DNA from: Chryseobacterium paludis
GTDB taxonomy: Bacteria; Bacteroidota; Bacteroidia; Flavobacteriales; Weeksellaceae
NCBI RefSeq assembly: GCF_025403485.1
Contig: NZ_CP099966.1
Location: 4,772,501 to 4,836,500 of the forward strand
Length of the DNA stretch: 64,000 nt
Direction of reading: 5' to 3'
Below, piece by piece: positions 1-64,000 of this stretch. Numbering within the stretch: the stretch's first letter is position 1; every line of letters starts with the position of its first letter. A program made the translations under genes and the position numbers. The notes under the pieces were generated by a model. It had not been told where the DNA came from and searched no databases. It saw only the letters and a list, made by a program, of their open reading frames with translations.

Positions 1-711
1 TTGTTGCTCTAGGCACTGGGCATTACCGATCTGAATATTGGTTACCTCACTCTGTTGCCCATGTTTAAAAATACTTATCTTTCCTCCTGTACAGCACGTT
101 AATTCAGAAATTTCAGTAAGGCAGCTTTTCCCCATTATTTTCACTTTTTCATATGTTTTCTGCCATTTTCCTGAAGGGATATAGGTGCAAGGTAAATATC
201 CTCCAGAAGTTGGTTTTAATTTACATTGTCCAAATGGCTGTACACTAGGATCAAATTGCAGGTCATCTTCTGTAACAGCAAGATAATCGGCTTTACCTTC
301 CGAATCATTCCAGTAGTGTTTTTGGTGGCTGGTTACTTTAAATTTTGGAAATTTAAAACCCTGATTGCATTGAACCAGTCCTTTTTGTACAATAAAATAT
401 TTGCTTTCATGAGAACTCTCTTTCTTTTCATCTTTTTCTAATGTCGTTTTTTCTTGTCCCGGATCATTATAGCGGCTATTCATATGATTAACAAGAAATG
501 GAGAATTGTTTTTTACCCTTTTACTTTCTTCTAACAGGAACTGCGGATCTTGGGGGATGAGAATACTTTTACCGGGAATAGGTTCCTGCATGATATCTTC
601 CTGACGGCAATAAAGATTATGGTAGGTCTTTAATGTTCCTTCATTCTTGATTTTGAATAGTTTTGAAAGCGAACTGAAAGTATCACCTTTCCGGATAACA
701 TAATTTTTCAT
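1..711 (-). CDS. LysM and DUF4280 (PAAR-like) protein, 3' end outside window
   Basis: An open frame starts with ATG at 711 and runs off the left edge, giving about 237 residues. The N-terminus is a LysM module (MKNYVIRKGDTFSSLSK, then a YHNLYC stretch and IPGKSILIPQDPQ). After a charged linker comes a cysteine-containing block beginning VQKGLVQCNQGFKFPKF and including FGQCKLKP, YLPCTYIPSGKW and LTCCTGGKISIFKHGQQ. This cysteine/glycine layout resembles DUF4280, a PAAR-like family. Such proteins are known near contractile injection and toxin loci in Bacteroidetes and may cap or adapt effectors; that role is inferred here. The start codon overlaps the stop of the upstream LysM gene (ATGA), so the two are probably translationally coupled. 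The family call is good, the function uncertain, and the C-terminus is not visible. Confidence 0.75.
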   Translation of the reverse strand, partial: MKNYVIRKGDTFSSLSKLFKIKNEGTLKTYHNLYCRQEDIMQEPIPGKSILIPQDPQFLLEESKRVKNNSPFLVNHMNSRYNDPGQEKTTLEKDEKKESSHESKYFIVQKGLVQCNQGFKFPKFKVTSHQKHYWNDSEGKADYLAVTEDDLQFDPSVQPFGQCKLKPTSGGYLPCTYIPSGKWQKTYEKVKIMGKSCLTEISELTCCTGGKISIFKHGQQSEVTNIQIGNAQCLEQQ

Positions 712-1727
712 ACGATTTGTGTTAGAATTAGATTGTGTTTTTGATATAGTATTCCTTCATGAGAGATCACCATAGTAGATTCTGCTTCAAGTAGGTTTTT
801 ATTTATTTTGTCGGTTTTATACTTTATGCATATTTCTGCATTTAAAGCTTCCTGGGAGTCTCTGTCGGGATCTCTTACTCCTCGTTTTAATTCCTGTAAA
901 CTGTAAGATTCTTGTAAATTTCCTTTAATCATTGTTTCTACAAAATCAGGATGATTATGATCTGTTTCAGTTTTTAATACAAATGGAACGGAAAATGAAT
1001 TTTGGAAGAGATAAAAATTCTCTATCCAGGAATTTTTTCGATGGAACCAATCCATTTTTGGAAATAAGGTTTGAAAAAGAAAAGTGGATTGGAGTTGCTT
1101 AAAAAAATACTTTTCATCACAAATAGATTTTTCAAAAGAATCGATATAAATTTTCGAAGCTTCACCGGTATAAAACTCTTCTAAATCAAAACGTAGGTCT
1201 TTGAACCTCTTAAGAATCTGATCATAATCATGAAATCCTGCTATTTTCCCTGTAGGTGTTAAAATGATGGAAATAGGAGAGATGTTTCGCATACAAGCCA
1301 GAGAAAGATCACTCATTTTATCATCAGGTGATTCCCCATTGGTTTTAAAATCTTGTCGATCAAAATTTACAATCTGATATTCATTAAATTTATCAATCCC
1401 TAGATTTACAATATAATTTATGAAAAAAAACTTTTTAAATGGATCTTCAATGGTTTCCTGAGCAGCATATTTCTTAGAATAAAAGGAATCAAACAATTCT
1501 AAATATGGAAGCTCATTCTTTCTATCACTTTCTTTTTGATTTTCTGTTTTAAAATGAAGTGGGATAAGAAGAAAATCAACATAATTGAGATTGGAAAACC
1601 AGATAACATCCATTTTTTCGCAATGGGTATTATGGAACAGCTTAAGTTCCTCTTCAGTAATGCCTAACCGAAGGGATATAGAGTTGAGTGTATCACCATT
1701 TTGTATTTTGTATTTTAAAAATTCCAT
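708..1727 (-). CDS. LysM-domain protein of unknown function
   Basis: A 339-residue protein without a signal peptide. Residues 5-55 form a LysM module (KYKIQNGDTLNSISLRLGI, then EEELKLFHNTH and a closing FLLIPLHF), which normally binds N-acetylglucosamine polymers or serves as a docking fold. The rest (about residues 70-339) matches nothing I recognise; it is mixed alpha/beta, rich in Phe, Lys and Asp, and has no membrane segment. Its stop overlaps the ATG of the following LysM/DUF4280 gene by four bases. The pairing with a PAAR-like protein suggests a part in loading or delivering an effector, or an adaptor role, rather than housekeeping peptidoglycan work. That is inference from context. Confidence 0.75.
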   Translation of the reverse strand: MEFLKYKIQNGDTLNSISLRLGITEEELKLFHNTHCEKMDVIWFSNLNYVDFLLIPLHFKTENQKESDRKNELPYLELFDSFYSKKYAAQETIEDPFKKFFFINYIVNLGIDKFNEYQIVNFDRQDFKTNGESPDDKMSDLSLACMRNISPISIILTPTGKIAGFHDYDQILKRFKDLRFDLEEFYTGEASKIYIDSFEKSICDEKYFFKQLQSTFLFQTLFPKMDWFHRKNSWIENFYLFQNSFSVPFVLKTETDHNHPDFVETMIKGNLQESYSLQELKRGVRDPDRDSQEALNAEICIKYKTDKINKNLLEAESTMVISHEGILYQKHNLILTQIV

Positions 1728-1920
1728 TTCTTTTGAAAATGAATTCGAATAAATCTATAAAAAAAAATTAAAATGGATTTTTGGATGATTATAATAAGCT
1801 TTTGTATTGCTGCAGAATTATTTCCTTATAAAGATTTATAATACGACAATTTTTGTCGCATTAGAGGGATAACTTTGTAAAAATGAAAGAGATGAGGCTC
1901 ATTATTTTTAATGATTTTTT

Positions 1921-1949
1921 TTTGCTGTGACGTAAAAAGAGTATTTTTG
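1921..1949 (+). promoter_or_regulatory. Bacteroidetes-type promoter of the RHS operon
   Basis: TTTG at 1921-1924 and TATTTTTG at 1942-1949 are separated by 17 bases. This matches the Bacteroidetes sigma-ABfr consensus (TTTG at -33, TAnnTTTG at -7). It leaves a leader of roughly 35 bases before the ATG at 1991. It is the best promoter match in the left half of the window and is the only obvious one for the four closely spaced genes 1991-11200. Confidence 0.75.
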
Positions 1950-1990
1950 CGGAATTATAAAATAAAACTAAAACTCATTAAACATAAGGC

Positions 1991-3520
1991 ATGAAAAAAC
2001 TCTATATGAGTGCACTTTCACTGTGCATCATGGGCGTATCTGCCCAGCAGGTCATTTGGCAAAAGGATATTAAATCCAGTACACAGGATTTCCTGAGCCA
2101 GGTGACAACAACGATAGACCAGCAGTATTTAATTACTGGAAGTGCAATTCAGGCATCTAAAACAGAAGGTGAACAAAATAATGGGTACGATTTTCATTTG
2201 GTGAAACTGAATCAGCAGGGAGATCAGGTTTGGGAGAAATACTTTGCAGGAAATAATCATGATTATCTTTCTTCAACTGTAACAACGCAGGATGGAGGAT
2301 CGCTTATTTCAGGAACCACTTTTTCTGGAAAATCATTAGACAAAAAAGAAGATTCTAAAGGTGGATCAGACATTTGGCTCATTAGAATCAATGAATTTGG
2401 CGATGAATTGTGGCAAAAGACTTTAGGAACGAGTGCTGATGAAGAAGCAAGATCAGTTATCCAAACTACTGATTTAGGTTTCTTTGTAGCAGGTAATGTA
2501 CAAAACTCTGCTAAAGGTTATGGTTCAAAAGATGTCTTGATTATAAAACTTGACAAAAATGGAAAAGAACTGTCACAATCTGTATTTGGTGGAAGAGGAA
2601 ATGACGAAGTTGAAAAGATGATACCAACTCGTGACGGTGGAGCTTTGTTAGGAATCTATTCCAGAAGTAGTGCTGGAGGTTCAAAACAAACTGAAAACTT
2701 TGGTGAAGGTGATTTTTGGATTATAAAACTTTCAAAAGAAGGAAAAGTAGAATGGGAAAAGAACTTTGGAGGAAAAGGAGATGATCATTTGAGAACACTG
2801 GCTCTAACTTCAAATGGATATATCATTGGTGGAGAATCAAGATCTGAAAGATCAGGAAATAAAACTGTAGGAATTGAAGAAGGAACTGATGTTTGGTTAA
2901 TTTCTTTAAATGAAAGAGGTGATGAGCAGTGGCAGAAATCTTACAATTTTAAGAATAGAGATGTTTTAATGGGAATTAGTGTGATTCATTCTGCAGATGA
3001 TAAAACAAAAGGAATTCTATTAGGTGGTTATACCCAGGCGGAGGGAAGAATAGAAGCTGATGATGAGAAATTCTGGATGCTATATCTGGATCAAAACGGA
3101 AATGAACAGTGGAGGAAACATGTGGAAGGGGAATCCAGAAAGAGAGAGGAAAGGTTATCTGATATTAAGCTCAACAGAGATGGCTCAATCATACTTGCAG
3201 GAACAAGTGCAGAAGAATTAGGAAAGGAGAACTGGAAGATTATCAAACTAGGTGACAAACAATTGGATCAGTTAATAGAGAAACAAGATATTAAAATTTA
3301 TCCAAATCCGGTTTCTGATTATGCGTATGTAGAAATTGGTTTTGACTTTAAAGACGCAGATATCACATTATATGATATGGGTGGAAGACAATTACAGAGT
3401 TTGAAAACGAAGAATAAAGTAACGAAGATCAATACTCAGGCATTGATCCAGGGAGCATATTTGATAGTCATCAAAACGGATACTAATAAAACAGCGAATG
3501 CTAAACTGATTAAGAAATAA
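1991..3520 (+). CDS. T9SS type A sorting domain protein with repeated propeller-like blades
   Basis: This 509-residue exported protein starts with a signal peptide (MKKLYMSALSLCIMGVSAQQ). The body repeats a block of about 55-60 residues of the pattern W-x-K-x-aGG-x-x-x-D-x-x-x-S-x-x-x-T-x-DGG-x-x-x-x-G-x-S-x-S, followed by GSDIWLIRIN-like strands, suggesting a beta-propeller. The last 75 residues, starting IKIYPNPVSDYAYVEI and ending AYLIVIKTDTNK plus KLIKK, form a T9SS type A sorting domain. It should therefore pass the inner membrane by Sec and the outer membrane by T9SS, ending on the cell surface or outside. It is first in a four-gene operon; only two bases separate it from the next gene. 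A surface adhesin or anchor role for the RHS proteins behind it is inferred. Confidence 0.85.
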   Translation: MKKLYMSALSLCIMGVSAQQVIWQKDIKSSTQDFLSQVTTTIDQQYLITGSAIQASKTEGEQNNGYDFHLVKLNQQGDQVWEKYFAGNNHDYLSSTVTTQDGGSLISGTTFSGKSLDKKEDSKGGSDIWLIRINEFGDELWQKTLGTSADEEARSVIQTTDLGFFVAGNVQNSAKGYGSKDVLIIKLDKNGKELSQSVFGGRGNDEVEKMIPTRDGGALLGIYSRSSAGGSKQTENFGEGDFWIIKLSKEGKVEWEKNFGGKGDDHLRTLALTSNGYIIGGESRSERSGNKTVGIEEGTDVWLISLNERGDEQWQKSYNFKNRDVLMGISVIHSADDKTKGILLGGYTQAEGRIEADDEKFWMLYLDQNGNEQWRKHVEGESRKREERLSDIKLNRDGSIILAGTSAEELGKENWKIIKLGDKQLDQLIEKQDIKIYPNPVSDYAYVEIGFDFKDADITLYDMGGRQLQSLKTKNKVTKINTQALIQGAYLIVIKTDTNKTANAKLIKK

Positions 3521-3522
3521 CT

Positions 3523-6500
3523 ATGAAAAATTATATAAAAAAAACTTTACCTATCCTATTAAGTTTTTTATCCATTTCTTTTTATGCACAGGATTATAAC
3601 AGTTTGTTCTCTTCAAAAGGGGCAGCAGACGGGACTGATGCTTTTAATATTGTTCCTCCTTCTCCCGAATCATTTTTCAGGACGCAATTTGGAAACCTAA
3701 ACTTTAATGAATTTAAGGGATCCCCAAACATCCAAATCCCAATACATGAACTAAAAAACGGAAGTTTAAAGCTTCCCGTTTCTTTAAATTATTCTAAAGT
3801 AGGGGTGAAGGTGAATGATATTCCTAATAGTGTAGGAATGAACTGGATCTTAGAGACTGGTGGTATCATTACCAGAACCATATATGACCTTACAGATGAG
3901 CTTGCATCACAAAGATTAGTTCTCAGTCAGACGGAGTTAGGTAATTTATCTTCTCAGGCCGGAGCTCAGGATCTGGGAGTTTATTCCCATGATATATCAA
4001 CCTCAATAGATAATGAAATTGATGTATTTAATTATTCAATTCCGGGATATAGTGGAAGCTTTTATTTAGATAAAACCTTCAAACCTGTACTTCTGACTCA
4101 GGATTATAATCTTAAACTTGAAGCTGTAGATAATAACTTTAAAGTAAGTAACGCCTTTACCATTACTACCTATGACGGAACAAAATATACTTTTGGTGGA
4201 GTGGGAGCTACAGAAAAGACATTTGTAAGACTGCAGGGAAATCGCAGTGGGATCACCAGCTTTTATTTAAAAACAATTGAAGATGTTTTGCATAATAAAA
4301 TTGAATTTAATTATAATCAGGCGAATTCAAAAATAATTCCATTAGGTGAACAGGAAACAGGACAGTTGGAGTCCTCAGCCACAGCCTCAGGAACAATAGA
4401 TGTAGCACCATCTGGCGCAGGCATTGGGACTTCTGGTAAAGTACTTAATGTAGTTGAAGCTAAATTTCTTGATAAAATTACTGCTGGAGATGAAATTATC
4501 CAATTCAATTACATTATAGAAACAAACAGTCCTTTTCAAAAGTTGGGGAACATAGTTATTTCTCAAAAAGGGGTTAATATCAAGAAAATGTCCTTCGATT
4601 ATCTTAATAGCGCTGGGGCAACAGTCAGTGAAAAAAGATTTTTCCTGACATCTGTTAAAGAATATGCCATCCATAGCAATGTAGATACTTTTGTCAATGA
4701 GTATACTTTAGACTATAATAATGCATTAGATCTTCCTAAAAGACTATCCAGAAGTGTTGATTATCTTGGATACTTTAATGGTAAAAATAATACAGCATTA
4801 TTACCTAATCTGAAATTATTTGGAGAGCAGTATGCCCTTTTTAATATGAATGGTAATTATGCAGACCGCAGAGTTAACTTTGGTTATGCGCAATTTGGAA
4901 CCCTGAAATCTATTACTTATCCTACAAAAGGAAAGACGATGTTCGAATATGAGTCAATAGAGGCTAAAATTCCCATCAATTATATTGGTGATTGTGTCAT
5001 TGGAAATACAAATTATTTAAATCTTCCTTTGGTTTTCGAACAAGATTGGCTCCCATTAACCAATGAATCAACATTTACCCACCATGTTTCAACGATAGAT
5101 GGAAATAGTGTCAATGCTCAAATTACTTTGATGCTTCATTCTGACAAGGAAATAAATCAACCCAACAAAGCAAATGCATTATTTGAAATTACAGATCTGG
5201 CAACCAATCAAGTGGTCTTTAGTAAAACGATCACTGTAATAAAAATGATCCAGGATATAACCAATACATATACTTTCACATTAGCCAATAACAAATCTTA
5301 CAAATTCAATTTTAAAGTAAAAGATATTTGTTATGAATGTAACGGAAATGCACATATAGAATATCCGAATGTCTGGCAAAGAGTAGAAGACTCTAATATC
5401 AGGCTAAAAAGACAGTATGATGTTTCTGAGACCGGAACGATCAATATTAAAAGACTGTATTATACAAATTATCAAAATATTAATAATTTTGATGTTCTTA
5501 GTGCGCCTTTACATCCTGGATTTAAGTCCTATGTATATAATCAGGTACAAGGGACTACTACATTACCGCCGCCAAATGACTGTGCTACTTGTTTTTCTAC
5601 CATGTATGAAACGCTTTTTCATTCAGATATTCAAAGCACAAGAATGGGTTCGGTTTTACAGGATGGAGAAGAGACTTATATTGATCTTAATGATCCTGTA
5701 TATCCCTTGGTTACAATTAGCTATGGGGGAGATAACTTTGAAAAAGGAGGAGAAGAAAAGATATTTGATATGAAGGCTTATACAGTTCTTAATACTATTC
5801 CTTTCAGGTTGCCAAATGTAAGCGGAATGGCTAACAGTCAAATAGATAATTCAAGCATTTTAAATTTATTATCCGGGTCAGCTGAAAATACCCTGTATAA
5901 GCAGTTACCATTAGGTAATATTCAGGGGAAATTAATTTCACACCGTATATTTAATAATAAAAACGGGACTTTATTTGTAAAGAACAGTGTTAAAAATGAT
6001 TACACTGCAACAATGGGAAATACGGTTTATAGTGTTGCCGGTATTCAGCTTTATCCATATGTAACCCTGCCTCCAGGAGTAAATGCGTCTACCTCATTAG
6101 ATAATATGTACATTGGAGCTTATAGATTTCCAACGTATTCTTCTTTCCTGAATTCAAGTAAAACTACAGAATATTTAGAAGATGTGCCTCTGAATGTTAC
6201 AGATGATACTTCTTATAAAAAATTGATTACAACTACAAATTACGTATATGACAGTTTAGATAAGCAGCTTTCAAAAAGCACCACGCAGACCACTGATGGT
6301 AGTGTTCAGGAAACAACTTATTTGTATGCACGTGAAAAAAGCAATCAAAAGTTGATTGATGCCAATATGATTGGTATTCCTTTAGAAACTATAGCAGTTC
6401 AAAAGCAAAATACAGGAGATTCCGGAAAAGTAGTTTCCAGATCAGAAACAAAGTATGATGCCCTTAATAGTTGGCTTCCAAGTTCTGTACTGTCCTACGA

Positions 6501-6987
6501 TATGTTAAATAGTACGCCTTCCACAGAAATTACTTATGACTGGTACGATGGAAAAGGACATATCATGCAGTATACTCCAAAAAATGGAATTCCGGTTACT
6601 ATAATCTGGGGATATGGTAGTACCCAGCCTATTGCTAAAATAGAGGGAATTGCCTATAGAGATCTACTTAGTATTGCTCAGGCTAATGTTACACAGATTA
6701 TGACGGCTTCAGATTCAGATCTAATTAATTCGGCTACTGAACCTGCACTGATAACCGCATTGGATAATTTCAGAAAGAACGCTGATTTGTCAGCTTATCA
6801 AATTACAACCTATACGTATGATCCATTGATCGGAGTTACCAGTATCACTCCACCTTCGGGAATCAGAGAAGTCTATATCTATGACACAGCCAATCGATTA
6901 AAAGAAATCCGTCAACAGGAAAAAGACAGTTCTGGAAATATGGTATATAAGGTGGTTAAAGAGTTCAAATACAATTATAAAAACTAA
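3523..6987 (+). CDS. Large secreted YD/RHS-like protein
   Basis: A 1154-residue protein with a signal peptide (MKNYIKKTLPILLSFLSISF, cleaved near YAQD). It is rich in Tyr, Asn, Thr and Asp. The N-terminal part has a conserved-looking module (LKLPVSLNYSKVGVKVNDIP, then GMNWILETGGIITRTI) that I associate with the partners of DUF6443 proteins in Flavobacteriia. The C-terminal third carries YD-repeat elements such as TNYVYDSLDKQLSKST, TTYLYAREKSNQ, ITYDWYDGKGHI and YIYDTANRLKEIRQ. There is no RHS core and no toxin tip. It sits two bases after the T9SS gene and six bases before the RHS gene. I infer that it forms part of a shared extracellular or periplasmic shell with the RHS protein, comparable to the B/C split of Tc toxins, but this is untested. 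Confidence 0.75.
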   Translation: MKNYIKKTLPILLSFLSISFYAQDYNSLFSSKGAADGTDAFNIVPPSPESFFRTQFGNLNFNEFKGSPNIQIPIHELKNGSLKLPVSLNYSKVGVKVNDIPNSVGMNWILETGGIITRTIYDLTDELASQRLVLSQTELGNLSSQAGAQDLGVYSHDISTSIDNEIDVFNYSIPGYSGSFYLDKTFKPVLLTQDYNLKLEAVDNNFKVSNAFTITTYDGTKYTFGGVGATEKTFVRLQGNRSGITSFYLKTIEDVLHNKIEFNYNQANSKIIPLGEQETGQLESSATASGTIDVAPSGAGIGTSGKVLNVVEAKFLDKITAGDEIIQFNYIIETNSPFQKLGNIVISQKGVNIKKMSFDYLNSAGATVSEKRFFLTSVKEYAIHSNVDTFVNEYTLDYNNALDLPKRLSRSVDYLGYFNGKNNTALLPNLKLFGEQYALFNMNGNYADRRVNFGYAQFGTLKSITYPTKGKTMFEYESIEAKIPINYIGDCVIGNTNYLNLPLVFEQDWLPLTNESTFTHHVSTIDGNSVNAQITLMLHSDKEINQPNKANALFEITDLATNQVVFSKTITVIKMIQDITNTYTFTLANNKSYKFNFKVKDICYECNGNAHIEYPNVWQRVEDSNIRLKRQYDVSETGTINIKRLYYTNYQNINNFDVLSAPLHPGFKSYVYNQVQGTTTLPPPNDCATCFSTMYETLFHSDIQSTRMGSVLQDGEETYIDLNDPVYPLVTISYGGDNFEKGGEEKIFDMKAYTVLNTIPFRLPNVSGMANSQIDNSSILNLLSGSAENTLYKQLPLGNIQGKLISHRIFNNKNGTLFVKNSVKNDYTATMGNTVYSVAGIQLYPYVTLPPGVNASTSLDNMYIGAYRFPTYSSFLNSSKTTEYLEDVPLNVTDDTSYKKLITTTNYVYDSLDKQLSKSTTQTTDGSVQETTYLYAREKSNQKLIDANMIGIPLETIAVQKQNTGDSGKVVSRSETKYDALNSWLPSSVLSYDMLNSTPSTEITYDWYDGKGHIMQYTPKNGIPVTIIWGYGSTQPIAKIEGIAYRDLLSIAQANVTQIMTASDSDLINSATEPALITALDNFRKNADLSAYQITTYTYDPLIGVTSITPPSGIREVYIYDTANRLKEIRQQEKDSSGNMVYKVVKEFKYNYKN

Positions 6988-6993
6988 GACACG

Positions 6994-9900
6994 ATGAAAA
7001 AAATACTCATTCCAATAGGAGCTTTGCTAATGAGTGGACTGGTCCATGCGCAGCTTTCTCCTACAGAAAACTATATATATTCAAAAACCTATCTGGATTA
7101 TAACGGAACTCAGCCCTCAAAATTTTCAGAAACTGTTCAGTATTTTGATGGATTGGGAAGACCTAAACAGGTAGTTAATATCAAAGCATCTCCGACGGGA
7201 AAAGATTTAGTAACCCCTATTTTATATGATGGTTTTGGAAGACAGACCAGAGATTATCTTCCTGTTCCTCAGCAGTCAACTACTGGCGGAGCCATATACA
7301 GTCAGACTCCAGGTTTGATTGATTTCCCTGTAGGTGATCCTTCCGGAATGTATCCGGGAGAAAAGGCTTTTTCTGAGAAAAAGCTTGAAGAGTCGCCTTT
7401 AGACCGACTACTGGAACAAAAACAGGTTGGAACTGCATGGAATGATAAACCTGTCAGATTTGAATATGGCACAAATGTGGCATCAGAGGTTAAAAAGTAT
7501 GTAACCGTAACAACCCCAGCCAATGGTACTACATCTTCAGCAATAGGCTCAACTACGGCTACCTATGGTGCTAATCAATTATACAAAACTACGGTTACTG
7601 ATGAAGATGGAAACAAAACCATAGAGTTCAAAAATGGAAAAGGACAGGTTTTATTAGTGAGGAAAGTAATTAATGCTAGTGAAAGTGCAGACACATATTA
7701 TGTTTATAATGAATATAATCAATTGGCTTTTGTCATTCCCCCAAAAGCATCTGTAGTTGCTAATGTAAATACTGTATTAGGTAGTCTATGCTATATTTAC
7801 AGGTATGACGGAAGAAATAGGCTTGCGCTTAAAAAATTGCCTGGAAAAACCTGGGAATATATGGTGTATGATAAACAGGACAGGGTTATCATGACTCAGG
7901 ATGCTGTAATGGGAGCCAATAAACAGTGGCTTTTCACCAAGTATGACCAGTTCGGAAGGCCAGCTTATACCGGAATATATACCTCAACACAAGCTTATGG
8001 GCTTGTAGGAAGAGAAGTGGAACAGACAAAGGCAGATGCAGCAGGCAGTAACAATGTAGCTAGAACCGCTTCTGTAGGATTTAATGTTGGTGGACGTGGG
8101 GTATATTATGACAACACCGCTTCTACAAGCTATCCTAATTCCATTACTTCGCTTTTAAGTATTAATTATTACGATACCTATCCTGTATATGGATTTAATC
8201 CAACATTTCCGACCAATATTTTAGGAATCCCTGTAATGACAGATAATTCGACAGGAAACTCTGTAAGTACAAAAAGTCTTCCTGTGATGAGTATGGTAAG
8301 AAATATCGAAGATACTAACTGGACCAGCAATTATACCTACTATGATAACAAAGGAAGAGCCATAGGAACTCATTCTGTTAATCACTTAGGTGGGTACACA
8401 AGAACAGAAACTGAACTGGATTTTGCCGGGATAGCTAAGAGAACTAATACAACGCACCTAAGAAAGCTTGGTGAAATAGGGGTCAGCATACAGGAGCGTT
8501 TTGTTTATGATGCTCAAAACAGGTTAAAGCAACATTACCATCAGGTGAATAGCGGAGCTGAAGAGCTTCTGACAGATAATTCTTACAATGAGCTATCACA
8601 GCTGAATAACAAAAAAGTAGGAAACAATCTTCAAAGTATAGATTATAGCTACAACATAAGAGGCTGGTTGACCGATATCAATAAAAACCAGATGTCGGTA
8701 GCCAATCTGGAAGGGAAACTGTTTTCTTATAAAATTAAATACAACCAGAAAGAAGGGGTTACCAACCCTGATTCGGTATTGTTTCCCGGTAAAAATGTTG
8801 AGGCTAAATACAATGGAAACATTGCCGAAGTAGATTGGAGAGCCGTGGAAGCAATTGGAGCTAATCCGTCACTTACACCCAAAAGATATGGTTATGTTTA
8901 TGATAAGCTAAACCGACTAACGGCAGGTTATTATCAAAATCCAAATAACCCCAACAGTAAAGAAAATACAGAATCTTTAACCTATGATTTGAATGGAAAC
9001 ATTACCAATCTTTACAGAACCTCTGTATTGCAAGGGACAATCGCCACAAAAATTGATGATTTAGAATATACTTATCTAGGAAATCAGGCAATATCAATTA
9101 AAGACAACAGTGGTAACAGTACCGGTTATGAGGGTACTGCTGGTCTTCCGATCACTTATGATCTAAATGGTAATATGCAAACGATGGCTGATAAATCTAT
9201 TTCAGGCATTGCATACAACCATTTAAATTTACCTGATCAACTGGCAATAGATAAAGGGACACAAGTTGCCGAAATTTCCACCAAATACAGTGCTAACGGA
9301 ATGAAGTTGAGGAAAGAAAACTATACCTCTTCTTCAGGAGTTGCAGGGACAACATGGTCAAAAGTAGTTACAGATTATCTTGATGGATTCCAGTATGTGA
9401 ATCAAACCAGCTCAGGAGGAGGTAGTGGTGGTGGAAGTACCGAGATGATGATGGATAAACTTGAAACATCAAGAGCTTTGGAAATGGAAGCTTATTCTGT
9501 AGAACCAGTAAGTGCTATGGTTGGTTTAGAATCAAAGAATCCTGAGCTTCAGTTTTTCCCAACAGCAGAAGGATTTTATGATTATACAAAAGATCAGTAT
9601 ATTTACCAGTATAAAGATCATTTAGGAAATGTAAGAATAAGTTTCGGAAGAAACAGCGCAGGTGCTCTTGAGATTACAGATGCTAATGATTATTACCCAT
9701 TTGGGATGAATCATTTAAAAACAGGAAATTCTTTCTTTAGTCCGAGTGCTTATAAAAACTATAAGTACAATGGCAAGGAGCTACAAGAGACGAGTATGTA
9801 TGATTATGGAGCAAGGATGTACATGGCGGACATTGGTAGATGGGGTGTGGTAGATCCGCTAGCAGAAATATACCCTTCAACAAGTCCATTTAATTACTGT

Positions 9901-10596
9901 AATAATAACCCCATTATGTTTATTGATCCTACTGGAATGACAATAGAAGATCCTGATGATCTAGTGAAAAAACAGAAAGAGATGTTAAAGGATACAAATA
10001 GTGCAATTCAACAATTTGTTAAAAGTGGGGGTATGGATGCTGATTTGGGAAATAAATTAATTTCTTTTAATGAAAAAGTTCTTGGAGAGATTTCAAGTCT
10101 AGAAAAGTCTGACCAGGTTTATAATGTTTCAGATGTTGGTACGGGGGAGAGTGGAATGTCATATGATGCTAGTAATGCTAAGGTAATTATAAAATCCGAA
10201 AATGATTATGGATTACTTGGACATGAATTAAAACATGCATACCAATTTGAAAAAGGAGAAACATCACTTGCAATTGATAACAAAAGCTATGGCAGTTTAT
10301 ATGATGTTAGTGATGAAACAGAAGCATACAATAGGGAGAGATATCATAAATCCGGTAGAGATTATATTGAAAAATCAAGTACATATGTTTGGAAGAACTC
10401 GGATGTACTAAAATTTGGTACTACAATGACTCCTCCGGCATATCAAACTTTACCAGCAGGTCCAATAAGTATTAACTCTAAAGAAGGTAAGGAATTAATA
10501 AAAAGAACAATAGAAGCTGGTAAATTAGGAGTTCCTGCTAAAGAAGTATATAAAGGATGGCAAAAAGACTATCAAAAAGGAAGTGAAAAAAAATAA
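6994..10596 (+). CDS. DUF6443/RHS repeat protein with C-terminal metallopeptidase-like toxin tip
   Basis: A 1200-residue protein with a signal peptide (MKKILIPIGALLMSGLVHAQ). Residues 20-150 resemble DUF6443 (VQYFDGLGRPKQVV, LYDGFGRQTRDYLP). YD repeats follow up to about residue 800, then a Ser-Gly linker near 806-815, then the RHS core (YKDHLGNVRISF, YYPFGMNH, YKYNGKELQE, YGARMYMADIGRWGVVDPLA) ending in FIDPTGM at 978-982. The tip, about residues 982-1200, is a new domain with GHELKHAYQ (H1077, E1078, H1081) and downstream DETEAYNRE (E1108, E1110). HExxH plus a downstream Glu is the layout of zinc metallopeptidases such as the M91 effector group. A polymorphic toxin is thus likely; substrate unknown. 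The downstream neighbour at 10604 is the natural immunity candidate. Confidence 0.85.
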   Translation: MKKILIPIGALLMSGLVHAQLSPTENYIYSKTYLDYNGTQPSKFSETVQYFDGLGRPKQVVNIKASPTGKDLVTPILYDGFGRQTRDYLPVPQQSTTGGAIYSQTPGLIDFPVGDPSGMYPGEKAFSEKKLEESPLDRLLEQKQVGTAWNDKPVRFEYGTNVASEVKKYVTVTTPANGTTSSAIGSTTATYGANQLYKTTVTDEDGNKTIEFKNGKGQVLLVRKVINASESADTYYVYNEYNQLAFVIPPKASVVANVNTVLGSLCYIYRYDGRNRLALKKLPGKTWEYMVYDKQDRVIMTQDAVMGANKQWLFTKYDQFGRPAYTGIYTSTQAYGLVGREVEQTKADAAGSNNVARTASVGFNVGGRGVYYDNTASTSYPNSITSLLSINYYDTYPVYGFNPTFPTNILGIPVMTDNSTGNSVSTKSLPVMSMVRNIEDTNWTSNYTYYDNKGRAIGTHSVNHLGGYTRTETELDFAGIAKRTNTTHLRKLGEIGVSIQERFVYDAQNRLKQHYHQVNSGAEELLTDNSYNELSQLNNKKVGNNLQSIDYSYNIRGWLTDINKNQMSVANLEGKLFSYKIKYNQKEGVTNPDSVLFPGKNVEAKYNGNIAEVDWRAVEAIGANPSLTPKRYGYVYDKLNRLTAGYYQNPNNPNSKENTESLTYDLNGNITNLYRTSVLQGTIATKIDDLEYTYLGNQAISIKDNSGNSTGYEGTAGLPITYDLNGNMQTMADKSISGIAYNHLNLPDQLAIDKGTQVAEISTKYSANGMKLRKENYTSSSGVAGTTWSKVVTDYLDGFQYVNQTSSGGGSGGGSTEMMMDKLETSRALEMEAYSVEPVSAMVGLESKNPELQFFPTAEGFYDYTKDQYIYQYKDHLGNVRISFGRNSAGALEITDANDYYPFGMNHLKTGNSFFSPSAYKNYKYNGKELQETSMYDYGARMYMADIGRWGVVDPLAEIYPSTSPFNYCNNNPIMFIDPTGMTIEDPDDLVKKQKEMLKDTNSAIQQFVKSGGMDADLGNKLISFNEKVLGEISSLEKSDQVYNVSDVGTGESGMSYDASNAKVIIKSENDYGLLGHELKHAYQFEKGETSLAIDNKSYGSLYDVSDETEAYNRERYHKSGRDYIEKSSTYVWKNSDVLKFGTTMTPPAYQTLPAGPISINSKEGKELIKRTIEAGKLGVPAKEVYKGWQKDYQKGSEKK

Positions 10597-10603
10597 TGTA
10601 ATC

Positions 10604-11200
10604 ATGAAAAAAAAAATTAACCTATGTTTCATTTTAATGTCAATTTGTATTTTTTCACAAAGTAAATCAGGTGTATATTCATATAAAGCACCTCATTATT
10701 TTGAAAGTATAAATTTATTAAAAAATGGAACTTTTAAATATTACAAAAAAACAGAATTTTTAAAAGAGGAAATATTTGGAAATTGGCAGCTAAGAAATGA
10801 TAGTATACTCGTATTAGATAGTTATCCTCAAAAGTCAAAATTAAACGTTATTGAAGGATTAATAAAGAAAAAGAGGACCATTATTCATGTTAAAGATTTT
10901 AGTGACAATCCGTTTCACTATTATTTATATTCAATATCAACTCAAAATGACACAATTATTTATAAAGATCAATTTGAAACAACTATCATTAAGGAGAAGC
11001 CTATTTCTTTTTATTTAATAAGTTCAGAAGGTTTACATTCTCCTGTTTATAAGATCAAAGGAACAAGAAGTAATTTTTTCGATGTAAAATTTGAACGACA
11101 AAGGATATTTGAAAATGAGCAATGGAAGTTTTTAGAAAATAGTTTAATTCCCTTAGGTCTAGATGGTAAAAATTCAAATTATAAATTAGTAAAAGAATAA
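10604..11200 (+). CDS. Candidate periplasmic immunity protein, unknown family
   Basis: A 198-residue protein with a signal peptide (MKKKINLCFILMSICIFSQS). A GTG at 10583 in the same frame would overlap the RHS gene; I chose the ATG at 10604 because the signal peptide begins there. The mature part is rich in Lys, Phe, Tyr and Ile, with LKNGTFKYYKKTEFLKEE and GNWQLRNDSILVL, a pattern often seen in small secreted beta-rich proteins of this phylum. No known family is recognised. It follows the toxin-tipped RHS gene by seven bases and is followed by a strong terminator, so it ends the operon. By position it is the likely immunity protein, acting outside the cytoplasm; this is inference. Confidence 0.6.
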   Translation: MKKKINLCFILMSICIFSQSKSGVYSYKAPHYFESINLLKNGTFKYYKKTEFLKEEIFGNWQLRNDSILVLDSYPQKSKLNVIEGLIKKKRTIIHVKDFSDNPFHYYLYSISTQNDTIIYKDQFETTIIKEKPISFYLISSEGLHSPVYKIKGTRSNFFDVKFERQRIFENEQWKFLENSLIPLGLDGKNSNYKLVKE

Positions 11201-11207
11201 CCTACGC

Positions 11208-11240
11208 TGCCGCACGAATCGTTTCGTGTGGCATTTTTTA
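11208..11240 (+). terminator. Rho-independent terminator of the RHS operon
   Basis: A stem of TGCCGCACGAA against TTTCGTGTGGCA with a short loop (one G-T wobble) is followed by TTTTTT. It lies eight bases after the stop at 11200 and closes the operon. Confidence 0.85.
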
Positions 11241-11272
11241 TTAGCGATACAAAATTTATAAGTTATTGATTA

Positions 11273-11539
11273 ATAAGAACATGTAAATTATTACTTTCGA
11301 TAGGCTTCTTATCATCACTGATAATGTATGCTCAAAAGGACATTGAGTATAAATTTTTAACTAATAATCAGTACAAAAATAAAATCTACGAAAAGTTTGA
11401 AAGGCAGGAAGGTGATAAAATTTATGTTTGGCATAATGAAGAACAGGCATTTGAAAACGATCCATCGACAGCATTTACCGAATATTACTTACAGATAGAT
11501 TGTAAAGCTAAAACTAGTGTTTTAAAAACCATAATTTAA
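11273..11539 (+). pseudogene. Small secreted-protein gene with lost start codon
   Basis: The frame ending at 11539 contains a typical hydrophobic signal sequence (CKLLLSIGFLSSLIMYAQK), but no ATG, GTG or TTG precedes it; the nearest in-frame stop is at 11267 and the first suitable codon is ATA at 11273. The only ATG (11324) lies at the end of the signal sequence. The encoded 70-odd mature residues (KDIEYKFLTNNQYK, YVWHNEEQAFEND, YLQIDCKAKTS) match no family I know. I read it as a decayed or 3'-truncated small secreted gene, possibly an old immunity gene of the RHS locus. If ATA is used as a start the gene could still be live. Confidence 0.4.
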
Positions 11540-11720
11540 AAACTAAGTTTCTAAAGTTATTGAAAAAGTATTACAGTTGAAAAAGTAAAAAAGACATTTT
11601 AAAACAAATGTAAGTTTGTAATCTTTAGAAAAAATATAATTGTAAAATCTATTGATTTTATGATAATTGTGGAAAAGTCTTCTTTTGAATAAGGGAGACT
11701 TTTTTTTACATTTACATATT

Positions 11721-12709
11721 ATGAAATATGATAATGACTATATTAGAAAAGAAGCTGATGACAAACTGAAAGGTAAATTCAGAAATCTTTTTATGCAAAA
11801 TAATATAAAGTTAAAAGAACATTCGGGTTCAGCAGGAGAAGATAATGGAACAAACTTTTATTTTGACGTAACAAATGAAAATGAGGAACATATTTTTTTC
11901 ATTATAAATCAGAATAAAGGAACTTGTACGGATTTACAGATTAAGAATGAAGAGATATAAATTTTGGTAAAATATATCACAGAATTAGTCTAATAAACGC
12001 AATCAACTATTATACTGAATTTGACGAAGCAATAATTTTCACGATATGTGATTTGGCAAATAATAATATTTATTGGTATGATATACAAAATGATATTATT
12101 TTAAGAGACAGGATTTTAGAGCAAAAAAGTAATGATATTGACGCTAGTCAAATATATATACCAACGGAAAATATTTTGAATGAGAGTACATTTAATGATT
12201 TTCTTAATAAGATTGAAAATGCGAAATTAATTCAAATTCGAAAGAAAAATATTTTAAATGAAAATTACGAAGCTGATTATTCCAAAATAGAAACTGAAAT
12301 AAGTGAAAAACGTACTATTGATAAAATTGATTATACATTAAATTTATTTGAAGGAATAAAGGTTTTTCCTACAAAAGTAATTTGTAAATTATTGTCTTTT
12401 GGTGAATCTGACGATAGTAAAAGCCACATAAGTGGATTTAGTTTTTACACTTATAATGAAGAGTTCTTTAGTTTAATGGAAAAAGTAAAATTGTCAAATA
12501 ACCAATTTACATTAACAGATAATGAATCATTTGTCAATAATCAAAATGAAAAAATAAAAAATATAGTTTCTTTTTTACTAATAAATCATATTCACCATAT
12601 CTGGTGGAGAGGAAAAGAACAAAAAGAACAGATTTGTGTACATAAGTTTCATTATAATAAATGTAATTGTGAGAGATGTAGTTTAGGAAGATGTAAAAAA
12701 GTATTTTAA
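11721..12709 (+). pseudogene. Frameshifted gene, DUF4365-like layout with Cys-rich C-terminus
   Basis: Two adjoining frames look like one gene. The first starts at ATG 11721 (MKYDNDYIRKEADDKLKGKF) and stops at 11960 after INQNKGTCTDLQIKNEEI. The other frame reads through from 11951 (RDINFGKIYHRISLINAIN) and continues FDEAIIFTICDL and NIYWYDIQND to 12709, with no start codon at its beginning. Loss of one base near 11955-11962 would explain this. The order of acidic N-terminal block, Q-N-K strand and a YW strand recalls DUF4365, a nuclease-like family, but the match is weak. The end (ICVHKFHYNKCNCERCSLGR) has five Cys and two His and could bind zinc. AT-rich like its neighbours. Confidence 0.4.
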
Positions 12710-12794
12710 AATAATAGTATGAAAACTTACGACCTTAATTTTACCCCTTAGAGGTCATTGAACTTTTTATTTCCAATATTATATATGAAATTTA

Positions 12795-13433
12795 ATGGCA
12801 CAACAGAATTTTAAAATCGTCGAAACAAATTATAATCTTAATGATTATGAGTCAATTAGAAAGGATTTACTAAATTTTGAATTTTTTAGACAAAATCTAA
12901 ATACACATAGAACCTGTACTAAACACAAGGCAAAAGATGAATTTAGAGTTATGGCGAATGATAACAAGAAATTCTTTTTAATGATAGATAATGAGGAAAA
13001 TGCATTAGCTTTTTTAAATGCCGATGAAGCACTTGATTATGGATTATTGGAAACGGACTTTCAGGAGGAGATAGAAAAAATCACTTCAGAAAACATTGAG
13101 AAAAAAGCTGAAGAATTTTTAAACCGCTTTAATAAAAAATTCCAACTTGATGTCAATTATAATCCAAGCGAATCAGATATTGAGGAAATCGACAGGAGAG
13201 TAAAAAAGACTATCTGGGATAAGGAAAATCGTTTTCTATTAAATTTTTACATGATGGCGGTAACCAAAAGAAAATTCAATTTTTCTGAATGGAAGTTTGA
13301 AAAGATAAATACTTTTAATCCTTTTTATATTCCTCAATACGTTAGAAGGAATGGTTCTTTTAACACTTATTACGGTATTTTAAATCCAAAGTCAAGAAAA
13401 TACTTTGATTTCAAACAGTATATAGGGCTATAA
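12795..13433 (+). CDS. Hypothetical protein
   Basis: A 212-residue soluble, charged protein (MAQQNFKIVETNYNLNDYES) without signal peptide or membrane segment. The middle is strongly helical and acidic (DFQEEIEKITSENIEKKAEE) and the C-terminal 60 residues are aromatic and basic (FYIPQYVRRNGSFNTYYG). I do not recognise a family. It lies 85 bases after the frameshifted gene, on the same strand, in the AT-rich stretch downstream of the RHS operon. An orphan immunity protein or remnant of a defence or toxin cassette is possible but unsupported. Confidence 0.55.
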   Translation: MAQQNFKIVETNYNLNDYESIRKDLLNFEFFRQNLNTHRTCTKHKAKDEFRVMANDNKKFFLMIDNEENALAFLNADEALDYGLLETDFQEEIEKITSENIEKKAEEFLNRFNKKFQLDVNYNPSESDIEEIDRRVKKTIWDKENRFLLNFYMMAVTKRKFNFSEWKFEKINTFNPFYIPQYVRRNGSFNTYYGILNPKSRKYFDFKQYIGL

Positions 13434-13589
13434 AAGATATTAATTGCCACAAAGCAGGCGATAATATATTACAGAAGAGTGACGAGGGTTTTAAAGACAA
13501 ACCGAAATTTAAAATTATGTATATACAAAATATAGAAAAGAAATATGAGATAATTACTAAAAAAAGAGCCCACGCCGTTGTATATACTA
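13434..13589. other. Gap without a recognisable gene
   Basis: About 155 bases of AT-rich DNA between the hypothetical gene and the transposase-like remnant. No frame of useful length, hairpin terminator or promoter consensus was seen. Confidence 0.5.
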
Positions 13590-13860
13590 TTAAGTATTCA
13601 GTGAGTGTTCATGACCGCAACTTGTGGATGTACAAGTACCCTCGTAATTTTTTTCCAGTTTTCCAATGATTAATTCGATACCAGCCATTTCTGCTTTGTA
13701 TTTTATTTTGGTCTGCAATTCCTATCTTCTCTTCCTGATTTTTAAGAATAAGTGTGCCCGGCTGTTGTTTGATGCAGAAATCGATATGCCTCCTGCTGTA
13801 CAAATGAAGCCCATGACTTACATACCTGCTTTCCAAATTCTCTGTTTTATAAAGAGCCCT
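13590..13860 (-). pseudogene. Decayed transposase remnant, possibly TnpB family
   Basis: Read on the minus strand, one frame gives YSRRHIDFCIKQQPGTLILK followed by NQEEKIG, recalling the RuvC-like SR-xx-IDFxxK-xx-GTxxLxN part of IS200/IS605 OrfB (TnpB) proteins. About 20 codons later a second frame gives LQTKIKYKAEMAGIELIIGK, then CTSTSCGHEH and a stop at 13590. KIKYKAEMAGIEL and a C-T-S-x-x-CG motif are what TnpB shows just before and in its zinc finger. The switch of frame and a stop codon upstream (around 13870) mark it as dead. The resemblance was judged by eye on short segments, so the family is tentative. Confidence 0.35.
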
Positions 13861-13933
13861 TTGTTTCTGTTAGCTCTTTTCCGGAACGTGCATAGGCAAT
13901 GCCGGTTTGAATCCTTTTTCGACTTGCCTGCAT

Positions 13934-14026
13934 AATCACCTGGGTGGGTATACAAAAACAGAGACAGAACTTTATTTTGCAGGGTACCTAAACAGTACAA
14001 AGTCTATCATAAAAGGCTTTCTATAG
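13934..14026 (+). pseudogene. Fragment of an RHS/DUF6443 gene
   Basis: The frame reads NHLGGYTKTETELYFAGYLN before a stop at 14024. This aligns without gaps to NHLGGYTRTETELDFAGIAK in the intact RHS protein (about residues 465-484, nucleotides 8383 onward); the DNA is roughly four fifths identical over 51 bases. No other RHS sequence is left on either side. It shows that a second RHS gene, or a displaced copy, once existed here. Confidence 0.7.
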
Positions 14027-14371
14027 ATATAGAAAGCATCATCACTCAGACATTTAAAAGAAAAAAAAGCGGACAACTTGGTGGCTTTTATTAATAAATA
14101 TAGGGACAAATCCGGGACTGCTTTTCACAAACCCCAATTAGCTTATTATTTTGTAAGTCTCTCTTAAAATCTTCCTAATGCTGGTGTATTCTATGACAAA
14201 TTTTAATGAAACATTTTTAAATATAAATTGATCTATAAGGGCTCTCATAATCTTGAGGTTTTTTTAATTATAAAATTTGAGACATTTATAGCCAAACAAT
14301 ACTACATTTTACTTTCTACATTCATTAAAGCCTTATTGCTTTATAACTTTATTCACTTATGTAATGAAAAA
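14027..14371. other. Gap with no convincing gene
   Basis: AT-rich DNA downstream of the RHS fragment, full of stops in all frames. It may contain further decayed RHS sequence, but I could not align any. No terminator or promoter was recognised. Confidence 0.45.
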
Positions 14372-14659
14372 ATGGAAAAAGAAAATAGTGTAAATGATAG
14401 GGTAGAAAAAGTAAAAGATACTTTACTGGTATTAAACAATACGATCAATACCATCGGACTTGTTCAGGGTGTTGATAAAGAAGGCAATCTCAAAGAAGTT
14501 TTACCTAGAAATACAGATTCCCAACAAATGATCAGTATTGATGCCGATGAAGGCTCATTCACCAGTTTCTTTACGGATTTTTACAGTCAGCTTAAAAACC
14601 CTTCTGATTTCTCCCCCTTGCTGGCGCGAGCGTCACGCTCGTGTCCGAATAAAGATTAA
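14372..14659 (+). pseudogene. Small gene whose 3' end is replaced by a REP sequence
   Basis: From ATG 14372 the frame gives MEKENSVNDRVEKVKDTLLV, NTINTIGLVQGVDKEGN and SFTSFFTDFYSQLKNPSDFS. The last residues (PLLARASRSCPNKD) are simply the translation of the GC-rich REP sequence at 14611-14646 and do not look like native protein. I infer that the gene was cut by the REP/RAYT element and now ends in foreign sequence. The family is unknown; the remaining part is soluble and helical. A longer upstream frame exists from 14228, but the ATG at 14372 starts the plausible sequence. Confidence 0.45.
14611..14646 (+). repeat. REP sequence, left copy
   Basis: Contains CGAGCG-TCA-CGCTCG, a perfect six-base stem with three-base loop, inside a 35-base unit also found reversed at 14915-14949. 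It is GC-rich in very AT-rich surroundings. Confidence 0.8.
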
Positions 14660-14669
14660 TCTATAAATA

Positions 14670-14702
14670 AATCCGGGAAGGTATACTTTCTCGGATTTTT
14701 AT
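14670..14702 (+). terminator. Hairpin terminator
   Basis: AATCCGGGAAG pairs with CTTTCTCGGATT (one bulge and one mismatch), followed by a run of five T. It lies just after the REP-truncated gene and probably ended the original gene. Confidence 0.55.
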
Positions 14703-14748
14703 TAGCTATGTTTTTAGAATTATACAAATACTATTTCTTTAGAATTAA

Positions 14749-14904
14749 GTAATATTAAAGGTTTTTGAACAAAAATTAAATTACACCCATCAGAATCCTA
14801 TTGAACGTGGTTTTGTAACAGAGCCTTATGCATGGAAATATAGTAGTGCAAGAAATTACTATAATGATGATCAGGAAATTTTGGAAATAGAGTTAAATTT
14901 GTAA
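14749..14904 (+). pseudogene. C-terminal stub of a REP-associated tyrosine transposase (RAYT)
   Basis: The open stretch reads VFEQKLNYTHQNPIERGFV, then PYAWKYSSARNYYNDDQ, ending EIELNL and stop. The KLxYIHxNPxxxGxV and WxYSSARxY signatures are the C-terminus of RAYT/TnpA-REP (Y1 HUH transposase) proteins. The catalytic HUH and Tyr regions are absent; nothing before 14749 continues the frame. The stub lies between two inverted REP copies, the expected substrates of such an enzyme, so this is a deleted REP-RAYT unit. Confidence 0.8.
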
Positions 14905-14914
14905 TTAATGAATA

Positions 14915-14949
14915 GGCAACGAGCGTGACGCTCGCGCCAGCGTGGGGAG
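14915..14949 (-). repeat. REP sequence, right copy (inverted)
   Basis: Reverse complement of the unit at 14611-14646 with few mismatches; core CGAGCG-TGA-CGCTCG. It flanks the RAYT stub on the other side. Confidence 0.8.
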
Positions 14950-14995
14950 ATAATAGTAAATAATCTAGATTTCAAATACAATCAAGAGCATCATT

Positions 14996-15328
14996 ATGGA
15001 AACCAATAAAATGATAAACCAATTAAATTTTTTATTTGAAAGGTTAGACTTTAAAACAGTATCAACTTCAGATAATAATGATTTTAGAACATTAGCGCAT
15101 AGTTTCTTCACACAGATAAACAAACTTAGAGATGAAGGCTTGATTTTAAATGATGATTTTAAAAAATTGATCAATGATAAACATATTGAATATGATGATG
15201 ATAATTATGGAAGTGATCCACTTTTTGAAGAAAGAATGCAGCATATTCTCTCTGAATTAACAGGATTCTGCTCACCTCCTTGGTTTTGGAGCACGCCATT
15301 TGATGAATATCTGGCTAATAAATGGTAA
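14996..15328 (+). CDS. Hypothetical protein
   Basis: A 110-residue soluble acidic protein starting METNKMINQLNFLFERLDF and ending PPWFWSTPFDEYLANKW. No family is recognised. It is short, has no signal peptide, and begins 46 bases after the right REP copy, so its upstream region may have been rearranged. Small acidic proteins of this type are common as orphan immunity proteins at RHS loci; nothing in the sequence proves that here. Confidence 0.5.
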   Translation: METNKMINQLNFLFERLDFKTVSTSDNNDFRTLAHSFFTQINKLRDEGLILNDDFKKLINDKHIEYDDDNYGSDPLFEERMQHILSELTGFCSPPWFWSTPFDEYLANKW

Positions 15329-15404
15329 TATCAGGTCGATTTTGTTATTGATATAAGTTCGTCTCTTAGTAATGGGAAAAGAAAGATAGATAAACTATAA
15401 TCTT

Positions 15405-15755
15405 ATGAGAAAAATAAAAATAATTACGAATACTATATCTATTTTATTACTAGCATATCTACTGGTGGATTTAGTTTTCTTTAGAATAAACACAATGCCT
15501 ATTCTAACTCAAATCAAGCATGATGATTTTATTAAAGAAGCTGAAAATATAAAGGATTTAGCTAAATCTAAAACGGAACTAAAAAAATGGATCAATGAGA
15601 GATATCGTTCTGCGTATTCGCAGAATGATTTAAATGTGAGATACCTCTATATTGTTGTTTCCTTATTTTTAATAAATGTTTTTAACACCTTATTTAACGG
15701 TAGAAATAAGCATAAATATACGGAATCCAAAAAAGTGAATAAGTTTTCAAGATAA
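15405..15755 (+). CDS. Hypothetical membrane protein
   Basis: A 116-residue protein with two predicted membrane segments, about residues 5-25 (IITNTISILLLAYLLVDLVF) and 82-98 (YLYIVVSLFLINVFNTLF). The loop between them is charged and would face one side of the membrane; the tail is basic. No family is recognised. It lies 76 bases after the previous small gene on the same strand. Confidence 0.5.
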   Translation: MRKIKIITNTISILLLAYLLVDLVFFRINTMPILTQIKHDDFIKEAENIKDLAKSKTELKKWINERYRSAYSQNDLNVRYLYIVVSLFLINVFNTLFNGRNKHKYTESKKVNKFSR

Positions 15756-15866
15756 GTAGAATGGGAAGGGAATGAGCATGACAATGTTTCTAAGTTTTTA
15801 ACAAAGGAATATTTATTTTTAGGGTAGTTAATAATCCACAATAAAACGACAAACCACAATTTTCTT

Positions 15867-15874
15867 TATATTTG
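15867..15874 (+). promoter_or_regulatory. TAnnTTTG promoter box of the XRE gene
   Basis: TATATTTG lies 24 bases upstream of the ATG at 15898, a distance suited to a Bacteroidetes -7 box. No good TTTG box was seen at the -33 position. Confidence 0.5.
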
Positions 15875-15897
15875 TACAAAGCACATTTAAGATCACT

Positions 15898-16260
15898 ATG
15901 GAAAAGCTAAAAAGTCTAAGAAAGCAAAGAGGATATACTCAGGAATACATGTCGAACATCTTATCAACAGATGTTTCTAATTACTGCAGAAAGGAAAATG
16001 GAGATGTGAAAATATATGATGATGAATGGGAAAAACTGGCTAAAGCTTTAGAAGTTCCAGTGGAAGAAATTAAGGAAGAAAGAACTCCTGCTGTAGTGCA
16101 GAATAATGAAAACTTTAGTGATAATGCTGCAGGGATAAATTACAATTACTATAACGTTCCCAATCAGATCATGGATAACCTACAGGATTATATTAAAATG
16201 CTGAAAGAACAGGTTGAATTCCTGAAACAGGAATTGGAGAAATCGAGATCTGAAAAATAA
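15898..16260 (+). CDS. XRE-family helix-turn-helix regulator with C-terminal coiled coil
   Basis: A 120-residue protein. Residues 1-60 form an HTH_3/XRE domain (MEKLKSLRKQRGYTQEYMSN, then YCRKENGDVKIYDDEWEKLA and ALEVPVEEI). Residues 85-118 (IMDNLQDYIKMLKEQVEFLK and QELEKSR) are a strong coiled coil, probably for dimerisation. Between them lies an Asn-rich linker. Such regulators are frequent in Chryseobacterium accessory regions. The targets are unknown; autoregulation or control of the neighbouring orphan genes is a guess. Confidence 0.8.
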   Translation: MEKLKSLRKQRGYTQEYMSNILSTDVSNYCRKENGDVKIYDDEWEKLAKALEVPVEEIKEERTPAVVQNNENFSDNAAGINYNYYNVPNQIMDNLQDYIKMLKEQVEFLKQELEKSRSEK

Positions 16261-16511
16261 TTTGTTATTAAAATAACTGATCATAAAACAAATGCTGCTT
16301 CATCATGGAGTGGTATTTTTTGTTAACTATATTAATGTGTTTTAATTATGGCAAAATAAACCGATTCAAAAAATTTTCCTCAATTTATTGCTCGGAATAA
16401 TAAAACACAAAGTTTGCTAACAGTTCAAGAAGTCTTTAACCTCATTAAAGAAGAAAGAAAATTTCTAGGCAATTATGGGTATTAAAAAAGCTACGTAAAA
16501 AACAAATAATT
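16261..16511. other. Intergenic stretch
   Basis: About 250 AT-rich bases between the XRE gene and the lipoprotein gene. I see no RNA gene, terminator with a clear stem, or TAnnTTTG box. Confidence 0.4.
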
Positions 16512-17048
16512 ATGAAATATTCAATCTTTTTTTTACTGATTTTACTAATGAGTTCCTGTGCTTCATATGTAGATATATCAACGAACAGTATACATAACGA
16601 CAGTATGATATTTGAGTATGGTAATAAAGAAAATAAGTTTGGGTATACAAGTAAGGTAAATGCTTCCACAGATCATGAAATATATTATACAACTAATTTT
16701 TCAATAATTTTACCCAAAGGGATAATAAATTGGACAATGAATAATAATAATTTTTTCTTTGAATATGATAATAAGCAAATCATATACATATATTCTGCTT
16801 ATAAAAATGAAGGAAATGAATCTGATAATTGGAAATTATCAGAAGTCGAGTTAGGTGAATTGAAAAATTATTTAAGCGATTACTGGGATAAGAGAGGGTA
16901 TAAAGAAAAATATCTATTGAAAGAGCACGTTGGAAGAATATCCAAAGTTTATACAAATGGGAAATATAAAATATTGCTTTATAATATAAAAAGTGAAAGA
17001 TTCTCTATATTTATTCAGAGCGCAAAAACATTTACTACAAATTTATAA
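16512..17048 (+). CDS. Hypothetical lipoprotein
   Basis: A 178-residue protein with a lipoprotein signal (MKYSIFFLLILLMSSCASYV, lipobox LMSSC). The mature part is rich in Asn, Tyr and Lys and looks beta-rich. The C-terminal half (LKNYLSDYWDKRGYKEKYLL, then VYTNGKYKILLYNIKSERF) resembles small lipoproteins often seen in this phylum, but no family is recognised. It stands alone, convergent with the antiporter gene; a bidirectional terminator separates them. Confidence 0.65.
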   Translation: MKYSIFFLLILLMSSCASYVDISTNSIHNDSMIFEYGNKENKFGYTSKVNASTDHEIYYTTNFSIILPKGIINWTMNNNNFFFEYDNKQIIYIYSAYKNEGNESDNWKLSEVELGELKNYLSDYWDKRGYKEKYLLKEHVGRISKVYTNGKYKILLYNIKSERFSIFIQSAKTFTTNL

Positions 17049-17118
17049 ATATTAAGAAACAATCTCGTTTTTAGAGCAATTCCTCTACGCCACTAAGCAG
17101 TCTATCATAACCAAACAA

Positions 17119-17148
17119 AAAAGACCAGCTTTCAAAAGCTGGTCTTTT
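17119..17148. terminator. Bidirectional terminator
   Basis: A 14-base perfect stem, AAAAGACCAGCTTT against its complement, with a two-base loop. It lies between the convergent lipoprotein and antiporter genes, and the A/T flanks serve both directions. Confidence 0.9.
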
Positions 17149-17185
17149 AATACCTGTATTCTCATACAGGTAACGATCAAACAAA

Positions 17186-19465
17186 TTATGGATTAGATAT
17201 AATAAGAGCTGAAGGAATATCGGATAACCAGATACTTTTGGTATCGATCAATCCTTTCCAGCTTTTACTGCTGATGAGCATAAGATCCTGGGAATTTAAA
17301 AATTCTTTTTCGATCTTTTTCTCGTTATATAAAGTGATGTGATTGGGTGCAACCTGTTCGATGCTTCTGATGAGTTCTTTCACTTCAATATTATTGCGGA
17401 TCTGTCCTGCGACATCCAGAATAATGATCTGTGAATTGTTATTGTTGATCAGTCTTTTAGCATATTCCAATAAATAGAAATCGCTAAGATTGAAGATCGG
17501 AACAAATACTTTATCAGCGCTTTTGAAATCTTTTTCTACAAGGACACCGACTGGAATGTTGGTCTTATCTAAAATCTGTAAAGTAAAATCGTCAAAAGGA
17601 GAGTTGTTGAAAATATAACCTTTTCCTTTTACGGTATTCAATAATTTTTCAGGGTTAATGATTTTCGTTGTGAAACCTAATAACCTGCCCAATAAACTTC
17701 CTTCATACATCGATTTCCCAAGCATGATCAGAAGAAGGTCATAATTGCCTTTGTTGGAGATGCTGGTAAGGTCATTTTCAATATCTGTAGAAGCTTTGAA
17801 AAGGGTAGTTACTTCCAATTTCAGGTCATGGGAGGTTTCTATGACATTCTTAAACTGTTCATTCTCATATTCATTGATCTCATAAGCGTGCATTTCTTCC
17901 ACCGGAGCGATATTCATTGCGGTAATACTTTTGTTACCATTCATTTTATTGGTGAAATCGTGGGCAAGCTTCAGTAAAGTACTTCCTGATTCAGGATTAT
18001 CGAAAGAGAGTAAAACACGATACTTGGAATCATTATGCTCCTGAGGTATTACTTCATCCTTTTTAGATTTAAAAACATAATTGATGAAATCCAATGCCGG
18101 ACCAGTCATAAAAGTGGTAAATAATGCCATAATGACTAGCATAGCGAAGATCTCAGGACCTAATACCCCAAGGTCATATCCAATGTTCAGGACGATTAAT
18201 TCCATCAATCCTCTGGTGTTCATTAATGCACCGATCGTTAAACTTTCCTTCCAGTTGATGCCAAGGAATTTAGCGGCCAATGCACTTCCTGCAAACTTAC
18301 CGGCAACGGCAATCAGAATAATAAATCCTGCAGTCATCCAAAGGTGACCATCGTTTAATAATCCTATTTGCGTACGAAGTCCCGTAAATACAAAGAATAA
18401 AGGCAGTAAAAGAACCAAAGCAACATCTTCTACTTTATCGATAAACATCGTACGGAATTTAGCATTTTCAGGCATGATCGCTCCCGCCATAAATGCTCCG
18501 AATAAAGCATGGATTCCAATAACTTCCGTCACATAGGCAGAAAGGATAAGGGTTAAAAAGAAGATGGCAACCATCGGCTTATTGATGGTGTTTTTACCAG
18601 CCTGTAAATCTCCTATCCTTTTAAGGAAAGGTCTTACGATTTTGATCATGAAAAATACATATCCGATCGCCATTAAGATCACATAGATGGAACTGGCAAA
18701 AGAACCAGCTTTTACAATAGCGATCACTGCGGCAAGGATACACCATGCGGTAATATCATCGGCTGCAGCACAGGTAATAACGATGGTTCCCAGTTTTGTT
18801 TTCTGAAGGTTTCTCTCCTGAACGATCCTTGCCAATACCGGAAAGGCCGTTATACTCATCGAAATAGCAATGAATAAGGCAAAAGAGGTAAACTGAATAC
18901 CATCCGGAGCGAACTCCTGATAGATATAATAGGAAAGACCGATACCCAATGCAAACGGAATAATGATACTTGCATGACTGATCACAACAGCATCATGAGC
19001 CTTTTTTCTCAGAACGCTAAGGTCAAGTTCCATTCCAACGATATACATAAACAGGATCAATCCGATCTGACTTAAAAACTGTAAGTTACCCAATGATTCT
19101 TTTGGGAAAAGGAAACCTGAAAAATCAGGAAAATACATTCCCAGTAATGAGGGGCCTAAAACAATACCTGCAATCATTTCTCCGATTACGGTAGGTTGTT
19201 TTATTTTCATACAGATCCATCCGAATAATCTGGCTACCAGGATAATGGTAACGATCTGAGCCAGCAGAAGGGCTAATGGATGATGAAGATTTGTTTTAAA
19301 GGCTTCTACAAAGTTATCCCAGGTAGATCCTGTATTGGTTTTTACAACAAGGTTTTCTTTTACCTCCAATGTCTGTCCTTCAATAATGAAGTAGTACATC
19401 AGGCAAGAGAAAACAGCAATCGTGGTTGCATAAAAAATTATATTTCTGTATTTCCCCCAATTCAT
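17186..19465 (-). CDS. CPA2-family cation:proton antiporter with C-terminal Usp-like region
   Basis: A 759-residue inner-membrane protein. After one N-terminal membrane segment, residues 60-460 hold about 12 segments of the Na+/H+ exchanger fold (KIKQPTVIGEMIAGIVLGPS, ISMSITAFPVLARIV, CAAADDITAWCILA, LMNTRGLMELIVLNIGYD). The ADD-type acidic pair and TRG motif fit the CPA2 family. Residues 480-759 are soluble and look like one or two universal-stress-protein-like domains (KYRVLLSFDNPESGSTLLK, LLIMLGKSMYEGSLLGRL), probably regulatory. It exchanges H+ for Na+ or K+, serving pH or ion balance. It is a single gene divergent from nothing nearby. Confidence 0.85.
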   Translation of the reverse strand: MNWGKYRNIIFYATTIAVFSCLMYYFIIEGQTLEVKENLVVKTNTGSTWDNFVEAFKTNLHHPLALLLAQIVTIILVARLFGWICMKIKQPTVIGEMIAGIVLGPSLLGMYFPDFSGFLFPKESLGNLQFLSQIGLILFMYIVGMELDLSVLRKKAHDAVVISHASIIIPFALGIGLSYYIYQEFAPDGIQFTSFALFIAISMSITAFPVLARIVQERNLQKTKLGTIVITCAAADDITAWCILAAVIAIVKAGSFASSIYVILMAIGYVFFMIKIVRPFLKRIGDLQAGKNTINKPMVAIFFLTLILSAYVTEVIGIHALFGAFMAGAIMPENAKFRTMFIDKVEDVALVLLLPLFFVFTGLRTQIGLLNDGHLWMTAGFIILIAVAGKFAGSALAAKFLGINWKESLTIGALMNTRGLMELIVLNIGYDLGVLGPEIFAMLVIMALFTTFMTGPALDFINYVFKSKKDEVIPQEHNDSKYRVLLSFDNPESGSTLLKLAHDFTNKMNGNKSITAMNIAPVEEMHAYEINEYENEQFKNVIETSHDLKLEVTTLFKASTDIENDLTSISNKGNYDLLLIMLGKSMYEGSLLGRLLGFTTKIINPEKLLNTVKGKGYIFNNSPFDDFTLQILDKTNIPVGVLVEKDFKSADKVFVPIFNLSDFYLLEYAKRLINNNNSQIIILDVAGQIRNNIEVKELIRSIEQVAPNHITLYNEKKIEKEFLNSQDLMLISSKSWKGLIDTKSIWLSDIPSALIISNP

Positions 19466-19564
19466 AGTACCGTTATTTTAGTGTAAATTTCTAAAGAATA
19501 TATGGATAGTAGATATTTTTTTTCGCAAAATGTAATAAATGCCATAAATAATGTAATGAAAAAT

Positions 19565-19954
19565 CTATTTTAAAGAATATCCTAAGCCAATACCCATTTT
19601 CCAGCTTCCATTTTGTGTGGAGGTCTTGGTGTTATAATACACAGGAATCTGAAGGGCTATTTTTTTATAGACAAAGGTAAGACCTGCTCCAAGATTGGGA
19701 GTGATCAAATTGTTTTTTGTGCCTTCTGACTTGTCTTCTTTTATTCTCAGGGATGGAAGCATTCCCAGGATAAATTTTGTGTTGCGCCAGGTAACATTGA
19801 TATTAGGCCCTGTAAAGTTGATGAATGCCCCATGATCTACATATCCTGCTACTGCCACTCCGTCAAAAAATGCTGCTTTAACTTTAGGAGCAGATTCCTG
19901 AGAAAAGCAAAAGCCGGATATGAGAATTCCACATGCATAAAGAAGTCTTTTCAT
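19565..19954 (-). CDS. Small secreted, probably outer-membrane protein
   Basis: About 129 residues with a signal peptide (MKRLLYACGILISGFCFSQE); an ATG two codons upstream is less likely. The mature part has alternating strands (GVAVAGYVDHGAFINFTGPN, FILGMLPSLRI, AGLTFVYKKIALQIPVYYN) and ends in GIGLGYSLK, an aromatic-ended last strand typical of outer-membrane beta proteins. It is too short for a large barrel. Function is unknown. It is widely conserved in related genomes as far as I recall, but I cannot confirm this. Confidence 0.6.
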   Translation of the reverse strand: MKRLLYACGILISGFCFSQESAPKVKAAFFDGVAVAGYVDHGAFINFTGPNINVTWRNTKFILGMLPSLRIKEDKSEGTKNNLITPNLGAGLTFVYKKIALQIPVYYNTKTSTQNGSWKMGIGLGYSLK

Positions 19955-20062
19955 TATCAAATCATTTAATCAGATGCAAAAATACATCGACAAAACGTTT
20001 TAAATAGGGACTTGTAATGAAACGGCTGAATTCTGCAGTGAAAACCAAATTCTTTGAAAGAT

Positions 20063-20773
20063 CTACTTTCCAAACATTTCCATTAAAGAATTTTTGTAGG
20101 TATCTCCAATTTGCAGTTTAAGGAAATTATCGTCTTCTGTTTGCATCGTTGTAATAATTTCGTTGGTTGAAAATACTTTTATGGCAGACAGTGCAATGAT
20201 CTCTTTTTTGTTGACCTGGGCAAAACCTTTAGCGGGAAGCATTTCCAAAAGATTTTTGAAATTAAGGTTTTTCAAAACGATATTCGTACCGTCATTGAGG
20301 ACAATATCCTTATCACGGCTGTCAATCTCGGACGTTTTGATATAAGCGATCTGTTCCGTGAAAATAATGGTTTTCCCAATATTGGTATTCCACTCGATAA
20401 AGTCTTTTTTCTGTGGAGCAGCAACCAGCTCTTTTGCTTTTTCAAAAGCTTGTATCAGTCTTTCTTTTTTGATCGGTTTCCGTACGTAGTCCACCACATT
20501 AAGGTCAAAGGCTTCAGCAGCATATTCCTTATAGGCAGTGGTAAAAATGATTTTTTTTGAATCAGAGATGAGTTCCGCTACCTGAAGACCTGTCATTCCA
20601 GGCATTTCAATATCTAAGATGCAAACATTGCAATCGATGGAGTTGATTTCACTGAGAAAGATCTTAGGGTCGTTGAACGCCTTTACGACCTCTACATTAT
20701 CGATCTGTTCGCATAGAAGTTTTAAATAACTTATTGCCAGCAATTCATCATCAAGAATAACGCATTTTATCAT
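20063..20773 (-). CDS. LytTR-type response regulator
   Basis: A 236-residue regulator. Residues 1-120 are a receiver domain: acidic pair D8-D9 (VILDDE), phosphoacceptor D54 (CILDIEMPG), Thr of IIFTTAY, and K99 in DYVRKP. Residues 135-236 are a LytTR DNA-binding domain (YIKTSEIDSRDKDIVLNDG, LPAKGFAQVNKKEIIALSAI). Its start overlaps the end of the upstream sensor kinase by 23 bases, so the pair is co-translated. Likely targets are envelope or surface genes, as for other LytTR systems, but none can be read here. Confidence 0.9.
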   Translation of the reverse strand: MIKCVILDDELLAISYLKLLCEQIDNVEVVKAFNDPKIFLSEINSIDCNVCILDIEMPGMTGLQVAELISDSKKIIFTTAYKEYAAEAFDLNVVDYVRKPIKKERLIQAFEKAKELVAAPQKKDFIEWNTNIGKTIIFTEQIAYIKTSEIDSRDKDIVLNDGTNIVLKNLNFKNLLEMLPAKGFAQVNKKEIIALSAIKVFSTNEIITTMQTEDDNFLKLQIGDTYKNSLMEMFGK

Positions 20774-21521
20774 AGAATTCTCCTAAATTGATTTGTAATT
20801 CTGCGGTGAAGATACCGTTTTTTGAACTTTTATGAAGCTGATAGTGGGTATTGTAAATCATTTTCAATCTCTGATCTAAAGACTGACTTCCAAAACCGCT
20901 TTTTTCTTTTTCTAAAACCGTTTTCAGGGAAGCTTTATTGCTTACCTTCATTGTATAGATGCCATCTTGAAGCTCCAACTGAATGGATATAAATGAATCC
21001 TGAGCTAAGAAATCGGTGTGTTTAAAAGCGTTTTCAATAAGATCAACAGAAATGAGCGGGGCAAAAACCTTCTCCTCAAAAATACGATCCGATTTATCGA
21101 TTTTAGATTTGATTCTAAAGTCAAAAAGAGGGTTGATCTTGATCTTATTGATTTCAATAAGGCTCAATGCAAAAGTGAGCTCTTCCTTCGGGCTTACAAA
21201 TTTGTTGTTGCTTTCATATAAAATATAATCCAGAACGTTCGCCAACTTGTCCAGAGACATGTAGGTCTGATAGGCATGTGACTGAACTGAATTAAGGATG
21301 TTTTTAAACAGGTGCGGATTAAGCTTGGTACCGATATGTTCCAGCTGAACCTCATTCAACCGTTGTTCGATTAATTTATTGGTTTCAGAAAGTTTGGTAT
21401 TCCGCTGTTTGTATTTTTTATTCTGACCAAACAGATAAATGCTTACCGTAAGAAAAAAGAAAATGGCAAAAACTCCAATGAATATCAGATAATCATGAAT
21501 CATATAGTAGTTGCCGTCCAT
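20751..21521 (-). CDS. LytS-like sensor histidine kinase
   Basis: A 256-residue kinase with one membrane segment (residues 10-30, YLIFIGVFAIFFFLTVSIYL). A short coiled linker leads to a His_kinase domain (PF06580) with the phosphoacceptor motif LNPHLFKNILNSVQ, then an HATPase region with the N box (DLIENAFKHTDF) and G box (KSGFGSQSLDQRLKMIY). There is no separate sensor domain. It overlaps the LytTR regulator gene and surely partners it. Small kinases of this kind with nearly no sensor region are common in Flavobacteriia. Confidence 0.88.
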   Translation of the reverse strand: MDGNYYMIHDYLIFIGVFAIFFFLTVSIYLFGQNKKYKQRNTKLSETNKLIEQRLNEVQLEHIGTKLNPHLFKNILNSVQSHAYQTYMSLDKLANVLDYILYESNNKFVSPKEELTFALSLIEINKIKINPLFDFRIKSKIDKSDRIFEEKVFAPLISVDLIENAFKHTDFLAQDSFISIQLELQDGIYTMKVSNKASLKTVLEKEKSGFGSQSLDQRLKMIYNTHYQLHKSSKNGIFTAELQINLGEFYDKMRYS

Positions 21522-21546
21522 TACCGTTTTCTTTGAATATAATTGT

Positions 21547-21918
21547 TTATTTCAATTTTTTCAGGCCGTTCAACATAAGGGTTTCCTCACATTTTTCGTA
21601 CTCTATTTCGTAGGTAGGATTCGTTTCAGGATAAACCAAAATATAGCTCGGACAAGGTTTCTTCTGAGCGTGGCTTCTATCAAAATCCACCTTTCCTTTA
21701 GTGATGATGCTGTCTTTTAAAAACTTTTCATCAATCTTATAGGTTTTCATTTCAGTGGTGAAACTTTCAGAATACTTAAAATCCTTTGAAAGTGATTCAG
21801 CGATCACACGGCTGTTGGGTAGATAACCTGTACAGCTTGCGCCTTTCTTGTTTAAAATAAAAAATACAATGATAAGCCCCGGAATAAGGCCTACTAAATA
21901 GAACTTCAGTTTTTTCAT
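21547..21918 (-). CDS. DUF4258-like membrane-anchored protein
   Basis: A 123-residue protein with an N-terminal membrane anchor (MKKLKFYLVGLIPGLIIVFF followed by ILNKKG). The next stretch, CTGYLPNSRVIAESLSKDF, matches the YLPNxRV signature that I associate with DUF4258 proteins in Flavobacteriia. The rest is a small alpha/beta domain with a paired Cys (C at KKPCPSY and YEKCEET). The function is not known. Its start abuts the alanine dehydrogenase stop (they share base 21918), so the two are co-transcribed. Confidence 0.6.
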   Translation of the reverse strand: MKKLKFYLVGLIPGLIIVFFILNKKGASCTGYLPNSRVIAESLSKDFKYSESFTTEMKTYKIDEKFLKDSIITKGKVDFDRSHAQKKPCPSYILVYPETNPTYEIEYEKCEETLMLNGLKKLK

Positions 21919-23111
21919 TAGAAAATTAAAAGATTGATATCATGATAAGTAAGTCCGAAACGGTCGCAGATAATTTTTTTGGTATGTCTTCCTTTATACA
22001 TATAAAGACTCTGCTTCATTTCATTTTTGCGGATCAGCATGTTTTCGAAACCACCTTCTTCGTCGTAATTTAAAATATAAGACAGGAAGAAATTAGAAAT
22101 AGCCTTTGTCGTTGTTCTGGGCATTTTTGAAGTCAGGTTAGGAAGTCCGCAATGGATAACACCATGTTTGATAATATAAGGCTCTTCCATAGTAGTAAGC
22201 TCTGATGTCTCGATTACTTTACCATTATCAATCGTAATATCAATGATCACACTCCCTTTTTTCATTTTCATCACCATATCTTCGGTAACGATAGGCTGCA
22301 TATTTAATCTTGGAAGCGCTCCGATCACAACATCGGCACGTCTTAATGCTTTGCCAAGTTCTTTAGGATCGATAATAGAGGTCGGAACTCTGCTGTCAAC
22401 TATCGTGTGAAGTCTTCGTAATTTTGAAAGTGAGTTGTCAAAAACCCTTACACTTGCTCCAAGTCCGATGGCAGCTTTTGTAGCAAACTCACCTACGATT
22501 CCTGCACCGAGAATAAGAACCTCTGAAGGTCGCACCCCAGTAATTCCACCTAACATTAATCCATTGGACAATGCCAGTAATTCTGAAGCATATAATATAG
22601 AAACAGTTCCGGCAATTTCACCTACCAATCGTACCAAAGCAAGCTGTTTATATTCATCAATGATAAACTCGAAAGCTATAGCATTGATTTTTTTCTCAGC
22701 CAGTTTTAAGAAATATTCTTTTTCTCTTAAATTGATCTGAAGAGCAGAAACCAGATAGGTATTAGGCTTCATAAAATCAATTTCCTCCTCTGTAGGTGGA
22801 TTGATTTTTAAAATTAAATCCTGTCCGAAAGCTTCTTTAGGATCCGTAGTGATCTTTGCCCCTGATTCAGAATACTGTAAATCTGTAAAAAAAGAACCTT
22901 CTCCGGCTCCGGCCTCAATGATGATCTCATGACCGTGATCTACCAATACCTGTACTGCATCTGGTGTTATACAGGTTCTTCTTTCGTGAAGACACGTTTC
23001 TTTAGGAATACCAATGCTAAATTGTTTGCCCTTTTTTATAACTTCCAATTTTTCCTCTTTCGGCATTAATTCTTCTTCAGTAAAAGGAGTGAAAATATTT
23101 GTAGTACTCAT
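21918..23111 (-). CDS. ald: Alanine dehydrogenase
   Basis: A 397-residue enzyme interconverting L-alanine and pyruvate with NAD. Residues 30-170 are the AlaDh/PNT N-terminal domain (FSIGIPKETCLHERRTCITP, DHGHEIIIEAGAGEGSFF). Residues 180-340 are the Rossmann domain, with ILGAGIVGEFATKAAIGLGA as nucleotide-binding loop and VVIGALPRLN, VIIDITIDNG further on. The 30-residue N-terminal extension is longer than in classical Ald but is usual for Bacteroidetes members. It shares its operon with the DUF4258-like gene downstream. Confidence 0.88.
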   Translation of the reverse strand: MSTTNIFTPFTEEELMPKEEKLEVIKKGKQFSIGIPKETCLHERRTCITPDAVQVLVDHGHEIIIEAGAGEGSFFTDLQYSESGAKITTDPKEAFGQDLILKINPPTEEEIDFMKPNTYLVSALQINLREKEYFLKLAEKKINAIAFEFIIDEYKQLALVRLVGEIAGTVSILYASELLALSNGLMLGGITGVRPSEVLILGAGIVGEFATKAAIGLGASVRVFDNSLSKLRRLHTIVDSRVPTSIIDPKELGKALRRADVVIGALPRLNMQPIVTEDMVMKMKKGSVIIDITIDNGKVIETSELTTMEEPYIIKHGVIHCGLPNLTSKMPRTTTKAISNFFLSYILNYDEEGGFENMLIRKNEMKQSLYMYKGRHTKKIICDRFGLTYHDINLLIF

Positions 23112-23181
23112 TCTTTACATTAATTATGTCTTACAGATAATTGTTTTACAATGAAATTTAGTAAGCAAAGATACATAATAT

Positions 23182-23589
23182 TTACTCGAATGTAATTTCT
23201 CTGTTTTCTCCGGTATTCAGAATGCTCATACTATGATATTTTAAACCATACAGCTCTTCTTCATACACTTCAGGCCATTCTATAATACATAAAAAAGCAT
23301 TGTCAAGATATTCTTCAATACCAATATCGTAAACCTCTTCAATATTTTTTAACCGGTAAAGATCGAAGTGATATACCTTACCTTTCGGTGTATTGTATTC
23401 ATTGACGATAGAGTAAGTAGGGGAGTTAACCTCATCCTTACTTCCCAGGTTTTTAAGCAAAAACTGGGTGAACGTTGTTTTTCCGGCTCCCAGATTTCCT
23501 TTTAAAAGAAAGATGTTATGCTGCAACTGAGGGACGATCTTCTCGACAATGCCCTGCCAGTCTTCGAGACTTTTTATATGAAATTCCAT
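23182..23589 (-). CDS. tsaE: tRNA threonylcarbamoyladenosine biosynthesis ATPase TsaE
   Basis: A 135-residue P-loop ATPase needed for t6A37 modification of ANN-decoding tRNAs. Walker A is LKGNLGAGKTTFTQFLL; NSPTYSIVNEY, VYHFDLYRL and CIIEWPEVY are the other family signatures. The ATG at 23589 is preferred over one six codons upstream because it opens the conserved MEFHIKSLEDW sequence. Length fits the family. Confidence 0.9.
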   Translation of the reverse strand: MEFHIKSLEDWQGIVEKIVPQLQHNIFLLKGNLGAGKTTFTQFLLKNLGSKDEVNSPTYSIVNEYNTPKGKVYHFDLYRLKNIEEVYDIGIEEYLDNAFLCIIEWPEVYEEELYGLKYHSMSILNTGENREITFE

Positions 23590-23784
23590 GAAAGTAATTT
23601 GTTGCAAAAATAGGAATTTTTGGATTGTTTAGATGTGATAGAATGAGAGCGTTTTAAGGTTTGAAAGCAGTGGATAATAATGGAAAGTTAATGACAGGGT
23701 TTAAAGATTGAATTTCGATTAAACTAAGTCTAACATCTAACTTCTGATACCTAACATCTACTTAAATTTCCTTATTTTTACATC
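23590..23784. other. Intergenic stretch with short degenerate repeats
   Basis: The divergent gap between tsaE and dnaG contains CTAACATCTA at 23731-23740, again as CTAACATCT at 23752-23760, with ACTTCTGATA between them. A TATTTTTA box lies directly before the dnaG start. No RNA gene is seen. Confidence 0.45.
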
Positions 23785-25767
23785 ATGATTTCCAAACAGA
23801 CCATAGATAAGATATTCTCCACAATCAGGGTAGAAGAGATTGTAGGAGAATATGTGCAGTTGAAGAGGGCAGGGTCGAATTACAAGGGGCTCAGTCCCTT
23901 TCATGAAGAAAAATCTCCCAGTTTTGTTGTTTCTCCCAGTAAGCAGATCTGGAAAGATTTCTCAACCGGAAAAGGAGGAACTGCGATTTCTTTCCTTATG
24001 GAAATCGAAAACTTTACCTATCCTGAAGCACTTCGCCATGCAGCAAAGAAATATGGAATTGAAATTGAAGAAGATCAGCGGGAGTTTTCTGAAGAAGCTA
24101 AAAATGCACAGTCTGAAAGAGACCTGCTGTATAAAATTCATGAAGTTGCGAATGATTATTTTCAGAATTTTCTTTGGGAAGCTGAAGAAGGTAAATCAAT
24201 TGGTTTTGCCTATTTTAAAGAGCGTGAGCTAAAGGATGATATCATCAAGAAATTCCAGCTTGGATATTCTCCGGAACAGAAAAATGCTTTTACAGCGTAT
24301 GCTTTAGAAAAAGGATATGCTAAAGATATTTTAGAGAAATCAGGACTTTCAATTTTCCCGGAAAATGCTCCGAATGGTATTGACCGCTTTCGTGAAAGAG
24401 TAATTTTTCCTATTCATAGTTTTTCAGGCCGGGTACTGGGTTTTGGAGCAAGAATTCTTAAGAATAATGTTAAAACAGCCAAGTACCTCAACTCTCCGGA
24501 AACCGAGATCTATCACAAATCAAATGTTCTTTATGGTTTAAATCAAAGTAAACAGGCGATTTCCAGAAAAAACATCTGTCTTCTGGTAGAAGGATATATG
24601 GACGTGATCTCACTTCATATGTCGGGGATTGAAAATGTCGTGGCAAGCTCAGGAACTTCTTTGACGACAGAGCAGATCAAACTCATCAAAAGGCTTACAG
24701 AAAATGTAACCATCCTTTTCGACGGAGATAACGCAGGGATTAAAGCCAGTTTCCGAAGCATCGATATGTTGCTTACGGAAGGAATGAATATTCGTGTATT
24801 GTTATTCCCGGAAGGGGATGACCCCGATTCTTTTGCCAGAAAGCATCCGCAGGATTATGTGGAAAAGTTCATCGAGAATGAAGCGATGGATTTTATTGAT
24901 TTTAAAGCTGAAATACTTTTAAAAGAAGCAGGAAACGATCCCATTAAAAAGGCTGAAGCAATCAGGAATATTGTAAAATCAGTAGGATTTGTTCAGAATG
25001 CTCTTAAAAGAGAAGTTTATTTAAAAGAGGTTTCCAATAAGTTCGGACTTTCTGAACAGAGTTTATTTAATGAGCTGGATGTTCAGCGTCAGATCACTCA
25101 GAATCAAACCCAGCACGTTCAGCAACAGAAGGAACATACTCCCATAAAGATGGATCTTGTGCCTCTTGATGAAGACAAAGGTGATCCCTTTTTATATGAT
25201 GTCCTGTTTATGGAAAGTAAACTTGTTGATCATATGCTGATGTTTGGCGATATTGTTTTAAAACGAACTGATGACAAGGATCAGGAGTACCAGATTACAG
25301 TGATTGAAGAGATTCTTCATCATTTTGAGGAAGAACAATATGAGTTTTTAGTGAAGGGAAATGAAATCATCATTAATCAGGTAAGAGAGGGGATTCAGCA
25401 GGATGAGCTTAGAAGTGGAAACTTTTTTGTAACTTTTATGAACGAAGAAATTACGGCTAAGGTTGTAGATGCATTGATTCCTTTAGATGAGCTTGAAGAT
25501 TGGGCCTCCAGAAATATTTTTCCACCCAATTATGGTGATAAAGTGGCAGAGCAGATCAAAGGAGACGTATTATTACATAAATACAGATATATCGATTATC
25601 TGATCAAAGAAACAGCAAAGGAACTTGATCAGCATAGTGGTACTGATGAAGAGAAATATTTTGAGTTGATTAAAAAGATCACCTTACTGAAACAGGCTTC
25701 AATGAAACTCAGCGATATGATCGAATATTCACCTATTAAAGGTATTTATAGAGACCGAAAGAAGTAA
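23785..25767 (+). CDS. dnaG: DNA primase
   Basis: A 660-residue replicative primase. The N-terminal CHC2-type domain (YKGLSPFHEEKSPSFVVSPS, then WKDFSTGKGG) lacks three of the four zinc ligands: S37, D58 and T61 stand where Cys is usual, and only H40 remains. The catalytic core follows (GFGARILKNNVKTAKYLNSP), with the TOPRIM domain LLVEGYMDVISLHMSG and LFDGDNAGIKASFRS carrying the metal-binding acids. The C-terminal 180 residues are the helicase-interaction region. Loss of the zinc ligands seems usual for Flavobacteriia in my recollection. It stands alone and is followed by clpP. Confidence 0.95.
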   Translation: MISKQTIDKIFSTIRVEEIVGEYVQLKRAGSNYKGLSPFHEEKSPSFVVSPSKQIWKDFSTGKGGTAISFLMEIENFTYPEALRHAAKKYGIEIEEDQREFSEEAKNAQSERDLLYKIHEVANDYFQNFLWEAEEGKSIGFAYFKERELKDDIIKKFQLGYSPEQKNAFTAYALEKGYAKDILEKSGLSIFPENAPNGIDRFRERVIFPIHSFSGRVLGFGARILKNNVKTAKYLNSPETEIYHKSNVLYGLNQSKQAISRKNICLLVEGYMDVISLHMSGIENVVASSGTSLTTEQIKLIKRLTENVTILFDGDNAGIKASFRSIDMLLTEGMNIRVLLFPEGDDPDSFARKHPQDYVEKFIENEAMDFIDFKAEILLKEAGNDPIKKAEAIRNIVKSVGFVQNALKREVYLKEVSNKFGLSEQSLFNELDVQRQITQNQTQHVQQQKEHTPIKMDLVPLDEDKGDPFLYDVLFMESKLVDHMLMFGDIVLKRTDDKDQEYQITVIEEILHHFEEEQYEFLVKGNEIIINQVREGIQQDELRSGNFFVTFMNEEITAKVVDALIPLDELEDWASRNIFPPNYGDKVAEQIKGDVLLHKYRYIDYLIKETAKELDQHSGTDEEKYFELIKKITLLKQASMKLSDMIEYSPIKGIYRDRKK

Positions 25768-25886
25768 TATTCAGACAAACTGTAGATGGATAGATGAGGT
25801 ATTCCTGACAAAAAGTCCTATAAAATTTTAGGAATAAAAGTTGTAATTTAAACTTTAGAAAAATTTAAAATAATACCAATAGAAAT

Positions 25887-26573
25887 ATGGACATTAAAAA
25901 AGAATTCAGAGATTTCTCTGTAAAGCATTTAGGAAACAGCGGTTTGGTTACCGATCAGTATATGGGAATGTATGGTCCAACAAATCTTACACCTTATATT
26001 ATGGAAGAGAGAAGATTAAACGTTGCTCAGATGGACGTTTTCTCTCGTTTGATGATGGACAGAATTATTTTCCTGGGAACTGGAATTGATGATCAGGTGG
26101 CTAACATCGTAACAGCACAGCTTTTATTCTTAGAAAGTGCTGATCCTTCAAAAGACATTCAGATCTACATCAACTCTCCTGGTGGTAGTGTATATGCCGG
26201 TTTAGGTATTTATGATACCATGCAGATCATTAAACCTGATGTAGCAACGATCTGTACGGGTATTGCTGCTTCAATGGGAGCTGTATTATTGGTTGCAGGA
26301 GAAAAAGGAAAGCGTTCTGCTCTTAAACACTCAAGAGTAATGATCCACCAGCCTTCAGGTGGCGCACAAGGTGTTGCTTCTGATATGGAGATCAACTTAA
26401 GAGAAATGTTGAAATTAAAGCAAGAGCTTTATGACATCATTGCCGAACATTCAGGACAAACGTATGAGTGGGTTGAAAAATCTTCTGACAGAGATTACTG
26501 GATGACTTCTGAAGAAGCTAAAAACTTCGGAATGGTAGATGAGGTTTTACAAAGATCTAAAGAGAAGAAATAA
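25887..26573 (+). CDS. clpP: ATP-dependent Clp protease proteolytic subunit
   Basis: A 228-residue serine protease subunit. The catalytic Ser lies in CTGIAASMGAVLLVAGEKGK, the His in RVMIHQPSGGAQG, and the Asp in the KSSDRDYWMTSEEAK segment. IYINSPGGSVYAGLGIYDTM is the oxyanion-hole region. The 30-residue N-terminal stretch is longer than in E. coli and probably processed. It forms a barrel that degrades proteins fed by ClpX. A terminator follows. Confidence 0.96.
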   Translation: MDIKKEFRDFSVKHLGNSGLVTDQYMGMYGPTNLTPYIMEERRLNVAQMDVFSRLMMDRIIFLGTGIDDQVANIVTAQLLFLESADPSKDIQIYINSPGGSVYAGLGIYDTMQIIKPDVATICTGIAASMGAVLLVAGEKGKRSALKHSRVMIHQPSGGAQGVASDMEINLREMLKLKQELYDIIAEHSGQTYEWVEKSSDRDYWMTSEEAKNFGMVDEVLQRSKEKK

Positions 26574-26593
26574 TTTTCTTTAAAATACTAATG

Positions 26594-26625
26594 AAAGCGT
26601 GCCAATAGGTGCGCTTTTCTTTTTT
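26594..26625 (+). terminator. Terminator after clpP
   Basis: AAAGCGTGCC and GGTGCGCTTT pair over ten positions (two G-T wobbles) around an AATA loop, followed by a T-rich tract. Confidence 0.8.
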
Positions 26626-26664
26626 AGGGTTTCAATTTACTGAGAGATATTCGATTTACCGTCA

Positions 26665-26734
26665 GTTCGAGTGTTTTTCTCAATACAGGATGTAATCCTG
26701 CGAACGTAGTTCAGGAGAAAAATATATCGAGAAC
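26665..26734. repeat. Palindromic MITE-like repeat
   Basis: A 70-base imperfect palindrome: GTTCGAGTGTTTTTCTC at the left faces GAGAAAAATATATCGAGAAC at the right, with an inner hairpin CAGGAT-GTA-ATCCTG. Non-coding, between clpP and the next gene. Confidence 0.65.
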
Positions 26735-26747
26735 ATTATTCTACTCA

Positions 26748-26845
26748 AACCACCAAAGCCACAAAAGTTTTTAGAATCTTCTATTTTCACTGCAGAATAC
26801 TGTATAAGAAGTATATACATAAGTTTCTAAAAAATCTTTGATTTC
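26748..26845. repeat. Dispersed intergenic repeat, copy A
   Basis: About 100 bases (CACAAAAGTTTTTA, CAGAATACTG, ATAAGAAGTATA, AATCTTTGATTT in order) that recur in the same order at 35024-35125. No coding sense. The remaining bases up to 26963 show nothing else recognisable. Confidence 0.65.
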
Positions 26846-26963
26846 TTCGTCGAATCTCCGATTTCAAGACAAAGGAAATTAAGCAATATTTAAAATACAA
26901 TTATCATTCAATTCAAGATAAGTTCACACTTGCTGTTTACATTCGCAACCATAAAAAGTAAAC

Positions 26964-28229
26964 ATGAAAAAACTTCTTCTTTCATCTCTTATCCTTGGTG
27001 CTTTATGGTCTTGCAATGATAGTGACGATATGGTAAGCAATCAGGATATCAATTATTCTAAACTACCTCAGGAATTTCCTTTTACCACAGTAGCTACGGT
27101 AAATGGAGTAGCGGTTATTAACGGCGGTTTTGGTTCTGGTGCCACAGCCCACCCAACCAGAAAAGGAGAATTTTATGTGATTACGGATCGTGGTCCCAAT
27201 ACAGCCTATTTGGATGGGATAAAATTTCTGATTCCCAACTTTACACCAACAATAATGCATTTTAAGATCAATGCTGAAGGAAATATTGAGGTTATTAAAT
27301 ACATCAAACTTAAGAATCCTTCCGGGCAGCCTATCACCGGGCTTCCAAATCCTCAGGGAATGGGAAGTACAGGTGAAATTGCTTATGGTGTTAATGGTAA
27401 TGTTTTAGGGACGGATAATTATGGATTAGACAGTGAAAGTATTGTGGCTGCGCCTGATGGTACATTCTGGGTTTCTGATGAATATGGTCCTCACATTGTG
27501 CATTACAATGCAGATGGTGTTGAAATGGAGCGAATCAGCCCGATCGGAGTGAATACAGGAAACAGAAAACTGCCTGCCGTATTTGCAAAAAGAAGACCCA
27601 ACAGAGGGATGGAAGGCATGTGTATGACACCAGACGGAAAAATGTTGGTGGGCACTATGCAGTCAACGATGTATGTTCCTACAAAAGTTTTAGCGACCAA
27701 TACTACTTTAACGAGAATCGTAACGTTTGATCTTGCAACGGGACAGACAAAACAATACTTATACAAACAGGATGGCGGAGCTTCTGATTCTGTATGCGAC
27801 ATTACAGCAATTAGCAATACTGAGTTTCTAGTCATCGAAAGAGATGGAAAATTTGGATCACAGGGCGGGTTGAAAAAAGTATACAAGATTAATCTGACAG
27901 GTGCATCAGATGTTAATGGACCTGATCTTGCAGCTGTTGATGGATTGAAAATTAATGGAAAAGCTCTAGAACAGTCAACGTGGGCTGAGATTGCATCTGC
28001 TGGATTGCAGCCTGTTTCTAAAGCACTGGCGGTAGACCTGGTTACAAAAATAGGTTATGAACATGATAAATTTGAGGGAATAGTTTATTTGGGAGGAAAC
28101 AAGCTTGCTGTTTTCAATGATGATGATTTCGGTGTTACCGATGATGGAAACGGAAATCCAAAAGCTAAGATTCTACCAAAAACAGGAAAAGTAGATAAAG
28201 GAACGATGTATGTTGTCGATATTCAATAA
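26964..28229 (+). CDS. Phytase-like esterase-family lipoprotein
   Basis: A 421-residue protein with a lipoprotein signal (MKKLLLSSLILGALWSCNDS, Cys after LWS). The mature part matches the esterase-like activity of phytase family (PF13449): GGFGSGATAHPTRKGEFYVI, TDRGPNTAYLDG, DSESIVAAPDGTFWVSDEYG, NRGMEGMCMTPDGKMLVGTM and HDKFEGIVYLGGNKLAVFND. The fold is a beta-propeller. It would be anchored in the outer membrane and hydrolyse a phosphate or carboxylic ester; the substrate is unknown. Single gene with its own strong terminator. Confidence 0.82.
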   Translation: MKKLLLSSLILGALWSCNDSDDMVSNQDINYSKLPQEFPFTTVATVNGVAVINGGFGSGATAHPTRKGEFYVITDRGPNTAYLDGIKFLIPNFTPTIMHFKINAEGNIEVIKYIKLKNPSGQPITGLPNPQGMGSTGEIAYGVNGNVLGTDNYGLDSESIVAAPDGTFWVSDEYGPHIVHYNADGVEMERISPIGVNTGNRKLPAVFAKRRPNRGMEGMCMTPDGKMLVGTMQSTMYVPTKVLATNTTLTRIVTFDLATGQTKQYLYKQDGGASDSVCDITAISNTEFLVIERDGKFGSQGGLKKVYKINLTGASDVNGPDLAAVDGLKINGKALEQSTWAEIASAGLQPVSKALAVDLVTKIGYEHDKFEGIVYLGGNKLAVFNDDDFGVTDDGNGNPKAKILPKTGKVDKGTMYVVDIQ

Positions 28230-28245
28230 TTAGATTTTTTAAAAA

Positions 28246-28278
28246 AGAAAAGCGGCGGAATGAAATTCCGCCGCTTTT
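28246..28278 (+). terminator. Terminator after the phytase-like gene
   Basis: A 14-base stem, AAAAGCGGCGGAAT against ATTCCGCCGCTTTT, three-base loop, followed by T-rich sequence. Confidence 0.92.
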
Positions 28279-28298
28279 TATTTCCGTGATATTTTTCA

Positions 28299-28352
28299 AT
28301 AGGAGTGGGCTTTAGCCCTTTTTTTAATTATATATTCCAATGGCTTTAGCCA
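28299..28352. repeat. Paired GGCTTTAGCC palindromes
   Basis: GGGCTTTAGCCC at 28307-28318 and TGGCTTTAGCCA at 28341-28352 are two palindromes 22 bases apart. They might be a REP-like pair or a second hairpin serving the minus-strand tpiA gene. Confidence 0.4.
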
Positions 28353-28380
28353 GGACATATAATCTTACCTAATATCTATA

Positions 28381-29139
28381 CTAGTTAAAAGCCTCAATAA
28401 TTTTAGAGAAATCTTCTAGCTTTAAAGCGGCTCCACCAATTAATCCACCATCAATATCCGGTTGAGAGAAGATCTCTTTTGCATTATCAGGTTTTACAGA
28501 ACCTCCGTAAAGGATAGAAACTTCATCAGCTACTTCCTGTCCATATTTTGCTGCAATAATACTTCTGATATGAGCGTGGATCTCCTGAGCCTGTTCAGGG
28601 CTTGCTGTTTCTCCTGTTCCAATTGCCCAAACAGGTTCGTAAGCGATGACTACTTTTTTGATTTCTTCAGCAGAAAGTGTAAACAAAGCAACTTCAGTCT
28701 GGTTTTTAACCACTTCAAAATGTTGTCCTGCTTTTCTTTGCTCAAGAGTTTCTCCGTTGCAGTATACAGGGATTAAACCTTTATCTAGTGCTAATTTTAC
28801 TTTTCTGTTACAGTGTGAATCAGTTTCCCCATGGTATTGTCTTCTTTCAGAATGTCCGATCAAAGAACCGGTTACATCAATAGATTCCAACATATCCGCA
28901 GAGAGTTCTCCCGTGTAAGCGCCACTTTCATATTCACTCATATCCTGGGAGAAAACACCTATTTCATCCTTTTCATAGATGTCCTTTGCCATCATAAGAT
29001 ACAAAGATGGTGGTGCAATCCAAATCTCACAATTGGTCGTACTAGTGTTTTTATAGCTTAGTAATTGGATCATTAATTGCTGAGCATCAATTACATTTTT
29101 GTTCATTTTCCAGTTTCCTGCAACTATTTTTCTTCTCAT
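28381..29139 (-). CDS. tpiA: Triose-phosphate isomerase
   Basis: A 252-residue TIM barrel converting dihydroxyacetone phosphate and glyceraldehyde 3-phosphate. MRRKIVAGNWKMNK holds the substrate Lys, LIGHSERRQYHGE the catalytic His, VVIAYEPVWAIGTG the catalytic Glu, and LYGGSVKPDNAKEI with DGGLIGGAALK the phosphate site. Length is normal. It lies in the TerB/BT_3928/DUF1599 neighbourhood that is typical of Bacteroidetes, though two other genes separate them here. Confidence 0.96.
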   Translation of the reverse strand: MRRKIVAGNWKMNKNVIDAQQLMIQLLSYKNTSTTNCEIWIAPPSLYLMMAKDIYEKDEIGVFSQDMSEYESGAYTGELSADMLESIDVTGSLIGHSERRQYHGETDSHCNRKVKLALDKGLIPVYCNGETLEQRKAGQHFEVVKNQTEVALFTLSAEEIKKVVIAYEPVWAIGTGETASPEQAQEIHAHIRSIIAAKYGQEVADEVSILYGGSVKPDNAKEIFSQPDIDGGLIGGAALKLEDFSKIIEAFN

Positions 29140-29152
29140 AATTATTCTTATT

Positions 29153-29557
29153 TTAATCTTCTTCTATTTTAGTATCAGTGAATGTATAAGTAGTATCTTT
29201 TTTACCCATTAATTCGATTGATTGAAAGTTGACGTCACCATTATCCAGTACCTTATAATTATATACATCAGTGACATTGTCATATTTATGAAGCTCATAA
29301 TATTTACCATCTTTAGTCCACCAGCTACCATTTTCGGTCTCCTGAGTTACATTGCCATCTTTGTCAATGGCAACAAACATAAGTATACTTTTTCCTTTTT
29401 CAAGTCTGCATGAAACCCAATATTTTGAAAAACCTTCTACTTGTTGATTGCTCTCAGAACCTTTATAGCATCCTATCATGTTAGGATCAAAATCCTTTTG
29501 TTGGGCTGTTATCCCTATTCCCACTAAAAGTAGAGATAAGGTAATTAATTCTTTCAT
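29153..29557 (-). CDS. Small secreted hypothetical protein
   Basis: A 134-residue protein with a signal peptide (MKELITLSLLLVGIGITAQQ). The mature part is a small beta-rich domain (MIGCYKGSESNQQVEGFSKY, SILMFVAIDKDGNV, WWTKDGKYYELHKYDNV), perhaps lipocalin-like. No named family is recognised. It is three bases from the S9 peptidase gene and 13 bases before tpiA, so the three are probably one transcript. Confidence 0.6.
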   Translation of the reverse strand: MKELITLSLLLVGIGITAQQKDFDPNMIGCYKGSESNQQVEGFSKYWVSCRLEKGKSILMFVAIDKDGNVTQETENGSWWTKDGKYYELHKYDNVTDVYNYKVLDNGDVNFQSIELMGKKDTTYTFTDTKIEED

Positions 29558-29560
29558 AAA

Positions 29561-31687
29561 TTATTTGTTAATTCCTTCTAGTTTAAACATAAAAGCATAG
29601 ACCAGAGCAGTATCCTTCAGGTAATCAAACCTTCCTGATGCACCACCATGACCATAAGCCATATCTGTTTTTAAGAACAGTATATTTTTATCGGTTTTCA
29701 TATCCCTTAATTTAGCTACCCATTTTGCAGGCTCAAAATATTGTACCTGAGAATCATGCAAACCGGTTGTTACCAAAAGATTAGGGTAATTTTTCTTTTC
29801 TACATTTTCATATGGAGAATAAGATTTCATGTAGAAATAGGCTTCCTTATTGTTAGGATTTCCCCATTCATCATATTCATTGGTTGTCAATGGTATGCTT
29901 TCGTCAAGCATTGTGTTCACTACATCTACAAACGGAACATGAGCAATGACGCCATTCCATAAATTCGGACTCATATTAGCGATAGCTCCCATTAGCAAAC
30001 CTCCTGCACTTCCTCCTTGAGCATACATATGTTTTGGAGAAGTGTATTTTTCTTTAACTAAATATTCTCCGGCATCAATGAAATCAGTAAAAGTATTTTT
30101 CTTTTTCATCATTTTACCGTCTTCATACCATTGTCTGCCCATTTCCTGACCTCCACGGATGTGTGCCATCACATAAACGAAACCTCTGTCTAAAAGACTT
30201 AGTCTGGGGCTGCTGAATGATGCATTCGAAGAGTTTCCATAAGAGCCATAAGCATAAAGCAATAAAGGACTGTTTCCGTCTTTCTTAAATCCTTTTTTGT
30301 AAACAATGGAAAGAGGGATCTTAGTGCCGTCTTTTGCTGTAGCGAAAAGTCTTTCAGTTACATAATTTTCTTTATTATAACCTCCCAGAACTTCCTGTTG
30401 TTTCAGTAATGTTCTTTTTCCGGTTTTAAGATCCTGCTCAAATTGAGAATTGGGTGTGATCATAGAGGTATATCCGAAACGGAAATTGTCTGTATTATAT
30501 TCTGGATTTCCTGAAGGAGATACTGTATAAGTAGGCTCATCAAATTTCACAAACTCCTTTTTACCGGTTTTTCGGTCATAGATCACCAGTTGGGAAAGTC
30601 CATTCTGTCTTTCGCTGAAAACCAGATAGTTTTTGAATTCACTGATTCCCTGCATCAGTACATCTTTTCTGTGTGGGATGAAATCTTTCCAGTTTTCAAC
30701 ACCTGTTTTGTCTAAAGGTGTTTCTACGACTTTAAAGTTTAAAGCATCTTTATTCGTTGTGATCAGGAATTTATCTTCTAGAGGAGTTACATCATACAAT
30801 ACATCCTTTATTCTTGGCTGAAAAACTTTAAATGTTCCATTAGGATCATCAGCGTTCAGGTATCTTGTCTCAGATGAAGTGGTTGCTGCAGAGTAGATCA
30901 TAATGAATTTTTCATTCTTTGATTTTCCTACTCCGATATAATTGGATTTGTCTTTTTCTTCATAAACCACGACGTCCTTGCCTGGATCCGTCCCCAATGT
31001 ATGTCTTTTGATCTTTTCAGATAATAAGGTTACCGGATTGTTTTCAGTATAGTAAATGGTCTTATTGTCATTAGCCCATACGGCATCACCTTCGGTATTT
31101 TTAATGCCAAGATCTACAGTTTTTCCTGTTGAAAGGTCCTTTAAAAACAATTTATACTGTCTTCTTGAAACATCATCTACACCGTAAACTAATTTAGTGT
31201 TGTCCGGGCTTATACTAAATCCTGAAGCAGAATAATAAGGATGACCTTCTGCTAGCTGATCTACATCCAGTAGAACTTCCTCAGAGGCTTTTAGATTTCC
31301 TTTCTTTCGGCAATATTTGAAATACTGTTTTCCTTCTTCAGTACGGGTATAGTAATAATATCCGTTTTTGAAAGAGGGAACAGACTCATCTTTTTCTTTG
31401 ATCCTAGATTTCATTTCCTGAAAAAGCTTATCCCTGAAAGGTTCTGTATCTTTCATCATCCCCTCCCAATAGGAATTTTCTGCCTTTAAATAATCAACAA
31501 CTTTCGTTGAATCTTTTCCTTTCTTGAAATAGTCGATCATCCAGTAATACGGATCATTTACTTTATCACCATGTATAGTCCTAATATGTTCCTTTTTTTC
31601 GGCAATAGGAGCTTTAAGGTCAGGAAATTTTTGAGATTGAATTGTGGAAGCACTCATGATTAATAATCCTAGATAAAATTTTTTCAT
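29561..31687 (-). CDS. S9 family oligopeptidase (protease II / oligopeptidase B type)
   Basis: A 708-residue exported peptidase with signal peptide (MKKFYLGLLIMSASTIQSQK). Residues 25-430 form the N-terminal beta-propeller (NDPYYWMIDYFKKGKDST, YYTRTEEGKQYFKYCRKKG). The alpha/beta-hydrolase domain has the nucleophile Ser in YAQGGSAGGLLMGAI, the Asp in TTGLHDSQVQYFEPAKW and the His in YGHGGASGRFDYL; RGGQEMGRQWYEDGKMMKK is typical of oligopeptidase B. It cleaves short peptides after basic residues in the periplasm, probably for nutrition. It leads a small operon with the next two minus-strand genes. Confidence 0.9.
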   Translation of the reverse strand: MKKFYLGLLIMSASTIQSQKFPDLKAPIAEKKEHIRTIHGDKVNDPYYWMIDYFKKGKDSTKVVDYLKAENSYWEGMMKDTEPFRDKLFQEMKSRIKEKDESVPSFKNGYYYYTRTEEGKQYFKYCRKKGNLKASEEVLLDVDQLAEGHPYYSASGFSISPDNTKLVYGVDDVSRRQYKLFLKDLSTGKTVDLGIKNTEGDAVWANDNKTIYYTENNPVTLLSEKIKRHTLGTDPGKDVVVYEEKDKSNYIGVGKSKNEKFIMIYSAATTSSETRYLNADDPNGTFKVFQPRIKDVLYDVTPLEDKFLITTNKDALNFKVVETPLDKTGVENWKDFIPHRKDVLMQGISEFKNYLVFSERQNGLSQLVIYDRKTGKKEFVKFDEPTYTVSPSGNPEYNTDNFRFGYTSMITPNSQFEQDLKTGKRTLLKQQEVLGGYNKENYVTERLFATAKDGTKIPLSIVYKKGFKKDGNSPLLLYAYGSYGNSSNASFSSPRLSLLDRGFVYVMAHIRGGQEMGRQWYEDGKMMKKKNTFTDFIDAGEYLVKEKYTSPKHMYAQGGSAGGLLMGAIANMSPNLWNGVIAHVPFVDVVNTMLDESIPLTTNEYDEWGNPNNKEAYFYMKSYSPYENVEKKNYPNLLVTTGLHDSQVQYFEPAKWVAKLRDMKTDKNILFLKTDMAYGHGGASGRFDYLKDTALVYAFMFKLEGINK

Positions 31688-31720
31688 GTTAATATTTTGT
31701 TTTTTTGTGTGTCTTGGTGC

Positions 31721-32071
31721 TTAGCTTAAATGCCACATATTCTTTAAAAGCTTATAGAAAGTATGCTCTTCGTCGGTTACTTTGTTGTCAGCTTTTATAA
31801 GTGTTTTGGCAAATTTCGCAAATTTTACGCGCTCCTCTTCCGTAGAATCATCATGAAAACAACGTGCGTGGAATTCGAAATGATCTTTCCATTCTTCAGG
31901 TTGAAGTAGAGCAATCGTTTCCAATTCATTGTCTAAATTCATTTTAAATGGAAATTCATCAGCTAAATATTGTTGAACAAGCATTCCTTCTTCAGGAGCA
32001 AATTCTCCGTCTACAGAAGATAGAATCATTAACAGGTGGTATCCGGCGATTGATTTATTTGATTTTTGCAT
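31721..32071 (-). CDS. TerB-like protein
   Basis: A 116-residue all-helical cytoplasmic protein (GYHLLMILSSVDGEFAPEEG, then FARTL-like FAKFAKTLIKADNKVTDEEH). The SSVDGEFxxEE and AKADNKVTDEE segments repeat the acidic metal-binding pattern of TerB domains. The role is unknown; a link with tellurite resistance is only by family name. It is close to, but 79 bases from, the BT_3928-like gene. Confidence 0.7.
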   Translation of the reverse strand: MQKSNKSIAGYHLLMILSSVDGEFAPEEGMLVQQYLADEFPFKMNLDNELETIALLQPEEWKDHFEFHARCFHDDSTEEERVKFAKFAKTLIKADNKVTDEEHTFYKLLKNMWHLS

Positions 32072-32149
32072 TTGTTGAGTTAAAGTTTAGTGTTTAAAGT
32101 TGAATGTTGGTGATGAACACTTCATGTATTTCATTATTCATCATATTAT

Positions 32150-33259
32150 TTATTTAATATAATCTTTTGCAGGCTGTTTGTCTACAATTTTTCCGTTTTC
32201 TAATATCAATACGAATGGATTACTTCTGGCAATCGTTTTGATGGCTGTTCCATCCATCATTACATTCTTAATTGTTTTGAATGTACTGGGCTCTGTTGAA
32301 ACACCATAAATTAATGCGCCTTTTTGAGCGTTCACTTTGGCTTCAATTTTTTGAAGTAATTCCGAAGAAACTTCTTTTGGATGATAAGAGAATACTAAAA
32401 TTGCTTTAGGAGCTTTAATAATTTCATCCGTAACCTCAAGTCCTGTCGGGTCTTCAATTTTAAATTTAACAATTTCAGATTTATAACCTTCTTTTACAAG
32501 AATAGATTCGTTCTTTCCTTCCTCAATTTTCCACGGCGAACCTTCAGCCCAATATTTTGTTTCTTTAATGTAATCATCCTGATTTACCTTTAAAACTTCT
32601 CCCGTCTTTTGGTTTTTAAGAGAGTAGAACGTTTTGTATTCAGAAGGGTTTTTATTGATTTTTTCTTTTTCACTCTTGAGATCTGTATCTATTTTATAAT
32701 CCCGGAAATCGATCGTAGGCTCATGCATAAGTCCTTGTGCCATAATATAGATCATAACAAGAGCGAAAGCGCCTAAAATATAGTATTTATATTTTGCAGG
32801 AGATTTTTTTACAGTATTGCTATATTCATCTTTTTTAACGAACTCTTTTCTGTATAAAACAAACAGAATAATAAGTCCTACCAGAAGTACAACGTCCTTA
32901 ACAAAGCTCTGCCAAGGAGTAAATTTTATAGCATCCCCAAAACATCCGCAATCTGTTACTACATTAAAGTAGGCTGAATAGAATGTAAGGAACCCAAAGA
33001 ATATACAAAGTACAATTAATGCTGATAAAGTGAACTTGAGTTTTAATTTTATTAAAAGCATAAATCCAAGGAAAAGCTCCAGGACGACCACAATGATAGA
33101 AAAGAGTAAAGCAAACTTTTCCAGAAAAGGCATATTGAAAACAGAGGGTGAAAAGTATTCTTCCATTTTAAAGGAAAAACCTACCAGATCCACTGCTTTT
33201 ACAAAACCTGAAAGGATGAAAATAACAGCAATAATAAAACGAAGTACACCTTTGATCAT
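32150..33259 (-). CDS. BT_3928-type membrane protein (DoxX/MauE-like)
   Basis: A 369-residue inner-membrane protein. Four membrane segments occupy residues 1-140 (VLRFIIAVIFILSGFVKAVD, LLFSIIVVVLELFLGFMLLI, VLCIFFGFLTFYSAYF, FVKDVVLLVGLIILFVLY), with a conserved CGCFGDAIKF motif, as in DoxX/MauE proteins. A fifth segment is near residue 165, and the rest is periplasmic with a thioredoxin-like but cysteine-free strand order (KAILVFSYHPKEVSSELLQK, FVLILENGKIVDKQ). It is one base from DUF1599 and in the same operon. MauE/DoxX relatives handle disulfide or quinone chemistry; the substrate is unknown. Confidence 0.8.
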   Translation of the reverse strand: MIKGVLRFIIAVIFILSGFVKAVDLVGFSFKMEEYFSPSVFNMPFLEKFALLFSIIVVVLELFLGFMLLIKLKLKFTLSALIVLCIFFGFLTFYSAYFNVVTDCGCFGDAIKFTPWQSFVKDVVLLVGLIILFVLYRKEFVKKDEYSNTVKKSPAKYKYYILGAFALVMIYIMAQGLMHEPTIDFRDYKIDTDLKSEKEKINKNPSEYKTFYSLKNQKTGEVLKVNQDDYIKETKYWAEGSPWKIEEGKNESILVKEGYKSEIVKFKIEDPTGLEVTDEIIKAPKAILVFSYHPKEVSSELLQKIEAKVNAQKGALIYGVSTEPSTFKTIKNVMMDGTAIKTIARSNPFVLILENGKIVDKQPAKDYIK

Positions 33260-33260
33260 T

Positions 33261-33827
33261 TTAAATAGTTTTAGGTTCGAAATTGTTTTCTTTTTCAGAG
33301 AATTTTATAAGGCAGAAAACAGCATAATTCAACATGTCAAAATAGTTCGCATCCAAGCCTTCAGAAACAATCGTTTTTCCTTGATTGTCTTCAATCTGTT
33401 TAGTTCTTAAAACCTTTTGATAAATCAGATCCGTAATTGAAGAAATTCTCATATCTCTCCATGCTTCACCATAGTCATGGTTTTTTCTTTCCATTAATGC
33501 CTGAGCCTCAGATGAATATTTATCATAAAGACTTAGAATTTCTTCATTGTTTTCGTTGAAATCATTAGAAAGACCTTTTTCAAGCTGAATAAGTCCGATA
33601 ATGGAGTAGTTCACGATCGCGATAAATTCATCTTCTTCACTTTCCTCTATCATTTTTTTATCAGTCATCTGCAGGGTACGGACCCTATTGACTTTAATAT
33701 AAATCTGATCCGTAATTGAACTTGGTCTTAAGACCCTCCATGCTGCACCGTAATCCTGTAGTTTTTTACTGAAAAGATCGCGACACTGACTGATAATTTT
33801 CCCGAACTGTACTGAAGTTTTTAACAT
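33261..33827 (-). CDS. DUF1599 protein
   Basis: A 188-residue cytoplasmic protein made of two repeats of the same module: CRDLFSKKLQDYGAAWRVLR with SSITDQIYIKVNRVRTLQ, and ALMERKNHDYGEAWRDMRIS with SITDLIYQKVLRTKQIED. This duplicated DYGxAWRxxRxSSITD pattern defines DUF1599. Function unknown, though a nucleotide-related role has been considered for the fold. It heads the operon with BT_3928 and is divergent from folP, the arrangement seen throughout Bacteroidetes. Confidence 0.88.
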   Translation of the reverse strand: MLKTSVQFGKIISQCRDLFSKKLQDYGAAWRVLRPSSITDQIYIKVNRVRTLQMTDKKMIEESEEDEFIAIVNYSIIGLIQLEKGLSNDFNENNEEILSLYDKYSSEAQALMERKNHDYGEAWRDMRISSITDLIYQKVLRTKQIEDNQGKTIVSEGLDANYFDMLNYAVFCLIKFSEKENNFEPKTI

Positions 33828-33844
33828 AAATTCTCTTAATAGCC

Positions 33845-33852
33845 CAAATATA
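33845..33852 (-). promoter_or_regulatory. TAnnTTTG promoter box of the DUF1599 operon
   Basis: On the minus strand TATATTTG lies 17 bases before the ATG at 33827. It faces away from the folP promoter box, giving a divergent promoter region. Confidence 0.5.
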
Positions 33853-33893
33853 CAAAATTAGGTATTAGGTTGCAGGAATTAGGTTTTAGTTTT

Positions 33894-33901
33894 TACTTTT
33901 G
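33894..33901 (+). promoter_or_regulatory. TAnnTTTG promoter box of folP
   Basis: TACTTTTG about 107 bases before the folP start, with TTG at 33870-33872 as possible -33 element (spacing 21). The long leader has no obvious structure. Confidence 0.4.
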
Positions 33902-34008
33902 TACAACATAAAATAGTGTGTGATTATTAATGTTTAAAATATGAAATTTTAACAAAATACAACTGATAATCAGACATCATATCAACTATAACGTATCAAT
34001 TATCATTT

Positions 34009-34842
34009 ATGAACAATCACTCCATCAACTGTAACGGTAAACTTATAGATTTAACGAGCCCTAAGATTATGGGGATTTTAAATCTTACTCCAGATTCTTT
34101 TTCTGATGGCGGGAAATTTAATAATGAAAAATCGGCTTTAGAACATGCTGAGAAATTGCTAAAAGATGGTGCAGAATTAATTGATATAGGTCCTCAGTCG
34201 ACTCGTCCAAATGCAGAGTTTCTTAGTAGTGATGAGGAGATTAAAAGATTAGGAAACCTGATTTCTAGGATCAAAAAAGAATTTCAGGAAGCATTGATCT
34301 CACTGGACACATTTTATTCTGAAACCGTAAAATTTGGCTTTAATGAAGGAATTGATTTGATCAACGATATTTCAGGAGGTCAGTTTGATGGGAGGATGTT
34401 CGACACCGTAGCAGAAACTCAACTTCCTTATCTATTAATGCACGTAAATCCTTCTTATGAAACAATGCATGACAAAAAGAAATTTGAGGATATTACATTG
34501 GAAGTAAATAGATATTTTAGTGAAAAGACAAATGAACTTCTACAAAAAGGGGTAAAAGATATTCTATTGGATCCAGGTTTTGGTTTTGGGAAAACGGTAG
34601 CAGATCAAATGAAAATGCTTGATGAAGTAGAATTTCTTGGATTTGGAAAATTCCCTCTATTAATTGGTATTTCAAGAAAGTCTTTTATTTATAAACCACT
34701 TGGAAAATCTCCTTTGGATATCAATGAAGAAACGCAAAAACTACATTTAAAAGTTTTAAAACAGGGAGCTAAAATCCTCAGGGTACATGATGTTGCGGAA
34801 GCAAAGAAAACACTGGAGGTGTTCTTGCATGGAAATTACTGA
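34009..34842 (+). CDS. folP: Dihydropteroate synthase
   Basis: A 277-residue TIM barrel that joins pterin pyrophosphate and p-aminobenzoate in folate synthesis. Signatures: IMGILNLTPDSFSDGGKF (pterin and pABA loop 1), LIDIGPQSTRPNA (loop 2), ISLDTFYSE, LINDISGGQFD, ILLDPGFGFGKTVADQ and LLIGISRKSFIYK with the conserved Lys. Length normal. Divergent from DUF1599; no other folate gene adjoins. Confidence 0.95.
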   Translation: MNNHSINCNGKLIDLTSPKIMGILNLTPDSFSDGGKFNNEKSALEHAEKLLKDGAELIDIGPQSTRPNAEFLSSDEEIKRLGNLISRIKKEFQEALISLDTFYSETVKFGFNEGIDLINDISGGQFDGRMFDTVAETQLPYLLMHVNPSYETMHDKKKFEDITLEVNRYFSEKTNELLQKGVKDILLDPGFGFGKTVADQMKMLDEVEFLGFGKFPLLIGISRKSFIYKPLGKSPLDINEETQKLHLKVLKQGAKILRVHDVAEAKKTLEVFLHGNY

Positions 34843-34903
34843 TAAAAGATTTGGTTAATCGCAAAGGTGCAAAAGTTTTTTTAAAGGCGCCAGAATTTTA
34901 GTG

Positions 34904-34996
34904 TCGTCATTGCGAGGAGTGAAGCGACGAAGCAATCTCTCACAAATTGAAGCCGTTATTGTAAGGGATTGCTTCGCCTTTAGCTCGCAATGACGA
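34904..34996. repeat. Palindromic TCATTGCGAG-type MITE
   Basis: A 93-base inverted repeat: left end TCGTCATTGCGAG followed by GCGACGAAGCAATC, right end GGATTGCTTCG followed by CTCGCAATGACGA. This kind of element is widespread in many bacteria and often yields spurious RHCE...RND frames, which it does here on the minus strand. Confidence 0.8.
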
Positions 34997-35023
34997 AATC
35001 TGAATGATCTATAGTTAAAAATA

Positions 35024-35125
35024 AAACCACAAAAGTCACAAAAGTTTTTAAACACTTGAGTTATTTTAAGTACCAGAATGCTGCATAAGAAGTATACCTA
35101 ATTTTTTTTAAAATCTTTGATTTTT
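35024..35125. repeat. Dispersed intergenic repeat, copy B
   Basis: Same order of blocks as 26748-26845: CACAAAAGTTTTTAAA, CAGAATGCTG, ATAAGAAGTATA, AAATCTTTGATTT. It lies directly after the MITE. Confidence 0.65.
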
Positions 35126-35152
35126 ATGATTGCTTGAATTTTAAAAGGTGTT

Positions 35153-35195
35153 ATAAAAAAAACTTTGCGTTGAAAAAAATCCAGCGCAAAGTTTT
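35153..35195 (-). terminator. Terminator of the M28 peptidase gene
   Basis: AACTTTGCG at 35161-35169 pairs with CGCAAAGTT at 35185-35193; on the minus strand the stem is followed by a run of eight T. Confidence 0.8.
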
Positions 35196-35220
35196 CAAGC
35201 TCTATTTTCAAGCCAGTATT

Positions 35221-36690
35221 TTATCTTTCCAGTATAAAATTCGGGATAAGCTTAGGGCGTTCAGTTTCATTGGCAACTTTCCAAGAAGTTCTGTACATCC
35301 ATTCCGTCATTTTATATAGTTTTTTGTAATTAATATTTTCCGATTCATCCTGTGGTGTGTGATACTGATCATGTAAAACACTCGTAAAGAATATAGCCGG
35401 AATTCCAACTTTAGCATACGGAAGATGATCACTCCTAAAATAGAAATATTCCGCATGGCTGGGAGAGTCCCAGTCTTTAAGATATCTGAATTTTGTGCTT
35501 TCATTATTGGCATCTTCAGCCATTTTTACCAATTCTTCAGAGTTTTTGTGTGGAGCATTTCCGCCTAATAAAGCAGCTTCTTCAAGGCTGTTTCTTCCGA
35601 TCATATCACCATTTAATACAGCAACAATCTGCTCTTTTGGAACAACAGGATGCGATGCATGCCATCTCGATCCCAGCAAACCTCTTTCTTCGGCACCATG
35701 GAAAACAAAAAGAATACTTCTCTTACCAGGTTGTTTTTTATAAGCCCTTGCCATAGCTAATATAGCGACACACGTGCTGGCATTATCATCGGCGCCATTG
35801 TAAATGGTGTCGTTTTTTACAGGATGCCTGATTCCATCATGATCCTGATGTCCACTCATTAAAACATATTCATTTTTCAATTTAGGATCTGTTCCTTCAA
35901 TTTTCCCGATTACATTAACGGAAGGGTATTTATAAGTTTCAGTGATCAGGTTTATGGAGATCTTAGGGTTGTTTTTCACCCAGTTTGCATTTTCTCTTTT
36001 GATCCATAGAACAGGAATATTATTAGTGATGGTTTCTCTCAACCCCTCAACTCCGTAGGAACCTCTCGTCATTTGAGGAAGAATTTCTACCCAACTTTTT
36101 TCCGAAGTATCATCAGTGATGAAGATAATGGCTTTAGCACCAAGGCTCAGTGCTGTGTTATAATATTTTGTTCTTACAAATCCGGGATACCTTCTTACAA
36201 AAAGGGTCATTTCCTTTTCAATATTTTTATCAGATGCATTTACAGCAAGAACTTTACCCTTAAGATCGAGTTTTGATAAATCTTCAGGTTCTGTATTTCC
36301 GGCATATACAATATCAGTATCCAAATTAGCATTTACGGGCTCAGCAACGAGGAAATCTTTCCATAATTTTAAAGTCGTGTTACCTATTTTTACAGTACTT
36401 TGAGGAATGACCTGATGTCTGTACATATCAAAATACTGGAAAAAAGTTCCATTGTCACCCGCAGGAGCCATTCCTGCCTCTTTAGCTTTGTCAGCAAGCC
36501 ACATCGAAACTTTAAGCTCATTTAAAGTTCCTGCCTCACGTCCCCAAAATTGGTCAGCAGCCATTTCGTACATATCTTTTTTAATATCCGACTCTTTAAT
36601 AGCTGATACCAAAGGTTTTTTGTAATTCTGGCCGTTTGTGAAACTGATGATAAATAAACCCAACAGTGAAAGAAGATAGTTCTTATTCAT
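35221..36690 (-). CDS. M28 family zinc aminopeptidase, exported
   Basis: A 489-residue protein with signal peptide (MNKNYLLSLLGLFIISFTNG). A PA-like insert (about residues 120-230) precedes the catalytic domain. Zinc ligands appear in order: VLMSGHQDHDG (His), NGADDNASTCVAILA (Asp), FHGAEERGLLGS (catalytic Glu then Glu ligand), LNGDMIGRNS (Asp) and the late HDQYHTPQDE (His). It removes N-terminal residues from peptides in the periplasm or outside. It may share a transcript with the small gene upstream (11 bases away). Confidence 0.92.
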   Translation of the reverse strand: MNKNYLLSLLGLFIISFTNGQNYKKPLVSAIKESDIKKDMYEMAADQFWGREAGTLNELKVSMWLADKAKEAGMAPAGDNGTFFQYFDMYRHQVIPQSTVKIGNTTLKLWKDFLVAEPVNANLDTDIVYAGNTEPEDLSKLDLKGKVLAVNASDKNIEKEMTLFVRRYPGFVRTKYYNTALSLGAKAIIFITDDTSEKSWVEILPQMTRGSYGVEGLRETITNNIPVLWIKRENANWVKNNPKISINLITETYKYPSVNVIGKIEGTDPKLKNEYVLMSGHQDHDGIRHPVKNDTIYNGADDNASTCVAILAMARAYKKQPGKRSILFVFHGAEERGLLGSRWHASHPVVPKEQIVAVLNGDMIGRNSLEEAALLGGNAPHKNSEELVKMAEDANNESTKFRYLKDWDSPSHAEYFYFRSDHLPYAKVGIPAIFFTSVLHDQYHTPQDESENINYKKLYKMTEWMYRTSWKVANETERPKLIPNFILER

Positions 36691-36701
36691 AACTTTTAAT
36701 G

Positions 36702-36938
36702 TTAATTCAGATTGGATAATTTCTCAGAAAACTGCTTCGAAAATTCTTTTCTGTCCTCTTCCAGTTTCTCTTTTTCTGCAGGTAGAATATAGTTAAATAA
36801 GACCTTTTCTTCACGGTCGATAAAAATGATTTCTTTTTCTTCTCCATCGATCATTTGTAAGAATATCTCCCACATAGAAACGTCTTTTAATCGTAATAAC
36901 TCAAAAAAATCGTCTGCTTTTATTTCTATTTTTTTCAT
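36702..36938 (-). CDS. Small hypothetical protein
   Basis: A 78-residue charged, helical protein (MKKIEIKADDFFELLRLKDV, then MWEIFLQMIDGEEKEIIFID). The last third is a Glu/Lys-rich helix (AEKEKLEEDRKEFSKQF). No family is recognised. It sits between a DUF5686 gene (10 bases) and the M28 peptidase gene (11 bases) and is probably transcribed with both. Confidence 0.6.
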   Translation of the reverse strand: MKKIEIKADDFFELLRLKDVSMWEIFLQMIDGEEKEIIFIDREEKVLFNYILPAEKEKLEEDRKEFSKQFSEKLSNLN

Positions 36939-36948
36939 GTCTTAATTA

Positions 36949-39363
36949 TTAAAATTCCAATAGCTTTAATTTAAACTGTACCGCAAAATTTTGCTTAAAA
37001 TTGGAAGTTGTATAATATCCAACTCTATAAAATACTCCTAAATTAAAATAACTCGAAAGGAAGTTATTCCATTCCAAACCTACTTCCTGATACAAATGGT
37101 CCAGCTTTTTGAATCTGAAATCATGATATTCAGGATGTTTCATATCTCCGATAGTTCCTCTTAATACAAAGTCGAAACTGGAAACATTTTGTCCGATACT
37201 TTTTAAATAAAACGGAAGTTTATGGGTAAAGTAATAGGCAATAAATTTATCGTTGTAATATTTTCCACCTTCCAATGTGGCAAAGCCCAGATATGAAGTA
37301 AGGTTAAAATTGATATCTCTGCTCGGAGAGGCAAGACCATTCATGGTGAAATTTTTCCAGATCGGAGCTTCTCCCAAAACCAATCCACCATATAACCTTA
37401 CGCCAGTTGTTCCTAAAACAGTTTTAAAGTTGTGAACAAAAAGCGCATCAAAACGGGTGTAATTGAAGTCACCACCTAAAACTTTATAACTCTGTTCATA
37501 ATTAAAATAAAGTTCAGGATATTTCTGATCGATAATAGATTTGCCTTGAGGCGTCATAATATTCGTGGAATTCGGAGAAAACTTTAAGGTAAATAAAGTA
37601 TTGAAATTTTCAAACGAGGAACCGCTATTTCTGAATTGATAATCGAACATGGCCTGCTCAAAATTTCTTCTCGCGGCAAAAACCAGGGTAAGACCATTGG
37701 TGACGTCATTTAAGTAAGATAGGGAAGCTCCTCTAAAATGATAATACCTGTCATTATTAAGGTTGTTCCCGTAGTTCATCATTCTCATTTTGAAATTCCA
37801 GAGCCTTCTGTAGAATTCGCCTGAAGCTGTTACATCATTGTAGTATTCAATTCTGAAAAAAGAGTTTTTTTCCAATGTGGTCTTCATATCAAGACCAATT
37901 CCGTATTTCCATTTATCATCCTTGAATCCATAGGCAAAATAATAATCCGGAGAAAAATAAGGATTAAAAGTTTCGTTCAATTTAGCTTTTAATCCCAGTC
38001 TGAAACCTTCATACAAGTTATAATTTACAATTTCGTCCACCGCAAAATCAACAATACCAACTCTGATTTGCCCATTGATAAGTCCTGTTAGTATTTTCGC
38101 TTTGTTATCGATATTATAAATTTTCCCCAGGCTGTCTATCGTCGTATAAGTATTCCTTTCCCGTTCTGTTAAAGGATCTGTCCTGTATTGATCCAATGAT
38201 GTTCCGTCAGAATTTTTTACAGAGAAAGTATAACCTTTAAAATCTTTGGAATTTTCCTCAATAGGAGAGTTGAAGTCAAAATATTTTGAAGTCAGAAAAG
38301 CATACGTTCCAAAACTATTTTTAGATTTTTTGAGGGAATCATTATCATCATTTTCTTTACCTTCATCTTTCATCGCCATTTTACTCATTCGAAGTTTTAC
38401 CTTTTCATGAGCTAAAAACCACTTGTTATTATAGAAGACCCATGTACTCGTAATAATCCCATCGTTTTTATTTTTACTGATATTTTCAATTTTCTTAATA
38501 CCATATGTTTCGGTATCTACATAAATTGCTCCGTTATACTTTCGCTTTTTATCCGATTTCTTATAATTCACTTCACGAAAACGGATCACAAAATTCTTTC
38601 TGCCATCCAATTCGATCGTATCAGTAAGAAAATACCTGTATAAACCTCTGTTTTCCTGTTTGATCTGATTCGGAATACGGTCCCTGTTACTTTGTTGTAG
38701 GGCGATCATTTCATAAATAGGTTGCTTAAGGCCCGAGATCCTGTTATCCAGAATATTGATCTTCTCCCCATATTTTTTTGAATACATAAATTCCTGAGCC
38801 CTTTCCCAAAGGAACAGTTTGCTTTTTGAGAATATCTTTCTTGCAGAAATGTTGTTTAATGAATCTTTCTCCCTTTTCTTTTTGAAAAAATTGGTGTCAT
38901 TAAAAAATTCATTAAACTGAGAAATGCTGTCTTCATCAATATCCAAAGAGACCTTCTCATAGGATTTGTAAGCATAGGAACTTAGACTTTTCGGAGAATT
39001 GTCTTTGAAATATTTATTGACCTTATTAAGGATTTCCAATGCCCTCGGATCACTCTTGTCTTGTAGAATAACGGTTTCAATAGCCGTAGTTTTTGAAGAA
39101 GTTTTAAGAAGTGAAACCTGCATACGATCTTCTACCAAAGCAATCTCATTCTGGTAGTGATTTGCCTGAATTTCGACACTCTTGCATTTAGTTTTAAATT
39201 CAAAGGTACCCTTTGAGTCTGTTTCTCCCAGAAGCTTATTGTCACAAAATACTTTTGCATTGGAAATAGGGAGTTTGTCTACTTCGTCTATGACCTGGAT
39301 TTTTGATTGTGAGTAACCAAAAATAAACGTCCAGAAAAATATAATAAATAGAACCCTTTTCAT
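36949..39363 (-). CDS. DUF5686 outer-membrane protein with N-terminal carboxypeptidase-like domain (copy 2)
   Basis: About 804 residues; I chose the ATG at 39363 because it opens a proper signal peptide (MKRVLFIIFFWTFIFGYSQS). Residues 20-100 form a carboxypeptidase-D regulatory-like beta sandwich (VIDEVDKLPISNAKVFCDNK, GETDSKGTFEFKTKCKSVEI). Residues 110-804 are DUF5686: SDPRALEILNKVNKYFKDNS, KPIYEM-like segments and repeated amphipathic strands ending in KLKLLEF, an outer-membrane barrel signature. Paralogue of the next upstream gene with which it shares order and many motifs. Probably a surface import or assembly protein; substrate unknown. Confidence 0.85.
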   Translation of the reverse strand: MKRVLFIIFFWTFIFGYSQSKIQVIDEVDKLPISNAKVFCDNKLLGETDSKGTFEFKTKCKSVEIQANHYQNEIALVEDRMQVSLLKTSSKTTAIETVILQDKSDPRALEILNKVNKYFKDNSPKSLSSYAYKSYEKVSLDIDEDSISQFNEFFNDTNFFKKKREKDSLNNISARKIFSKSKLFLWERAQEFMYSKKYGEKINILDNRISGLKQPIYEMIALQQSNRDRIPNQIKQENRGLYRYFLTDTIELDGRKNFVIRFREVNYKKSDKKRKYNGAIYVDTETYGIKKIENISKNKNDGIITSTWVFYNNKWFLAHEKVKLRMSKMAMKDEGKENDDNDSLKKSKNSFGTYAFLTSKYFDFNSPIEENSKDFKGYTFSVKNSDGTSLDQYRTDPLTERERNTYTTIDSLGKIYNIDNKAKILTGLINGQIRVGIVDFAVDEIVNYNLYEGFRLGLKAKLNETFNPYFSPDYYFAYGFKDDKWKYGIGLDMKTTLEKNSFFRIEYYNDVTASGEFYRRLWNFKMRMMNYGNNLNNDRYYHFRGASLSYLNDVTNGLTLVFAARRNFEQAMFDYQFRNSGSSFENFNTLFTLKFSPNSTNIMTPQGKSIIDQKYPELYFNYEQSYKVLGGDFNYTRFDALFVHNFKTVLGTTGVRLYGGLVLGEAPIWKNFTMNGLASPSRDINFNLTSYLGFATLEGGKYYNDKFIAYYFTHKLPFYLKSIGQNVSSFDFVLRGTIGDMKHPEYHDFRFKKLDHLYQEVGLEWNNFLSSYFNLGVFYRVGYYTTSNFKQNFAVQFKLKLLEF

Positions 39364-39505
39364 GAAATAAATGTAATCCAAAATTAATGATATTTCTTGT
39401 TCCGAAAAAGTTTTGTTATAGTTATTAATATAATTTTCATCTTGATTTACAGGACTGTTTTAGTAGAAATGCAACTAAATAATATTATACAGGTTATAGC
39501 AAAAT

Positions 39506-39534
39506 AAAAACTCCCAAAATTTTTGGGAGTTTTT
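39506..39534 (-). terminator. Terminator between the DUF5686 genes
   Basis: AAAAACTCCCAAAA pairs perfectly with TTTTGGGAGTTTTT around a two-base loop. It shows the two paralogues have separate transcripts. Confidence 0.88.
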
Positions 39535-39568
39535 ATTATTATCTATAAAATATTGCTATTTAAATATT

Positions 39569-42022
39569 TTAAAGGATACTTAATTTTATCTTTATGCCAA
39601 AGTTGTCTTTAAATTGAGATGTTTGATAATGTCCTAATCTGTAGGATAGTCCTACACCGAAACTTGTGCCCAAAAATCTGTTCCAGATAAATCCAACTTC
39701 CTGATAATAATGATCGAGTACCTGAAAATCAAACTGATGGTCACCTCTGTTTTTAAAGTTTCCTATAGCAGATTGATATTCAATTTCTATGTTGGAATAC
39801 TTTGTACCTAAAGTTTTGAATCGGAATGGCAGATATTGGGAAATTTTAAATGCAACAAATTTATCCGCAAAGAAAGTCCCTGAAGGCATTGTTGTAAATC
39901 CTAAATTAGATGGAGTATTAATATTTGAATACCACTTGTCAGAATTTTGATCTTTTTGCCCGGCTATTTCAAAATTCTTCCAGATAGGAGCAGTTCCCGA
40001 GGATATTCCCCCGAAAAGTTTAATGTTGGTATATCCTAATTTAGATCTGAACTGGTGAATAATCAACGCGTCTAACCGGTGATAATCCAGATCTCCACCT
40101 AAAGCATCAAATCCTTTTTCATAATTTACAAAAAACTGAGGGTAACTTTTTTCATAGGTGTATTTTCCACTGGGAGTCATGATGTTTTTGTCGTTGGGAG
40201 CATATTTTAAAGATAATGTTGTACTTACATTGTCAAAGCTATTACCCAGATTTTTATACTGATAGTCGAAAAGAGCCTGTTGTTTTTCTTTATTTACAGC
40301 AATTTTCATGCTTAATGAATTTGAAATATCATAAAGAAATGAAGCTCCCCATTTTTGGCTTTTATAAAAAGTTTCGTTATGAAGATCTAAATTGATATCT
40401 GAAACTTTCATCATCATATCCCACATATTGTTGCTAAATCTACCCGCTGCAAAGACATCATCTACATAATCAATACGGAAAACAGATGTCCTTTTGTGGG
40501 ATAATTTCACATCCAGGCCTAATCCATATTTCCAGTGGTGATCTTTAAAACCATATCCGACATATCCATCAGGAGAAAATGTTTTGTTGAATTTTTCGTT
40601 GAGTTTTAGACCTGCTCCCAAACGTAAACCCTGGTACTTGTCATAACTCAAAAATTTAGTAAGATCAAAATCAATCATTTTGTAACGCAGATTTCCTCTC
40701 ATTAACTGTGTTAAAAAACCTAGTTTCTTTTCAAAATCATGCTTTTGAACAAAACTATCGATTTTAGCATAGGTAGCACTTTCTCTTGTAGTAAGACTGT
40801 CGGTTCTGTATTTCTGAAGCAAACTTCCATCGGAACTTTTCATTTCAAGAGAGTAGCCTTTGAAGTCGGATGCTTTCTGCGCTTCGTTGATTTCAAAATC
40901 AAAAAATCGGTTTTTTACATACAGATAGCTGCCAAATCTCTTTTTGTTATATTTTACCTTTTCTCCTTCTTTTAAACTGTCTTTTTTAGACGTATTAAAG
41001 CTTTGGCTGCTCATTTTTAATTTAATGTCTTCATAATCTAAAAACCATTTGTTATTAATCGGTTTCCAGACAGAAACGATGTTTCCTTCGTTCTGTTTTT
41101 TATTAACACTTTCAAACTTTTTTAATGCAAAACTTTCCGCATCTACATATATTTTTCCGTTGAATTTTCTTGGATTCTGTTTTTTCTTATCAGTAATTTC
41201 TTTGAATTTGATGACATAGGTTTTTCTTCCATCAAGCTGTAAAGTGTCAGAAAGATAAAAATTAAACAATTCCCTGTTTTCCGGTCTCAGTTGTCTCGGG
41301 GTTCTGTCTAAGTTCGAAATATTAATTGCCAATGCTTCATAAATTGGATTTTTAAACCCTGACATTCTGTTGTCTATAATATTGGTTTTTTCGCCAAACT
41401 TCTTAGAATATTTGTATTCTGTAGCTTTTTCCCAAAGGAACATCTGACTTTCCTGGGATGCATTAAGGAAATCTTCGTTAATCAGCGAATCTTTCTTCTG
41501 ACCTTCTTTCTGTTTAAAATTCTTATGATCTACCTTGGAAAGAGAATCTTTTCTTATCGCTAAAAAATTTTTAAAGGTTTCGACGGAGTCTCTATCGACA
41601 TCAATAGAAGATTTACTATATGATTTAAAACTGTAAGAATCTAAAGACTTCGGAGCATTATCTTTAGCTCTCTTATTAACTTCATCCAGTATTTTTAGTG
41701 CTCTCGGATCACTTTTATCATTAATAACAACCCTGTCGATATTGTCCATTTTTTCAGACAAAGGCTGAAGTGATATCTCCATTGTTTTTTTTACGTCAAC
41801 CGTAGCATCTTCAAAATTGCTGGCTAGAATTTCTACTTTTTTACATTTTGTTTTAAAAGATAATAAGCCTTCATGATTGGTTTTTCCAAGGAGATTATCA
41901 TCACAGTAGACCGCCGCATTTTGAATAGGCTTATTATTGGTTTTACCAAATACCTTCAATTGTGTCTGACCGAAAATTAATACCGTAAAAAATAAAAATA
42001 ATAGAGATGAAAATTTTGCCAT
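39569..42022 (-). CDS. DUF5686 outer-membrane protein with N-terminal carboxypeptidase-like domain (copy 1)
   Basis: An 817-residue protein with signal peptide (MAKFSSLLFLFFTVLIFGQT). Domain order as in its neighbour: regulatory-like domain with NNKPIQNAAVYCDDNLLGKT and GLLSFKTKCKKVEILASN, then DUF5686 with SDPRALKILDEVNKRAKDNA, LSDTLQLDGRKTYVIKFKEI, YSNIEIEYQS and a C-terminal barrel ending IKIKLSIL. The KCKxVEI and LFLWExAxE segments are nearly the same in both copies, so this is a tandem duplication. Expected in the outer membrane. Function not established. Confidence 0.85.
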   Translation of the reverse strand: MAKFSSLLFLFFTVLIFGQTQLKVFGKTNNKPIQNAAVYCDDNLLGKTNHEGLLSFKTKCKKVEILASNFEDATVDVKKTMEISLQPLSEKMDNIDRVVINDKSDPRALKILDEVNKRAKDNAPKSLDSYSFKSYSKSSIDVDRDSVETFKNFLAIRKDSLSKVDHKNFKQKEGQKKDSLINEDFLNASQESQMFLWEKATEYKYSKKFGEKTNIIDNRMSGFKNPIYEALAINISNLDRTPRQLRPENRELFNFYLSDTLQLDGRKTYVIKFKEITDKKKQNPRKFNGKIYVDAESFALKKFESVNKKQNEGNIVSVWKPINNKWFLDYEDIKLKMSSQSFNTSKKDSLKEGEKVKYNKKRFGSYLYVKNRFFDFEINEAQKASDFKGYSLEMKSSDGSLLQKYRTDSLTTRESATYAKIDSFVQKHDFEKKLGFLTQLMRGNLRYKMIDFDLTKFLSYDKYQGLRLGAGLKLNEKFNKTFSPDGYVGYGFKDHHWKYGLGLDVKLSHKRTSVFRIDYVDDVFAAGRFSNNMWDMMMKVSDINLDLHNETFYKSQKWGASFLYDISNSLSMKIAVNKEKQQALFDYQYKNLGNSFDNVSTTLSLKYAPNDKNIMTPSGKYTYEKSYPQFFVNYEKGFDALGGDLDYHRLDALIIHQFRSKLGYTNIKLFGGISSGTAPIWKNFEIAGQKDQNSDKWYSNINTPSNLGFTTMPSGTFFADKFVAFKISQYLPFRFKTLGTKYSNIEIEYQSAIGNFKNRGDHQFDFQVLDHYYQEVGFIWNRFLGTSFGVGLSYRLGHYQTSQFKDNFGIKIKLSIL

Positions 42023-42097
42023 TAGCTTTTTATAGATAAGACAACGCGATTGAAAAAAAGTTACAAAATGATGTAAGAAAATAATATTCGGTCAAAA

Positions 42098-42129
42098 ATA
42101 AAGCAGCTGTTAAAAAACAGCTGCTTTAT
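42098..42129 (-). terminator. Terminator of alaS
   Basis: ATAAAGCAGCTGTT pairs perfectly with AACAGCTGCTTTAT around an AAAA loop, 25 bases after the alaS stop. Confidence 0.88.
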
Positions 42130-42153
42130 TATATTTTGATTTTAATTGTAAAA

Positions 42154-44757
42154 TTAAATATTCAAAGCTTTTTGATAAGCATTTTCTAAACCATCAAGAT
42201 TTTTCCCACCAGCCGTAGCAAAACCAGGGTTTCCGCCACCTCCGCCTTGGATCTCATTAGCTAATTCTTTTACGATAGCTCCAGCCTGATAATGAGCAGC
42301 CAGGTCATCAGAAACACCTACAGTGATCATCGGTTTATCATCAGCATTGGAAAGAACGATCGTTACAGAAGTTGGGATCTCTTTTTTCAGCTGGAAAACA
42401 ATATCTTTTACTGAACCCGCATCTAACGAAGTTTTCTTAACCAATAATTGCTTATCTCCTTTCTGTTCATAAGCACTTTTCCAATCACCAATCTCCCCTT
42501 TAGCTTTCTCTTTCTTCAATGATTCAACTTCAGATTTCAGAGACGTATTTTCTTCGATTAACTTTTCGATAGATCTTACAACATCTTTCGATTTTAATAA
42601 TTGAGAAAGTTCTGTAATCTGTTGCTCCAGATTTTTAAAATATTCAGCAGATTTATCTCCGGATATCGCTTCAATTCTCCTGATCCCTGCAGCTGCAGAA
42701 TTTTCAGAAGTAATCTTGAAATGACCAATTTCACTCGTGTTCTTAACGTGAGTTCCACCGCATAGTTCCTTTGAACTTCCAAACTGGATCATTCTCACGC
42801 TGTCACCATACTTTTCACCAAATAAAGCCATCGCTCCTTTGTCAATCGCTTCCTGGATAGGAATATTTCTAAACTCCTGTAAAGCAATGCTGTCTTTGAT
42901 CTTTTGATTTACTTTTTCTTCTATTACAGCCAATTCTTCTTCTGTCATCTTGTTGAAATGAGAGAAGTCAAAACGCAAATAATCGGGTCCTACATAAGAG
43001 CCTTTTTGTTCTACGTGAGTTCCCAAAACTTCTCTGAGAGCTTCATGCAAAAGGTGAGTAACAGAATGGTTTGCCTGAGAATTTTTTCTCTCTGTAGCAT
43101 TTACCTTAGCATAAAAAACCGCTCCGGCATCTTTTGGAAGACCGTTGATCAGTGAAATGATCAATCCATTTTCCTTTTTCGTTTCTAATACTTCAAAACT
43201 TTCTGTAGCGTTTTCTAAAACACCTTTATCGCCGATTTGTCCACCTCCTTCAGGATAAAAAGGCGAGTTGCTTAAAACAACCTGATAGAATTCGCCATCC
43301 TTGTTTTCAACTTTTCGGTATCTTGTTATATAAGTTTCAGCTTCAAGCTCGTCGTATCCAACAAAAGTTTCAGGCTTTTCTTCCAAAACTACCCAATCGT
43401 AAACCTTAGAAGCAGAGTCTTTTTTAGAACGTTGCTTTTGTTTTGCCATTTCAGCTTTAAATCCTTCCTCATCAATAGTCAGCCCTTTTTCTTCAGCGAT
43501 AATTCTTGTTAAATCGTCAGGAAAACCATAAGTGTCGTACAACTCAAAAACCTCAACGGAAGGTAATACCTTTGAATTGTCAGCGATAGTTTGCTGAATC
43601 AATCTTTCAACTCTTACCAGACCACTTTCAATGGTTTTTAAGAATGATTCTTCTTCACTTTTAATTACTTCGGTAACCAGATTTCCTTGTTTCTCCAATT
43701 CAGGGAAATAAGGTCCCATCTGATCTTTAAGTACCGAAACCAATTCGAAAAGGAAAGGTTCTTTCATTCCTAAAAATCGATAAGAATAAGAAATCGCTCT
43801 TCTTAAAATTCTTCTGATCACATATCCAGCACCTCCGTTTGAAGGTAATTGTCCGTCTGCAATAGCAAAAGAAACGGCTCTGATGTGATCTACCACCACA
43901 CGGATAGCAATATCTTTTTCGTCTTCTAAAATTCCCGTATACTTCTTGCCTGAAAGTTCTTCAACTTTAGCAATAAGCGGAGTGAAAACGTCTGTATCAT
44001 AGTTGGAAGATTTCCCCTGTAATGCCATACAAAGACGCTCAAATCCCATTCCCGTATCAACATGCTGTTGTGGGAGTTTTTCTAAGCTTTTATCCGCTTT
44101 CCTGTTGAATTCCATGAAAACCAGATTCCAGACCTCAACAACCTGCGGGTGGTCATTATTTACTAATTCCAGTCCTGAAACTCTCGCTTTTTCTTCAGGT
44201 GTTCTAAGGTCAACATGGATTTCTGAACATGGTCCGCATGGTCCACTTTCACCCATTTCCCAGAAATTATCTTTTTTATTTCCATTGATAATTCTATCTT
44301 CAGAAATGTGAGATTTCCAGAAGTCATAAGCATCCTGATCTCTTTCAAGATTTTCAGAAGCATCACCTTCAAAAATAGTTACATATAAATTTTCTTTAGG
44401 AATTCCATAAACTCCAGTCAACAATTCCCAGGCAAAAGCAATAGCATCTTTTTTAAAATAATCACCAAAAGACCAGTTTCCTAACATTTCAAACATGGTA
44501 TGGTGGTAGGTATCTCTACCTACATCATCCAGATCATTATGTTTCCCTGAAACCCTCAAACATTTTTGAGTATCGGCAATTCTAGGGGCTGTAGGTACTT
44601 TATAACCCAGGAAAAAATCCTTGAATTGAGTCATTCCCGAATTAGAGAACATGAGTGTAGGGTCGTCTTTCAACACAATAGGTGCTGAAGGAACGATAAG
44701 GTGGTCTTTACTTTTAAAATAATCTAAAAATTTTTGACGTATCTCTTGTGATGTCAT
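42154..44757 (-). CDS. alaS: Alanyl-tRNA synthetase
   Basis: An 867-residue class II synthetase. Catalytic core residues 1-240 (FSNSGMTQFKDFFLG motif, RVSGKHNDLDDVGRDTYHHT, MGFERLCMAL). The editing domain has the zinc-binding HSVTHLLHEAL and KELCGGTHVKNTSEIG. The C-terminal C-Ala domain ends with IQGGGGGNPGFATAGGKNLD. Length normal. Single gene with own promoter box and terminator, divergent from the ECF sigma locus. Confidence 0.97.
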   Translation of the reverse strand: MTSQEIRQKFLDYFKSKDHLIVPSAPIVLKDDPTLMFSNSGMTQFKDFFLGYKVPTAPRIADTQKCLRVSGKHNDLDDVGRDTYHHTMFEMLGNWSFGDYFKKDAIAFAWELLTGVYGIPKENLYVTIFEGDASENLERDQDAYDFWKSHISEDRIINGNKKDNFWEMGESGPCGPCSEIHVDLRTPEEKARVSGLELVNNDHPQVVEVWNLVFMEFNRKADKSLEKLPQQHVDTGMGFERLCMALQGKSSNYDTDVFTPLIAKVEELSGKKYTGILEDEKDIAIRVVVDHIRAVSFAIADGQLPSNGGAGYVIRRILRRAISYSYRFLGMKEPFLFELVSVLKDQMGPYFPELEKQGNLVTEVIKSEEESFLKTIESGLVRVERLIQQTIADNSKVLPSVEVFELYDTYGFPDDLTRIIAEEKGLTIDEEGFKAEMAKQKQRSKKDSASKVYDWVVLEEKPETFVGYDELEAETYITRYRKVENKDGEFYQVVLSNSPFYPEGGGQIGDKGVLENATESFEVLETKKENGLIISLINGLPKDAGAVFYAKVNATERKNSQANHSVTHLLHEALREVLGTHVEQKGSYVGPDYLRFDFSHFNKMTEEELAVIEEKVNQKIKDSIALQEFRNIPIQEAIDKGAMALFGEKYGDSVRMIQFGSSKELCGGTHVKNTSEIGHFKITSENSAAAGIRRIEAISGDKSAEYFKNLEQQITELSQLLKSKDVVRSIEKLIEENTSLKSEVESLKKEKAKGEIGDWKSAYEQKGDKQLLVKKTSLDAGSVKDIVFQLKKEIPTSVTIVLSNADDKPMITVGVSDDLAAHYQAGAIVKELANEIQGGGGGNPGFATAGGKNLDGLENAYQKALNI

Positions 44758-44794
44758 AAGTATATGTATTGCTTTGCTTTTTTATGATAAGATG

Positions 44795-44802
44795 CAAATT
44801 TA
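44795..44802 (-). promoter_or_regulatory. TAnnTTTG promoter box of alaS
   Basis: On the minus strand TAAATTTG lies about 37 bases before the alaS ATG; a TTTG lies further upstream with spacing of about 22. Confidence 0.5.
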
Positions 44803-44982
44803 AGATTTTTGAGTGATTTTCTACCAAATATTTGATAGTGTAGTTTGGGTGTATTAAAAAATAGTTGTGCTTCCGATTTTGTGTCGATCAAAAAGACACG
44901 AAGAATCTTTATCCTAATAAAACTTTGTGTCTTTCCATTTAACTTATTATCTTCGTTAGTATCTGGAAAGATAAAGATTACT

Positions 44983-45537
44983 ATGACAAAAAATGAAGCG
45001 CTGAAAAACTGGGTTGAAAAATACTCAGAATCTCTTTTGAAAAGAGCAATGTATCTGCTTTCAGACAAAGATGATGCGAAGGATGTAGTTCAGGAAGTTT
45101 TTCTTTCGGCGTTGTCATCCTATGATTCATTTGAAGGAAAAAGCCAGCCACTTACATGGCTGAATGCGATTCTTCAAAGAAAAGTTGCTGATTTTTATCG
45201 CAAGAAATATAAGTCAGAACCTGAAATTAAGCTTGATCATTTTTTCGATGATACCGGTTCGTGGAAAAATAGTGATGTACTGAACGATTGGAATGTTTCA
45301 AACAGGGAATCCGAACTTTTGGATGATCAGGACTTTAATAAAACTTTGGAAGATTGTATTGAAGAACTGCCCTCCAGGTGGAAGATTCCATTAAAAATGT
45401 ATTATCTTCAAGAAAAAAAAGCACCGGATGTGAGTCAGGAATTAGATATTTCTACGACTAACTTATGGAAGATTTTACAAAGAAGTAGAATGCAGCTGCG
45501 AGAATGTCTGGATTTTAATTGGTTTGCAAAATCATAA
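44983..45537 (+). CDS. ECF-type RNA polymerase sigma factor
   Basis: A 184-residue sigma factor; ATG 44983 was chosen because region 2 begins shortly after, although the frame is open upstream to 44845. Region 2: LLKRAMYLLSDKDDAKDVVQ and EVFLSALSSYDSFEGKSQPL; TWLNAILQRKVADFYRKKY is the 2.4/2.5 part. Region 4: CIEELPSRWKIPLKMYYLQE and APDVSQELDISTTNLWKIL with an HTH. It is followed by an overlapping frame for a zinc-finger anti-sigma protein (stop 45537, ATG 45549) and then DUF417 and MsrAB, hence a stress-response sigma is likely. Confidence 0.9.
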   Translation: MTKNEALKNWVEKYSESLLKRAMYLLSDKDDAKDVVQEVFLSALSSYDSFEGKSQPLTWLNAILQRKVADFYRKKYKSEPEIKLDHFFDDTGSWKNSDVLNDWNVSNRESELLDDQDFNKTLEDCIEELPSRWKIPLKMYYLQEKKAPDVSQELDISTTNLWKILQRSRMQLRECLDFNWFAKS

Positions 45538-45548
45538 AGTATTTAAAA

Positions 45549-45821
45549 ATGTTGAAAAAATTGATTCATTTGATATTCCTTCCATGCAGCACGGCCACAT
45601 TGCTTATGGAAAAGAGAAACGCCGGATCCATTTCCCAGAAAGAGGACCGGAAGCTTTCTATGCATCTTAGAATTTGTAAATGGTGCAGGGCTTATCAAAA
45701 AAAGCTGGAGATCCTTGATGAGATTATGAAAAAAACTTTTGTACAAAAGGAAAATGATAAAATAAATGATTCTGATATTCAAGGATTTAAGAATGATGTG
45801 ATTAAAAAGATAAATTTTTAA
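45549..45821 (+). CDS. Zinc-finger (ZAS-type) anti-sigma factor
   Basis: A 90-residue protein without a membrane segment. The core is a zf-HC2 pattern: a Cys near residue 11 (LPCSTATLLMEKRNAGS), then SMHLRICKWCRAYQKKL with the HxxxCxxC signature of zinc anti-sigma domains. Such proteins release the sigma factor when the cysteines are oxidised. It lies 11 bases after the sigma gene. ATG 45549 gives the best start; an in-frame ATG at 45519 overlaps sigma. The short length and absence of a membrane anchor fit a soluble redox sensor like RsrA. Confidence 0.75.
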   Translation: MLKKLIHLIFLPCSTATLLMEKRNAGSISQKEDRKLSMHLRICKWCRAYQKKLEILDEIMKKTFVQKENDKINDSDIQGFKNDVIKKINF

Positions 45822-45856
45822 TAAAAATTCTGTCAGGATTTTGAAGCTGTTCCGAC

Positions 45857-45882
45857 TATACTTTTGAAAATAATAAAGTATA
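45857..45882 (+). promoter_or_regulatory. Promoter box with overlapping inverted repeat before DUF417-msrAB
   Basis: TACTTTTG at 45859-45866 fits the TAnnTTTG -7 box. It is overlapped by a perfect inverted repeat, TATACTTT at 45857-45864 and AAAGTATA at 45875-45882, ten bases apart, placed 20-45 bases before the ATG at 45902. The repeat could be an operator for a dimeric regulator; the regulator is unknown. Confidence 0.5.
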
Positions 45883-45901
45883 CATTCAAAATCTTAAAAA
45901 T

Positions 45902-46351
45902 ATGAACGGAACATCACAAGTACTGACCAAGGAACAACCGACGTATAAACTTGGTTATTACATTTCACTTTTCGGAGCAGCGCTTATCCTACTATGGATA
46001 GGAATTTTCAAATTCACTCCTACCGAAGCGCAGGGAATAAAAAGCTTAGTCGAAAACCATTTCCTCACCTTTTTCGTATATAAAATAGCAAGTGTACAAA
46101 CGGTGTCAAATGCTATCGGAGCGATAGAAATTATCATTGCATTATTACTGATATTTAGTGCGAAATTTGTATTTCTAAGACGATATGCAGGAATAGGTAT
46201 GATCATTACTTTTCTGGTTACCTTAAGTTATTTATTTACAACACCGGGAATATGGAAAGTAGTGGATGGAATACCAATAACGGATTTTTTCATTCTGAAA
46301 GACCTAATGTTTTTAGGATTTGGATTGATGATATTTCAAAAAAATAAATAG
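45902..46351 (+). CDS. DUF417 inner-membrane protein (RclC/YkgB-like)
   Basis: A 149-residue protein with four membrane segments ([76 protein letters not shown]). The pattern [18 protein letters not shown] and [12 protein letters not shown] fits DUF417. The E. coli member RclC is needed for resistance to reactive chlorine. It lies 17 bases before the MsrAB gene, with which it is surely co-transcribed. Confidence 0.85.
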
Positions 46352-46368
46352 TGAATAAAAAGATAAAA

Positions 46369-47454
46369 ATGAAAAGTATATTAATATTACTCGGAATTAT
46401 TCTGGGGATTGCAGTATTTGCAAGAAGTTGTGGAGATTCAAAGAAATCCACAGAAGTAAAAAAAGAAAATGAGACCATTATGGATAGTAAAAATGTAAAA
46501 GAAGTTTATTTTGCAGGTGGATGTTTCTGGGGAACAGAGCATTTTTTTCAACAAATTCGTGGAGTTGTAGGAACGGAAGTTGGTTATGCCAACGGAAACA
46601 AAACAAATCCTACCTATGAAGAAGTAGTAAGTCATTCTACAGGTTTTGCAGAAACGGTAAAAGTGAAGTATGATCCTGAGCAAGTGGATTTAAAACTATT
46701 AATTGACCTGTATTTCAAAACCATCGATCCTACAAGTTTAAACCAACAAGGAAACGATAGGGGAGACCAATACAGAACGGGGATTTATTCTACTGATAAG
46801 GCTACAGAAGCCATTATAAAAGAAGAGGTGCAAAAGCTAGCTAAGAGTTATAATAAACCCGTTGTAGTAGAAACAATTCCATTGAAAAATTTCTATAAGG
46901 CAGAGGATTATCATCAGGATTATTTGGATAAAAACCCAGGGGGATATTGCCATATAGAGCCAGGACTTTTTGAAATGGCTAAAAACGCGAATCCACTTCC
47001 AAAAGCTAAATATCAAAAACAGGATAAAAAGGTTTTAAAAGAAAAACTTACTGCTGAACAATACAGCGTAACGCAAGAAAATGCTACTGAAAGACCTTTT
47101 CAAAATGAATACGATAAAGAGTTTCGTGAAGGGATTTATGTAGATATTACAACAGGGGAACCGTTGTTTATCTCAACAGATAAATTTGAATCTGGTTGTG
47201 GATGGCCAAGTTTTTCCAAACCAATTACTAAAAATGTAATTGATGAGAAAATAGACAAATCTGTAGGAATGACCAGAGTTGAAGTTAGAAGTAAAACAGG
47301 GGATGCTCACCTCGGACATGTTTTCACAGATGGGCCTGCAGACAAAGGAGGATTACGTTACTGTATCAACAGTGCTTCATTAAAATTCATTCCCAAAGAT
47401 GAAATGCAGAAAAAAGGATATGGTGAATATCTTCCTTTACTGGATAAAAAATAA
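46369..47454 (+). CDS. msrAB: Fused methionine sulfoxide reductase MsrA-MsrB, exported
   Basis: A 361-residue protein starting at ATG 46369 (an upstream GTG at 46351 adds six residues). The N-terminus is a membrane or signal segment ([20 protein letters not shown]) with a Cys at 21, perhaps a lipid anchor. Msr[18 protein letters not shown] with catalytic C52, [26 protein letters not shown]. Msr[27 protein letters not shown] and [15 protein letters not shown] with catalytic C332; the CxxC zinc pairs are absent, so it is the zinc-free form. It repairs S- and R-methionine sulfoxide in periplasmic proteins after oxidant stress, fitting its DUF417 neighbour. Confidence 0.93.
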
Positions 47455-47459
47455 TTGAC

Positions 47460-47489
47460 AAAAGGTTGCTGAAAAGCAGCCTTTTTTAT
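47460..47489 (+). terminator. Terminator after msrAB
   Basis: AAAAGGTTGCT pairs with AGCAGCCTTTT (one wobble) around a GAAA loop and is followed by six T. Confidence 0.85.
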
Positions 47490-47493
47490 TTTT

Positions 47494-47571
47494 GTGTCAT
47501 TCGGAACAGAGCATAGTGAGGAATCTTTTTTTAATTTAAAATAGTTGATTTAGATTCCTACGGAATGACAC
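47494..47571. repeat. Palindromic GTGTCATTC-type MITE
   Basis: Outer ends GTGTCATTC and GAATGACAC; inner pair GGAATCT (47519 on) and AGATTCC (before 47561). About 78 bases in the gap after msrAB, non-coding. Confidence 0.7.
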
Positions 47572-47591
47572 GGTTAGTCGATTACTTTAGC

Positions 47592-48275
47592 TCAATTTAC
47601 GTACTTGACGGGATTCCTGTTGATTTGAAAATTTTCTTTAAAACTTAACATCGACATATGAAGTAAGATTAAAAATCCAAAAATAAGCAGGAAAGTTTGT
47701 TTGGGAAGTTTTATTAAGATATCAGTAAACTTATCATAACCTTTCGGTTCTATATATTTTAAGTAAGCTTCCCAATTATTTTCTACTCCTGAATCAATTG
47801 GAATTGCGATAACATCACCACATAAAAAGCATTCTTCTTTTTCTGGGTTTATGTAGGTATGAATAGCGAAAAAGTGTCCTGTTTTATTTAGGTCTAAAGC
47901 ATATTCTTCATTTTTTGTAATATGCATGTCATTAAGTAAAGAAGCGAAATCTCCATATGTATTATGATCGTCCAGAATAAACTCAATTCCTGTTTCTTTT
48001 TCATTCCTTTTCTTAAGGTTTTGAATTTCCGATACATACAATTTTGAATTTTCCTTTGCAGTATTTGGAAGTACTCTTATTTTTTTATAATTCCAATTTC
48101 TTATCGATTCGAAAGAAGCTCTATTATTTTCATCTCCCGATTTGGCCTTGACAGGAAGGCCAATATCAATAACATTGAGGTTAATTTCTTCAAACTTTTG
48201 ATTTCCATAATACCAAAACAAAAGCGGAATGAGAGCAGCGCTTATTAATCCGGGAACATAATATATCTTTTTCAT
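47592..48275 (-). CDS. Membrane protein, tandem paralogue 2
   Basis: A 227-residue protein with membrane segments at both ends (MKKIYYVPGLISAALIPLLF and QTFLLIFGFLILLHMSML), the middle being extracytoplasmic. The middle contains VLPNTAKENSKLYVSEIQNL, RNEKETGIEFILDD and the pair of Cys in EECFLCGDVIAIP. Nearly every motif repeats in the upstream neighbour. No known family. ATGA overlap with that neighbour shows an operon. Confidence 0.65.
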   Translation of the reverse strand: MKKIYYVPGLISAALIPLLFWYYGNQKFEEINLNVIDIGLPVKAKSGDENNRASFESIRNWNYKKIRVLPNTAKENSKLYVSEIQNLKKRNEKETGIEFILDDHNTYGDFASLLNDMHITKNEEYALDLNKTGHFFAIHTYINPEKEECFLCGDVIAIPIDSGVENNWEAYLKYIEPKGYDKFTDILIKLPKQTFLLIFGFLILLHMSMLSFKENFQINRNPVKYVN

Positions 48276-48958
48276 ATCAATACTTTTCTGTTGATTTGAA
48301 AATTTTCTTTAATACTCAACATTGAGATATTTAAAAATAGTAAAAAGCCGAAAATGATATAATATGCATTTTTTGGAAGCTTCGCCATATTGTTAAAGAA
48401 AAATTCAATATTTATTTCACGTATGAAATCCAGATTAAAGTTCCAAACTTTCTGATCATTGGGGTCTACACTTATTATATGATCGTTGCATAAATAACAT
48501 TCTTCTATTGGACTTTTAGTAATAGGCGAGGTGTATGAAACAAAGAGGTGTCCGGTGTCATTGAGATCAAAACCGTAAGTGTCCACCTTTGCAACACTCA
48601 AATCATTTAAGAGAGAAACGAAATCGCCATAAGAGTTCTTTTTATTTAATACAAATTCGATTCCGGTTTCTTTTTCATTTCTTTCTTTGAGTTTCTTTAT
48701 TTCTGAAACATAAAGATTTGAATTCTTTTTAGCTCTATTGGGGGGAACAATTAACTTTTTATAAGTCCAGTTTTTAGGAGGTATGAAACGTCCCATTTCA
48801 CCACTGTTTTCGTTTCCTATTTTAGATGGTAGCCAAACATCTATTACATTGATTACTGTTTTATCAATCCGAAGACCCGCATAGTACCAAAACAAAAGCG
48901 GAATAAGAATAGCGCTTATCAATCCGGGAACATAATATATTTTCTTCAAGACTGGCAT
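48272..48958 (-). CDS. Membrane protein, tandem paralogue 1
   Basis: A 228-residue protein, paralogue of the next gene downstream: KKIYYVPGLISAILIPLLFW, VPPNRAKKNSNLYVSEIKKL, RNEKETGIEFVLNKKNSYGD, IEECYLCNDHIISV and a C-terminal segment AYYIIFGFLLFLNISML. Both end in an SxKENFQINR tail. The pair arose by tandem duplication. Function unknown; no catalytic motif. The shared CxxC-like Cys pair may hold a metal or a disulfide. Confidence 0.65.
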   Translation of the reverse strand: MPVLKKIYYVPGLISAILIPLLFWYYAGLRIDKTVINVIDVWLPSKIGNENSGEMGRFIPPKNWTYKKLIVPPNRAKKNSNLYVSEIKKLKERNEKETGIEFVLNKKNSYGDFVSLLNDLSVAKVDTYGFDLNDTGHLFVSYTSPITKSPIEECYLCNDHIISVDPNDQKVWNFNLDFIREINIEFFFNNMAKLPKNAYYIIFGFLLFLNISMLSIKENFQINRKVLI

Positions 48959-49006
48959 TTTGATAAAATTAGAGAAAAATTGTCAAAGATTGATTGATGA
49001 AATGTT

Positions 49007-49652
49007 TTAATTATAGATCCACATCAAAACCGGTTTGGAAGAATTTTTCAGTAAAGGATCTATTGCTCTTAGGGCATCATTAGACACCGTTGGACATCCC
49101 CATCCCTCAGGAGAGCCATTGGGATATATTTCTTTATTACTCATTTTATTCCAGGAGTGGAAAACGATTGTTCTTTTCAATGCATTATCATTAGTTTCAT
49201 CTAATCCATGCATTAAGTACTTGATATTAATTCCCCATTCACTGCTTCCTCTTTCTCCGATTCTGTATTTTCCCAATGAAGAAAGATGACTTCCGTCCTC
49301 ATTGCTAAAAGTCGGATTGTCTTTTGATTCATCCGAACTCCACGAATTATTTCCACACCCATGACCAACCAAATACTTCTGAGTGACTTTTTTTTTGATT
49401 AAAATCATACACGAAAAATCTGTTTAAACCAGAATGTAAACTCATGTCTATTAAAATACAAAAGTCTTTATTAAAGTTATTTTTCTTACAGAATAATTGA
49501 GCTTCTTCAGCCTTTCTATCTGTTTTTTCATCATCAGCGATAGGTGGTTTTGCTGTATTGATTGCAGGATTTGGAATAATGGGCTCTGTTTTTTTTGAAC
49601 ATGAAATACCTATGGATGTTGCCAGAAGTATACTCAGAATCAGTTTCATCAT
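49007..49652 (-). pseudogene. L,D-transpeptidase-like lipoprotein (YkuD_2-like), frameshifted at a poly-A tract
   Basis: Two frames make one family. The first, from 49652, has a lipoprotein signal (MMKLILSILLATSIGISCSK) and reaches SGLNRFFVYDFNQKK. The second continues VTQKYLVGHGCGNN, FSNEDGSHLSSLGKYRIGER, IVFHSWNKM and SPEGWGCPTVSNDALRAI to 49007. The HGCG, HSW and GCP motifs, with catalytic His and Cys, are those of murein L,D-transpeptidase-like proteins (YkuD_2, PF13645). They join if the run of nine A on the coding strand (plus-strand T run 49388-49396) is eight A long. It would be surface-anchored and act on peptidoglycan. It may be a sequencing error, a true mutation or phase variation. 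Confidence 0.75.
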
Positions 49653-49675
49653 TGTTGATAAGGGGGAATTTTAAT

Positions 49676-49708
49676 AAGAAAAAGTGATTCAAAAAATGAA
49701 CCACTTTT
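49676..49708 (-). terminator. Terminator of the ABC transporter operon
   Basis: AAAGTGATTCA pairs with TGAACCACTTT (one mismatch) around AAAAA; on the minus strand it is followed by T-rich sequence, 35 bases after the permease stop. Confidence 0.65.
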
Positions 49709-49742
49709 AATATTTTAATTTTAAATCTTTTAATTAAAAAAA

Positions 49743-50588
49743 CTACCAGTCTCTCTTTCGTAAGATCCAGTAAGAACCGAAAATAAAGATCCCACTCCAA
49801 ACGATACAAGCAATTAAGCTTTCTGTAGGATAGGTAAACTCATACTTTAATCCCATCATTTTTGCCATATTTAGCCTCATCATGGGATTAGGAATAAGGT
49901 TGGACATACTGTCTAATGGTAAAAGGTGAGTAAAGAAGAAATCGTCTTTCAGGATTTTCATTCTTTCCAGTTCCTGTGTACCGCGAACCTTTAAAAATAC
50001 TTCGATGGCTGTTAATATTCCCTCTCCGATCCAATACACAAAGAAGCCAAGGAATACAAACATCGATTTTCTCAGTAGTATGGAAAGAAACATCAGGAAG
50101 CAGAAAAAAGCAAAGAGTTTAACAAAATAGTTTCCAATAAAGAACATTTCCTTAAAAACCATTTCAGAGCCGGTCACCTTAGAATAACTTTCTCCTAAAA
50201 GAAGTGTAATAATAAAGACAATAACGGTTGAAACAATAGTGAAAACACTTATCGTTAAGAGTTTAGAGGCAATAAATTCCTTTCTGCTTAATCCATCAAT
50301 GGTATTTTGCTTGAACATTCTGTTACTGAATTCCTGAGAGATTGAAAAGACAATGATCAGACCCAGGAAGATCTTTAATAATGCTACGATCCATGTGGTG
50401 AAATTCCAGATCTCCGGGAAGTTATAAATTCCCTGTTCTTTTAAATTGATGGTCGCTCCAAAAACATCCAGATCTACTAATCCAATAAAAAGGAGTGCCA
50501 CCAGTATCGCAAAATATAATATCGTAAAAACCTTGAATGGTCTGTAATTCAGGTTTTTGTAGTACTCGAGTTTTAGTAATTTAAGCAT
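49743..50588 (-). CDS. ABC transporter permease (ABC-2 type)
   Basis: A 281-residue membrane protein with about six segments (VFTILYFAILVALLFIGLVD, FTTWIVALLKIFLGLIIVFS, ISVFTIVSTVIVFIITLLLG, FVKLFAFFCFLMFLSILL, VFLGFFVYWIGEGILTAIEV, SLIACIVWSGIFIFGSYWIL). NRMFKQNTIDGLSRKEFI is typical of the cytoplasmic loop of ABC-2 exporters of the YhaP/NatB kind. Its start overlaps the ATPase gene by eight bases. Substrate unknown; exports of peptide or lipid are possible. Confidence 0.85.
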   Translation of the reverse strand: MLKLLKLEYYKNLNYRPFKVFTILYFAILVALLFIGLVDLDVFGATINLKEQGIYNFPEIWNFTTWIVALLKIFLGLIIVFSISQEFSNRMFKQNTIDGLSRKEFIASKLLTISVFTIVSTVIVFIITLLLGESYSKVTGSEMVFKEMFFIGNYFVKLFAFFCFLMFLSILLRKSMFVFLGFFVYWIGEGILTAIEVFLKVRGTQELERMKILKDDFFFTHLLPLDSMSNLIPNPMMRLNMAKMMGLKYEFTYPTESLIACIVWSGIFIFGSYWILRKRDW

Positions 50589-51492
50589 TGGTATTGGTGT
50601 TTTTTACAAGTTCAAGGAATTGAGTTTCAAGAGATAGTTTTTTCTTAGATAAGTGAGACAAGAAAATACCTTTTTCTGCTAATTTTTGATTTAAATTAGA
50701 AGCAGAGATAGAAGCGTCTTCACGAATCTGAGCTTTTATGATATCATTTTCCAGGGTTACAGAAGTAAACCATTGAAGCTCTTCTAAGGCATTTAATAAT
50801 GCGGTATTGTTGTCAGCTTTCAATTCGAAAAAGCCTTTGTTACTTGTAATTTCATCTACTCTTCCACTATAAATTGAATTTCCCTCTTTTAAAACAATCA
50901 CATGACTGCATATTTTTTCAATCTCATCCAGAAGGTGGCTTGCAATAATAATGGTAATACCTTGTTTGGCAATATTGGAGATGATATCCCTGATCTGAAT
51001 GATACCTTCAGGATCAAGTCCGTTGGTAGGTTCATCTAAGATCATGACCTCAGGATTATTTAACATCGCTGAAGCTATAGCCAGACGTTGTTTCATTCCC
51101 AGGGAAAAGGTTTTAAAAGTATCTTTTTTTCTTTCGAAAAGATGAACGGTCTTTAAAACTTCATCTATCCTTTCGTAAGGAGCGCCCTTGATTTCGGCAA
51201 CGATCTTTAAGTTCGTTTCAGCACTCAGATAAGGATAAAAATTAGGCTGTTCGATAATCGCACCTATTTTTTTTAAAGTATCTGAATCAGTGCCTTTTTT
51301 TCCAAACCAATACCAGTCGCCACTTGTGGGATTTATGGTTGAAAGCAACATTCCGAATGTAGTGGATTTTCCACTTCCATTGGGGCCCAGAAGGCCATAA
51401 ACATTACCTCTTTCTACATCAAATGAGATATTGTTTACTACGACTCTCTTGAATTTTTTAGTTAAATTCTTTACTGACAAAACTTTTTCCAT
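50581..51492 (-). CDS. ABC transporter ATP-binding protein
   Basis: A 303-residue ATPase. Walker A GLLGPNGSGKSTTFGML, signature FSLGMKQRLAIASAM, Walker B VMILDEPTNGLDPEG, and H-loop IIIASHLLDEIEKI. The last 80 residues are a regulatory extension found in exporters of the CcmA/NatA type. It forms a transporter with the overlapping permease. Directly upstream is the divergent AAA ATPase. Confidence 0.9.
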   Translation of the reverse strand: MEKVLSVKNLTKKFKRVVVNNISFDVERGNVYGLLGPNGSGKSTTFGMLLSTINPTSGDWYWFGKKGTDSDTLKKIGAIIEQPNFYPYLSAETNLKIVAEIKGAPYERIDEVLKTVHLFERKKDTFKTFSLGMKQRLAIASAMLNNPEVMILDEPTNGLDPEGIIQIRDIISNIAKQGITIIIASHLLDEIEKICSHVIVLKEGNSIYSGRVDEITSNKGFFELKADNNTALLNALEELQWFTSVTLENDIIKAQIREDASISASNLNQKLAEKGIFLSHLSKKKLSLETQFLELVKNTNTNA

Positions 51493-51609
51493 GTAATTTG
51501 TTTTACATAGTAGTAGTCTTAGTTTTAAACAAAATGTTACAATATTTAATCAAATTGTCTGATATTTTATGAGATTAAAATATTAAATTTGATCGTACAA
51601 TTCGTGAAT

Positions 51610-52974
51610 ATGAAGTTAATTGAACTTGCCAAAGAATTAAATATTTCCGCAGAAGCGATCAAACAATTTATACAGGATTTTGATCTGGAATTAGGAGTGT
51701 GTATGAGTACTAATTTTGAGATCAAACAGGATTTTGAAAAATTTGCCCGGGAAAACATAGATTTTTTAAGACGCTATGAAAAAGATCTGGATAAGAATAA
51801 GACACTCGAACAGATTGCTGAAACCATCAACCAACCTAAGGAAAAGATAGAAAAAGCAATACAGGATACCACGCCTAATATTTTTGATAACGGATTATTC
51901 CGTTCTTCGATTTCAAGTTATGGAATTGATAATAAATTGGGTGGAAACTATCAGTTTGTATATGATTACTTTGGACAGAAGACGAGTCTTCAGCATCGTG
52001 ATTTTATAGGCTATCGTGATTTATTTTTTTATATATCTAGTGTTTTAGAACCTTTTTTAAATAAACAACAGATTAAGGACTGGGGAATTAATAAGCCTGC
52101 AGGAATTATTCTTTATGGACCTCCGGGAAGCGGTAAGATTTTCTGGGCGAATAAAATTGCCGAAATTATCAGCTATAAGTTTAAGGAAGTTAAAAAGCAT
52201 TATCTGGGAACTTCTTTAATAGATGGGAATAAAACCAACTTCAATGATTTTCTCATGAATATGATGAAAGAAGATAAGGTGCTTCTTTTTATGGATGATT
52301 TTGATGATATCATGATGGAAAGGAGTGCGGAAAATAATGTAGCATCCTGTAATCTGGAAACCCAGGAAATTATTCTCCATTATATAGGAAAGTTCCAAAA
52401 AGAAGATATTCTGATGGTAGGATCAGCTAATTCTGTTTCTGAAATTGATGAAGAGATATTGTCTCCGGGGAGATTTGATGTGATGATCCCAGTATTTCCA
52501 CCCAATGCTGCAGAGCGTTCAGAAATTATTCTGTATGGGATGACAAAAGGATTGGAAAGTGATTCCTTATTGTATAAGATCCTTAAAAATAACAAAGCAG
52601 ATAAAATCCCTTTCTGGAATGAGAGTGCTTCTAAAATGAAAGCCTTTAGCAATACCATGTTAATGGATTTTACACAGAGTCTGAAAAAAAGAATCAAAAA
52701 TCTATACCAACGAACAAAGAATGAAAAGCTTATTATTGATCAGACTCTTTTAAGTGGAGCTCTGAGAGATGCAGCTGGTAAACTTACAGAAGAATATTTA
52801 GAGCAAGTTGAACGATTTTTAAATGATGCTATTATCAATAATTTCGATGATTTTCAGTACAGAATAAAATCTTTAAGAACCGAACTTGAAACTTATAAAG
52901 TAGTGGAAGAACCAACCAGAGAGATCGGTTTTCATCATAATGGGGAAGAAGGAAACGGAAAAGACAAAGAATAG
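51610..52974 (+). CDS. AAA-family ATPase with IF2_N-like N-terminus and altered Walker motifs
   Basis: A 454-residue protein from ATG 51610 (a TTG at 51589 is the only alternative). Residues 1-55 (MKLIELAKELNISAEAIKQF, then DLELGVCMSTNFEIKQDFE) resemble the IF2_N module of initiation factor 2. Residues 160-300 are a AAA domain: Walker A is GPPGSGKI (K176, I177 where Ser or Thr is usual), Walker B ends MDD (D229-D230, Asp for the catalytic Glu), sensor 1 is VGSANSVSEID and the arginine-finger segment SPGRFD. The C-terminus is helical. ATP binding is plausible but hydrolysis may be weak. It looks like a regulatory or chaperone-type AAA protein of unknown target. Confidence 0.8.
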   Translation: MKLIELAKELNISAEAIKQFIQDFDLELGVCMSTNFEIKQDFEKFARENIDFLRRYEKDLDKNKTLEQIAETINQPKEKIEKAIQDTTPNIFDNGLFRSSISSYGIDNKLGGNYQFVYDYFGQKTSLQHRDFIGYRDLFFYISSVLEPFLNKQQIKDWGINKPAGIILYGPPGSGKIFWANKIAEIISYKFKEVKKHYLGTSLIDGNKTNFNDFLMNMMKEDKVLLFMDDFDDIMMERSAENNVASCNLETQEIILHYIGKFQKEDILMVGSANSVSEIDEEILSPGRFDVMIPVFPPNAAERSEIILYGMTKGLESDSLLYKILKNNKADKIPFWNESASKMKAFSNTMLMDFTQSLKKRIKNLYQRTKNEKLIIDQTLLSGALRDAAGKLTEEYLEQVERFLNDAIINNFDDFQYRIKSLRTELETYKVVEEPTREIGFHHNGEEGNGKDKE

Positions 52975-53043
52975 TCACTTTAGTCGTCAGTCTTTGGATA
53001 TGTTTTAATAATTCATTATTTATCAACGATAATTATCCACCAT

Positions 53044-54159
53044 ATGATCAATTCTAGCATTTGGGAACTTGAAACTTTTTATAGAAAAAGAGATGTCATC
53101 ATTATTGGTGCTGGTTTCACCGGATTATGGACAGCTATTTCTATTAAAGAAAAATATCCCGAACGATCTGTTTTGATTCTTGAAAGGAATTCTATTCCTT
53201 TGGGAGCTTCGACGAGAAATGCAGGTTTTGCCTGTTTTGGAAGTCTAACGGAGATTATTGCAGATCAGGAAAAGATGGGTTGGAATAAGACCTTGGAATT
53301 AGTTAAAATGAGGTTTGAGGGACTTCAGAAAATTCAGACTTATTTTAAGAGTTCAGAAATTAATTTCGAACTGAGTGGGGGATATGAAATATTGAATAAT
53401 GATCATCCTTTGCAAAAATTGGATGAGGTGAATGAAAATCTTACATGTATTACCGGAATCCCAAATACCTATTCTTTACAACAAAATAAAATACAGGAAT
53501 TTGGATTAGGGAAATCTAATTTTCTCATTGAGAATCCATGTGAAGGAAGTTTACACTCTGGAAAACTTCTGCATAAGCTACTTGAAAAATGTTATGAACT
53601 TAAAGTGGAGTTCCTTTTTGGAACAGAAGTAACAAATGTTGATGAAAATGCTGATGTGATTCTGGTTCAATTATCAGATGAATTATCTATTCAGGCTCAT
53701 CAAATTATATACTGTACCAACGCTTTTAGTTCGAAATTTTTAGAGAATGAAGAAATTATTCCGGCACGTGGTCAGATTTTGCTAACAGAACCTATTGAAA
53801 ATTTGAAATTAAAAGGAACTTTCCACTGCGATGAAGGGTTTTATTATTTCAGAAACCTGGCAGATAGAATTTTATTGGGTGGGGGGAGAAATCAGGATTT
53901 TAAAACTGAAGAAACAACTGATTTTCAAACCACAGAATTCCTACAGATTCACCTCGAAAACTTTTTAAGAGAAGTGATTTTACCCAATCAGGAATTTCGA
54001 ATAGCTCTTCGCTGGTCTGGGATCATGGCAATGGGTTCCGAAAAAACTCCGATTGTGAAGCAACTTTCAGAAAGGCAATTTTGTGCTGTAAGATTGTCTG
54101 GAATGGGGGTGGCTCTTGCTCCGAAAATTGGTGAGATTGTAGCAGATATGATTAAATGA
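53044..54159 (+). CDS. FAD-dependent oxidoreductase (DAO family)
   Basis: A 371-residue flavoprotein. The dinucleotide-binding loop is VIIIGAGFTGLWTAISIKEK followed by Glu-rich strand 2 (LILERNSIPLGASTRNAGFA). ARGQILLTEPIENLK and DRILLGGGRNQDF are later family motifs, and WSGIMAMGSEKTPIVKQL closes the flavin site. It oxidises an amine such as an amino acid or sarcosine-like substrate; the substrate cannot be read. Single gene; prfB follows after 82 bases. Confidence 0.85.
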   Translation: MINSSIWELETFYRKRDVIIIGAGFTGLWTAISIKEKYPERSVLILERNSIPLGASTRNAGFACFGSLTEIIADQEKMGWNKTLELVKMRFEGLQKIQTYFKSSEINFELSGGYEILNNDHPLQKLDEVNENLTCITGIPNTYSLQQNKIQEFGLGKSNFLIENPCEGSLHSGKLLHKLLEKCYELKVEFLFGTEVTNVDENADVILVQLSDELSIQAHQIIYCTNAFSSKFLENEEIIPARGQILLTEPIENLKLKGTFHCDEGFYYFRNLADRILLGGGRNQDFKTEETTDFQTTEFLQIHLENFLREVILPNQEFRIALRWSGIMAMGSEKTPIVKQLSERQFCAVRLSGMGVALAPKIGEIVADMIK

Positions 54160-54236
54160 TATAATTAGATGTAGATATTCTAATTACTCATCTCTTATAA
54201 CTCATCACCTATAACTATTCCTAAAACTTTTATCCT

Positions 54237-54244
54237 TATTTTTG
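54237..54244 (+). promoter_or_regulatory. TAnnTTTG promoter box of prfB
   Basis: TATTTTTG lies 15 bases before the GTG at 54260. A TTG start at 54242 would fall inside this box, which argues for the GTG start. Confidence 0.5.
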
Positions 54245-54259
54245 CAAAAAGAAAATTTC

Positions 54260-55372
54260 GTGATTAACAACGACCATATAAAAGATGTTCAGTCGAGAAT
54301 TGAAGATCTACACAGATACCTTCAGATTGAAAAGAAAAAAATAGAAATTTCCAATGATGATGAGAAAACGGCAGCTCCTGAATTTTGGGATCAACCGAAA
54401 GAAGCTGAAGTATTTTTAAGGCAGCTTCGTTCTAAGAAAAGATGGGTGGAAGATTATGAAGAGATCACTACTCAGTTTGAAGATTTACAGGTTTTAATGG
54501 AATTTGCAAAAGAAGATCCAGATTCTGAAAAAGAACTGGATGAGGCATTTCCAAAATTAGTAGAGAAAATCGAAGATCTGGAGTTTAAAAATATGCTTTC
54601 TAATGAAGGAGATGAACTTTCTGCGGTTATTCAAATCACTGCAGGAGCAGGAGGCACAGAAAGTTGTGACTGGGCTGCCATGTTGATGAGGATGTATACG
54701 ATGTGGGCAGAGAAGCAAGGTTATAAGATCCGTGAGCTCAATTACCAGGAAGGGGAGGTTGCAGGTGTGAAAACGGTAACCCTGGAAATGGATGGTGAAT
54801 ATGCTTTTGGATATCTTAAGGGGGAAAACGGTGTTCATCGATTGGTAAGAATTTCTCCTTTTGACAGTAATGCAAAAAGACATACAAGTTTTGTGTCTGT
54901 ATATGTATATCCTTTGGTTGATGATACTATTGAAATCAATATTAATCCCGCAGATATTTCATTTGAAACCATGCGGAGTTCAGGAGCAGGAGGACAGAAT
55001 GTAAATAAAGTAGAAACAGCTGTCCGTCTTCGTCATGCACCAACAGGAATTATCATTGAAAACTCAGAATCACGTTCACAGCTTCAGAACAAAGAAAAAG
55101 CAATGCAGTTGCTTCGTTCCAGATTATATGAAATGGAGCTTGAAGAACGTTTAAAGGCCCGAACCGAGATCGAAGCCAATAAGATGAAGATTGAGTGGGG
55201 AAGTCAGATCAGAAATTACGTAATGCATCCTTACAAATTGGTAAAAGATGTACGTTCAGGACATGAAACTTCAGATGTTGATTCGGTGATGAACGGAAAT
55301 CTTACTCCATTCCTAAAAGCATTTCTAATGGCTGATGGAACGGCAGTTTCCGATGATGACCTCGACCTCTAG
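54260..55372 (+). CDS. prfB: Peptide chain release factor 2
   Basis: A 370-residue class I release factor that reads UAA and UGA. I chose the GTG at 54260 ([20 protein letters not shown] follows), because a TTG at 54242 sits inside the -7 box. Central anticodon loop region is [12 protein letters not shown] preceded by [14 protein letters not shown] (RF2 SPF tripeptide). The catalytic GGQ lies in [20 protein letters not shown]. The usual in-frame UGA with a CUUUGA slippery site near codon 26 is absent: the frame is continuous through [11 protein letters not shown]. The gene thus lacks the autoregulatory programmed frameshift. Confidence 0.93.
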
Positions 55373-55459
55373 GATATAATCTTAGTTTTTTAGTTAAAAT
55401 CTTATAATTAATTTCCTATTCAGACTTTTTAGACTTATTTTTGTTACTTATCAATATGT

Positions 55460-56155
55460 ATGGAAGATTTCAATAGCTGGAAAGATTTATTAAACCCAGA
55501 GTTTTATATAAAAATGGGTGGGTTTTGGCTTATACTGTTTATTATTTTTGCTGAAACGGGACTTTTTGTAGGATTTTTTTTACCGGGTGACTCGTTACTG
55601 TTTGTTTCAGGAATTTATGCTGTTGAAATTATCAAAGAGACCTTTGGCTCCACAGGGAGCGATCTGCTTGATACAACTATTCTTGCTACTTCCGTTGCTC
55701 TAGCTGCTATTGTCGGTAATGAAGTTGGATATTATTTCGGCGTAAAAGCCGGTCCTGCATTATATAAAAAACAGGATACCTTCTTATTCAAGAAAAAATA
55801 TCTGTACCAGGCTCATGACTTTTTCGAAAAACATGGTGCTTTGGCTATAATTATGGCGAGATTTCTACCTGTTGTCAGAACTTTTACGCCTATCGTTGCA
55901 GGTATTGTAAAGATGGATAAAAAAGAATTTTTGAGAGATAATATTATAGGAGCTGTATTGTGGTCATTTATTTTGATCTTTGCAGGACATTATCTGGATA
56001 AGTTATTTCAGGAACAATTTGGAATCAATCTTAAAGAAAAGCTGGAATTAATAATCATTGTTATTGTTCTTATTACAACACTTCCAATAATTATTAAGTT
56101 TTTATTTGGTAAGAAAGTTGATCATTCTAAATACGAAGACAATTCACCTGAATAA
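55460..56155 (+). CDS. DedA family membrane protein
   Basis: A 231-residue inner-membrane protein with four to five segments (MGGFWLILFIIFAETGLFVG, FFLPGDSLLFVSGIYAV, TSVALAAIVGNEVGYYFGVK, GAVLWSFILIFAGHYLDKLF). FLPGDSLL, GNEVGYYFG and RFLPVVRTFTPIVAG are hallmarks of the DedA/SNARE-associated family, which handles lipid flipping and membrane homeostasis. Single gene with a strong terminator. Confidence 0.9.
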   Translation: MEDFNSWKDLLNPEFYIKMGGFWLILFIIFAETGLFVGFFLPGDSLLFVSGIYAVEIIKETFGSTGSDLLDTTILATSVALAAIVGNEVGYYFGVKAGPALYKKQDTFLFKKKYLYQAHDFFEKHGALAIIMARFLPVVRTFTPIVAGIVKMDKKEFLRDNIIGAVLWSFILIFAGHYLDKLFQEQFGINLKEKLELIIIVIVLITTLPIIIKFLFGKKVDHSKYEDNSPE

Positions 56156-56176
56156 GATCAAAGAATTTAAAATTTA

Positions 56177-56206
56177 AATAACCTGCTTTTGGCGGGTTAT
56201 TTTTTT
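56177..56206 (+). terminator. Terminator after the DedA gene
   Basis: AATAACCTGC pairs with GCGGGTTATT over ten positions (one wobble), five-base loop, seven T after it. It overlaps the end of the convergent esterase gene. Confidence 0.88.
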
Positions 56207-57066
56207 ATCCATTCCAGAATGTTGGGATAGATAATGCTGTCTCTTTTTCGTTTACTGAAAAATCTGGGTGCATGACCTGTATTTTTCATAAAAACTAATT
56301 TATGAGGGATATTTTGGCTCGCTAAAGCTGAGTCTAATGCCAACCCTTGATTTTTATTAACAAGGAAATCTTGGTTTCCCTGAAATAGCAGAGTCGGAAC
56401 ATTGGTAATATTTGCAATTGGGCTCGCTTTTTTAAACTCTTCAGACAGATGATGACGATCGAATTTTGTGCCTACCACCTTTTGTACAGTTGGTGAAGAG
56501 TATTTTGAATAAAATGAATCCAGGTATTCCGGGGAGTAAAAATCGGTTGGGCCACTCAAAGAGATTATTTTTTTTATCTGATCAGGATGCTGATATCCAT
56601 ATAATAAAGTTAAATGACCGCCAGCACTTTCCCCCAACAGAATATAATTGTCTGGTTGTAATTCTGCTTTTCCTGCTAAAGAATTGAATTTATTAATAAC
56701 AGAACTAATATCTTCCAGCTGCTCTCTGTAAGTGATCTTTTTGGACTTTGATACCAGTCGGTAATTCATATTGATACTTGGAACTTTATTCTTAAAAAGC
56801 ATTTTCTGAATCTGGATCATGTGCTCTTTTCTTCCATATTTCCATGCACCTCCATGTACAATGAGAACTACGGGAGAATCTTCGGAATATCCGGATGGAA
56901 GAAAAATATCCATCTTTTGTCTTTTATGTTCACCGTATTTTAAGTTGTAAATTTTCTGCTGATTGTTATCCCCCATCCAAACTCTGAACCTTGAATTACA
57001 AGAATTTAATAAAAAGCCAATACACCCTAAAACAAAAAAATGATATCTGAGTATGAGCTTTTTCAT
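56197..57066 (-). CDS. Alpha/beta-hydrolase esterase, lipoprotein
   Basis: A 289-residue protein with a lipoprotein signal (HFFVLGCIGFLLNSCNSRFR, lipobox LLNSC). PVVLIVHGGAWKYGRKEHM is the oxyanion-hole HGGAW motif of the BD-FAE/hormone-sensitive lipase group; the nucleophile is in LLGESAGGHLTLLYG; Asp is in LLFQGNQDFLVNKNQGLAL and His in MKNTGHAPRFF. It hydrolyses esters at the outer membrane or periplasm, substrate unknown. Single gene. Confidence 0.88.
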   Translation of the reverse strand: MKKLILRYHFFVLGCIGFLLNSCNSRFRVWMGDNNQQKIYNLKYGEHKRQKMDIFLPSGYSEDSPVVLIVHGGAWKYGRKEHMIQIQKMLFKNKVPSINMNYRLVSKSKKITYREQLEDISSVINKFNSLAGKAELQPDNYILLGESAGGHLTLLYGYQHPDQIKKIISLSGPTDFYSPEYLDSFYSKYSSPTVQKVVGTKFDRHHLSEEFKKASPIANITNVPTLLFQGNQDFLVNKNQGLALDSALASQNIPHKLVFMKNTGHAPRFFSKRKRDSIIYPNILEWIKK

Positions 57067-57122
57067 ACCTCAAATGTAAGAAAAATATAGTGATTTTATA
57101 GCTGACAGAAACCTGTGTTGTA

Positions 57123-57551
57123 TCAGCTTTTCTCTGCTAATTCTTTTAGCTTCTGATTCATATTGTTGAAACCGGTTACAGTATTATCAAGATTAAAAAA
57201 TGGGACAAGAAAGCCTGAGAATTGTTCTGACTGAATGAACCGGGTTGTACCGTTTTTATTATCAATTAATTCAAACTTATGCTCTCCATCGAATATTCCT
57301 TTAAACATTAGCTTTCCCAGCCAACTGAGTTCATTATTTTCCTTTTTTGATAATATCACAGGCTTGAAAACCATTCCTTTTCCACCTTGTGGTTCAATCT
57401 TTACCTGTATTTGATTACCTTCTTCTACAGATCCCTGAATATTGGTAATGAATGGATTCCATACAGGATAGTTTTCAAAATCAGTTAATATTTTCCAGAT
57501 CTTTTCAGGGCTTGCGTGAATGGTAATTTCTGTTTCAATTTTCTTTGACAT
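57123..57551 (-). CDS. SRPBCC domain protein
   Basis: A 142-residue protein starting at ATG 57551 (MSKKIETEITIHASPEKIWK). The frame is open upstream, but this start opens the conserved domain. WKILTDFENYPVWNPFITNI, VKIEPQGGKGMVFKPVI and RFIQSEQFSGFLVPFFN fit the Polyketide_cyc2/SRPBCC helix-grip fold, which binds hydrophobic ligands. It follows the Crp regulator on the same strand, 60 bases away, and may be its target. Ligand unknown. Confidence 0.85.
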   Translation of the reverse strand: MSKKIETEITIHASPEKIWKILTDFENYPVWNPFITNIQGSVEEGNQIQVKIEPQGGKGMVFKPVILSKKENNELSWLGKLMFKGIFDGEHKFELIDNKNGTTRFIQSEQFSGFLVPFFNLDNTVTGFNNMNQKLKELAEKS

Positions 57552-57610
57552 GTTATAATAATTTATACCACAAAGTTCGGGCAGAATAAAAAAATACCAC
57601 TTGATAAAAA

Positions 57611-58204
57611 TCAAAGATTTCCGTTTGCTATTTTATTTCTTATGCGACTGAAAGTTTCAGAGGTCATCCCAAGCATTGAAGCGATATATTGTAAAGGAAC
57701 CTGATTAAATAATTTAGGGTTTTCATTAAAAAAGCATTGGTATCTTTCCTCAGCAGTCATCGATAAATGACCGTAAATTCTTGTTTCTATTGTTGTGAAG
57801 CAGTGAACAATAAATGCTTTTTCTAAAATATGCCATTGAGGAACTTTATCCTGTAGTCTTTCGTAATCAGCCTTCTCAATCGTAAACAATTCTGTATCTG
57901 TAAGAGCCTGAATGAACCATCGTGCAGGGATATCTGATATAAAGCTCGATAGATCGGTTACAAAATATCCTTTTGTTGAAATCCACTGTGTAATCTCTTT
58001 CTTTTCGGTTTCACAAAAGATCCTTAAAAATCCGGATCGGATAAAACTTAGCTTTGTACTTTTCTTTCCAGCTTCCAAGAAAAATTCATTTTTCTTAATA
58101 AGTTCCGGCTTAAAAAAAGAGACAATTGTTTTCAGATCATCAGCTTCAATATCTTTAAAATAAGAAGTAAGATTCTGTTCCAGATCAGTGGTGGTCATGT
58201 TCAT
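57611..58204 (-). CDS. Crp/Fnr family regulator
   Basis: A 197-residue protein. Residues 15-120 form a cNMP-binding beta-roll (KNEFFLEAGKKSTKLSFIRS, TQWISTKGYFVTDLSSFISD). Residues 140-195 hold the HTH (PLQYIASMLGMTSETFSRIR). The usual cAMP-contacting RxSxxxE is not seen. Its ATG at 58204 overlaps the stop of the TPR gene (ATGA), showing coupling. In this class of Flavobacteriia regulators the ligand is often unknown. It may control the following SRPBCC gene. Confidence 0.85.
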   Translation of the reverse strand: MNMTTTDLEQNLTSYFKDIEADDLKTIVSFFKPELIKKNEFFLEAGKKSTKLSFIRSGFLRIFCETEKKEITQWISTKGYFVTDLSSFISDIPARWFIQALTDTELFTIEKADYERLQDKVPQWHILEKAFIVHCFTTIETRIYGHLSMTAEERYQCFFNENPKLFNQVPLQYIASMLGMTSETFSRIRNKIANGNL

Positions 58205-58698
58205 TGATTTATCGTTTCTAAATTTTCAGCATATCTGTATAATGAATTGTTATATCTGGGCAGATGCTGTGATAATGCTTTTAATGCTAAAGATAATGCT
58301 TCTTTGTTTTCTCCCGCAGAATAAAGAGAAAGAGCTAAAAAAGAGTCTACAGCATCATTTAACTCATCTGATTCATTTAATTTTTCTTCTCTGAGGATTT
58401 GAATGCTTTCGTCAATTTTCCCATTGTTTCGTAAAGTACTGGCCAACTGAATTCTCGCCCTCCTTCTTCGTAAACCCGATAATCCATGATCTAAAGCAGA
58501 TCTATACAATGGTTCTGCTTCTTTTTCATGTCCTGTAGAGTCAAAGGCACATGCCCGTTCAAAATCAGCAATAGCTTTTGCATCATGAAGAAGGCTCGTA
58601 TGATCTTTTATCAGTTGAATAAAATCCTTATTGCTTATTTTTCCCAGCTGCAGCCAAATAGATTGCAGCTTACTTTCCCAATTCTCTGTTTCATTCAT
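58201..58698 (-). CDS. Tetratricopeptide repeat (TPR_5) protein
   Basis: A 165-residue helical protein starting at ATG 58698 (MNETENWESKLQSIWLQLGK). DFERACAFDSTGHEKEAEPL, YRSALDHGLSGLRRRRARIQ and LASTLRNNGKIDESIQILRE are signatures of the TPR_5 family found in many bacteria. It probably acts as a protein-binding scaffold. Translationally coupled to the Crp gene that follows. Confidence 0.85.
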   Translation of the reverse strand: MNETENWESKLQSIWLQLGKISNKDFIQLIKDHTSLLHDAKAIADFERACAFDSTGHEKEAEPLYRSALDHGLSGLRRRRARIQLASTLRNNGKIDESIQILREEKLNESDELNDAVDSFLALSLYSAGENKEALSLALKALSQHLPRYNNSLYRYAENLETINQ

Positions 58699-58876
58699 AT
58701 GGTTGATTATCTTATAAGAATACAAATATGAGAAGATCAGTGCACTTTAAAAAATTAAAATGATGCAGTAGCTGTAAATTAAAATGGAAGAGTGAACTTT
58801 CTATGCATACAAATTATTATTTTGACCTAAAATGTTTATAAATTCATTCTTATTTTTTAAAACCGGAATTAAATAT

Positions 58877-58884
58877 TATTTTTG
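58877..58884 (+). promoter_or_regulatory. TAnnTTTG promoter box of the DUF808 gene
   Basis: TATTTTTG 30 bases before the ATG at 58915. No clear -33 box. Confidence 0.5.
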
Positions 58885-58914
58885 TTCAACTTAACAAATA
58901 TTAAAAAAAATTAA

Positions 58915-59796
58915 ATGGCGTCTGGTTTTTTTGCAATTTTAGATGATCTTGCTGCCTTGATGGATGATGTAGCTGTTACGAGTAAAATAGCTACTCAGAA
59001 GACGGCTGGGATTTTGGGTGATGATTTAGCAGTAAATGCAGAAAAAGCTACAGGTTTCATTTCATCCCGTGAGATACCTGTTTTATGGGCAATTACCAAG
59101 GGTTCATTTATTAATAAATTAATTATTCTTCCCATCGCATTTTTGCTTAACTGGCTTTATAAACCGGCTATAGAAATTATACTGGTTTTAGGAGGTTTTT
59201 ATCTGGCATTTGAAGGAGTAGAGAAAATTATTGAATTTTTATTCCATCGCGATAAAAAAGGACATGAAGTAGTGGAAGAGAGCGTAATAGATGAAGATGA
59301 AGAGAATTCTGAAAAATCTAAAATAAGATCTGCCATTACAACAGATTTTATTCTTTCTATAGAAATTGTAATTATTGCATTGGGAACTGTTCTTGAAGAG
59401 CAGCATCCATTATTAACTCAAATCGTTACGGTGACTCTTGTTTCATTTCTGGCAACAGTAGGAGTTTATGGTATTGTAGCGCTGATCGTAAGAATGGATG
59501 ATGCAGGTTTTAAGCTGATTAAAAAAAGCAAGGATAAAGGTTTGTTTTCCAAGTTGGGCCACTTACTCGTAAAGGCATTGCCTGTAATTATTAAAATTTT
59601 AGCGATTGTTGGAACTATAGCTTTGATCTTTGTTTCAGGTGGTATTTTCGCACATAATATTTCTTATTTACATCATTTTCTTCCAACCTGGCCTTCTGCT
59701 CTTAAAGAATTGATCTTTGGATTGAGTGGTGGATTGCTTGCTGTCGCATTATTTACGATAGGCAAAAAGATTTATACATCGGCAATACGCAAATAA
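58915..59796 (+). CDS. DUF808 membrane protein (YedI-like)
   Basis: A 293-residue inner-membrane protein. MASGFFAILDDLAALMDDVA and GDDLAVNAEKATGFISSREI are the family's opening motifs; membrane segments follow (LIILPIAFLLNWLYKPAIEI, FILSIEIVIIALGTVLEE, VTLVSFLATVGVYGIVALIV, IIKILAIVGTIALIFVSGGI and the closing LLAVALFTIGKKIY). The family is widespread and of unknown function. Single gene. Confidence 0.92.
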   Translation: MASGFFAILDDLAALMDDVAVTSKIATQKTAGILGDDLAVNAEKATGFISSREIPVLWAITKGSFINKLIILPIAFLLNWLYKPAIEIILVLGGFYLAFEGVEKIIEFLFHRDKKGHEVVEESVIDEDEENSEKSKIRSAITTDFILSIEIVIIALGTVLEEQHPLLTQIVTVTLVSFLATVGVYGIVALIVRMDDAGFKLIKKSKDKGLFSKLGHLLVKALPVIIKILAIVGTIALIFVSGGIFAHNISYLHHFLPTWPSALKELIFGLSGGLLAVALFTIGKKIYTSAIRK

Positions 59797-59887
59797 TTGA
59801 GGAAAGTTTGCTTCTGAAATTTAAAATACGAAGTCAGGATAATTTTACACAAACAACTATAACAATATATCAGGTTCATTGATTATT

Positions 59888-60796
59888 ATGAGAAATTTAT
59901 CGATTGATATATTAAAAATTATCCTCGCATTCTTTGTCGTTTTTTTACATATGCACCTTCTTAGGGATTCTTATCCTGAATTGAGTTTTGTACTTGTTAA
60001 TGGAGTTTTCAGAATGGCAGTACCTACTTTTTTGATTATCACAGGATATTATTTTTATTATGTAGATAACACGGATAAACTCAAAAAATGGTTAGTAAGA
60101 ACCTTTTCTCTTTATGTGATCTGGTCTATAGTATATTTGCCTTTTTGGAAAGAAGAAGATACTTGGATGAACATCCTATTTGGCTACCATCATTTGTGGT
60201 ATTTAATTGGAACCTTCTTTTCAGGTATTATTTTGTTTTTTATAAGAAAGAAGTCAGTGAGTTTACTGGTCACTCTTATTCTTCTGCTGTCTAGTCTCGG
60301 ATATGGGATGCAATCTTTAGGTAATTTTCATTACTTTAAAAATGAAACGGATTCAATAATCAATCTGTTTCCATCTTACAGAAATTTTCTCCTGGTCTGT
60401 TTCCCTTTTTTGACCATCGGATACCTGATTAATAGACTGAACCTGGACACCAAATACAAGCCTTCGTTAATAACTGTACTAGCTGTAGTGGGACTTGTTG
60501 TTTTAGAATCATTTCTAAACTATAAAATGATTAGTCCAAATGAAAATATTGACCTTTTGTTTTCTTTACTGATAGCATGTCCTTTGGTATTTATGTATTG
60601 CAAGAATATATCAGTAATGGTAGATACTAAAATTTTAGCAAGTTTATCGACAGCTATTTACCTAGTACATCCATTGCTTATGAAGTGGATTTTAGGTAGA
60701 TATCTTCCATATGAAACGATCATATTTATAATTCTATTGTTGGTTTCCAGTTTTATTCTGGTCTTCTTAAATAGAAAACTAAAATACCTCTTATAA
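59888..60796 (+). CDS. Acyltransferase 3 family membrane protein
   Basis: A 302-residue protein from ATG 59888 (a TTG at 59879 is less likely). About ten membrane segments; LSIDILKIILAFFVVFLHMH has the conserved catalytic His, and VLVNGVFRMAVPTFLIITGY is the second family motif. YLVHPLLMKWI near the C-terminus is the late H motif. Such enzymes O-acetylate surface sugars or peptidoglycan. No glycan genes adjoin, so the substrate is unknown. Confidence 0.82.
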   Translation: MRNLSIDILKIILAFFVVFLHMHLLRDSYPELSFVLVNGVFRMAVPTFLIITGYYFYYVDNTDKLKKWLVRTFSLYVIWSIVYLPFWKEEDTWMNILFGYHHLWYLIGTFFSGIILFFIRKKSVSLLVTLILLLSSLGYGMQSLGNFHYFKNETDSIINLFPSYRNFLLVCFPFLTIGYLINRLNLDTKYKPSLITVLAVVGLVVLESFLNYKMISPNENIDLLFSLLIACPLVFMYCKNISVMVDTKILASLSTAIYLVHPLLMKWILGRYLPYETIIFIILLLVSSFILVFLNRKLKYLL

Positions 60797-60814
60797 TTAA
60801 AACTTAGGGTCTGA

Positions 60815-61501
60815 TTAATTATTGGTGATTTTTAGACCATTTATAAAGGCAAGCCTAATCTTGTTTGCACCTATAAACTCTGAATAATTGAGATTAATAT
60901 TTTTCTCCAGTTCCAACTGTTGATAGAGATTGAAAATTTTACCTTTATAGGGACAATGATCAATAAAATGATTGAAAAATTTTTCAGCAACCTCTTTTTC
61001 TGAGAAACATAGTAAGAAATCTAGAGGTAAAAGAGAATGTTCAGACCATTCGTTGAACTTTGTTCCATTCTTTTTTAAAAACTCAATAGCTTGATCTTTA
61101 GAATTGAAAATATCAAAAATGGGGAAGATGTACTGTTCGATTTGTTCTGCTATTTCATTAGTGTTTTTCTTGTAAACACAATCTGCCAGATTCCATTCTT
61201 GCCACTTTTTGGATGGCGTTAAATATCCTAATTGCCCCCCGAAAATAAGACCCTGAGAATATTCGCTGTTCGTATGCTCTACTTGCCACTTTTTCAGATT
61301 TTTTGAGAATATATGAATGTGAGGAAGAATCTGAATGTAAGAAGAATTATTCTTGGCACTGGATTGAAAATAAATTTCAAAATAAAGATCTTTATCGGGA
61401 GAATATTTTCTTATTCTCTGCCCCTTTTCAAAGTCCTTGAAACCTTCTAGTTTATTAAAAATCTCATTACAGGCTTGTAAGAATGTAGTTCTGGAGTCCA
61501 T
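60815..61501 (-). CDS. DUF4304-like protein
   Basis: A 228-residue soluble protein (MDSRTTFLQACNEIFNKLEG, FKDFEKGQRIRKYSPDKDLY, FEIYFQSSAKNNSSYIQILP). The opening pattern of a helix followed by a strand pair with R-x-R-x-x-x resembles DUF4304, common in Bacteroidetes accessory genes. The C-terminal half is helical (AIEFLKKNGTKFNEWSEHSL). No catalytic residues seen. Single gene, convergent with the acyltransferase gene. Confidence 0.55.
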   Translation of the reverse strand: MDSRTTFLQACNEIFNKLEGFKDFEKGQRIRKYSPDKDLYFEIYFQSSAKNNSSYIQILPHIHIFSKNLKKWQVEHTNSEYSQGLIFGGQLGYLTPSKKWQEWNLADCVYKKNTNEIAEQIEQYIFPIFDIFNSKDQAIEFLKKNGTKFNEWSEHSLLPLDFLLCFSEKEVAEKFFNHFIDHCPYKGKIFNLYQQLELEKNINLNYSEFIGANKIRLAFINGLKITNN

Positions 61502-61552
61502 TTATGAATTATTCATATGTTGAATTAGCGGTCAACAAATATAATGAAACAA

Positions 61553-61582
61553 ATAAAAAGAGACCTTTTAACAAGGTCTCAA
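61553..61582 (-). terminator. Terminator of dnaJ
   Basis: GAGACCTT pairs with AAGGTCTC around a five-base loop; on the minus strand it is followed by TTTTTA. It lies eight bases after the dnaJ stop. Confidence 0.8.
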
Positions 61583-61589
61583 TTATATT

Positions 61590-62708
61590 TTAGTTGAATA
61601 GATCTTTTACTTTATCAAAGAACGTTTTTTCCTTTCCGGATGGTTCTGCAACCATTTCTCCACTTGCCATTTGCTTTTCAAAGAAGTCTTTCTGATCTTT
61701 AGTAAGCTTTTGTGGAGTCCATACATTGATGTGTATAAACATATCGCCTTTTCCATAGCTATCAATACTAGGAAGACCCTTTCCTGCCAATCTTAAGATT
61801 TTTCCAGACTGAGTACCCGGATCAATCGTAATTTTCACTTTTCCGCCTACGGTTGATACTTCTTTTTTAGTTCCTAAAGAAGCCTCTGCAAAAGAGATGT
61901 ATAACTCCTGGTGAAGATTATCACCCTCTCTCTTGATTGTTTTATCTACCTCTTCCTCTACAATAACAAGTAAATCTCCCGGAATACCTCCGAAAGGAGC
62001 ATCGTTACCTTTTCCTCTTACATTAAGCTGAATTCCATCTCTTGCTCCAGCAGGAATGTTGATTGAGATTTCCTCTTCATCTTTTATTAACCCCTGTGCA
62101 TTGGCTCCTGCAGGTATTTTATCAGCAACTTTTCCGATACCCTGACAAGTTCCACAAGTGGTTTGTGTTTGCATTTGCCCAAACATGGTGTTCATTACTT
62201 TTAGCTGAACTCCAGATCCGTTACATGTAGGGCATGTTTTCGAAGTGGCACCTTCTGCCATCTTCATCTTTTTAACTTTAAGAGTCTTTTGGGTTCCATT
62301 TACCATTTCTTCAAGATTCAGCTTGATTCTGATTCTTAAATTAGAACCTTTCACCTGCTGACGCCCGCCGCCGCCAAAACCACCGCCACCGAAGTGACCA
62401 CCAAAAATATCTCCAAACTGACTGAAAATATCTTCCATGTTCATTCCGCCTCCGAATCCGCCACCTCCGAATCCGCCGTTACCACCAACACCGGCATGAC
62501 CAAACTGGTCGTATCTTGCACGCTTTTGGTCGTCGCTTAATATTTCGTAAGCTTCAGCAGCTTCTTTGAATTTTTCCTCAGCTTCAGTATCACCCGGATT
62601 TTTATCAGGGTGAAATTTGATAGCCATTTTACGGTATGCTTTCTTTATTTCGTCGGCTGAAGCAGATTTGCTTATTTCAAGAACCTCGTAATAATCTCTT
62701 TTTGACAT
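61590..62708 (-). CDS. dnaJ: Chaperone DnaJ
   Basis: A 372-residue Hsp40. J domain residues 1-70 with HPD in [20 protein letters not shown]; a Gly/Phe-rich linker follows ([20 protein letters not shown]). The zinc region has only two CxxCxGxG motifs (CPTCNGSG and CGTCQGIG) instead of four, so one zinc centre is missing. The C-terminal domains follow ([40 protein letters not shown]). It works with DnaK and GrpE. dnaK is not in the window; grpE lies just upstream on the same strand. Confidence 0.94.
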
Positions 62709-62804
62709 GACAATTGTATAATTGATTAGATAAATGACAATAGATATTCAGAGTGTATAAGTGAAATAGATCAATTATCACTCACCATTTATCACTTATT
62801 AATA

Positions 62805-63341
62805 TTAGTTTCCTGTTACTACTTTAGCAAAACGAATTACTTTATCACCTAAAGTATAACCTGTTTCGATAACGTCTACGATTTTACCTTTTAGATCATC
62901 AGATGGAGCAGGAATTTGAGTAATTGCTTCGTGAAGATCTACATTAAAAGAATCTCCGGCTCTTACCTCCATTGTTTTCAATCCTTTTTCGGTTAATTTA
63001 TTCTTGAATTTCTGATAAATAAGTTCAACACCTTGTAAGTCTGTAGGATTTCCATTTTTGGCGATTTCTTTTAAAGCTCTTTCAAAGTCATCCAGTACTC
63101 CAAGCATAGAAACCATCATGTCCTGATTAGCATATTGGAAGAACTCCATTTTTTCTTTAGAAGTTCTCTTTTTATAATTTTCAAATTCAGCATAAAGACG
63201 AATATAACGGTCTTTTTCCTCTGCCAAAAGTTCTTCTGCGGTTGGAGTATTTGTCACATTTTCTTCAGAAATATTTTCATTCTGAATGTTGTCTTCTTGT
63301 TGCTTATTGATGTTTTCTTCGTTGATATCCTGATTTTCCAT
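62805..63341 (-). CDS. grpE: Nucleotide exchange factor GrpE
   Basis: A 178-residue protein from ATG 63341; a TTG two codons upstream is the only alternative. Acidic disordered N-terminus, a long coiled coil (ELLAEEKDRYIRLYAEFENY, KKRTSKEKMEFFQYANQD) and a beta domain (PTDLQGVELIYQKFKNKLTE, DLHEAITQIPAPSDDLKGKI). It releases ADP from DnaK. It is 96 bases upstream of dnaJ, likely one operon. Confidence 0.94.
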   Translation of the reverse strand: MENQDINEENINKQQEDNIQNENISEENVTNTPTAEELLAEEKDRYIRLYAEFENYKKRTSKEKMEFFQYANQDMMVSMLGVLDDFERALKEIAKNGNPTDLQGVELIYQKFKNKLTEKGLKTMEVRAGDSFNVDLHEAITQIPAPSDDLKGKIVDVIETGYTLGDKVIRFAKVVTGN

Positions 63342-63416
63342 ATTCAATAACTATTTTACAGAGATGTTTGTCAAAGATTCTGCCAAATAGTAAATATGGA
63401 CATTAAGGCAGAAAAA

Positions 63417-64000
63417 TTATTCTCCAGAAAATGTCTGATACAGTAAGTAAAGATTTAAAATAATAATGATGATTGAAATAAACCATACACAAACTTTCAT
63501 CATTGGTTTATTTACGAATTGTCCCATTTTAGCTTTGTCATTCGTGAACATAACCAGCGGGACCACAGCAAAGCTGAGCTGCATGGATAAGATGACCTGA
63601 CTTAATACCAACAGATCTGTTGTTCCTTTTTCACCATACAAAATGGCGACGATTAAAGCGGGAATCACAGCAATAAGTCTTGTTATTAATCTTCGTAACC
63701 AAGGTTTTAATCTGATATTTAAGAAACCCTCCATGACGATTTGTCCTGCCAGAGTACCTGTTAATGTTGAATTTTGACCGGAAGCCAGTAATGCTATTGC
63801 AAAAGCTATACTTGCCATAGAAGCTCCCAAAATTGGGGTTAACATTTTGTAGGCATCATGAATATCTGCAACATGTTTATTTCCTGTTATATGAAAGGTC
63901 GCTGCGGCTAAAATAAGAATAGCAGCATTAATAAAAAAAGCAAGCATTAAAGAAACTGTACTATCCAGAGTAGCAAATTTTATAGCCTCTTTTTTTCCTT
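63417..64000 (-). CDS. mntH: Nramp family divalent metal transporter, 5' end outside window
   Basis: The frame enters from the right edge (KEKKEAIKFATLDSTVSLML) and ends at 63417, giving about 193 residues, the C-terminal half. Motifs LAFFINAAILILAAATFH, ASMASIAFAIALLASGQNST, LAGQIVMEGFLNIRLKPWLR and VMFTNDKAKMGQFVNKPMM are typical of MntH-type Nramp proteins. The N-terminal half with the DPGN motif lies beyond the window. It imports Mn(II) or Fe(II) with protons. An internal ATG at 63947 is not the true start. Confidence 0.9.
   Translation of the reverse strand, partial: GKKEAIKFATLDSTVSLMLAFFINAAILILAAATFHITGNKHVADIHDAYKMLTPILGASMASIAFAIALLASGQNSTLTGTLAGQIVMEGFLNIRLKPWLRRLITRLIAVIPALIVAILYGEKGTTDLLVLSQVILSMQLSFAVVPLVMFTNDKAKMGQFVNKPMMKVCVWFISIIIIILNLYLLYQTFSGE

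Follow-up and report, generated by a model that had tools for sequence, protein, structure and literature searches.

Can the shell of a toxin be divided between two proteins and leave the cell by means of a third, T9SS-sorted protein? This question is raised by a locus at positions 1991-11200 of the window, i.e., the whole stretch of 64,000 nucleotides of Chryseobacterium paludis that was analysed (contig NZ_CP099966.1, positions 4,772,501 to 4,836,500). Four ORFs are found there on the + strand: a beta-propeller ORF (1991-3520; 509 aa) with a Sec-like start and a T9SS sorting domain, a YD protein ORF (3523-6987; 1154 aa) predicted to encode a TcB-like front portion of a shell, a DUF6443/RHS protein ORF (6994-10596; 1200 aa) predicted to encode a TcC-like rear portion of the shell plus a toxin tip, and an ORF for a small protein (10604-11200 with an ATG start; 198 aa) that also has a Sec-like start and is the predicted immunity protein of the tip. 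A longer, GTG-start version of the fourth ORF spans 10583-11200. With the ORFs in place and intergenic gaps of 2, 6 and 7 bases, the tight four-gene operon described in the first-pass annotation is confirmed; the N-termini of all four proteins, to which it assigned signal peptides, look Sec-like when judged by eye. Upstream, sequence inspection and a motif scan identified a promoter-like TTTG-N17-TATTTTTG of the Bacteroidota type (1921-1949, +); the motif TTTG-N17-TANNTTTG at this position is the Bacteroidota promoter consensus. The scan finds the full motif upstream of 12 of 82 cassettes; the corresponding counts are 17 of 1640 for shuffles and 17 of 1580 for random pieces. Among the eight copies in the same genome, only the window cassette has it. 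With this motif upstream, one promoter for the whole operon is plausible, and a terminator-like hairpin of 11 pairs with a T run (11208-11233, +) is found at the operon end.

The genome of C. paludis contains eight propeller-YD-RHS cassettes, which differ in their C-termini and downstream genes. Where named loci have sufficient flanking sequence, 51 of 55 keep the three-gene order, with median gaps of 6 and 6 nt; because propeller similarity was the basis for finding and ranking these loci, this count favours intact cassettes. The 55 loci are what remains of 80 after subtraction of 24 with less than 8.5 kb behind the propeller gene and of L114, which has no ATG-start propeller ORF; L055, L061, L079 and L091, where the protein match extends beyond the propeller ORF with an ATG start, were counted from an internal ATG. 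Given the repeated order in the genome and in the testable named loci, the cassette is not a chance arrangement. Conservation of the gene order with varying tips elsewhere had been set as a test of the initial proposal, and it is borne out for the first three genes. The fourth gene does not follow them: a constant four-gene operon was rejected, since the gene after the RHS gene differs from cassette to cassette, and the fourth gene is thus not a constant member but varies as immunity genes do.

The window YD protein matches no family in Pfam (E up to 1) or NCBIfam (E up to 0.1), and comparison of the YD profile with the PDB yields TcB chains as the only matches at E up to 1, and these are weak (E 0.11). 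In its single-chain structure model, the YD protein resembles TcB over residues 29-1155 as well as the N-domain of SpvB, with a predicted SpvB-like N-terminal region at YD residues 66-384 (3718-4674, +), and the single-chain model of the RHS protein matches the end of TcB plus TcC. On two single-chain Rhs shells the matches follow one another, the YD match at 360-791 and then the RHS match at 781-1403 in 8qjb, and 324-698 and then 716-1452 in 8uxt. They overlap by about 26 residues in 8qjc (YD 360-740, RHS 714-1420) and by about 77 residues in 8h8a, while the YD model fits poorly on 8h8b, 7q97, 8uy4, 8cp6, 8qja and 8qjd (rmsd 7-16), where its match also overlaps that of the RHS protein. That the RHS protein alone forms a complete T6SS-type shell was rejected on balance, the front of 8qjb and 8uxt being matched by the YD protein and the rest by the RHS protein. 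A natural YD-RHS fusion is found as one 2731-aa ORF in L248, 1 of the 16 distant loci read. With shell-like models of both large proteins, successive matches and one fusion, the earlier suggestion of a shell built from two proteins is supported at the level of single-chain models. Many weaker class-level matches fall in ORFs of about 2000-5800 aa, and additional single-chain YD-RHS forms may exist.

The Rhs core (TIGR03696) is found in all 36 RHS proteins and in none of the 37 YD proteins. Among the YD paralogues of the same genome, identity is 35-55% over C-terminal stretches and 27-35% in pieces further upstream, so that YD residues 898-1154 (6214-6984, +) are the best-conserved part. The YD C-terminus co-varies with the RHS N-terminus (rho 0.38, 0 of 500 permutations), which may be a mere effect of DNA neighbourhood, as linkage confounds the mirror-tree signal.

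DUF6443 occupies RHS residues 32-158 (7087-7467, +; PF20041, E 5.4e-32). The Rhs core (residues 900-982; 9691-9939, +; TIGR03696, E 8.5e-17) carries the autocleavage-type motif PIMFIDPTGM. In the accessible text of PMC8765631 this motif is defined as PxxxxDPxGL with an aspartate pair; it is present here as P973-IMFI-D978-PTGM, with M replacing L and with aspartates D954 and D978. D954 and G981 are invariant across 61 sequences, and an ELEGLE/EGME-type end replaces the motif in 8 of 55 cassettes. The variable tip (9943-10593, +) is metallopeptidase-like: HELKH is found at residues 1077-1081 (nt 10222-10236), and HE[LM]xH in all 20 aligned tips, the window tip included; the remote tips of six loci (L209, L210, L212-L215) and the broken tip of G174 lie outside this alignment. 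No Pfam family matches the window tip. Identity to the window RHS sequence is below 0.25 beyond residue 1000, and one paralogue is 84% identical across residues 1-983, where the match stops. An Rhs-associated core before a variable C-terminus, by which polymorphic Rhs toxins are recognised, is thus present. Displaced core-tip pieces are also seen.

The gene behind the tip appears to belong to it. A homologue of the window fourth gene lies directly behind a close tip in both of the other genomes that have one and is absent with all 13 remote tips. Tips and third genes, i.e., the genes next to the tips, were compared among 55 cassettes (8 from the same genome and 47 named, with L055, L061, L079 and L091 dropped): all 3 pairs with homologous third genes also share tips (Fisher p 5e-6, with non-independent pairs and one near-identical whole cassette). 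Of the 26 pairs that share tips, 3 also share the third gene, and one of these is a near-identical cassette; several long tip matches, e.g., L103-L118 (59% over 298 aa), come with no next-gene match. The toxin/immunity pair of the first-pass annotation gains from this comparison of homology and position, in which tip and next gene travel together, and the fourth gene behaves as the predicted immunity gene of the tip. Such marks of polymorphic toxins, with C-termini that vary while the core is conserved, core-tip pieces that are displaced and a tip that takes its next gene along, argue against a surface system in place of a weapon, in which the shell would have a structural or adhesive role at the surface, as in teneurins, and its tips would diversify for other reasons. 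We consider this reading very improbable, even if teneurins and SGS1 are matched by both the YD and the RHS models.

How might such a shell leave the cell? The T9SS type A C-terminal sorting domain is found in the propeller at residues 436-509 (3296-3517, +; TIGR04183 1-72 of 72, E 8.7e-11; also PF18962, E 5.6e-11). It is present in 8 of 8 propellers, 0 of 37 YD proteins and 0 of 36 RHS proteins, so that only the propeller qualifies, of the three, as a T9SS type A substrate; SprA is present in the genome. The initial view that the system is independent of T6SS is overstated: although a search of the genome with PF05943 found no match, the T6SS sheath gene TssC is found via PF17541. We consider it very improbable that the RHS protein is a T6SS effector and the cassette an orphan Rhs store for this T6SS. 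Apart from TssC, a match of 1 of 36 RHS proteins to the T6SS effector family Bfe1 is consistent with such a role, but what speaks for independence is that the N-termini of 47 of 55 RHS proteins are Sec-like by a simple rule and that no PAAR, VgrG or T6SS adaptor match is found in the four window proteins (Pfam, NCBIfam). Co-export of the YD-RHS capsule via T9SS is an inference, as the sorting domain is on the propeller only and other partners replace the propeller elsewhere.

The window propeller matches the CylK propeller chain by profile (E 7e-16). Its seven paralogues in the same genome are 86-92% identical to it; in a fourfold-site comparison, the proteins are 81-96% identical and the fourfold sites 42-76%, which suggests strong constraint. 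Recent gene conversion as the cause of this likeness was rejected from the same fourfold-site values, which are read with no saturation baseline. The propeller might instead be a separate, co-regulated T9SS-secreted adhesin or receptor-binding protein, with the two-chain capsule exiting otherwise or on lysis. This explanation is unlikely, but it has a real share of the probability. Propeller distances barely track YD or RHS distances (rho 0.03-0.26), and other lineages have other partners in its place: a 480-aa protein in a ninth YD-RHS pair of the same genome, and coiled-coil proteins in all 4 loci read of genus g23. Among 16 class-level loci, a choice among the stronger matches, only L259, from a second family, has a propeller. 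The YD-RHS pair can thus apparently work with no propeller, and the alternative partners match no convincing family in Pfam or NCBIfam. Against a separate role, the propeller gene lies directly upstream, with near-zero gaps, in the 51 loci, and it also precedes the YD gene in L259 and in loci from six further genera within the family; in addition, the protein looks unusually constrained. Propeller matches are found in the C. paludis genome and in all 19 other genomes of the genus listed, with up to 11 in one genome, some genes being counted twice.

The cassette resembles several known systems. Compared with TcB-TcC of Tc toxins (YenB-YenC2, TcdB2-TccC3), the chain break is earlier, as the portion that corresponds to the end of TcB also belongs to the RHS protein, and the integrin-like propeller lies inside TcB, whereas the T9SS-sorted propeller is encoded separately here. 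No propeller family is recognised within the YD proteins at E 0.01 (37 members) or E 1 (window protein), a weak test, since the same Pfam search missed the SpvB-like domain shown by the model. By lengths and end residues, no TcA-like neighbour is recognised beside the cassettes of this genome. With T6SS Rhs effectors (RhsA, RhsP and S. bongori Rhs) the cassette shares shell, core and variable tip with immunity gene, but those effectors are one chain with a PAAR/VgrG link instead of two chains with Sec-like starts. The TcdB/TcaC-like export pathway of polymorphic toxins, defined by a signal peptide plus SpvB, covers Bacteroidetes and HExxH tips of Tox-MPTase families (PMC3482391), all features in common with the window cassette; members of that class combine SpvB and an integrin-like propeller in one protein, whereas here the recognised propeller is separate and of the SBBP/delta-60 type. 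TANFOR polymorphic toxins of Bacteroidetes, as described in the accessible text of PMC7073777, also have a Sec signal, polymorphic C-terminus, immunity gene and T9SS CTD neighbour, but with an SprB-repeat neighbour and TANFOR N-terminus instead of an Rhs-type shell; no TANFOR match is found in the window proteins with Pfam and NCBIfam, libraries that may hold no TANFOR model. In Apibacter, SpvB/TcdB Rhs genes adjoin T9SS type A sorting genes, as here, and a T9SS link was proposed from this adjacency (PMC8125069). The accessible text of that paper gives no capsule model or role for the sorting protein, whereas here the shell is predicted to be split over two genes. Our searches found no paper on DUF6443 or on T9SS, Rhs and YD repeat together, and the accessible full texts on T9SS with Rhs or polymorphic toxins hold adjacency notes only. 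The description of the system as uncharacterised therefore fits the searchable literature, except that a T9SS link of rhs genes had already been proposed in Apibacter.

On present evidence, we think it somewhat probable that the locus is a polymorphic Rhs toxin cassette with a two-chain capsule, Sec export, propeller-linked T9SS delivery and the fourth protein as immunity protein. The YD protein would supply the capsule front with the SpvB-like domain and first shell strands, and the RHS protein the remaining shell together with the protease-type core that closes it and the tip. The two proteins would cross the inner membrane via Sec and assemble in the periplasm, where the metallopeptidase-like tip would be enclosed and, as the motif suggests, probably clipped at DPTGM. 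The propeller would most likely carry the capsule out through SprA or hold it at the cell surface, and the fourth protein may neutralise the tip in the periplasm of the producer. A more specific proposal, which we regard as speculative, is that the cassette is a TcA-less relative of the Tc capsule: the gate and docking propeller of TcB would be missing from the shell and replaced in trans by the T9SS-sorted propeller, which would escort the loaded two-chain capsule through SprA and display it on the cell surface, where it would kill on contact, with outer-membrane-barrel-like or coiled-coil partners doing the same job in other members of the class.

If propeller-linked delivery holds, T9SS would be exporting a capsule that has no sorting signal of its own and rides with its toxin on a partner, and would gain a direct role in bacterial competition, a role that is raised and left untested in the accessible texts of PMC7073777 and PMC8125069. 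The cassette family would also provide naturally occurring shells in which the chain break has a new position. Its members form a modular series, in which the propeller is constant, the YD front varies, the shell is conserved and the tip is hypervariable, and this series may help assign export, targeting and killing to individual parts.

The four-gene run at window 1991-11200 (the window spanning 4772501-4836500 of a genome of one 5.05 Mb contig, whose relatives suggest a Chryseobacterium) has intergenic gaps of 2, 6 and 7 bases by ORF reading, with a promoter-like motif on its 5' side (1921-1949) and a terminator-like hairpin on its 3' side (11208-11233), which bears out the operon proposed by the first-pass annotation. 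A LysM-type gene adjoins the operon upstream on the opposite strand (window 708-1727). The small ORFs behind the operon (window 11667-11960, 12053-12709 and 12795-13433), for which no family match over the cut-off was found, the last having a weak MC5 match, may be leftover immunity genes.

The existence of the propeller-YD-RHS cassette is firmly established. The genome encodes seven paralogues of the propeller, which are 86-92% identical to the window copy, and behind each of the eight propellers come paralogues of YD and then RHS, with a small gene last that differs each time; among the eight C-termini, a 65-residue stretch is common to one pair. The propeller paralogues are 81-96% identical to one another in protein but 42-76% identical at fourfold-degenerate sites, which suggests long-standing copies and a protein under constraint. 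At a ninth YD-RHS pair (144912-153413), the upstream position of the propeller is taken by a 480-aa protein. Displaced core-plus-tip pieces lie behind two cassettes of this genome (472743-475993 and 432684-433454). The gene order is also conserved in other genomes: among 80 named loci, all from Chryseobacterium and selected by propeller similarity, 55 extend for 8.5 kb or more past the propeller, and 51 of these show the order propeller-YD-RHS. The remaining four depart from it through a split YD gene (L065), an additional gene (L095), fragments (L111) and a pair of YD genes (L116). Some YD proteins (those of L011, L012, L013 and L014) include a DUF5977 domain as well as an additional tail, seven of 37 in the set scanned. 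RHS relatives also occur in 43 of 72,556 plasmid records, and a Chryseobacterium shandongense plasmid carries one at 44% identity.

A domain search placed a T9SS type A sorting domain at the C-terminal end of the propeller, and a profile of its paralogues matched chains of CylK (E 7e-16), a beta-propeller enzyme, as well as chain 5jvk_A, the latter over the C-terminus. The sorting domain is confined to the propeller (8/8, compared with 0/37 YD and 0/36 RHS proteins); one of the 36 RHS proteins weakly matches a different model, a 3-coathanger stack. SprA is present in the genome, which also encodes, elsewhere than beside the operon, a Bacteroidota-type T6SS sheath protein, TssC; a PF05943 search of the genome for the sheath gave no match. 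Co-export of the predicted shell by T9SS is a proposal, if the most likely one. The earlier proposal that the shell is built from two proteins is supported by models of the single chains and by one fusion, L248 (5540-13735), in which the YD and RHS parts share a single 2731-aa ORF, with the YD profile within 38-1024 and the RHS at 1309-2431; a two-chain shell of YD and RHS is thus a well-supported prediction. Across the 55 cassettes, mean identity is 0.84 for the propeller, a value inflated because the loci were selected by propeller similarity, 0.27, 0.20 and 0.38 for the front, middle and end of YD, and 0.51-0.55 for the RHS body. The same contrast is seen in the eight copies of this genome alone (0.87; 0.27, 0.21 and 0.37; and 0.52-0.56, respectively). 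Because the constant propeller adjoins a very variable YD front, this front may face variable targets.

In the passages available from the respective sources, the majority of rhs genes in Apibacter adjoin T9SS type A sorting genes and many encode SpvB/TcdB N-termini (PMC8125069), export of TANFOR toxins by T9SS is a speculation (PMC7073777), and a TcdB/TcaC-like export class is defined by SpvB plus a propeller (PMC3482391). The TcB-TcC shell (PMC6868009), the RhsA shell (PMC8765631), T9SS transport (PMC12635249) and rhs genes of relatives (PMC5913662, PMC6421346) are described as well. No description of a split shell with a propeller was found in the available passages of these papers.

Per 50-residue block, identity of 61 RHS sequences to that of the window is 0.33-0.66 over shell and core, except for the gap-rich block 801-850 (0.12), and 0.16-0.23 after residue 1000, while D954 and G981 of the core are kept in all 61. 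The DPTGM end of the window core fits PxxxxDPxGL, given as the cleavage motif of Rhs proteins in the available part of PMC8765631. Eight of the 55 cassettes, including those of the RHS genes at 282806 and 205863 in this genome, have cores ending in ELEGLE or ELEGME instead of DPxG, and therefore their tips may stay uncut. HE[LM]xH is present in all 20 aligned tips, the window tip counted and two of them (P0124 and P0126) from one organism. In the protein database, the tip has 12 matching proteins and the fourth protein 23, the window's own counted in both. The tip was found in 16 of 173 genus genomes, this one included. The proposed toxin/immunity pairing is supported for the window tip and fourth protein: both other genomes with tips at ≥54% identity (one on a 325-aa orphan ORF, one broken) encode a fourth-protein homologue (58-70%) directly behind the tip. 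It did not extend to the 13 genomes with remote tips, where no homologue was found within about 1.5 kb. Whole or partial tip sharing links 26 pairs among the 55 cassettes, and the only three pairs that share the third gene are all among these 26, one being a near-identical whole cassette (L057 and a copy from this genome); several long tip matches came with no third-gene match. Since 26 of the 55 downstream proteins look exported by a simple rule and 29 do not, the tips probably act in different compartments.

Among 148 family genomes, the profiles of the propeller, YD and DUF6443 match 56 (E ≤ 1e-30), 66 (E ≤ 1e-20) and 74 (E ≤ 1e-3, 68 of them above the cut-off), respectively. Sixteen family loci were read. 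In eleven, which represent six other genera, YD is preceded by a propeller gene (28-57% identical), and an additional coiled-coil gene separates YD from RHS at L188 and L197; four, all of genus g23, encode between two and four proteins that have Sec-like starts and finish in a coiled-coil motif, KIEELTLYSIEQNK-like proteins replacing the propeller beside YD-RHS; the remaining one is the ninth locus of this genome. Beside the YD-RHS pairs at L183, L184, L190, L194, L095, L186, L188, L197 and L253 lie proteins that combine a Sec-like start with a terminal KIEELTLYSIEQNK-like coiled coil, and the coiled-coil partners tested, three from L183 among them, are related to one another. Also related (22-37% identity in matching pairs) are the 480-521-aa upstream partners at L195 (144912-154898 in this genome), L248, L253 and L261, for which no convincing Pfam or NCBIfam match was found; their ends, judged by eye, resemble an outer-membrane barrel. 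At class level, 16 loci from nine families, chosen from the stronger matches, include 14 where YD and RHS are encoded separately (next to each other in 10, parted by one small gene in four), the fusion L248, and L263, where no YD match was found; the propeller occurs only at L259. Many of the weaker DUF6443 matches at this level fall within single, very long ORFs (about 2000-5800 aa). Judged from the content of these family and class loci, the predicted two-gene shell is old and occurs across the class, with the T9SS propeller as one of its three or more putative partners.
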